Part shown: positions 1 through 44,289 of the stretch, in pieces
How the letters are laid out: every line of letters starts with the position of its first letter
How positions within the stretch are numbered: the stretch's first letter is position 1
DNA from: Paraphysoderma sedebokerense
Taxonomy: Eukaryota > Blastocladiomycota > Physodermatomycetes > Physodermatales > Physodermataceae
DNA length: 44,289 nt
Direction of reading: 5' to 3'
Assembly (NCBI GenBank): GCA_025602915.1
Contig: JAHLJZ010000133.1
Span: 1 to 44,289 of the forward strand
Translations under genes and position numbers: made by a program
Notes under the pieces: generated by a model
What the model saw: only the letters and a program-made list of their open reading frames with translations
Databases searched by the model: none
What the model was told of the DNA's origin: nothing

Positions 1-1423
1 CCTTGGAAACTATTGTTGAACAGCCAGTGGATGTTGCTGTTTCAGAAGAACAGGCGCCGCAAACAGAGGAAGCTGTCCCAGACGTCGCTGAAAACCAGAT
101 TGGTCACCCAGATGCAGTACTAACAGAACAGTCCATAATCTCAGAAACAATTGTTGAAAGATCTGTCTATCCAGGTGTTACTGAGGCTGCAGAACAACAG
201 ATTGTTGATGTCGATTTGGAGACCAAACCTGTTTCTCCGGCACAGCATGAACCAGTTGCCGTATTAGCAGAGATAGGCAGCACTCCGGAGCCTACAGTTG
301 GGCGGGCCGTAGTTGAGGCGGTTGGGGAAGTGAACGTAGAGCATCACGTCGAAGTTGTTACAGAGGTTGCCAAAGTTCAGTCAGTTGAGGAAAGTCACAT
401 TACTCAAACGATCCTCAGAAGTAACACTGAAAAAGGTATTTCTGGCATAATATTGACAATTACGTTTTGAAGCTAGAACTTAACCCTCACGTTGAAATAG
501 ACTCGTCTGATGTCTCCGGCATCCAAGAAATGTCCGCCGACTTAAGCTCTGCTACACTCTCGGAACCACAATCCGAATCTAGCACCCTTGGCGTGGTGTT
601 GGAACCCGCTGTGGTAGACGTAAGTTTCAGATTTATTGATTAATTATTCGCGGGACCGTAATTTAGTAATTGATCCTTTGCTCTGCAGGCAATCAAAAAT
701 GGTTTGTCTTCGACTCGTCCTCCCTCAATCCTACCAGGTGAGGAAATCGCACAACTTCAACCCTCTAAGCGTAAACGAACGACTCGCAAAGAAAATTCGG
801 ATCCTATCAACACAGTCGAAAACTCGAAGACGCAGAATGATGACGAGCATGTCGTTGATATTGAACCAGCTGAAGATATTTTGTCATTGGAATCGCCTTC
901 TGGGCAACAACTGGACGCTGATGTTGTTGAGACGCGTGATCTAGTTGTCGTGAATCTGAACAATGCGTCAACTCTGCATGATCAGGGAGAATCCAAAAAT
1001 GAAGGAGAAGCAACACTTGGCCGGTCCGCTATTCCACAATCTATGGCCGACAACACCACCGCTATTTCAACATATCCCACTGGTTCCGAAGGACTCTTAC
1101 AATACATTTGGCGTTCATTGACGGACCCATCTGGCTTCCCTGTGACTGCTAAAATGCTCAATTTCACTTCTGTCGTTTTGCTCATCACATTCGTCGTTTT
1201 AGGGGTGGCGGGAGTATGGGTGGGATGGGTATTAATAGGTGTCCTATTGTTGGGTTTCATTGGAGGACATTCGGTGCTCCGTAAGAAAAATTTGGACAAA
1301 ATCCTTCAGCTCTCATCTATTTCAAAATCAGGACCACCAAAGCAGCAGATGACAGAAACTCCTCAGGCTACTGCTGCTTTTGTTGATGTAAATAATGGAG
1401 CAGCTGTCGCGGCAGTTGTATAG
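1..1423 (+). CDS. Acidic C-terminally membrane-anchored protein, 5' end outside window
   Basis: Three exons are visible: <3..435, 477..619 and 689..1423. The introns are 41 and 69 bp with gtattt/ctag and gtaagt/gcag borders, and the splice keeps frame to TAG at 1423, giving about 436 visible residues. The first 200 residues are rich in Glu, Val, Thr and Pro, look disordered and contain loose EVxVE-type repeats. A basic patch, KRKRTTRKEN, follows at the start of exon 3. Near the C terminus a strongly hydrophobic stretch (about nt 1160-1260, MLNFTSVVLLITFVVLG then VGWVLIGVLLLGF) can form one or two membrane segments, followed by a basic HSVLRKK and a polar tail. An AATAAA lies at 1568. I do not recognise the family. 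A tail-anchored or ER/nuclear-envelope protein is inference from layout only. Confidence 0.7.
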
Positions 1424-1899
1424 GTATTCAGTTTGAAGAGCTCAGATTTAATTGTTGGCCTTTGTATTAAATATTTGTATCTCATATGAAATCATTCTGT
1501 ATTGTTTTATTCCTGAATTGTTCGATGTACTGTATCGCTTATATGATTTATTTTTGTATCAACTATGAATAAAGATAAGTTGACATTGTGAATTTAACTA
1601 GCATTTCGGTGTGCTGATTGAAAAACAACATTCTTACGCGGATTGAACATTTCTGATCGTTTATTCCCTACTAGTCATCGTACATGTGGATATTAAATAC
1701 AGTCTAAATATAACAAGTGCTCTCCTTTGCTGACGCAATGTAAGAATTGCAAGAGTAACAACACCCTTACAGTCACAGAAACCAATAAGAAAGGAAGAGA
1801 CTGTAATGTAAAATATACACAAGGAATCATAACTCAAATTAATACTGCTATCGAGCTCAATTACAAGCAGTAAAATCTCAAGCAATTATAGCAATCATT
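1424..1899. other. Convergent intergenic spacer with 3' processing signals
   Basis: This spacer separates the 3' ends of two convergent genes. It has AATAAA at 1568-1573 for the plus-strand gene and TTTATT at 1660-1665 (AATAAA on the minus strand) for the ethanolamine kinase gene. The small minus-strand open frame at 1661-1885 has no coding character. I see nothing else. Confidence 0.6.
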
Positions 1900-3496
1900 C
1901 TACGAATTTAACCCAAATTCCACACACCAATGAGCTTTCATTTTGACGTACTCATCCCATCTCTGTTTAGCGTATGCCATGTAATCGAACTCGATGTCGG
2001 AGTGTTCAGCTTGAACCAGGCCCCATATACTCCAATAAACATGACTAGTAAGAGAGAATAAATTTACTTCCTTGTACAATGCAGAGACTTCTTCAAAATT
2101 AGGTGCTCGGCCGATGTAAAATGCTAAATAGTTCTTCAGCCATTCCATTTGAAATGATCGAGACGGATAAAGAGTGTAGTCGCAGTCAAAACCTAGATAA
2201 TAAAGAACACACTTAGAGCATTCAAAGGGTGGTTCCAGAATTAAATGAGATAGACAAACCTGCAAACTCGTTAAAATGATTTCCAATGTCGAATCCCCTA
2301 TAATTATATCCTCCATACTCATAATCTATAAATCTCACCCTTCGGGAATCTTGGGCATCAGTCAACCCATCTTGGTTGGGACCATTCTCAGCTGGAACAT
2401 CTTCTTGGTAAATGATATTGGCGGACAACAAATCGCAATGACAAAAAACTACTGGGGAGTCGGTATGCTTGAGAATGAATGACTCCAAATTATCAACTTC
2501 TGTTTGGAGATTTAAGGTTGAGAAGTAAGTGGAGTACAGGGACTGTGATGACGGATTTGAGTAACTTGATGGAACTAAGGAATCCGAACGTATCAGCATT
2601 ACCGCAGTCTTGTTTGGACTGAAAATATTGATATACATACCATGTTTCAACCATGTTCGAAGACTCTTAAACATTTTCGGTTTAATTACTGAATCATCGG
2701 TTGGTCTGATTCTAGTGTGCCAAATTGCCATATGTTTGGCGATAAGAGGTGCGACAGTGGGTGAGGTCAAGTCTAAACAAAGAGATGAAAACGGTCGATG
2801 ATTACTCTAACATGCATACAAAACAATGAAACTTTCTGTGTACTTACCAGATACCGAACAAACTCGGCCGTCGACATATCCATAGACCATGCCATTTTGG
2901 AACTTTCCATAGGCCGACGGAGCCAAACCTTCTTTAGATAAAGCAAGCATATTACTTAATTCCCCCTGTCGATCAATTAACAACTCTGTATTTTGACCGT
3001 AAATTCGAATCAAAAAAGTTTTTGACCTCGAAGGGACGGAAAGTTTTATCACTATTCCATTTTTGACGTCAAGCAAAAAAGGGTTAGCGAAATACATCAA
3101 GACTGCGAGAAACTGAATTGAAACGGGATAGCACAAGAACTTAAATAACATACATTTATTTGTTATGCCATCCTGACATTGTGTGCATACTATTAGGCCT
3201 TTATCAAGCTCCGTTGGTTCAATCAGGCCAAGTGACAGACAAATGAACTCGGCGCCAGCAAACAAGGAGTTTTGCGAAGACGAATCGATAGTATATTCTA
3301 TAAAGGGAATGATAGAATCAGCGGAGGGAAGGTTGAGGCCAAGTTCTGACGGAGCGGAGGGTAGTAGTGGCAATGAGCCCGAGGAAGGGAGGGGAATTTG
3401 AATTGAATTAGAGATGTCGTTTGAAGGAGTGATTTTTCCTTCCAGTACCGAGGAGGGACTATTCGTTGATTTGGTAGATAAAAATGATGCTGACAT
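1900..3496 (-). CDS. Ethanolamine kinase (choline/ethanolamine kinase family)
   Basis: Four exons, complement(1900..2192, 2260..2772, 2848..3102, 3154..3496), give 1404 nt and 467 aa. Introns are 67, 75 and 51 bp with GT-AG ends. The product should phosphorylate ethanolamine with ATP, the first step of the CDP-ethanolamine route to phosphatidylethanolamine, in the cytosol. Visible motifs are GITNK at the start of the kinase fold, LIRIYGQNTELLIDR, the Brenner-type motif VVFCHCDLLSANIIY, and FIDYEYGGYNYRGFDIGNHF followed by NEFAG. The HFNEFAG form, rather than the HFCEW type of choline kinases, argues for ethanolamine kinase. The second position of the Brenner motif is Cys (HCD) where Asn is common. 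The N-terminal 110 residues are Ser/Pro-rich and probably disordered. The third intron uses the second of two nearby AGs, because the first would put a stop in frame. Substrate preference is inferred from motif, not proven. Confidence 0.93.
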
Positions 3497-4132
3497 CAGC
3501 GAATGATGAAATAATTCTTGTATCGGAGAAAAATGTGGAATGGCAATGTTTTCAAGGCAGCTGGCTGAAAGGAGCTTTCCAAATGAACGATGCGAATTCA
3601 GACGGACGCCGAAGGTTGAACTAGATTTGCACCGACAAGAGAAAACACTTCAGATATACACAATTTGAGGTAAATATAATTGAATGACTATATTATAGTT
3701 TAAGATTTATCGATTGCTTTTCCGCTCTCTGAATGAATTCTTGTTGTAGTTGTATGCGCTGTCACTTGACCGAAAATAGCAACGCCACAAACTTGGTCAA
3801 TCATCTGACTCGTCAAGCATAATCAGGAAAAACGAGTTTGATTGTTTAATCAATACATCTAAGCAATTGATATAGGTAGTATATCAAGTATATGAAATAC
3901 AGTAATAGTAAACATGATATTATGTACAGATTGTCATTATGAACATTATACCCTTGCAATTCAAAACAGTATGCAATGCATTCTAAAATTGGGGCTCTTT
4001 TTAAACAACAAAAGTAACTATCATACATTAACGAGGATGTCGAGGGAGCAAACGATAGGTTGATATTAAACGACGGTGACAGGTACGGACCTATTTTAAT
4101 TATGCAATATTTGATCTTGAAGATGCCGACCA
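3497..4132. other. Intergenic region between two minus-strand genes
   Basis: This holds the upstream region of the ethanolamine kinase gene and the 3' flank of the gene at 4133-5749. The 96-residue minus-strand open frame at 3846-4136 is AT-rich and low-complexity and looks like 3' UTR. No promoter motif stands out. Confidence 0.4.
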
Positions 4133-5749
4133 TCACGATAGTTGATCTCCGACAGTAATACTAGCCACAACCAACGGATATGAACAAAACGTATTCCGGT
4201 CCGATGTCCTGCCAAGAGCTGCAGAAAACAAATGAGGGAATCCGAGAGGGAAATGGGCTTCTTCGTCCAAAATGACCGGAATGGATAAATTTTCGGCTAA
4301 CTTAGAATCCGTCAGAGCACTAGGATCAAGGTCTAAATAAACTGGTTCCTGCTGATCGTCAATCGTATCTAACGTGTCATTTGAAACTACATCAATGAAA
4401 TAATCCTCCGCATCTTGGGAGGGAGCGAGGTCGGAAGGACTCGGACTTGGGGCACTGACCAAAGTCTGACTCGTCACTGACTGGTTTTCTGAATGGCGAT
4501 TGCGACATACTCTCGGAAGACGCTGCGAACGGGTATAAGGGCGTTGATTGACTGCTGCTTTTGGAACGCACTCCTTCGAGTGCAATGTATTCGGATTGAT
4601 TGTCGTTACCTTTGTACCAGAACGAAGCTGCCTCAACTTTCTACCATCAACCGAATAATCTTCTTCCTCTCTTGTTCGATTCCGCAGTCTCTCCACACGC
4701 CTTACAGTTGGAGAATTCCGCTTTTCAATTCCAGTCCTCTCGTCTTCGCTACTTCTATCCTTTTCATCAGCAGAGTTGGAAAGATCAAAAGAGGCCACTT
4801 GCGGAGTATTTGGAGGCGTCGTGATCCCAAGTGTTGAGTGTGCTACATAGAGATTCATACCGGGCAATAATGCCAGCATGTCTATGTCATCCTGTCCGGT
4901 AACGGTATCTGTGTCTACTTTCGCATCCATACTAGGAACCGGTGAAGCAAAAGGACTCGGAAGTGGTGTCATCAATTCAGAGTTACTGTTGATCCCATTT
5001 TCGTCCAAAGAATCGCATAAATCACCCAATTCTTTTTTCAATTCATCCCGGGGCTCTATCGGAATGCTGCATGCCCGTTCAAATTCCACTTCCTTGGGGC
5101 CGACTCGAAATCCGATGTCATAATCTTCGTCTTCGCTATCTTCTTCTGAGTCGCAATAGTACTGATGTGGTTCAGAGAGTACCTCAGTATTTACTGACGA
5201 TGACATACTTATGGTGCTATCTGCATCAAACGATTGTTGATGATTTGAAGATGGATAGAATATCGTAGAGAACGATGATTGAAGCGAAACCGAGGAGTGT
5301 TGAGGGAGGTGAATGTCGTCGAGGGGTGGGGACGGCAAGTATCCGAATTCCATCGTTTTGAGATCATGGTACAAATGAGGTCGCCCGCCTAAAAAATTGA
5401 CGAGTGCAAATAAGACGAAAAAATAATAGGAAACGTTCCGATCAATCAAACAATGCATGATAACATAAATGAGGTCAGATTAATTGATGTATACGACTTA
5501 GAAATTATGAGTGCAAAGATCAATGAGCAGAAACCAACCAAATTCATCATTCAATCGCAACCTCTTCGAACTGACTGTACCTTTACTCGATGAATCTCTC
5601 TGCTGCGATGTCTGAGTTTGAGCGGAAAATAAATGTTCGAATGATAATGGAGTGATTGGGTACTCGATGTCGGAGGAGGGTGACGGGCAGGACGAAGAAT
5701 CGTCGCTAATTTCATGCAGAGGGAAATGATTAAACCTTAGCATACGCAT
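4133..5749 (-). CDS. Unrecognised disordered Ser/Asp/Glu-rich protein
   Basis: Two exons, complement(4133..5388, 5539..5749), are joined by a 150-bp intron (gttggt...ttttttag). They give 1467 nt and 488 aa, and the splice restores Gly in LNDEFGGRPHLYHD. Most of the sequence is disordered: Ser/Pro-rich N terminus, an acidic tract (CDSEEDSEDEDYD), TP/SP-rich segments such as TPLPSPFASPVPS and TTPPNTPQ (possible proline-directed kinase sites), then a basic segment TVRRVERLRNRTREEE and RPYTRSQRLPRVCRNRH. This could be a nuclear regulatory protein, but no DNA-binding fold is visible. The start is the ATG at 5749. An alternative leader ATGCCATCTC followed by gtaagt...tttacag near 5835-5860 splices cleanly but runs into a stop in another frame, so it may be an untranslated leader intron. 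Confidence 0.6.
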
Positions 5750-6261
5750 ATTACATAGGACGGGTGCGACAGTTGCACCAATTTCGGATGATAACAGAAG
5801 GAGGAACAGTCAACACGTGACGCTGTAAACGAATAAGACAACTTACGAGATGGCATGATTCGACCACACCCACTCATCCGACGGCAAGACAGCGTCCTTC
5901 GCATACATAGTGCTATACAATCTGCGGTGATGGAGGTAATACCAATCTGCGCAGTCGGTGTGCGGAATCAAATGTTTTTTCCAAATAAAGTCAAAACGAG
6001 CAGGCAAAAATCAAGGGGATGGCGGAGTCGAGATATGTCATTCGGGCCACGCGGTGCTGGATCGGCAAGGATCGGCATTGCTTTCGATGCGCCTTATTAA
6101 ATTTGTTCCTCGCCGACTCTGCCTCCCCTGTCATACGGTCATTCAGAGGCAAAAATCATCCCTCGTCCCGCCCTTGTTATTGCAATCACGCCAGTATCAT
6201 ATACACAATATTACATACAACACGTATTCGTATTCCTCTCACATCTCTCGTGGCAATCTTT
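5750..6261. other. Intergenic region with one CACGTG
   Basis: This is the promoter side of the 4133-5749 gene and the 3' flank of malate synthase, both on the minus strand. A CACGTG palindrome (possible bHLH site) lies at 5814-5819. Plus-strand open frames across 5855-6311 overlap malate synthase exon 5 in part and show no coding signature. Confidence 0.4.
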
Positions 6262-8348
6262 TTACATTCTACTCTTGGGTAAACTCAAAATGTGCTCATA
6301 ACAAACGCTAGTCAAAAAGTCAGGGTAAGCCTTGCCATCGACCATTCCTCTCAAAAAATAAGCAGCCAAATCAAACTTCGTCTTCTTGTATCCATCTTCG
6401 CCCAGCTTAGCTTTGGCCTGAGACAATTCAGAATCGATGATCTTGTTGAGATAACTTGGGGTGACAAGAACTCCAGTGTCAGTGCGAATAGAGTGGCGAA
6501 CCCATTGCCATAATTGAGATCGCTAAATAAAGGTGCAGAAAGGGCAGTTAATAACCAGATATATTACCAAAGAGCGAAGGGCTAGTGGAAGGGCTTTCCT
6601 CCGCACTAAATTAACTTACCGAGATTTCTGCAGTGGCAGCATCCTCCATAAGGTTGTGAATTGGGACACACCCAAGACCTCGTAGCCAAGCTTCCATATA
6701 CAGAAGACTCACGCTAACGTTACCACGGATACCATTTTCTGTCACTGCGCCCTTCACGTTTGTGTTTAACAGATCTCTAGCAGTCACCACAACATCTGCT
6801 CTACGTTTATGTAATTGATTTGGTTGAGGCATGATTTCGTTGAAGATCTCCAGAGCAATTTTAACAAGGTCCGGATGAGCAACCCAGGTACCATCATGAC
6901 CTGCTTGTGCTTCTCTCAGCTTGTCCGCGCGAACTTTAGCCATGGCAACTTCATTGACTTTAGGATCTTTGGATGGAATTTGAGCGGCCATACCACCCAT
7001 GGCATGAACGTTGCGCTTGTGGCATGTTTGAATGAGAAGTCGAACATAAGCATCCATAAAAGGGGCGGTCATCCCCACATCAGCTCTATCGGGTAAAATA
7101 AAGTTTGGATTGTTTCGGAACTTCTTGATAACTGAGAAGATGTAATCCCATCGTCCACAGTTGAGACCGGCAGAGTGTTGTCGGAGTTCATAGATGATTT
7201 CGTCCATTTCAAAAGCGGCGAGAATTGTTTCAATGAGTACGGTGGCACGGATAGTTCCTCTCGGTAACCCAATCATGTCCTGCGCAGTGTTGAATATGTC
7301 GTTCCACAGTCTATCATTTAGATGTAAACAGAACTTTAGAATTCTACAGCGCATAGAAACAAAGTGACAGAGATGTACTTACCTAGCTTCCAAATGGCTC
7401 TCCATTTTTGGAAGGTAAAAGTAGGGGCCGGCCCCAATTTCAATGCTCTTTTTCGCATTATGGAAGAAATACAAGCCGAAATCAAAGATCGACCCCGAAC
7501 AAGGTTCTCCGTCGATCAAAACATGTTTTTCTTCCAAATGCCAACCACGAGGTCTAATTACCGACAGTTGACTGGTAAAATATTTGAAATGCCGGTAAAT
7601 ATGAAACTATAACTTACCTGACAAGAAGGGTCGCAACTTTACCATCTTCTCTCAATTTGTAGCTCTTACCGGCTGATGAAGTAAAAGTTATTTCTCGATG
7701 AATAGCATCCCGAAGGTTGACTTGTCCAAGAACGTTATTCTCCCAAGTAGGGGCATTGGAATCTGATGGACAAAAACGCAATAACATGAGTTAGTCGCGA
7801 AATAACATTTTGATCCAACGGTTAATAGGTAATCAAGGTCATGATGCGCACATCTCAAACACAGCATGTGTTAAGGATAGTAAAGGATTTATCTGTGTAA
7901 AGGCAATTTCCTAGGTTGCGGCTATGCTGCGCTGACGTGTTCACGCTAGGCGAAATTCATTCCAGTCAAACAAACACAAAATGTCACAAAGAACATTACC
8001 TTCAAAATCAGCCATGAATTGAGTGGCGCCAGAATTCAAAGCGTTAATGACCATTTTTCTGTCTACAGGGCCTGTGATTTCTACTCTTCTGTCGACGAGT
8101 CCAGGGGCAAGAGGGGGACCTGTCCAAGCAGGATTTTCACGAATGTGCTTGGTTTCGGGCAAGAAGTCTGGCAAGTGCCCATTCTCGATTTCCTGTTGTC
8201 TGAGGATGCGACGGAGAAGGAGGTCCTTGCGAATAGGATTGTAGACTCTGTGGAGGGTTGCCACGAAATGAAGAGCCTGTGGGGTGAGGATAGAGCGGGC
8301 GGAGGGTGGGACTGGAGCGAGGATTTGTACGCCTGGGACGGTTGACAT
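6262..8348 (-). CDS. Malate synthase, peroxisomal
   Basis: Five exons, complement(6262..6522, 6620..7310, 7383..7553, 7618..7762, 8000..8348), give 1617 nt and 538 aa, close to the usual 540-555 aa of fungal enzymes. It condenses glyoxylate with acetyl-CoA to malate in the glyoxylate cycle. Seen directly are [46 protein letters not shown] split by intron 1, [20 protein letters not shown], the family signature [16 protein letters not shown] at about residues 265-280, and [17 protein letters not shown] across the last intron. The last residues are KSRM; SRM fits the PTS1 consensus, so peroxisomal or glyoxysomal import is expected. The ATG at 8348 ([12 protein letters not shown]) matches the family start; the open frame upstream to 8453 is low-complexity leader. 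The gene is divergent from the BAG6-like gene. Confidence 0.97.
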
Positions 8349-9296
8349 TTGCTTTGTATTGTGGAGTGTTAGGGAGATGTAGATGGAGTAGGTTGGGTTT
8401 GGAGCGAGGTTGGGGGGTGGGGTGGGAGTGCGGTGGAAGGAGTGGTGATGCAATGAGGGAATGGAATGAATCGGAACCCAAATTTCAACTGGGCTGAGAT
8501 GATGAGATGAAAATTTCAGTGGCCTGAATTCTCTTCAGCTAGCACGTGTCTCTTAGTGTCTGATTGGCCTAGAGTCACGGGAACTGGTCTTTGCCGCTGG
8601 CTTTGCTTGCTCCTGTCCACGTGATTTTAGTTCGCTGGCTCCATGCACCGTGGGCAAACCATCCCCGCCGAAAACATCCAGAACACGTGATCGTGTAAAT
8701 TGGGATCACCAGTCAAATGATGTCCAAGGCGCATGCTAGCTGACACTGGAAGAATCATTAAATGATTCATGGATAGCGATGGCGAGATGGTACATTCTCA
8801 ACACTTTAGAGAACTTATTAAACTAATGACTGAGAAGGTGAATAAGAAGCAACCTTTGGGTTTGACTAAATCCTTCCACTCTGCAGTCTGCGCACTCGCC
8901 GACCAAAGACATAGCCATATGAAATGGGACAGTTCAGTAAGGCGCGCTTCGTTGGATTAATACGTGCAAGGGACAGAATTGTGGTGGAATTATATTTTGT
9001 GCAAACCAAAAAACAAAGCAATAAATCAACAATGGAGAGGTCTTTTCCATTTGCCAATATTCACACAAAAATGATACTTTGCAGAAGCAACGCGGAAGCG
9101 AGGAACTCGGATGGAAGTCGACAGAACGTCGGACAGTGCGGGCTGAAGAGGATTCGCTCGAGTTTGTCACCACAACCCCTTCAGCGCTCGTTCCATCCCA
9201 ACCCATCTCACACCATACCATACCATACCATCATCTCATCGTACATACCCACTCTCGCTATACCCTCGCCCTCATCTGCACCCTCCTCCCTGATAC
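8349..9296. promoter_or_regulatory. Divergent promoter region of malate synthase and BAG6-like gene
   Basis: This 948-bp spacer separates two diverging genes. On the malate synthase side are three perfect CACGTG palindromes at 8543-8548, 8618-8623 and 8684-8689, plus an ATTGG (inverted CCAAT) near 8562. CACGTG is a bHLH/E-box-type target in fungi; which factor binds here is unknown. On the BAG6 side a (CCATA)n microsatellite lies at about 9212-9232. Short open frames in both strands (for example 8769-8960, 8924-9340) have no coding support. Confidence 0.5.
9212..9232. repeat. CCATA microsatellite
   Basis: About four tandem copies of a CCATA pentamer lie 65 bp upstream of the BAG6-like start codon, probably in its 5' leader or core promoter. 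Confidence 0.8.
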
Positions 9297-12200
9297 ATGA
9301 CGTCCCCCTCCGCCTCCTCCCCCCTTCTCATCTCCCTTAGGATAAAGTATCTCAGGACTGCAAACCCTACCGCCACGGCCTCTTCTTCGGCCCAAGCAGA
9401 CACAGAATCCAACCACACCGTCACACTCCCCCATTCGAGTACCGTCCTGCAGCTGAAGGAACGTATTGAATCTATTGTCGAGGTCCCGAAGCATTTGCAG
9501 AGGCTGATTTTCAGAGGCAGAGTCTTGAAAGATGACCACACTTTGCAAAGCTACAATATCCTCGACAATGATGTTCTACATCTAGTGTCTCGTCCTTTTC
9601 ACACAGAAACTTCGTCTAGGAATGGTGAGTTCGCTTTCGTTTTTTCTCTCTACACAGTTACAACTTAATTTGAGTTCTCGTTCGGCTGACTCGCACCCTA
9701 TCCACTTGTCCATCTCTGTAGATCAACCTAATCAGATTCCGAGTCAACATCGATCCGCCGGTAGGCATGGGCCTGGTGTGATTTATAGCAATGTTGTGAT
9801 TGATATTCCAATAGGCTCAGCACCTCCCAATTTGAATCAGGTATGTCACGCAGTCCGCCTTCAATTATCAGGATTCAAACGACTGATCAAGGTCAAACTT
9901 GTTTAGATATTCTCGGAGGCATTTGGAGGTAGCCTACCAATGTCCGGTGCAACTAGTGGCATTGTTCAAGTGGTTGGACCTGATGGCGTCCAGTCTTTTG
10001 TACGTAGTGTGAATTGCTGTCTGTCGTAGCTGCGTGTCTTAACTCACTTCGGTAGGATTTATCTGGGAATCCTCTTACGGAGAATCTAATTGAACGAGAT
10101 ATGAGGAGTAGTAGTCATTACGAAACTGAATTTCATCGCAGTCAGACGGACCAGCCGGCGCCAACCTCGACCGAATCTGGCCAGACCCCCTCTAATCGTC
10201 CACGTCAGAATTCAAGTTCAGGTCACCTTCCTTTACCGGCTTCGACTCCATTTCTTTTTCCTCAATTTCGCCGAAGTTTGAGCCAAACCAATCTCGGCTC
10301 ATCGTTCAATCCTTCGCTTTTCAATAGTTCCTCCCCTCCTGTCACCTCGCAACGAAGCTCTTCAACATCCGGAAGTCAATCTGCTGTAGACGTGCGGCTT
10401 GCAAGAGCAGCAATTCAGATAGAAAATTTAGAAAGGGCACTCCAGTTAGGTCATGACTTTGTTGCCAGCTCTTCTTCCGTTGCCCATTCGTCACCTGAGC
10501 ATTTGCACCATGACTTTTCAGCTTTACTCACTGCCGGTATGATCCTAATTCATTGTCACTCCCCTTTTGGACCAATGACTAATTTTGGTTTTGTTTATCT
10601 GCAGACTCGGCAATAGTGTCTGAAGCTTCACAAGCTGCATCGTCTTCTCGAACGCCTTCGGAACGACTTGGCTCTGTTCTACAGGCTATGATTGAGACGC
10701 AAGAATCACTGTCCCCCTTCTTGTCGACCGTCGCCGAAAATCTACAACAACAAAATCAGCTAAATTTTGAAGAGAGGAATCGCCTCCAGAGAACTACAGT
10801 GGTTGCGTCACAACTGATGAGGAGGCTTGCTCACTTGTACAGTGTAGTATATCCTTTGGTTGGGGGAGTGCAGGGCGAATCTGTGAATCCATATGCATAC
10901 GTTCCTGGACAGTCCAGCTCAAGAAACATATCTGAATCGTTGGGAAATCGGTCGTTTGAGACGTAAGTAGATTGTTGTGTTCAATGTAGTTTATTTGTAC
11001 TGTACTCATCCGCTTCTTCATTGCGCTTCTACCCCTCAGAGATCCATGGCAGCCGAGTTCGACAATTTCTCGTCCGCAAAATACATCTTCAACTGTATTT
11101 GTACCTATGCCGACATCGCAGCCTTCTATCAATAATCCCTATGCTGAAGCGCCTGGGCAGGATGGTCCCAACCGTGCGCACGACAGACTTGACAACAATC
11201 AGAGAACAATCCCATTACGACGTTCATCGCTGACCGGTTTGGAAGGTCGTGTTCGAGGAGGATTAGCGAGTGATCGAAGTAACCGGTCATCTAACCCCAC
11301 GGAAAATTCTAATGATTCTTCCAGGAGAACGGGGCAAACGATTACAGAGGGGAACGACTCATACCGTGAAACAATGTCATCTGGCACCACAGCTCAGCCT
11401 AATAGTGACACGGTATCCCAAAATGTCCAGGGTGATCCGCTCGCTTTTGTTTATGATCTATTGTCTGGTGCAATGTTCAGTGCCGATAATGGCAACCAAC
11501 GATCGACATGGACGCAAGCGTCCAATCCCCAACAAAATTCTTCGGCGACGCAAACTTTAGTGAATCAAACCTCCCAATCATCCACGCAAACTGGTTCCTC
11601 GGGTGGCTTCTTTGACCTTCTCAGAAACGTTATGGCAAATGGAAATGGGGTAGTTATGTTCGGGGATTCCGGTGGTGCAGGGATTGCTGGTTCTCGATCA
11701 AACAGAGTTACTGCCCAAGCTCGGCGTACAAATGGCACTGTTGGTACACCTGCCAGTTCGTCTCGGCCTTCAACGTCGACCACTGAACCACAATCAAACC
11801 GTCGACCAGAGAACGCCTCGGCTTCTAGAAGTGCTCGGCGGACAACGCCGACCAACGGCAATAATACATCATCCTCGAGAAAATCTACGGATGCCAGTCG
11901 AGTTACGTACAACTTGGGCCGACTTGGATCGCTAGTTTCATCAATTCTAAGAATCCACGACAGTCGTCGGTCGGAGAACCCGCCCAGGATGTTAGCTGAA
12001 GTTCTTTTCCCTTATTCCCCTTCTTCATCCTGCGATTCCACTTCCATGGGTTATTTATACAGAAGGATGGCCGAGGTGTTAACAGTACGAGAGGCCCGCC
12101 AAATAATGGATGGTAACCCTCATGCCCTAAGGAACATTCATCCTGTTTTAAACGAGTATATCAGAAACACTATTCTGAATGGCTCATCTATAACGGAAGA

Positions 12201-13603
12201 TAGCATCGATCGTGCCACTTCTTTCTTTGTGGAACGTCTCTTGCTTTCGATGGATTTGGATCGCTATTTAGAGGTATGGGTTGTGTACTCACTTATTTTC
12301 TACAGTAAACAACGGTTCTGATGGTTCATTTTACATCTATTTCATTACAATTAGTCCATTGCTCAAGGTGCTTCTGCCGCGATATCCGCTCAAACAATTC
12401 AGGCAACATCTCGTGAAGTTTTGACAAACGCTATCCGCCGATTGATTCATCTGATTGTGTCTGTTCGTCCGGGTCGAGAATCGACTTACACCTATTGGTC
12501 CAGAGATGTTATATTTTGGATTAGAGATTTCTTCTGTTCCTGGCGCGAAGCATTGTACTCATTATTTGGTGATGACATGGACGGAGGACATCAAGTTTTA
12601 CATCATATAGCCACTGAGGTTGGTTTCCGTTTCTCTTCTTTTCGTTTTCTTTTTGTTTTGGATCAATGTGAAGTAAATGTAACCGGTTACCATTTTCGTT
12701 TCAGTTCCTGCGAGATCATTCTACTCTCTGGTTATCCCTTGTGTCCGGTGGAGGCAACGTCACTATCGGCGTCCTCGCGGATAACATTATCCCTAGAGTT
12801 TGCAACATAACTTCAAATTCTTCCACGTCTTCTCAACCGCCATCTTCGACTCCTGCTGTCGCCTCTGCCCTCCCAGCCAATGATGCGGCCGATCAGTCAA
12901 GTCCGTCCGATACGGAAGCAAGGCCGAACAAACGAAGAAAGGTTGGGAGTGAAAATGGTGAAGGTGAATCTTCTCGTATTTTGCATCAACTCCTAGAGAC
13001 TAGTCTTTCAAGAGCCAACGTTGATTGTATGTTTTTGTATCTTTTGTTTGTTGTCAATCGTTGTGCATGCTCGTCTTCACGCTGTTTACACTTCGGGGCT
13101 GTCAATTAACTCCGCCTCCTCTTTCTTTGTCTATAAATGTAGCTTCAATATGTGAAGGTATACTGTCCGATGCTTCGGCCCTATCAAGTGACTTTCAACG
13201 AACGATGCGGAATGATGTTGCATACCACCGTAGTGTTAGGGAAACTTTGGCCGATTTAGAAGTCGGATTTGAGCAACCAACGGTTTCATCCCAGGATGAC
13301 GTAAAATGTGACGAAATTGATGAAGACGTTAGCTGCAATAATATTGATGATATTTTAGGTGTGTAATTACATGTTTAGCTTGCCCTTAATTTAATCAAAA
13401 TCATCCAAGCGTGTCCTGACATGTTTTTCCTTTCAACAGAAGACTCGAAATCACTGACAGATGTGAGTACAAAATACGAATCTCCTGAACCGCTAGGGCT
13501 AGAAGATTCCGATAAATCTGCAGAAGTCGACATAGCCAAGATGGATTTAGACGTGGCTGAGACGGTTTCAGAAAATGGCAAAGAATGCAGTGACGACAAA
13601 TAA
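9297..13603 (+). CDS. BAG6/Scythe-like ubiquitin-like-domain chaperone
   Basis: Ten exons: 9297..9624, 9722..9840, 9907..9999, 10056..10536, 10605..10962, 11040..12273, 12355..12618, 12705..13026, 13143..13358, 13440..13603. All borders are GT-AG and total 3579 nt, 1192 aa. Residues 12-99 form a ubiquitin-like domain with PKHLQRLIFRGRVLKDD and LQSYNI, close to the BAG6 Ubl pattern. A long Ser/Gln/Asn-rich linker follows. Then comes a helical region (about residues 770-1000) containing LYRRMAEVLTVREARQIM and FWIRDFFCSWREALYSLF. A nuclear signal NKRRKV sits at about residue 1034, followed by LLETSLSRAN and FQRTMRNDV, matching in order the KRRK signal and C-terminal BAG-like segment of animal BAG6. 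The family handles tail-anchored and mislocalised proteins with GET4/UBL4A and shuttles to the nucleus. Orthology is inferred from domain order; the linker is unalignable by eye. Confidence 0.85.
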
Positions 13604-15530
13604 TAATAGTGTTTCCAAGAATGATTAATGTAAATATATTATCGTAATCATACCGTGAAGAATGCGCGGCTGCTTAATGAATTTATGTATGAACAATTGT
13701 GCCACAGATGTGCCATCTAAGTTGGATAACATTTGCTCTCATGACAGTTTCACAATTTTCCCATCTAGGCTTGTATACGAAAAAAAAAAGAATCAGCATG
13801 CTTAATATGATGAAAACTAATTTTGAGAGACTAGCACATGTCATTGGAAGAGAGTAACAAGCGACTATACGGTTAGTTTCAGCTGGGTGTTGGTCCCTAT
13901 CATTATCTGGCACGACGATTTTCAAGAACTTACGAAAAATTGCCACGTTCGTTCTTCCATTTAATCCGGACCTAAAATCAAACATGTAATTGATGTGACA
14001 CCTGCTTGATTTAATCAACAATACATCATTAGGTCACCCTCCATCATTTCACTATGATTGGGATTCAACATAAAGTTAATGTCTTAAGTGCTTGTTTTCT
14101 TCAAAATTCGACATTTCTATATATACATTCTATATACATAAGCTGACACCCGAGTATATCCTCGATACAATCAATATTCTGCAAATACATTCCCTGAGGC
14201 ATCTCTTGCAGATGTGGTCTGTTTGTCTGAGTACGAAATTCAGTATGTCAAGATACTCTCGTGTTATCCCTCACATTTACGAGATTTTAAGATGTCTCGC
14301 GGATACCTTGACACAAGACGTGTATGCATCATCTTCAGGAAGGCAATTTCGCGAGGGCTCGTTAGACATTGCATATTTCGGCAGCAGAATGTGTTCACGG
14401 ACCGTTATAATGAGTGATCCTCTGCATTCAAAATCCCATCAATAGAAGTTTTAAATAATTAATTTTTCAGTTGTGTTCAAGCATCCCTTTGGTGAATATA
14501 CGAGCTATGGAATGAATGAAACATGAAATTGCAAGTGACTGGTAAACGATGACATGAACTATTGTCTCTTTTTAGATGAGAACATGGACAACAGGGATAA
14601 ATAAATGTTAACCGTTCCAATCACAAAAAAGCACGTCAGCGAATGGTTACAGCTTATCCATTGACAGCAACATTAGCTGCAACTGGAATACCAAAGGTAT
14701 TTATAGGAGATAATGAAATACAAAGCGTTTTTCATGAGTTTCAAATACGATAGTAAAACAAAACGAAAATGATGTCTTCATTCCTTGATACAAACAGTTG
14801 AGATTACAGTTTTAAAATAATAATCCAGTTTTCTCTTACACAACACAGTACTCTCTTAACTCTTGCTAGGCATAACAAGTATAATGTTGATTATATGAGC
14901 CACGAAATGGCGAAGGATACATCTCGAATACTCGAGATCTGAGTTTAATCAACGATACAACGTATTGGTTGGCCGAAAGTCGTAACGCAAACAGAAACAT
15001 ACAAAGTCATTGTTCTCGCCGCTATATAGTCTATTGGGAAATATTTCTAGGATGATTCCTCAACGGTGTCGCGTGGAAAAATTGAGTAGACAGAATCTCG
15101 ATTTCAATCCAAGGTAATGCTCGAATGTAGAGGGAGAAATTTATCTGAATTGGAAACTGCTTGATACTAACTAATGGTTTCGATCCCAAAGCCCGATTCA
15201 TATGAATGGTCATCGGAAAGTGGCTGAAATATCATCAAAGGCACTCCAAACACTTAGTAGTGCGACATAAAGATATTCTTAAGTAAGCAAGCGTGAAGTC
15301 AAAAATGTTGGGGCTAATCTTCTGAATGTATACATCCTGCGAGATACAAGAGATCGCATGCGATGTTATTATTCAAGAGAAGAAAGTGATTTAGAGCTTA
15401 AGAGACTCCTCTATATCCTCTGGTTCTTTGTAAGTGTGTGACTATGCCAATAGATTGCAATAATTGAGAATGCGATTGTTTGTTTGAGAAATTAAATTTG
15501 GCGCAAATGTAACAGAGGGATGCTTGACCA
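13604..15530. other. Gene-poor AT-rich intergenic region, left part
   Basis: I see no convincing gene. Open frames such as 13683-14021 (minus) and 14092-14445 (plus) are low-complexity, lack plausible splice partners and match no family I recognise. The first few hundred bases are probably the 3' flank of the BAG6-like gene. Confidence 0.4.
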
Positions 15531-15795
15531 AGAATGTCCTGCGAATATTGCCGGAGATGTCCTTATGACGTCGCGGGGGAATATTCCCGGCGATATGTCA
15601 CAGAGGCATTCCAAAGGCGAAGATATCCTCGAGTCATCTTTGGTGAGGACGCCCCCGGGGTGTGTGCTGTAAACCATCGCGGCGCGAGGATATTTTCAGG
15701 ACATCTTGAGGGAAGGTCGCGAGGACATCCCACGAGACGTCCTACGGACATCACTGGATCATGGGTGTAAACCATCTTCCTGGGCAACTCGTGAC
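15531..15795. repeat. GC-rich degenerate short-repeat island
   Basis: This segment is visibly more GC-rich than its surroundings and consists of degenerate units of roughly 20-25 bp around a CGAGGAYATC / GAYGTCC theme. Examples are gcgaggatattttcaggaca at 15685 and gcgaggacatcccacgagac at 15719, with relatives from 15540 on. The 11-mer tgtaaaccatc recurs at 15668 and 15766, 98 bp apart. Open frames exist on both strands through it, as expected from the repeats, and are not taken as genes. It may be a fragment of a dispersed repeat family. Confidence 0.55.
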
Positions 15796-18120
15796 CGGAA
15801 ATCGCGAAGGTGAAACGAGGTTGTCAATTACGAATTATAACTTACAAACTTTTATCAATGATTTTATTAATCATTTTGCATTGGAAATATATAATACAAA
15901 CACTTAACCTTGAATATTTGCAAAATCATTACGTTTTCTTGTAGGGAAAACCCACATAATACACGCTATGCCTGGTGTCGTCTGAAGCGACATCCCACTT
16001 CTGTTACGAGTTTGGACGGTGATAGGGAGAGCATCAGTCACGACGACGAGCGGTAGAATTCATGGGAGGATCACTCTAATAATTGACAGCGTGTAAGAAA
16101 TACAAGTAATGTAAGGATGATGCAGAAGAGGCAATTCGTGAAACAAAAATTAGAGATTGTTCATTTCTCTTGTTCGCTCCTTTCCTCCTCTTTAAATACC
16201 AAACTCCATACGCAATGCTTCTATTGAGGAAGATGACACATTATGTTATCGTTTCACGACAGTGTTTCTATCCTAATTGAAAGAGGGGATCGAGGTTAGC
16301 TTTATCGACCAATTGAGGCCTGTGTCTACCTTATTAGATTTACCTGATCGGCTGTTAGCTAAATTGATTTCCGCATCGCCGTATGTCAAAGAAGAAAACT
16401 TCACTGTGATTTTAGGACTTATAATGATAATACTAACGTTTAGATGCTCCCTGAAGATAATTTGATATGCTTTTCGTACAACCGATTGTTCAAATCACTA
16501 GAATACTTAGCATTGCTGGTTAAGAGTGAATGATAGTTTCCTAGTTCATATGTTAACGATTCATCCAATATTTGTTTATGTCTGATACACTTACACGTAA
16601 AAATTGTTATCTGTTTCAAGTTATGATGTTTGATGATTTTTGCGATGTTTATGTCGATATCAATCCATTCCTTTCGCAATGGATTTAAAACTGCAATGAG
16701 CTATTGAGTACATGAAACAATTATGGATACCAACAGTTAGCATTCATTCTGTTTCCGCAAAGCATGATATCTTGTGACAACTAAGTTCCTAGTATAGAAA
16801 CATTAAGGCATTGTGCAGTATTTCTCTACGAGTTTCGAAGCTGTTTCCCATCTCTAATCCTGAGTTTAATATACCAGGCCCAAAGGAACGCCGTATATAT
16901 CCAAATTATAAGCAATGTGTACTTTGCGAAGTAAATCTCTTTGATGGGTTGAAGCAGGCAAGGTTAATTAGGTTTAGCCTATCTATGATGTCACTTCAGT
17001 GTTACAGACGAAGCCTTCCGGCGTAAAAAAATAAGAACCAAAGTTACTTTCATGGACACTCAAGATACTTCTTAGGCATGTGAACAGGTCTGCCTTTTGG
17101 ACACTCACCCGCCCGCCCAAATTTTGCCGTAGTCGCGCGCTTGTCAGCAATGCCTCGAAGCGAAGACTCTGTTACACCTGCGGGTGTGCGTCACGTACAA
17201 TTTATGTGACAACCTCCTTTGACAGTGGTTAAAGGACGGAGAAGATTATTGGGAGGATCAAGCAGTTTGTGTAGTTTTCGGGATGATAGCTAAGTATTGA
17301 CGGTTTTGGTTTTGTGCTATTTGAAGGCCGAAAAAGCATAAAACGGCTGATTTTGGGAAGTGTCAGTAGTTTACTTTATCCTGGGTTCTACATTCTACCG
17401 TGTCGGCATTTTGTATCATTTGTGTGACATGTGTATCCCGTTTTATATGCCTAATGAACTTAATTCCATTCCATCTTTGTTTTGTGCTTTGTTATGGTAT
17501 ATTGAACGTGGCACGCGTGACTCATCAAAGCTCATTTCTCCTAGTACCCGTCTTGCAAGCCAGTTATTATTGGTGAGTACTATTTTTATTTTTCAGAAAG
17601 GTTTTGATGATTGAGTCTGCGTGGTGTCAGAAACTAGGATATTTGGGGATCTTTTCCTTCCCCCGGAAATGACACAGTGTATGTTATCGTTTCCTCAAGA
17701 CACTGGCGACTCCCGACTGTACACAATGTCTGGCGACCTGAAAGAAAGTCATCACACTCCCCAGAGCATGTTAGATATCGCCACAAGGAGCAGATTGATT
17801 AGGAATGAGCTTCAATATGTTTAGTTTCAACTCTGATGGAATATCACGCATTATTAGCCGACCATGTTATCCTTGTGTTGTCAAGGAGTGACCCTGGCAA
17901 AACACATTCCAAATCGAGAGATGAATTCTTTCCCTCTCCACCTCGGACTCATCGATTTACCAAAGGAAATAATCTCACGAATTGCAGAGTACCCTTTCTA
18001 TCCATTCCGGAAATTAAAGTCCACAAGAGATGCCTTCTATAGAACAGACTCGGCTTCCGACAATTTCTCAGACCAGCCCGACCCTAATGTCCCTCCCACT
18101 CCTTATCATGTCAGATAATA
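15796..18120. other. Gene-poor region with possible F-box-like remnants
   Basis: There is no complete gene. Two plus-strand stretches carry F-box-like lead motifs: LDLPDRLLAKLIS at about 16335-16375, in a frame running 16277-16465, and IDLPKEIISRIAEYPF at about 17951-18000, in a frame running 17864-18118. Neither is followed by a recognisable repeat domain or a satisfactory spliced model. They could be decayed members of an F-box family or chance matches. Confidence 0.25.
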
Positions 18121-18290
18121 TACGTAGGGTCTTATTATGTCTATTTGGAATAAGAGAATCTTCTATGTGATTGTCTGACATATCTACGCCTAGGGTCAAG
18201 TTTGTCAAGTTAGGTCTAATTGGAATAAGGGAATCTTCTGTGCAATTGTCTGGCATGTCTACGGTGTCTGATTTGGAACACAAGGGCCTG
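18121..18290. repeat. Tandem repeat with about 75-bp period
   Basis: Two diverged copies of a unit containing tggaataagRgaatcttct start at 18146 and 18221, 75 bp apart, with partial flanking extensions. The flanks around tagggtc differ by an indel of about ten bases. On the minus strand the unit is open for 25 codons per copy (VDMPDNCTEDSLIPIRP versus VDMSDNHIEDSLIPNRH within an open frame 18068-18376). This may be a short repeat-containing peptide or non-coding. Confidence 0.6.
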
Positions 18291-18737
18291 ACACAGCCGA
18301 AGGCCGAGGCGCATATGAGACAGTGAGAACGTATCACTGACTTTTTTGCACTTGTGTCAGCTTTCAACTGTCTCATTTTGCTTACTATTTATAGCAACAT
18401 ATTTTGCTCCGAATCAGTCCAATTCTCCGCCACGCAAGTGGACCAACCAAAGGGCCAAAGGTGAATTGGTAAATTTGAAGATTGGTCTGGTTTGTTCAGA
18501 TAAAATGCATCAGTGATGGTACAATAAAATGGTGGCGTATCTATGTTCATTCAAATTGTTTCAACTACGAATTGTTAACAAATTTTTCATTATGGTGATA
18601 TGTTGATACCATTTTTATTTCAATTCACTTGCTTTCATGGTCCCGATCAACACTGTTAAACAGGATATTTAATTTTTCAAACTGACACAATACACAACAA
18701 TAAAACATCGAAAATAACACATTAAAAAGTCAGATAT

Positions 18738-21700
18738 TTAAGCGACATTCGATCTGTTGATGTTAGTTACTGATCCAGCTTTGAAGCTTAAGCCTAAAGC
18801 AGATCTCTGTGCAGCAGCAGTGCTACTCACGCCAGAAACCGATTTAGAGCTGACACCTCCACCAGACCTGTGAGCACCAGCCGTACCACTGAAACCGGAC
18901 ACGGACTTCGCATTATCGCTAGAATTACCCATCAGTACCTGGTAGATCTTCACACCAAACAAGAGGAACAGGGTAATGCTGGTAGGTATAAAAATTAAAA
19001 AGTTTTGAAGAATAAATTGAATTCGCGAGGGTTCATTCGGAGCGTACAAAACAGTAAGACCGATTAAAAATGAAAGTAAAATGTTGTAAATTGATAACGC
19101 AACGGCTTTGCTTTCATTATGAGTTTCGTAAACTTGGCGCGTTTTCCTGTATTAAAAGTTTACAAACGGTTGATCCATTGCGATAAAACGAACAGGAATT
19201 AACTGAATCATACCAGGCTAAAATGGCCCCAACCAAGACGAGAAGACCATTGAATACGTAAGTTATGATTGAAAATGCAGCATTCGCATTGTCGGAAACA
19301 CATTCAATAACAAAGCTCTGGTCATTGGAAAGGGCAATTTTCCTTGGTTTGGGAGGATCGACTACGACCCAAGTCACACTCAGAACCTGCAAGTAGAAAA
19401 CAAAGAAATGAATCAGTAATTTGCTCACCGGCCAATACCGGAATTGACGTACAATTTCCATGGCAAGAATACTGGAAACAAATATAAGCAGCATTCTCAA
19501 CGGAATAGGGCTAGCATTGACGGTCTTCGCTTCGAAAATCTTGTAAATTCGATAAGATTTTGCCAAGATAGCCGAGTACAACAATCCAAACCCAAGTGTA
19601 CTCAAGAATGGGCGAGTTTTGCAAATAACTTCGTTGGGTATTCCATTGAATACGAAAGCATTTGAAAAACAGATCATAATACCAAATAAAGAAATGTGAC
19701 AGAAAAACGGAGAAATTGCTTTAATGTATCTATGTTCGCGACGGAGATGAATGAAAACACTGCATGCTGCAGTGATTAAGATCATGATAGTCGCGACGAC
19801 CGATGTAGCGGCAAACCCAGGATCTGCCAAGATCGGTTCATTAATGGAGCGCAGGCAGTACTTTCCATTTTTGCTGAGAGCAGAATTATCACCGAGACAT
19901 CCGAGACGAGCTTGCCATAATGCTGGGGCTTGCGGCTGGAAATCAGCAAAACCAGTTGGCAAAACGGCATACTGACGGCTATCTATGATTTGAATAACAG
20001 CGGAGTCTCGACCAATATTTCGCTGGTTTTCATCCTGAACAAACGATAATATTGATTAGTTGATGATTGACCAACGTTTGATGAAGATGGCATGAAAGGA
20101 ACGAACCATTTGAATTTTGCCAAAAAATGTGTTGGCATTGAAATTTCTTAACGCCTGCCTAACATCAGTTCGGTTGACAGAGTTTGCTTTCAAGAGTGCC
20201 AATTGCTGCAACAAACAAATCTGTGTTAAACATCGTTTCTCAACCTTCGCTAATATTACGTTGTACAAACCAACAATACTCCTGCTGCTGTGCCACTGGC
20301 ATGGGTCTACAACAGATTGGGTTAGAGAGTCAGATGTTTTTAAAAGTAAAGCCAAGGCACACTCACATATGTTGGGTGATCGGGATCCGAGACATTGTAA
20401 TTTTCTTGCATCCATTTTCTGAAAGCTACACTGTACCCCTTGGAACCAGGGAATGACGATGATTCAGCTTCAAACCCCATGGTGTGGTGCCATTGAGTCG
20501 GCGACATGATGTATTGTCCAGCAAGAGAGTTGTTGGCGTTCAGATAGCCCGGTTCGGTGGGGGCAACGGTGATGAAGACATGATGCCAGTCATGTTTCAA
20601 AGTTTGGAGAGCACTAAGCGTGATTTAAATACAGGGAGCAGTGTTAATGAGATCCAGAAGCAAAGAGTGTGCCATAAAATTTACACACTTGGTCATCAAA
20701 ATGCCATCTTCGTTCAACCCAAAAGTCATGAGAATTTCGGCACCAGTATCACGACCCGTTTCCAAGAGTTTGACAAGCTGATCGACACTGGATTTGCGAC
20801 CTGGGCCGTAGGTATAGTTTCCGACAACCACCTCGAGATTCAAATTACTTCTGGCAAAATCAACCGCGGCAGCACCGGTAGAGGTCGTGAATGCGGCTTC
20901 ATCTGAAATCAGCATGAATACCTTTTTGTAGCCAAGAGTTTTGATATATCTTAAAAATGGATAGGCTAAGTAGTTGAAGTTTAAGGATAGCGGTTAGCAG
21001 CCTTTTTCCTAACTTTTCTGAACTTAACTGCCATATACTTACAGTAGGTATCAGCGGGCTACAGGATATGGGTACAAAAAATTGTCAGACGATTCAGTGT
21101 ATCCATGTATCACACTCTCGAAAGTAATTTTAGCTTACCAAGTGGATTCCAAAGACGTTTGTATATCTCGGTGTATACACCGTTCGCGGGCCTGTACAAC
21201 ACTGAATTTGAAGAATATTGTTGTCTTGAGCAAATGCAGAAGCATTCAAGGTCTGCGAAACAACGACCGTTTGAGAAGTATGGCCACCCTAAAGAGATAA
21301 AAGGGAATATCGACAGAACCAGGCGATTTTGATAAGGAGATCAATGTCATGGATATTTGTTGAGAAGTAGGACAAAGTAAAGGTGGTGTTACTATGTGCA
21401 TATCATTAACGACAATATCTCAAATCATACTTACAATAACGAAATCGAATGAGTCCGCTTCAATAGCAGTTTTCACTGCTTCGGCAATTAATGTTGCATT
21501 CCCTCTCAGAGAATTCGTGTTCACGTTGGTATGGTTAATTAAGTAAGTGTCACCATTAATTTGCTGCAGAGTTTCATTGGGTTTAACTTTGTCAGCAAAC
21601 TGAAAATTTGAGGGAGCTATGGGACTTTTTTCTCTGAAATACTTACAATACCGTTCATCACATCATTCACATAATGGACCCAGAATTGGACACCTGTCAA

Positions 21701-21915
21701 TTAAGTCAGTTAGGCACTACCAGACTGAGACAACCCAAAATCAGTTGCTGATATTAATGTATTATAATACCTTGGTGAGCTTGAGTCTCTGAAACGTAAC
21801 TCCCAATGGATGTATTGGTTGTGAAGTATGTTCCGACCCGCAAGTATTTTGTTGCGCCCTGCACTGGTAGGGACGCTGCGCCAATAAGCATTAACAAGTG
21901 CACTATGCGCCACAT
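18738..21915 (-). CDS. Class C (GABA-B-like) G-protein-coupled receptor, paralogue A
   Basis: Twelve exons: complement(18738..19146, 19214..19386, 19453..19582 continuing to 20034, 20107..20205, 20271..20306, 20367..20613, 20689..20965, 21043..21058, 21139..21288, 21435..21563, 21647..21693, 21771..21915), so exon 10 is 19453..20034. They give 2310 nt, 769 aa. A signal peptide (MWRIVHLLMLIGAASLP) leads into a type 1 periplasmic-binding-protein/ANF-receptor-like ectodomain (RVGTYFTTN, GVQFWVHYVND, FVIGGHTSQTV, KKVFMLISDEAAF). Seven helices start at about residue 456. The extracellular Cys before TM3 (VICKTRPF), the AILAKSYRIYKIFEAK motif, AWKTRQV in loop 3 and NESKAVALSIYN match GABA-B-type receptors. 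The tail is Ser/Gly/Ala-rich with an internal duplication (KSVSGFSGTAGAHRSG / KSVSGVSSTAAAQRSA). Exon 3 could also begin at 21599, adding 12 residues in frame (781 aa); the shorter form matches paralogue B. The ligand is unknown. Confidence 0.92.
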
Positions 21916-23166
21916 TTGTCAAGATTTTATCTCTATGAGCAAATGATAGTGGGGAAGAGGAGCGGTTGATACTGCAACATACACACGGGAACGGCGTCCT
22001 CTTATGGTGTGAAATTTCTCAGCTGATACCCCTGGAAAAAGCACAAATTTCCAAGTGACTGAAGAAACTGCGACCGTTCCGTTGTATTGGCTTTTTCTCC
22101 GTCTTGACACTGTCAGAACAATATATGAACATAGGGGTCGAGTCTTCAAAGGCTGTCCAGGGCCAACAAAAATATAATACACTCTGGATGCGTGCAGCAG
22201 TTAGGAGCATTGTGATGGCGTCATGACACGAGAACAGCTGCGTCGACAAACCCTTCTCTTCCTTTCGTCCGACGACTCATCGGTTAATTTTACACAATGC
22301 CAACAGCGGTATATTAAAATGGAGCCTTCGAGACGGCGAATTTGTAAGCATCGACGCACGTTTATATCAGTGAAGAGAGGAACTATCGAAGATGTAAATT
22401 CCATTGGTATTAATGAAGAGTGCAGCCATCGAAGTGTGAATTCGCATTTCGGAAGCCCCGCAGGATGAGAAATTTCGACTGTCCGATATGACAAGGTCCT
22501 ACTTGAAAGCATTCAGAACTTCTGAAATGTAATTGCGCTTTCTGATTTCAACTTGTCTCAACGTTACCGGACTACGAGGTAAAGTTTGAGTATTAGTTAA
22601 GCGCAAACAAATATTGTTGTAATATCGCTGCACCTCCACAAGGAATACTTAGCCTTTCCCTTGGGTTTCAATTATTCTCGCACCCTCTCTGTTCTCGACA
22701 TATCTGTTTTGTAATAAAATGATGTTCTTGGCTGTAAGAGAGCAGTCACTGCCACGTTATACATTTTTCCTACTTTGCGGAAGCAAAGAGCAGAGAGCAG
22801 AGAGCGCTTGACAGAATAAATGCAACCCTCCAGTTGATCCCCGGCTTTTCATGTCAATCTCTCAATCTCTTCGAAGGTGTCTATTCCTCGTATAATTCGC
22901 CCACTCCAGTTTCTTGAGGAAAACATTAATCGATTGCATTTTACTGAATTTTTGTTTCTGAAACTAGTTTCGTCGGCCAGGTGGTTGAAGAGATACCAAT
23001 CACTTGTCAGAACCTGGCAACAGAAAAATTTGAGACTGCAGACCGTGCCTCAGGCAGATATGCTCAAAAATTATTTAATTGTATTGACTTACAATCATAC
23101 AACCTGGTATCATTTATGACATGTAACGGAAGTACAAAAATAAAGAATGGAGGGTTAGAGGAATAA
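21916..23166. other. Spacer between the two class C receptor genes
   Basis: This is the upstream region of receptor A and downstream region of receptor B. A plus-strand open frame at 22223-22468 (RRQTLLFLSSDDS, basic C-terminal half) and its minus-strand shadow are not supported by splice sites or family. A short purine-rich tract of agcagagag repeats lies at about 22783-22805. I see no other feature. Confidence 0.4.
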
Positions 23167-26100
23167 TTAAGATTGACCGGATCTGTTGATATTTGTAGCA
23201 GAACCCATTTTTAAACTCACAGCCGCAATGGAGCGTTGTCCGCCAACACCGTTTACGCCAGAATTTTCAAAGCCTGACTTGTGAGTACCCCGAGACCCGC
23301 TGAACCCAGTAACAGGCTTCGAGTTAGCTACAGGGCTTCCAATCAGAACCTGGGCAATTCTGATACCAAATAGCAGAACGAGAGTAATTGTGGTGGGGAT
23401 GAAAATTAAGAAATTTTGGATAATGAATTGAATACGAGATGGCTCAGATGGAGCATAGATCACAGTGAGACCAATCAAGAAGGAAAGAAGGATGTTGTAA
23501 ATGGATAAGGCCACTGATTTGCTCTCATTATGGGTTGAGTAGACTTCGCGGGTTTTCCTGTTGACATTATTTGGTTAGAAAATAGACGTACAAAGCCTAA
23601 AGCAATTTGACAGTGAGCTTACCAAGCTAGAATTGCACCGATCAATACCAAAAGACCGTTAAAAACATAAGTTATAATTGAAAACGCAGCATTGGATTTT
23701 GCAGAGACACATTCAACAATGAAATTTTGATCATTGGACAAGACGATTTTCGTTGGTTTGGGTTGATCAACTATTACCCAGATCGCACTTATGAGCTGCA
23801 AATAGAGTAGATGCGAAAGCAGAAAGATGTCAACATACGAAAACAAGAATTATTAATTCGTCCCGAACGTGAGCGAAGTAGTCAAAAGATCCTTACAATT
23901 TCAGCACCGACAATGGTAGTGACGAACGCTAGGAGCATTTTGATTGGAATAGGACTTGCATTAACAGTCTTCGCTTCAAAGATCTTGTAAATCCGGAATG
24001 ATTTGGCCAAAATTGCAGAATACAAAAGTCCGAATCCAATTGTACCCACGAAGGGACGAGCGATGCAAATCTTTTCGTCTGGTATCCCGCTGAATAGAAA
24101 AGCATTCGAGAAACACACGATAATGCCAAATAGTGAAATGTGGCAAAAGAATGGAGAGATCGCCTTGATGTATTGGTGGTTGCGACGGAGGTGAATGAAA
24201 ACACTGCACGCGATGGTTAGTAAGATCATGAGAATTGCAACAACAGAGGTTGCGACAAATCCGGGATCAGAAGAAATAGGTTCGTTGATAGAACGTAAGC
24301 AATATTTTTCATTTCTGCTCAAAGCGGAATTATCACCGACACATCCGAGACGGGCTTGCCACAATGCTGGCAACTGCGGTTGGAAATCGGCAAAACCAGT
24401 GGGCAGAACGGCATATTGACGGCTCTCAATGATTTGAAGAACAGCCGAATCTCGACCAATATTTCGTTGGTTTCGATCCTGTGAGCAAGAGATTAGAAAT
24501 GAGACAGAGAGGACGATTCGAATCTCAAACACACCATTTGCATTTTTCCGAAAAATGTGTTAGCATTAAAATTTCTCAGAGCTTGCCTAACTTCAGTACG
24601 ATTGACTGTATTCGCTTTTAAAATTGCCAGTTGCTGTATATGTATTTGGTGTCAATTATCGGCTGCAGCATACGTACGACAAAAAAAAACTTTTACGAAC
24701 CAACAAGACTCCCGCAGCAGTGCCACTGGCATGAGTCTTTGAGAAAAATTCTATTAGCAATTAAAGAATGTGAAATGGAATATTAGCATACTCACATAGG
24801 TTGGGTTGTCCGGATCGGAACTGTTGTAAGTAGTTGTCATCCATTTTCTAAACTCTTCAGTGTATCCCTTCGAACCAGGGAAGGAAGAAGATTCAGATTC
24901 GAAACCCATCGTATAATGCCATTGAGTTGGGGACATGACATATTGGCCAGCAAGAGAATTGTTAGCATTTAGATAACCCGGTTCGGTTGGGGCCACTGTA
25001 ATGAAGACATGACGCCAGTCATGTTTGAGATTTTGAAGAGCACTACAGATGAAAAGAAGCGAAGAATATTGTCAATCATGGGGCCAGTGGAGGAGTGATT
25101 ATGGCGACGTACTTTGTCATCAAGATGCCATCCTCATTTAAGCCGAAAGTCAATAAGACTTCAGCACCAGTGTCACGACCTTCTTCCAGTAGACGGACAA
25201 GTTGCTGGACAGTCGATTTCCTACCAGGACCATACGTGTAATTTTTGGCTATGACCTCAAGATTCAAATTGCTCCTAGCAAATTCAACAGCGGCAGCTCC
25301 GGTGGTGATTGTGAAAGCAGCTTCATCGGAAATGAGCATGAAGACCTTTGTATGCCCAAGAGTCTTGATGTATCTCAAAAATGGATAAGCTAAGTGCACA
25401 AATCGAGTCCACAATCAGCTTTACGATTTTTATTGAAGGATTTTGCGTTTTACTTACAGTAGATGTCAGCAGGCTAAAGAAAAATCACATTTGCTTTAGC
25501 ATTTTCCAGTCAATCGACTGTAGAACCTAGGAAATATACGCACCAAATGAACTCCGAAGACATTTGTGTATCCTGGAGCGTAAACCGAACGGGGGCCGGT
25601 ACAACATTGAATTTGGAGGATATTGTTCACTTGAGCGAATGTTGAATCATTTAACGCTCTCGAAACAGCAACAGTTTGTGAAGTGTGGCCACCCTAATCA
25701 GTTGGCAAATTGTTTAGTTTCAGTGCAGACGAATCAATAAATGTTTGGACCAAAGATACAAAAATCCTTACAATGACGAAATCGAATGTGTCAGCTTCAA
25801 CTGCATTTTTCACTGCCTCTGACACCAATGTTGCGTTTCCTCTCAATGCATTTGTGTTTACATTGATGTGATCGATGAGATATATTTCACCATTGACTTC
25901 CTGAGAATTTAGAATAAAAAAGTTGAAAATTTCTGTTAGTGTTTGAAATGTACTGACAGCCGACCATAACTGTCATAGTATGATTGTGAAGACACGTACA
26001 AGGCCCTTCAATACATTGTTAACGTAGTGTACCCAAAATTGGACACCTATCAATTAGAATTGCATGAGGCATGCGTAATAATTAAATCAAATGGATTAGT

Positions 26101-26259
26101 ATAATAGAAATTACCATGCAGAGCCTGTGTTTCAGAAACATAACTTCCAATTGACGAATTTGTCGTGAAATATGTTCCGACGCGAATGGTTTTTGCTGCA
26201 TGAACGGAGGGGAGCAAAGCTACGCTAATTAAAAGAAAAAGACGTATTGTACACCACAT
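23167..26259 (-). CDS. Class C (GABA-B-like) G-protein-coupled receptor, paralogue B
   Basis: Twelve exons: complement(23167..23557, 23623..23795, 23897..24478, 24535..24633, 24701..24736, 24796..25042, 25113..25389, 25458..25473, 25544..25693, 25772..25900, 26000..26046, 26115..26259), 2292 nt, 763 aa. Every exon except the last has exactly the same length and phase as in paralogue A. A signal peptide (MWCTIRLFLLISVALLPSVHA) precedes the same ANF-receptor-like ectodomain (KTIRVGTYFTTN, VQFWVHYVNN, CCTGPRSVYAPGYTNVFGV, TKVFMLISDEAAF). The seven-helix part carries AILAKSFRIYKIFEAK and TREVYSTHNESKSVALSIYN. The C-terminal tail ends ATNINRS like A but lacks A's duplicated Ser/Gly segment, making it 6 residues shorter. 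Head-to-tail placement and shared architecture show a tandem duplication. Coupling to heterotrimeric G proteins is expected for the family; the ligand is unknown. Confidence 0.93.
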
Positions 26260-29085
26260 TGTGTTTAATTTTTCAACGTTAATGCAATGTGGAATGTGGG
26301 ATTTCTGCGATATCTGTAATGGAAGGAGACTATGGCAACTTTTTCACTTGTATTTTCAGTGAGGAGTGCGATTGTGCCAACGTCGTAATTTATAATCCGC
26401 CCATCGGAGTAATGTCGGTCTAGAATTCGAAATTCAAAATGAAGAAGAGCCAACCAGTGGCCAACCACGATGGCGATACAAAAATAATTCTTCCGCAACC
26501 TGTTCTGACAACTGTCTACCTTCGTCTGGATTGGACATTTCCAGTTCGCGTGATTCAGCGTTATGTTCTGGCCCCGGAAGATGCGAAATCGAATAATTTG
26601 CAGCTACGATGCTGACATCCTTGTCCCCGTCATCGCAGCAATTCATCATCAACACAGACGGACGTTTGAAATTTACCAATGACGCTGCCATGGGTTGTGG
26701 CTTCTGGACTTGTGATTTCAAAGTGACAAGCTGGAGGCAATTGTCTGCGTTTCACGCTCCGATTTCGAAAGATGTTGTTTGCCGTTGATGTGCGTCCACG
26801 ATAGCAATACTGTTATGTACATCATCGGCAGACAGCATCCCTTTGGAAGCATCCATACCTTGAATAATTCACTGATATTACCATGATGTCAGAGTAATTT
26901 ATTTGACAGTACAGTGACAACTAGAGGCATGCACACACTATGAACACGGAACCGCAGTTTTATTCGGACAACAGACGACTGCAGCCCTCCTGAATGAACA
27001 GTTGTCTGTTCTTGTGTTACTGTACAAAATCGTAACTCAAAGAGTTTGCAATATATGACAACCGTTCTCGAATTGTTAGTTTAAAACTTTAAGAAAGTTT
27101 AGTGTGGAGGTGAAATATCGAACAAAGAATTCAAAGTGGCATGTGTGACAGTAATTCATCGTTTTTTCCAAAAAGCTATTCGTACACCGCCTCCATCCAA
27201 TAGATGAGAGAGATTGAACTTCATCATATAGTGAATAAACACGGATGCTTCGTTGCGGAATTGCATTCAAGAAGGTTGTTGAACTGGAAAGACAGAAACA
27301 CTTCGCATATCTGGAATTGATGATGATTTGGCCGTTAGATATGGCGAAAGAAGTGAAGTAAAATTTTGGAATGTGAATGGCGTTATCATGAAATCAGTAG
27401 TAATCTCCTTTCAATAACATCGTTAGCGATATGGGCTCATACACTCTCTAGAATCCTTGGATTCAGTCGTCCAAGTTGCTCAGATTCAAATTACAGACTC
27501 CTCACTCTACCTCATGTTATTCGGATGTGCTTGAGAAAGCCGTGTGTCCGTGTTCATTTTTACTCGCTTCGTCACTTACTCAATTGAAGCAGTGCACTAG
27601 ATTAAGGCGAAACGGGGTGAGCTACAACACTATCGTAAAAGCGAGCACATCTTCTGCAACAAGCCGTCACAGTTCACTGTCCATGAACAAGAGAAAAGAT
27701 TGAAAACTAGTTCAGTCGTTTGCGTTTAGCGGATTAACAAACAACAGAGGATGCTGTGAGGCGATATCGAATTTACGAGACGGACAGTGCTTGACTTTAG
27801 CGAGCTAAATATGCGGGGAATCCCAGAAAAAAAAGGAAAATGAAGTTATTATTCACACCGACTTGAAAATATAGAATCTCTAGTGTCACGGCTTGATTGC
27901 GTCGTTATTTACGGGAGTATCTGACAAGAGTCTCGATAGCGCAACTTTTGTCATGATATGGAATTATGATAGGAGCCTGACCCCCGATATTGATGTCACA
28001 GAGCAGTCGAAACTGAAAGAAAGTTTTTGCGAAATCAAGATGTCGACCATTCGGAGTAAAGTGCTCAGTCAACACACTCAGTTGACAAATTTCGGCGGAT
28101 GCGAACCGAGTGCTACATTCCTCAATAGTTCAATCTGTTACGAAAGAGAGATTTAATAACGGCTGGCTTTCGGGCGTTTTTATCCTGACAACGGTTAAAC
28201 TCGCAGACTATTGTTTGATACCCGTTGACAATATCATTTACGTCGGAAGAAGCCTTTGCGAAGTCTACATTGTACAGACAGTCAAATGTAGCAGCCCGTG
28301 CGGATGATAACTTCCTGATAAATAGCGGAGAGAGAGAGCTAGAGCCGCTCAGAGCTCAGTCTTTATTCCCGATACTCCTCGAATTTCGCTGAATGTGTCA
28401 CAATCAGGGCGGCAAGTCGCGCAACTTTAATTCCATATATCACTCAGCATTGCAATTATCATTTTTTTCATAGTTCCAGTCGATGTCTTAAAAGAGATAT
28501 TATTTCGTCATCCCGCACCTGTGCAAAGGGCAAAGCATTAGTTATCCATGTGTTTCCACTGGATACAACACTACCTTTCATGCACATTACCCCTCAATTG
28601 GGTTGGCCACAGGTTGTCTGGACCATTTGTCCGAGTCAGCTCGACGTCTCTGGTCGGGCAGTCGAATTTCGAAGGGCAATCCTTTCATTATGCCGCTGTA
28701 TGGCTCCCAGTCTCGTATGAGCCATTTCTGTCGGTGTGCATAATCATACTCCTGGATAAACCCCTTTGTCCCATTGTAACCCCTTCCCGGACACTTGCCA
28801 CATTGAAGACAGAGAAAGGTTCTCGATATTTCACAACCATCAAATTCAGCATTAGTACCATTTCTGATGATTGTTGTTGATAATGCATACCAATTGTATA
28901 CCAAAAATGTGCCCGGAGGCACTTAGCTTTCGCCCCCACCACCCTTTCCTTCATCCTTGTAGTTCATACTCGTCATTCCTTCGCGTCTTTGTGGTATATT
29001 GCACATTTTCATCCTCCTTTGCAATCTGCCGCTCCTGATTAAACCCCCAAACCACCGGACGGTTTCTTAAAAATAATTCTTAATT
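26260..29085. other. Intergenic region, 2.8 kb, no supported gene
   Basis: The promoter of receptor B lies at the left edge. Minus-strand open frames at 26265-26498 and 26434-26721 (GTIALLTENTSEKVAIVSF; QLSEQVAEELFLYRHRG) and at 28587-28922 (CLQCGKCPGRGYNGTKGF) have a mildly coding-like composition but no family match and no convincing exon chain. The remainder is AT-rich with no recognised repeats. Confidence 0.4.
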
Positions 29086-30388
29086 ATGACTCATTTATCC
29101 GACTTCAGCTATCTTGAACGAGGCATCGTGGACGTTTTTATCCTCATCTGGATGCTGATGAGAATTCGAAATAGTCAAAATTATTCTTCACTTCATCCCA
29201 AATATCTTTTAGAATTCTTAACTGGACCTCGGCGCTCCTCTCCTCCCTTAAAATTGATTATTACATACACACTGGTCTTCTCGTTAACCGTGATGATTAT
29301 CTACGACTTTTTGGCCACCAAGATGAAATATGAAGAAGGATTCAGTCACATCGCTAATTCTACGAATTGCGCTACCAAGCCATCCGCGACTTACAACACG
29401 GAAAATAAGTTTTTAGTCGATGTAACGAATACGTGAGTGGATCGTTTCTGGAACAGCGATAACTCTTGACACCGCTAATAAACTATTTTTAACGATAACA
29501 GTTTACTTAACGTCGCCTGGTGCTCAAAGAGTACTGCCTCTTTCTTACTTATTGCGTTCTGGTCACACACAGGTTCGTCTACCAGTTAACCTTGAATGCT
29601 GAAATCTAAAACTTACAGTCCTACATAGGGTCTCAATACGGATTAAAGAAACCATTCGTCACCAGCTTGGAATCCAAACTTTGCAGCGCCTGGGCAGTCT
29701 TTAGCGTGTTTTTGTACCCGTGAGTAGTATTAATCTAGTATTTTGAAGTCATTCAGAATTGGCGGAACTAACTCGGTGCCATTCTGGCAGGTTGCTTCAA
29801 TACTCTTTTGTATCCAACAAATTGCTTTCGACTGTAACACCACAATTCGTTTACCACGCCGAAACATGCATGGTTGCTGTATTGAGTTGCGTTGTCCAAT
29901 ACCGTCTGCGTCACACTATTGAACGAAACGCTAGTGCAGAAGATTTGGGATCCCAGGGTTCGCGTACTCGGTTTGCCGGACAAGAGATTCTGCGTTATCA
30001 CTTACAATGCAACCTTTGGATGATTTTGTGGAATTTTATGGATTTTATCGGTCTGTAATCACTTCTACATATCTCAAATGCAGTGTCAAACTCATATTTT
30101 CCCATTACATTAGCCGATTGCTCAATTAATATTGATGCTATTTCCCTCAAAATATTGGCCTCAAACAAATTCTTGTTAGACTTGTTCACCAAATTTTTCA
30201 GTCTCGGGTTTAGCGCTGCCGTAAGTTCCTCGGAGATAAATTCAACTCTACAAAATTTGTGCTTACCTAAATTTACATTCATTTAGTACGTTGTGATGAT
30301 TCAAATTTTGTTTCCACTCCACGAACAGGTTAATAGCACAGTAACGTCGACCAGTCAGAAGAAACCATCAACACAAAACATTTCGTAA
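29086..30388 (+). CDS. Seven-helix-type membrane protein, unrecognised family
   Basis: Six exons, 29086..29432, 29502..29572, 29629..29719, 29791..30050, 30084..30220, 30287..30388, give 1008 nt, 335 aa with GT-AG borders in a consistent phase chain. Intron 2 ends at the catag at 29628; the earlier cttacag would lead to a stop. Hydrophobic segments lie at about residues 12-28 (GIVDVFILIWMLM), 54-77 (PLKLIITYTLVFSLTVMIIY), 117-137 (ASFLLIAFWS), 158-175 (AWAVFSVFLYPLLQYSF), around ETCMVAVLSCVV, around LWMILWNFMDFIG, and near the C terminus (FFSLGFSAAYVVMIQILF). That makes about seven helices with a short cytosolic tail. The layout suggests a GPCR-like receptor or channel-like protein, but no family signature is recognised. 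It follows the class C receptor pair on the opposite strand. Confidence 0.7.
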
Positions 30389-31789
30389 AATTACCTGTGG
30401 TCCTTTGTTCTATTTTAACATAAGCAATGAATTTATTATTAGTTTGGTACGATAAACTTTGAACTCGGCATTTTTTGGTTGTAGGTCAAATTTTATCCAC
30501 CGTTGGTACTATGAAGATATTATTTGCCGTATCGTTCGATATAATATAATATTGTTTCTTAGCTTGTAGAAGGAAGGTTATGAATTTGGCTGCAGAGAAT
30601 AGTATAATTTGAAGTATAATTTTCAATATTTATAATTAAAGTAGTCATTTGCAACACTCCTCTGTTACCTGCCTAACCCTTTCGGCGCACACTGACTAGT
30701 CAGTGCTATCATTCGCTCCAATAATGTGATTCAGTTAATTTGGGAATGTCATTTAATAACATCATAATTCTTTGTTTCCTCTTGGAATTCCTTGGTCGCA
30801 CAGTTTCACTTGTTCGTCTCGAGGAGGCAGAGGGACCAGCAAACATAAAAATTCATAGATGTCCGAATGTCTCATTTGGTAATGGCCGAAAACCTGGTCA
30901 AAAATGAAATTAAATTTTGCATTTGTTTTCTCCGTCGTCCGTAATATCTAGCTGTAAAGAAATACTGATATTACGGTTAAACTGAATTATTCTTTTCTCA
31001 CGAATAGGCCCTACACTGACGGTTACTGCACAGCAGTGCAATGCAGATGGCATATTCAAGTCCCATGATTTTGCTCTGACTCCGTTTAAAATCAAGCACG
31101 AAAGTGCTAATTTTTAATGTTCGTGGCGTGTCAACAACTGTCAACAACGCATAGCGAACGGTAAATTTTGAGAAAGAAAAGAAGTACCTTCGGTTGATTT
31201 AATATGTCCATTTTGTACAAACAGTAACCGCTTTGTGAAACAGAAAAAGACATGACCTTAAAGAGATATCGCTGAGCTATAATTTTCTCTCCGTCCTCAC
31301 CATTCCACGATAAAGATGGAGACAATGTATAGCTATTCAGTTGCTTAATCGCAGTTTCCACGGGGGTCTCGCCCTGTCCTTTTTCACGTTTAACACACTC
31401 CGGGCCAACCACGAGAGTTAAGTGCTCTGCTCCCTTTAGATGTTGATGTCGCGCCAGACAACGCAATGAAAACTTGAGCTCGTGTTGAATTATTATATAA
31501 GAAATAAGCATTGTTTAAAGAGTAAATAGGGGTAAGGGGTTCATGAATTATTCTCAGGGATCGAGTTTTTGCTTCCGTCGCCTGCATTGTCAGTATAGAA
31601 CAACTATAGAGTGGCGAATTTTTGAACTTTCTTGAACTCATGAAGTTTCCATTTCGAGAGCACACAATCGAGTCATTTGTTAGGGGTATGCTCCTGGATT
31701 ATTGCCACAATACGATAAGTTTGCGACTTAAATAAAGAGATATTTCCTCCGATCATGGCCAGTATTAGCACACATAACTCTTAAGCACG
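30389..31789. other. Intergenic region with a possible minus-strand gene fragment
   Basis: A minus-strand open frame at 31131-31511 has coding-like content (LVVGPECVKREKGQGETPV, then SLSWNGEDGEKII) and ends near a plausible donor (CCGAAG|gtactt, about 31187). A second open frame at 30910-31095 (VTVSVGPIREKRIIQFNRN) lies downstream. The phases do not join through any acceptor I can find, so no gene model is offered. It may be a decayed gene. Confidence 0.25.
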
Positions 31790-32635
31790 ATGCCCATTAC
31801 TCCTCCCATCGTCAATTTGGCCTTATCCCTCCACTCTCTTACAGAGTCCATCCAACTAGGGCATAACTTATTCGTCCCCGAAATTCCATCGAATACGAAA
31901 TGTCGCCTCGCAATTATTATCGGCTGCACGATAATCCGTTACGTTGCCAAAACTACCCTTTGGTTTGATTTCTTCATGAATGCGAATGATATCACTTATG
32001 CAGTGTGCCTTCAATTCAGCTCAATTTTTGCCAATATCGCTTGGGCCTACGTAACTTATGATTATTACCTTCGCATTAAGGCATTATGCGGTTTACAAGG
32101 ATTAAAAAATTACCTCTACATCGCCTTTTTGCTTGTTTGGTCCCTTCAATACTCTGTTTATGTCCATGCCTTCTCTATGACTAGAAGCATTTACCCCGCT
32201 GCCGCCGATTATGCTAAATCCATTGCCTCAAATCCCTTTCTTACGCCCCTTCAAATCGTCTTAACAACCTACTCACTCATCGCGTACGTCGGGTTGGAAG
32301 CACTCTCGATTGTTAAATTATACCGCGACAGAGTTTTGGTCTTATCGGATGAAGCAAAAGACGCTTTAAGACCTCGAGTATTTAAACTGGTTACCAACGT
32401 TAGCATAATAACTATTTTATCGTTTGTATCATTTGGTTTGATTCTAGGGGGGAGCAATGTTTTCTCTGCTGTTGTCAGTGATACTATTCCGGTTTACACC
32501 GCTGCGAATGTCATTGATTTCCATGTCGTCGATATTGCTTTGATTAAGTACGGTAATCGTAGTGGGAAATCAGGAAAACCGACCAATGCAATCTTTAGTG
32601 AAAAGTCGACAAACGCATCAGAAGGAACTAAATAA
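31790..32635 (+). CDS. Intronless multipass membrane protein, unrecognised family
   Basis: This is a single uninterrupted frame of 281 codons plus stop from ATG 31790, with AATAAA at 32725-32730, 90 bp after the stop. Hydrophobic segments lie at about residues 39-56, 67-92 (AVCLQFSSIFANIAWAYV), 106-127 (YLYIAFLLVWSLQYSVYVHA), 152-176 (TPLQIVLTTYSLIAYVGLEAL), 200-221 (VSIITILSFVSFGLILGG) and 233-253, so six or seven helices. The N terminus has no classical signal peptide, and the C-terminal 30 residues are polar and Ser/Lys-rich. The layout resembles orphan seven-helix receptors, but no motif confirms this. In contrast to its neighbours it has no intron, which could reflect retro-duplication or simply family structure. 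Confidence 0.75.
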   Translation: MPITPPIVNLALSLHSLTESIQLGHNLFVPEIPSNTKCRLAIIIGCTIIRYVAKTTLWFDFFMNANDITYAVCLQFSSIFANIAWAYVTYDYYLRIKALCGLQGLKNYLYIAFLLVWSLQYSVYVHAFSMTRSIYPAAADYAKSIASNPFLTPLQIVLTTYSLIAYVGLEALSIVKLYRDRVLVLSDEAKDALRPRVFKLVTNVSIITILSFVSFGLILGGSNVFSAVVSDTIPVYTAANVIDFHVVDIALIKYGNRSGKSGKPTNAIFSEKSTNASEGTK

Positions 32636-33064
32636 TTGTTCAATAGTATCCACTAGTGTTTAGCAAGATTACTGATTGAGTGTGCAACTCATTTGTTATC
32701 AACTTTATGCAATTTTGAAGAAGAAATAAAAACATGGTTCAATGCATTACGTCTTTGTCACATCTTCGTAGCTCTTTCCTTGCAAAGTTTTGTGTAACAT
32801 TTATACAGATCTTTTATCTTGGCACTGCCCAAACTGCCTATACATGCAAGTGAATAGCACTGCAACAGCATTTATTTAGCATCAGGTACATATTTTAGCA
32901 CACCCATAATTGCTTAACCCAAACATAACTTCCCTAAAACACGCCGTCTACATTTTTGTATACATTTTTGCCATATTTAACATTGCAATCATCACATAAC
33001 TGATGCGGACAGTTAAAGAAAAGAAGTGAAAACTCGAGAATAACTCTCAGCTGACAATAAGCCA
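32636..33064. other. Convergent intergenic spacer
   Basis: This holds the 3' flanks of the intronless membrane-protein gene (plus) and the CHAT-like gene (minus). The AATAAA at 32725 is the only clear signal. Confidence 0.5.
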
Positions 33065-36000
33065 TTAGATTCCAGTAAAATACTCATAAATGACGTCATA
33101 CTTGCGAGCGTCGATTCCATCGATACTGTTCAACATACTGATGATTACACTGTTATGAACAAGGTGAGCAATGACAGTCGCGCTATCTAGCACTACCAGC
33201 TTCTCTAAACATTTAGATTTTTCTTCATAATGATGAAGCTGATCAAACCAATTAAAGATTAACCAGCTTAATTCCTCGAAACATAGCGGTTCTTTAATCT
33301 TCAAAATTGCGTCTTTCAAGTAGTTTCGTGCTCTCCCCGTGAATCTATTTCCCAACTTGATAATAGTTTGTTCGAGCAATAGTCTACCTGGTTTCACCGA
33401 CTGAAATAAGGTTGGGGGAGTGAATCTGGTTATGGGGAGCGGTTTCTGGGATCGACTGTGAAAATCAGTTGAAAAAAGATCGAAGAAATAGCGGGGCGGC
33501 ATACTGTTCAAAAACTTGCAACATGAGAACAAAGAATCTATAATACTCAATGTTAAGATTACTAGAAAAGAATCTGGATTAAGAATAATCATACCACACA
33601 ATGGATTTGCGCTGTTCAAGCTTCCAGCAAAATCTAAGATGTTGTTCCACTGGTTTTTTATCATTCGGAAATCAAGTCCAGGAAACGTGCTCATAAATAA
33701 ATGGAAATCCATGCGTTGATTTTGATATCCTTTCACCAGTCTCATTATACAATTGTAGCGTTCTCCATGGTGTCGCATACCACATGTCAATACCACGACT
33801 CGTAAAGAACGGGGGTATCGTAATCTGAATTTTGCTTCTTGAATGAAGTCTTCGGTGTGTATCCAGTCTCTGGCCATGGTGTGTTCTGAATCGACATCCT
33901 TTTCGACAAATAGAGCACCTCCATCATTTCCTTGACGATCGACAATAGAATGTGCCATCAGCAAAATTGTTACTGGCTGATCAGCATTCAAATTTTCACC
34001 AATAACATCCAGATCTTTCAAATGTTCTCTATGATTGACAGCAACGCCAAACACTTTGGTGCGAGATGTGCTGGAAGTAATAGAGTGTTGTTTGATCTCT
34101 TTCGTTAACGAATGCCGTTCCCGCTCCAAGACTGCCCCCATACGACACACAATGATGGAACCGTCCGACACATGAGGAGGCTCATGTAACAAAAGACGAC
34201 GAATGCAAGTTCTTTCGAACACTTCGCATCTTGCTTTTTTCCTAGACGAGCACCCAAATCCGCCACCAATGTAGTCATTTGTAGCCGGTCGAGGCCGAAA
34301 CGAGGGCCCACGCTGTAAGAGATTTTGGATTCTCTTGATTTTAGAAGTCGAATTGGACCTGACTTTGGTTTTTACTGAGGAAGCCAATCTCGTTGCTACT
34401 ACTGGCGGAACATTCTCCCCATTTAGCAACATTCCTAAATTGTTGCGAACGTTCGTCTTGGATGAAATCGTGCAATTATCGCCTTGATACAACAGAGGAT
34501 TTGTCATCGAAAGATTTTCTATGCTTGAAACATGAGGCGAAAGGATCTTCCCGAATGATGAGGCTGCACCTAATTGTGTGGCAGGCTTCCAGTTGTGTAA
34601 TGATGTTGCGACAGAGTTTGGGCCAAGGCAGTGTACCATTGACGCAATGTTGTTGCGAGAGTTTTGCCCTGTCGATGTCAGAGCGGAGGCAGCAACTGAA
34701 CATCAGGTATTAGTCTCGCTTATCGCCGCCACGGAATTAAAATGGAAAGATACAAACATTTGTAAACGACGACTTCTGATAACGGGTCATCGTAGTGAGC
34801 AGCAATTGTTTTCATCTCTTTCAGCCCAGATTCAGAATCATCCCAATATAGCAGAGCATAACCGTCGGTAATTACTGAACTTGAAATGTCAATTTGAATT
34901 TCTGTCCCCCATGTATAATCTGGGATCTGAATGATATCACTCAGAAGCCGTGGCCCACCCCCTTGTGAAAACTGCGGGAAAGCATTACCAGAAACGAATG
35001 CTGCAAAGATCCAATTATACGACTCTCCACCTGCGTTTTCGGTTCTTTCAACGGATATTCTTAATGCACGCCTATCTTTAGTCAGGACAACATCGGATAT
35101 CTTAAACGGATACACACGACTATCAGGTGTAAACATATCGTAGTGCTGAAAGCCGACGAATGAGGTTGTGTTTTCCCAGAGCACATAGAGCGGGTATGAA
35201 TCAAGTTGAGGTACAGGATTAACGTTAAGAGCGAAGAAATCTGGATTCGGATCATAATAACTGGGACGCCTGATGAAGATATCATTATTGAAAGGATCGA
35301 GTTTCGCAAGCACGAATTCAGATGGCATAGGGCGCTCGTTTTGAAAGGTTAAATCAGATGCAATAGCACCCATTAGAGGAAGTATGAAGGGATGTATCAA
35401 GAATGAATGTTCGTACTCTATGCGTTCCGTCAGGTCAATATCGGTGGAATGGTACCGTATATCACGTCGAAGAAACTCCGGATATTCTGGTGGACTGTAA
35501 AACTCTTCCTTACTGATATCAATATTTTCCATCTGTATTTCGGAAAACCCGCATGCAAAGCGTAGTAGCTGCTGCATCACTTCCAACCAATATACGTTGT
35601 CTGCAACTGGCAAAATTTCAACCAATTCTGGTAATTGTCCCCACCGTCTGCATGTGTCGTTATTGATTATTCGTAACAAAGAAGAAGAAATGATTCGAAG
35701 CATGTGATAAACTTTCAATCGGTCTTTTGACTGGAAGTGCAGCAATTTCGACTTAACGGGATTTGACGAAGGCAGCGTTGGGCAGAAAGGAAGGCCTAAC
35801 AGACAAGCGTTCTCATAGGATTCATGGGTTTCATAAACTTGAAAAGTTGCAGGAAATTTGATTGAAGAGCCGACAAATGATTGAAATATATGGATGAAGC
35901 ATCCTCCGCTAGGCGGAAGAGGTGTGAGGTGGAGACCATTTCGCTTTGCATCCGTGTAAATTTCGACGAACTGCATCATTAATTGAAATATCTGATTGAC

Positions 36001-36788
36001 TCTATTTTGAGCGGATTGAAACTGGGTCAGACTACTTTGAGGATGGCACTACATTTTTAGAAACCATTAGATTCTTGCTGGACCATTTAATGCAAACGTT
36101 CACACCTTTTCGCAGCGATACCAATGACCGTAGGCAATTTTTGCGTTAAATTCGCAGAAGATTGAAGTGACAACGAATATGTTTAACTCAGTTTCGTCCA
36201 CCAATCTCTTCATCAAGGCTTTTCCTTCTTTCGTCAAACTATAATGATAGCAGCAAATGACTTTGTCACAGGCCACACATGACATCAGGCCCTCCAACAT
36301 TTCCGATCTCTTTCTAGTCACATTGAGTATGTCGTCTTTGTCCCTGACATTTAAAACGATGCCCACATCAAATGGTGCGATGATATTTTTGTTGTTTGCG
36401 CACGCCCGACAGGACATTCTTATTCTGAGTAACCGCTGAACCTGACATTGCAATTGGAGAAGGAAGTCAGTTTATGACAGACCCCTTTAATTATTTTCAT
36501 ATTTGGATAGAGGTTGGTATCGTCTCGGCGAATGCACAAGCAAATATTGAAAGTTGTAGCGAACCCGACAATCCTGCCTCATACTGATGACAGAGATGAA
36601 GAGTCTAGCGTAATTCTTATATCCGAGGACAGATAGTAAACAGTCTTACCTGAATAGAACGGTAACTCACTGATGGATATTATCTTTGCAGTTTTACTGT
36701 TGCGGTCACTCAAAATTTGTCGGGCAAAAAACTCCAAGACGAGGGCCGCTGATATCACATGTAGAGGAATCCTGCAACGAAATGCCAT
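33065..36788 (-). CDS. Large protein with CxxC pairs and a CHAT/caspase-like His-Cys region
   Basis: Four exons, complement(33065..34695, 34758..36048, 36106..36441, 36585..36788), give 3462 nt, 1153 aa. Introns are 62, 57 and 143 bp with GT-AG ends in consistent phase. The N terminus is hydrophobic at residues 8-22 (PLHVISAALVLEFF). Residues 75-185 carry three CxxC pairs, C79/C82 (CRAC), C123/C126 (CVAC) and C178/C181 (CEKC, formed across an exon junction), suggesting zinc binding. A long middle region (about 190-610) has beta-rich stretches such as SYPLYVLWENTTSFVGFQHY and WGTEIQIDISSSVITDGYAL. The C-terminal part has TILLMAHSIVDRQGNDGG with His859 and SLRVVVLTCGMRHHG with Cys915, 56 residues apart. 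This strand-His...strand-Cys arrangement resembles CHAT/caspase-like cysteine peptidases. The overall protein is unrecognised; peptidase activity is a hypothesis. The first exon is the least certain. Confidence 0.7.
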
Positions 36789-38117
36789 GGCTTGTTTTCG
36801 GATACAAGGGCTTCTTTGATGGTGAATCAGTATCTCGTATAACTATATAGCATTTGTACACATGAAGGAGGAATTGGGTGACATACCATCGTCATCCTCT
36901 ATACATTTTATCTAAAACTCGTCAGCATTGAATGCAATTTCGCGCTTTGGCCGCGCATCGGCTTCCTCTCATTCCGCATCCCATATAAACATCGAACATA
37001 AGTGATTCTGATAAATATAGTCGATTATAGTCGCACTAAAGTGGAATGGTGACGCAAATTCTTTCCTGATTCTTCATAATTCGTTCCTTTGTATTCTGGA
37101 TGCTGAGATTTCATCCCTGTCTCTCCGATGTTGACGTAGAGCAAAATACGACGAGATGCCAGGGCAAGGAGTTCTCGCTTACTCTCGATCTGCTTCTGAC
37201 TGTATTTTGCATAAATTCACCATCTGTCAGGGACAATGATGATTATATCAAAGCCGTGGTTGTCAGCTTTTGATGTTATTTGGTATTCTTTTGTTTTTTC
37301 TGCTTGTTTGCTCGGTCTCCGCTCGATGACAGAATGCTCGCTCTCCTGGTTAATTTCTGTTTTACTAAAAAACTAAGCACAGAATCAGAATTAGTAGATG
37401 ATTTGGTACACATTGGTATCTATTTTTCAGAGTTTACCGTATAGATAATCCTTCTACAAAGTCATGAATTCGACTGCAACTAGAACCGCGTACACCACAG
37501 TTAACATTCGACATCCGATATTTCAATTGGTATTTTTACTCGAGACTTATAGGTAAGCAACTATCATGTAGGTATAAGGTGTATCTCCAAATGCAATATC
37601 GCTATTTCACACCTCCGTAGTCTGAAATTCTGAAAAGCTCAACTGATTTGCCAGATAAGAGTTATCTTAACAGTGAATCCCAATTTTGAACTAGCATATA
37701 TACTTAAAACCTACCGTTATGACCAAAGTATAATTAAATGATATTATTTATTCGCAAAGACAATTACAAGAGTATTAGGCATGGCCAAGGCAAAGTAGCA
37801 GGACAAGGTCACATATACAATCCACACACTTCCATCACATGCACAACAACATTAACAAATCGGAAATCAATCAAATAAACATAACGAATCGACTTGTATA
37901 TGTCATACATCAAGTATTAAAAACAATCCCCCGTTCACAGCTGACAGCAGAATGCAGCGTATCGAAAATTTAAACTGAATCAGGAATGTTAGCTAGTGTT
38001 TTGTGGGGATAACATCAAAAATAAAACAGAAACGGAATTTTACCTTTTCAAGGAAGCAGTATCTTTTTGTAGCCCTCCATAATGTTGACCATAATCTCCA
38101 TGCCCTCTTTTCCCACC
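36789..38117. other. Intergenic region without supported gene
   Basis: AT-rich DNA upstream of the CHAT-like gene. A short frame from ATG at about 37464, ending in a donor-like AG|gtaagc near 37553, could be a first exon, but no second exon follows in frame. No repeats or RNA genes were recognised. Confidence 0.35.
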
Positions 38118-38253
38118 GATGCCGACCATGTACTTTTGCGCAGAATCAAAAAGTGATTGATAACGATCCTTTATATATCTTGCGCATTGTCCCTAGACGG
38201 AGGATCGTTATCAATCACTTTTTGATTCTGCGCAAAAGTACATTGTCGGCATC
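38118..38253. repeat. Near-perfect inverted repeat, 53-bp arms, 30-bp loop
   Basis: The left arm 38118-38170 and right arm 38201-38253 are reverse complements with one mismatch (at 38127), separated by 30 bp (38171-38200). The core aggatcgttatcaatcactt is perfectly conserved. The transcript of either strand would fold into a long hairpin. Both arms read the same open peptide outward (DRYQSLFDSAQKY) before diverging, so this may be an inverted copy of part of an exon. Confidence 0.9.
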
Positions 38254-38576
38254 TTGGGTCCGTCGCCGGCTGACCCGCCATCGGATGCATTCGATTTAGA
38301 ACTTCTTGATTCCGACTTCGGCGGAAAAAGCACAATATTACATGGAAGTTCGAAAGAAACTAAGGTTGATTCAGATTTAGTAAAAGGTAAATTCGTAGTT
38401 TCCCTTTGGTTCTTTCAGGGCTAATTTGTGATTTGTTGTGGAGACTTGGTTTTCCTGAAATTAACAAAAGTCCAAGTACGGTCAGTTCACACGTCATAGT
38501 TGAATTCATTGCACCCTCGGCCTCGATTCATTGCATCACCCATGCTCGATTCAAGGGAGATTTCCAGCGAGATTGA
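38197..38576 (+). CDS. Possible two-exon gene fragment overlapping the hairpin
   Basis: After an acceptor-like ccctag at 38191-38196, a frame runs 38197..38386 (TEDRYQSLFDSAQKYIVGI, then PSPADPPSDAFDLELLDSD). It splices across a very short 32-bp intron (38387-38418, gtaaat...tttcag) and continues 38419..38576 (LICDLLWRLGFPEINKSPS ... FKGDFQRD, then TGA). The phases agree and about 115 codons stay open. No upstream exon with a start codon was found and no family is recognised. It could be the 3' end of a gene whose 5' part was disrupted by the inverted copy, or chance. Confidence 0.3.
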
Positions 38577-39314
38577 CGCCACCACGCGTTGGACAAAACA
38601 AGTTTAAACAAACTGTACACTATCACAGGGATGGTGAAGGATGGTGACGATTAGCACACTACAAGAATCAGAACACATACCTTGTTCATGATATGCGTTG
38701 ATGTGTAGTGAAGGATGAATTGATATTTGATGGAGTGTGGGAATGAGAATGACGAAGGGAATCGACGAGGGCTTACAAGGCACCTCGGGAGTTCCCTCGC
38801 AACGGTCACGTGTTTATGATAAACATCAGGTCCTTGATAGCGTTTAAGGCCACTAACACCTGCTCAGAAATACTGTAATAAGAATGGAGAAATGGGGAAC
38901 ACATCAGCCAATGGAACTTTTTTTGAGATTTATGAGATGTTGCACAATGTATTAGCCGATCCCAATTCCAAACATTACAGGCTAATGCTTATTCTATTTC
39001 TAATATGGATAAGAGTACACGAGACGAATTGCTGCTGCGCTATTACCATCATTCGCGTAATAAGCTGAGTAGCTCCATTCCGCAATCATTCTGGGATAGC
39101 TCCAGGAAGAACGAGACTTGGTGGTACTGACAGCAGGCATTCCCAATCAGCACTATGATCTATCAACGAGACCTGTACCATTTAGTCAACAAGCACTTCA
39201 TAGGAAAATTGAGTATGTCCAAATCTTTACTCGGCATTGCCAGAAGACGGTGTATTTTGGTCATACCGATAACGATGCGGTCCTGAGGTAGCAATTTACA
39301 GTATTTGTAAAATT
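38577..39314. other. Intergenic region
   Basis: There is no supported gene. A CACGTG palindrome lies at 38807-38812. The right edge is the 3' flank of the minus-strand gene ending at 39315. Confidence 0.4.
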
Positions 39315-39971
39315 TTAATCGTGTTCGCCAACTATCAGTCTCTGTCCATTTTCGCGGAATCCGAATTCTATAACATCAAAGTGGTTAAATTTGTGTTCAC
39401 ACATGATACTTAAGCTGCCTGATTCTACCCTCGCCTGGAATTTTCGTCCCTGTATCAGTATGTACTTCAAGTAGGTGCCCAAACTATGTCATTCCCAATT
39501 TTGATTGGCAACACTGACTTTAAAATACATCAATTACCGCCAATACTCACGGAAGGAATGATAAAACGCCACTTACTTTTGCAGCGGAGGTGATGGCTGA
39601 GGAAACAAATGTCGAACCTTGGCCCAGAAAAAAACGACCCATATCCAAAACGTTAGTTTCCTTTACCATGGCTAAGGGTTTTACCGAGACGATGAAAATA
39701 CGGAGAATACAGAATGAATTAGGAATACCCAGAAGTAACAACATACCCTCAAAGATCCCGCCAAACAGTCCGCCTCTTGCTGTCCAAGTAACCGAACGCC
39801 CCACACATCCGATGTCGAGTCGTTCCTGTATCTATGGATAACATGAAACAAATTTGAAACAGGTGTTATAACATAAAAGTAGCGAATCTTGATAATTCAA
39901 TAAGAAATACAATATTAGGAATTGGTTACCTTAAGTTTCGCTTCAGTAGACTGATACAGTGAAGCAAGAAT
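39315..39971 (-). CDS. 3' part of a multi-exon gene of unknown function, single-copy end retained
   Basis: Four exons, complement(39315..39449, 39577..39671, 39747..39831, 39930..39971), join in consistent phase to 118 codons plus stop. Readable stretches are ILASLYQSTEAKLK, ERLDIGCVGRSVTWTARGG, LFGGIFEAMVKETNVLDMGR, FFLGQGSTFVSSAITSAAK and a polar C terminus with SIMCEHKFNHFDVIEFGF ending GEHD. The Gly-rich RGGLFGGIFEA and GQGSTFVSSAI stretches could be membrane helices of Tim17-like character, but this is weak. The 5' part cannot be resolved: 40140-40200 is open but meets a stop before the next donor. The stretch from 39594 upward is repeated at 41942; only this copy keeps the last two exons intact. 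Confidence 0.5.
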
Positions 39972-40247
39972 CTGGAAGTTTTGATTTAGCCGTCATTGGT
40001 GTCGTTCTAGAGGTTACTCTATCATCATGATAACTGGTTAGTTTCGAAGGCCTTATCTTTTGTGTGTTGTGTGACTGTTACCTTTATGACAGCCTGAGTG
40101 TGGAGTACGTCCCGGATGTTGTTTGTTTTAGTGGTAGTGAAATTTCAGCAATCGTAGTTGACGAACCTCGGTTCAAGAGTTGAACTGTAGTTTCTGCTTC
40201 TTCCTATTGTTCTGAAGCTTTTCCACGGATTCAGTATAGGCAAGTCT

Positions 40248-40579
40248 TTATGTATCTGGAAGAAGACCGACTTTGTTTACACTGATAAATACAATCGCCA
40301 AGTGTTGGAATGGATCATGAGCAGCAAGACGACCCTCGAATGCATGAAAATGCACAAATTGTCTTTCGAGGTTGGAAAATATGAGGTGCAGCTGTATCAA
40401 AGAGTTTGGAATACTGTGCTTCAAAAGTTTCCACATTCAAATCATTCTTTTGACTAGCTTTGTACAATTCGGAACGACGGACGTAACTACTATTTTGCGA
40501 GAGTGAGAGATACAGTGTCAGCAAATATAAAAGGCTCAAATGATAGATTGATTACCTCGGATTCAAGTATTTGCGGCAT
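40248..40579 (-). pseudogene. Coding-like minus-strand stretch in three successive frames
   Basis: ATG at 40579 opens 29 codons (MPQILESEVINLSFEPFIFA) to a stop at 40490. A second frame then carries RRSELYKASQKNDLNVETF and EAQYSKLFDTAAPHIF to about 40385, and a third carries NLERQFVHFHAFEGRLAAHD to TAA at 40248. Each piece has protein-like composition and ends close to where the next begins, but no GT-AG introns join them. It may be a decayed gene or a real gene with uncorrected indels. The same arrangement recurs in copy 2 at 42596-42927. Confidence 0.3.
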
Positions 40580-41188
40580 TGCTTTGTGAGTTGCTTGAAA
40601 TGTTATGTCGAGTGGAAAGAAAATTCAGCTTTAGGATGTGCAGTGTATTCACCGATGCTACATTATGTCTGCAAGCAAAAAAAAAATGCGACGACCGAGA
40701 TTGTCAATGGGATTGTCAAGAGACAATGGATCTTGCACGACGGTAATATGGATTGTGCTGCAAAACAACATCAGAACATTCTTTATTAGTTTAAATGGAC
40801 GGATACAGCTACAGAAACACTTTATTGACATGGTTCCTCGACTGCAAACTTAACGGCATTCCAGATATATGCCGGCATTTGCCTCATACCAGGGTCGAGA
40901 GGGTTGTTTTTGCGGACGGAGCCTCAGGAAGAGGTATGTTCTCGCACTCAAAACATTACTGAGTATATCATCTACCTATATAAAGACATTCATGATGGTG
41001 AATTCCTCTTTAGGCAATGTTTGCATGCAAAACGCATTCCCATGTTCCGACGCAGGGACCGCACGAAATGGTTCCTCGCTCCTTCTGCGACATTCCCTCC
41101 TCCCGTCTCCTCCGACATCTCATCGTCATCATATATTCTCTACATCTACGGATCCGTCCAACATGTATTATTCACCTAGCGGAGAAAA

Positions 41189-41720
41189 ATGCCTCGCCAA
41201 AAGGATTCCGGTATGCTTTCTTCTCGATCTTGTCTCCTCAGTTCCCACACGCTCATTGATAATGCTGACATTGCTTCGCTTCTTAATCAAACAGAACACC
41301 CCATCCGGAACAAGTTTACTCTTCCCTTCGTTCTGGGGGAGTGAGGCAAAAACTGCGGAAGAAATTACGCAATGGCTGGGTAGCAGCCCCGCCCCGTTTC
41401 GCTTTCGGGGACCAAACGGTATCATGGTATTCCTATCCACCTTGGAATTGGTGGACAGAATTTTCGCCATTAGCGTGGCAAGACTAATTCGAGATAGTAA
41501 AGAGAACTATCTCCCAGATGAAGTGGAAATGGCTGGAAATTACGTATTAATGGTTCGTCTCTCTCCCCTACATCTATCTTTCCTTGTGGCTGTGTTTTGC
41601 AACTCAAGTTTAGTCAACTCGTCGTGTATTGACTCTCTCCCGAATCGCTCTGCTAGAACCAACCGACACCATTCGGTCTTTCGACAACTCCGAACCAACC
41701 CGATGTTGGGTCATCAGTAG
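41189..41720 (+). pseudogene. Coding-like plus-strand stretch broken between frames
   Basis: ATG at 41189 opens 51 codons (MPRQKDSGMLSSRSCLLSSH then IASLLNQTEHPIRNKFTLPF, VLGE, TGA at 41342). An adjacent frame carries AKTAEEITQWLGSSPAPFRF, LSTLELVDRIFAISVARLIR and LPDEVEMAGNYVLM to about 41551, followed by a possible intron (gttcgt...tttag) to STRRVLTLSRIALLEPTDTI. The long 283-codon frame 40869-41720 includes the middle part but not the start. Function is unrecognised. The break near 41340 lies in a GGGGG run and could be a sequencing indel. The stretch recurs in copy 2 at 43537-44068. Confidence 0.3.
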
Positions 41721-41941
41721 CACCTTGGAACCCTTTTATGTCTTTAACTGGTTCTTCAACTGCTCTTGCAACTGCTTCTCCAACCGCCGCTCCAGAATCA
41801 GAATCTGCCGTCAATACCACTTCCACTCAGCATTCTTCTGGGGCAAGAGCATCCAGGATCAGAAACAAAAAAACTCGGAAAGCAGGTGTTGTCGCACGGC
41901 AAACCCGCTCCACAGGTCTGCTCACCCAAGGCCCAGTCACT

Positions 41942-42319
41942 TGGCTGAGGAAACAAATGTCGAACCTTGGCCCAGAAAAAAACGACCCATATCCAAAACG
42001 TTAGTTTCCTTTACCATGGCTAAGGGTTTTACCGAGACGATGAAAATACGGAGAATACAGAATGAATTAGGAATACCCAGAAGTAACAACATACCCTCAA
42101 AGATCCCGCCAAACAGTCCGCCTCTTGCTGTCCAAGTAACCGAACGCCCCACACATCCGATGTCGAGTCGTTCCTGTATCTATGGATAACATGAAACAAA
42201 TTTGAAACAGGTGTTATAACATAAAAGTAGCGAATCTTGATAATTCAATAAGAAATACAATATTAGGAATTGGTTACCTTAAGTTTCGCTTCAGTAGACT
42301 GATACAGTGAAGCAAGAAT
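41942..42319 (-). pseudogene. Truncated second copy of the minus-strand gene (39315-39971)
   Basis: Exons corresponding to 39930..39971 and 39747..39831 are present at 42278..42319 and 42095..42179. The next exon starts at 42019 but is cut at the repeat junction (41942) after GQGSTFVSS, where the frame runs into an immediate stop in copy 1 sequence (SSAK, stop). The final exon is missing, so this copy cannot encode the normal C terminus. Confidence 0.6.
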
Positions 42320-44289
42320 CTGGAAGTTTTGATTTAGCCGTCATTGGTGTCGTTCTAGAGGTTACTCTATCATCATGATAACTGGTTAGTTTCGAAGGCC
42401 TTATCTTTTGTGTGTTGTGTGACTGTTACCTTTATGACAGCCTGAGTGTGGAGTACGTCCCGGATGTTGTTTGTTTTAGTGGTAGTGAAATTTCAGCAAT
42501 CGTAGTTGACGAACCTCGGTTCAAGAGTTGAACTGTAGTTTCTGCTTCTTCCTATTGTTCTGAAGCTTTTCCACGGATTCAGTATAGGCAAGTCTTTATG
42601 TATCTGGAAGAAGACCGACTTTGTTTACACTGATAAATACAATCGCCAAGTGTTGGAATGGATCATGAGCAGCAAGACGACCCTCGAATGCATGAAAATG
42701 CACAAATTGTCTTTCGAGGTTGGAAAATATGAGGTGCAGCTGTATCAAAGAGTTTGGAATACTGTGCTTCAAAAGTTTCCACATTCAAATCATTCTTTTG
42801 ACTAGCTTTGTACAATTCGGAACGACGGACGTAACTACTATTTTGCGAGAGTGAGAGATACAGTGTCAGCAAATATAAAAGGCTCAAATGATAGATTGAT
42901 TACCTCGGATTCAAGTATTTGCGGCATTGCTTTGTGAGTTGCTTGAAATGTTATGTCGAGTGGAAAGAAAATTCAGCTTTAGGATGTGCAGTGTATTCAC
43001 CGATGCTACATTATGTCTGCAAGCAAAAAAAAAATGCGACGACCGAGATTGTCAATGGGATTGTCAAGAGACAATGGATCTTGCACGACGGTAATATGGA
43101 TTGTGCTGCAAAACAACATCAGAACATTCTTTATTAGTTTAAATGGACGGATACAGCTACAGAAACACTTTATTGACATGGTTCCTCGACTGCAAACTTA
43201 ACGGCATTCCAGATATATGCCGGCATTTGCCTCATACCAGGGTCGAGAGGGTTGTTTTTGCGGACGGAGCCTCAGGAAGAGGTATGTTCTCGCACTCAAA
43301 ACATTACTGAGTATATCATCTACCTATATAAAGACATTCATGATGGTGAATTCCTCTTTAGGCAATGTTTGCATGCAAAACGCATTCCCATGTTCCGACG
43401 CAGGGACCGCACGAAATGGTTCCTCGCTCCTTCTGCGACATTCCCTCCTCCCGTCTCCTCCGACATCTCATCGTCATCATATATTCTCTACATCTACGGA
43501 TCCGTCCAACATGTATTATTCACCTAGCGGAGAAAAATGCCTCGCCAAAAGGATTCCGGTATGCTTTCTTCTCGATCTTGTCTCCTCAGTTCCCACACGC
43601 TCATTGATAATGCTGACATTGCTTCGCTTCTTAATCAAACAGAACACCCCATCCGGAACAAGTTTACTCTTCCCTTCGTTCTGGGGGAGTGAGGCAAAAA
43701 CTGCGGAAGAAATTACGCAATGGCTGGGTAGCAGCCCCGCCCCGTTTCGCTTTCGGGGACCAAACGGTATCATGGTATTCCTATCCACCTTGGAATTGGT
43801 GGACAGAATTTTCGCCATTAGCGTGGCAAGACTAATTCGAGATAGTAAAGAGAACTATCTCCCAGATGAAGTGGAAATGGCTGGAAATTACGTATTAATG
43901 GTTCGTCTCTCTCCCCTACATCTATCTTTCCTTGTGGCTGTGTTTTGCAACTCAAGTTTAGTCAACTCGTCGTGTATTGACTCTCTCCCGAATCGCTCTG
44001 CTAGAACCAACCGACACCATTCGGTCTTTCGACAACTCCGAACCAACCCGATGTTGGGTCATCAGTAGCACCTTGGAACCCTTTTATGTCTTTAACTGGT
44101 TCTTCAACTGCTCTTGCAACTGCTTCTCCAACCGCCGCTCCAGAATCAGAATCTGCCGTCAATACCACTTCCACTCAGCATTCTTCTGGGGCAAGAGCAT
44201 CCAGGATCAGAAACAAAAAAACTCGGAAAGCAGGTGTTGTCGCACGGCAAACCCGCTCCACAGGTCTGCTCACCCAAGGCCCAGTCACT
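41942..44289. repeat. Tandem repeat unit, copy 2 (2348 bp), ends at window edge
   Basis: This is a second head-to-tail copy of 39594-41941, identical wherever compared; its last base is the last base of the window. It abuts copy 1 directly with no spacer. Whether more copies follow cannot be seen. Confidence 0.95.

Follow-up and report, generated by a model that had tools for sequence, protein, structure and literature searches.

The minus strand at positions 33065 to 36788 of the window, by which we mean the whole 44,289-nucleotide stretch of DNA analysed here, probably carries a five-exon orphan gene that is restricted to the lineage of Paraphysoderma sedebokerense and encodes a protein of 1134 aa; we put the probability of this reading at roughly 0.6. 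P. sedebokerense is a blastocladiomycete fungus, described in PMC11797010 as a pathogen of the alga Haematococcus. From the N to the C terminus, its regions would be a metal-binding module with three CxxC pairs, a beta-rich middle, a linker and, at residues about 776-1000, an alpha/beta domain. The protein would most likely be intracellular and fast-evolving, with a zinc-binding role for the cysteine pairs and a role in binding or processing a ligand for the alpha/beta domain. The open frames, two introns matching a deposited protein, the motifs and the finding of no relatives at the sensitivity used were all observed; the make-up of the protein from these regions is inferred.

The alternative that survives best, although we consider it doubtful, is that residues about 776-1000 belong with the clan-CD cysteine peptidases (caspase/CHAT/paracaspase-like), either as a highly diverged member or as a dead relative, with His859 and Cys915 as its dyad and the N-terminal module as a sensor or scaffold.

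Gene model of the orphan and its surroundings

Three open reading frames were found on the minus strand, of 419 aa (35979-34720), 524 aa (34639-33065) and, upstream, 117 aa. Frames of 419 and 524 aa exceed the lengths expected by chance from stop-codon statistics. An earlier note on this DNA had described a spliced frame of 1153 aa, which was recovered exactly as an open frame on joining the minus-strand segments 36788-36585, 36441-36106, 36048-34758 and 34695-33065, together with His859 in TILLMAHS, Cys915 in VVVLTCG and three CxxC pairs. While the splicing, motifs and residue numbers of that model stood, it had missed one intron (33594-33538). The only deposited counterpart found, P0001 (a hypothetical protein of 650 aa from P. 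sedebokerense), corresponds to residues 485-1134 of the model presented here, and since it omits the 19 residues that 33594-33538 would encode, this segment was taken as an intron, the removal of which brings the protein to 1134 aa and the gene to five exons. Both this intron and that at 34757-34696 are consistent with P0001. His859 and Cys915 lie upstream of the 33594-33538 intron and their numbering is thus unchanged. The features are as follows.

36585..36788, minus strand: exon 1, residues 1-68, outside P0001; open frame, with donor GTATGA at 36584, phase 0
36442..36584, minus strand: proposed intron 1, 143 nt; GTATGA...CTGAC...CAG, frame kept
36106..36441, minus strand: exon 2, with C79/C82 (36411-36400), C123/C126 (36279-36268) and C178; matches no Pfam family
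36049..36105, minus strand: intron 2, 57 nt; GTGTGA...CTAAT...TAG, phase kept
34758..36048, minus strand: exon 3, with C181 and the long middle region; contains the start of P0001 (residue 485) and the 419-aa ORF
34696..34757, minus strand: intron 3, 62 nt; GTTTGT...CTAAT...CAG, matching P0001
33595..34695, minus strand: exon 4, linker and putative alpha/beta domain; His859 codon at 33952-33950, Cys915 codon at 33784-33782
33538..33594, minus strand: intron 4, 57 nt; GTATGA...TTAAC...TAG; absent from P0001, 19 residues in the earlier translation
33065..33537, minus strand: exon 5, some 157 C-terminal residues and the stop codon; a model of very low confidence shows mainly helix here

The CxxC pairs fall at residues 79-82, 123-126 and 178-181, the last of them spanning an intron. 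Residues 1-484, with all three pairs, were in no deposited protein that we found; the CxxC part of the gene is unannotated because P0001 spans residues 485-1134 only. The proposed structure of this half is drawn from open frames and splice consensus and is to be taken as provisional. Codon usage gave near-zero scores throughout for the N-terminal exons, a test without power here, with exon 1 (other donor) and exon 2 slightly negative. No mention of the gene-name prefix BKA69DRAFT was found in the literature searched.

It is unlikely, in our judgement, that the region instead holds two genes, i.e. an upstream CxxC gene followed by a separate 650-aa gene as deposited, a division which would be compatible with any reading of the alpha/beta domain. 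The start of P0001 at residue 485 speaks for such a division, as does the fact that the searches found the N-terminal half in no other deposited sequence, whereas the exon at 36048-34758 stays open for 430 codons straight across the supposed start.

Among the other open reading frames of the window that were scanned, Pfam recognised malate synthase, choline kinase and a class C receptor. Between the last of these (7tm_3; 19117-19962, minus strand) and the ORF at 23882-24532 (minus strand), 134 of 162 aligned positions are shared, indicating a local receptor duplication. Convergent with the orphan is a 281-aa ORF (31790-32635, plus strand), multi-spanning by eye from its hydrophobic stretches, for which no meaningful Pfam family was found. 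A perfect 43-bp inverted repeat (38128-38170 and 38201-38243) with a 30-bp loop lies where no gene was recognised. The segments 39594-41941 and 41942-44289 form a perfect 2348-bp tandem duplication ending exactly at the contig end. When 1.5 kb of it was used to search the genome, these two copies were the only matches. The duplication may have arisen in assembly, or a tandem array may begin here.

Search for relatives

Protein searches were made with a 1058-aa version of the sequence (start at 36417), residues 1-76 of the 1134-aa model being scanned against Pfam only. Against a collection of 5.8 billion proteins this version returned only P0001, i.e. itself, at E<=1 among the 7997 candidates listed. 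At E<=10 both its first 534 residues (5432 candidates) and the His/Cys region (201 candidates scored) again returned P0001 only. As the search requires shared five-residue words, it would overlook very distant relatives. In the P. sedebokerense genome neither long exon proved to have a second copy, one of them giving three other matches, all at E>0.4, and no close relative of the orphan was confirmed in viral contigs.

The earlier note had looked to a profile search for a CHAT or C14 hit, and neither Pfam nor NCBIfam gave one. The Pfam scans, run up to E 10, E 5 and E 0.1, returned no match to either family, with HMMER filters dropping most weak matches, and NCBIfam returned nothing of relevance, its S17 match (E 0.061) being irrelevant. 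Residues 1-610 gave nothing in a Pfam scan. The three CxxC pairs, which had earlier been read as a zinc module, are present as described, but match no Pfam zinc-finger family at E<=10. Weak matches to undescribed models were obtained from PADLOC, with one (PDC-M37A, E 0.027), and from PHROGs, with three (E 0.07-0.32). No PDB sequence relevant to the orphan was found; phmmer matches there to circularly permuted glucanases (E 0.4) were set aside as unrelated.

The only recurring Pfam match was to DUF6581 (PF20222; E 0.011-0.051). It was under the 27-bit cut-off each time and confined to about 42 residues, and was taken as chance, also because the over-cut-off member of this family in the genome sits in a gene on contig C1 which resembles, by eye, a TFIIIC subunit. 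That gene (L013, G000:C1:914000-921500) looks like the TFIIIC large subunit, and it hints that DUF6581 may belong to this subunit.

Evidence for and against a clan-CD peptidase

According to PMC12881547, gene pairs that act in fungal cell death include CHAT proteases, and a TPR-bearing fungal CHAT protease is known to activate a gasdermin. No CHAT profile match was obtained in the P. sedebokerense genome at E<=0.1. The only Peptidase_C14 locus at that threshold is the genome's own ordinary metacaspase (L014, G000:C12:241500-245500), which has introns, and whose hand-spliced catalytic part matched metacaspase-1 (4f6o) with an E value of 1.5e-88 in a PDB comparison. Searched against the genome, the orphan's 524-aa ORF gave no match to this metacaspase at E<=10, and a metacaspase query returned no match from a collection of genome contigs.

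The earlier note had read the spacing between His859 and Cys915 as a sign of a peptidase, and this did not withstand comparison with chance. With a pair defined as H and C each following at least four hydrophobics in five and lying 40-65 residues apart, 427 of 2000 shuffles preserving the composition of the orphan contained at least one comparable pair. The same was true of 9 among 126 further open frames, each at least 300 codons long, from the window and the fetched loci, CHAT and C14 genes included, and three of the nine have His-Gly. The pair alone is therefore weak evidence. The local contexts can also be compared. In all clan-CD families a glycine is conserved beside the catalytic histidine, according to the section of PMC4357240 on the clan, while His859 is flanked by Ala858 and Ser860 (A-H-S), with no adjoining glycine, and Cys915 stands in L-T-C-G. 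By this criterion the orphan is thus not to be filed under clan CD; it could be a diverged or inactive relative that lacks the glycine.

Compared with CHAT (PF12770), the orphan shares a hydrophobic strand ending in His followed by one ending in Cys, 56 residues apart as against 45 in a CHAT reference (L026). It differs in that L026 has ATHG and LSAC, whereas the orphan has AHS and LTCG in place of His-Gly and Ala/Ser-Cys. Further differences from CHAT are the absence of a profile match, of HG and of Pfam-recognised TPR, WD40 or ANK repeats, and flanks that score at chance. Its likeness to Peptidase C14 (PF00656) would lie in the predicted order of its elements, with His and Cys ending strands 3 and 4, and its short distance from Cys to strand 5 recalls MALT1 by eye. 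In contrast to C14, it has no profile match, A-H-S in place of xHG, and L-T-C-G in place of the QAC of caspases or the DSC of metacaspases.

Sets of CHAT and C14 domains drawn from named plasmids were used for direct comparison, with 27 of 31 CHAT matches (one with a stop, two partial and one without a locus being dropped) and all 25 C14 matches aligned. The hhalign scores were 13.4 against CHAT and 10.0 against C14, below the respective shuffle means of 14.5 and 13.4 (60 shuffles each), which argues against membership of either family. Against caspase-3 the score was 17.1, within a shuffle range with a mean of 13.9 and a maximum of 23.7 (60 shuffles), in an alignment that stops short of His859. 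In the top local alignments with CHAT and with C14, His859 did coincide with the column of the catalytic His, in favour of a clan-CD origin, though a His fell there likewise in 13 and 11 of 150 shuffles, respectively, and the Cys column was uncovered for CHAT and missed by three residues for C14. With both His and Cys pinned, the z-scores against shuffles (100 each) were -0.74 for CHAT, 1.26 for C14 and 2.79 for caspase-3.

The flanks of the anchored pair were also ranked against 300 decoys taken from 100 open frames of at least 300 codons in the window and the fetched loci, many of these frames belonging to CHAT or C14 genes, and pairs with the His as first anchor were excluded. No decoy scored as well as the orphan against caspase-3 (0/300), which speaks for a peptidase, whereas 94, 218 and 172 of the 300 did so against caspase-1, caspase-8 and MALT1, i.e. 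at the level of chance. For true CHAT members (23 of 27 parsed) the median numbers of decoys as good were 9 for caspase-3, 6 for caspase-1, 70 for caspase-8 and 15 for MALT1, and for true C14 members (15 of 25 parsed) 55, 8, 65 and 1, respectively. Among caspase-1, caspase-8 and MALT1, the test is therefore weak in power for caspase-8 only. A stretch after Cys915 resembling the STxPG of caspase-3 by eye was also considered; it held for caspase-3 (0/300) and failed for caspase-1, caspase-8 and MALT1. With His alone pinned, between 29 and 122 of 150 decoys (median 92) were as good over 12 CHAT references, and between 5 and 54 of 150 over 12 C14 references, the orphan being above the decoy median for all 12 of the latter. 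Taken together, these sequence comparisons establish no family, and slightly favour C14 over CHAT.

A 202-residue piece (residues 776-977; 33596..34201, minus strand) was modelled by AlphaFold2 from the single sequence, with a mean pLDDT of 49.8 and a pTM of 0.50, the confidence being low because no homologues are available. For the whole 650-aa P0001 the mean pLDDT was 34.7, and secondary structure alone was usable. In the predicted model of the piece the elements run b1-a1-b2-a2-b3(His)-a3-b4(Cys)-a4-b5-a5. Strand 3 ends at His859 and strand 4 at Cys915, and a loosely structured stretch is predicted between b3 and a3, where caspases have a small sheet. The caspase/haemoglobinase core is described in PMC4357240, in its account of the fold, as strands 2-1-3-4 with helices 1-3, where His ends strand 3 and Cys ends strand 4. 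The sequential order and the places of the two residues, at the strand ends of the active site, would fit this core as far as a model with a pLDDT of 49.8 can be read, and speak for a peptidase. Foldseek searches of the PDB gave caspase-1 or -4 in 14 of the 50 best matches listed and MALT1 in one, with an rmsd of 7.3-9.1 A in the caspase rows; caspases thus recurred, non-significantly, and no match was counted at E<=0.001. In the viral library a metacaspase-like protein of Yasminevirus ranked second (E 2.6e-3). The first rank there was held by A0A0A7KTA0, the baculovirus protein Asb018 of Agrotis segetum nucleopolyhedrovirus B (E 1.0e-3, probability 0.99, rmsd 12.6).

A more specific form of the peptidase reading, and a rather unlikely one, is that Blastocladiomycota possess a separate, fast-evolving branch of caspase-fold cysteine peptidases, with a dyad His in an A-H-S context and with a new zinc module of cysteine pairs, followed by a beta-rich middle, fused in front of the peptidase. 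Such a branch would differ from the CHAT receptors of other fungi and from the organism's own metacaspase.

Weighing of the readings and significance

The least probable reading, which we consider very improbable, is that of a degenerate alpha/beta-hydrolase (PF00561), in which VTILLMAHS would supply the strand and elbow of the nucleophile, with RYPRSLRVVVLTCG as the following strand. It draws on a resemblance, seen by eye, to the pattern of that family, with a strand ending in AHS and the next strand after RYP, and on a pre-elbow stretch that scored well for two of nine references (17/300 decoys as good for L081 and 6/300 for L090). Against this, P0001 has no GxSxG, no Pfam match to an alpha/beta-hydrolase was obtained at E<=10, about 30 residues after the putative elbow are free of helix in the predicted model, and the whole scores ranked from 11 to 238 of 300 decoys over the nine references. 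The test used a loose anchor pattern, with 10 of 13 fetched loci tried and nine anchored, of which at least two (L083 and L091) were probably misplaced.

The evidence weighed for the reading as a lineage-restricted orphan is the alternating strand and helix pattern of the predicted model, the finding of no protein other than itself in the searches, the lack of a Pfam match over cut-off, and a His/Cys pair at the level found in shuffles. On this evidence, His859 and Cys915 more likely sit at two strand ends by coincidence than form a catalytic dyad. The earlier note had also suggested a use in programmed death or defence switches, to which none of these results pointed. An orphan of this kind, with a cysteine-pair N-terminus and an alpha/beta domain, is the most economical description.

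A useful result is that a His...Cys spacing on its own is weak evidence of a peptidase, as about a fifth of shuffles match it. As the evidence stands, the gene adds one further lineage-restricted protein without a known family. If it did encode a peptidase, it would extend the caspase-type enzymes to a form invisible to the profiles used here, in an early-diverging fungus that infects Haematococcus cultures.
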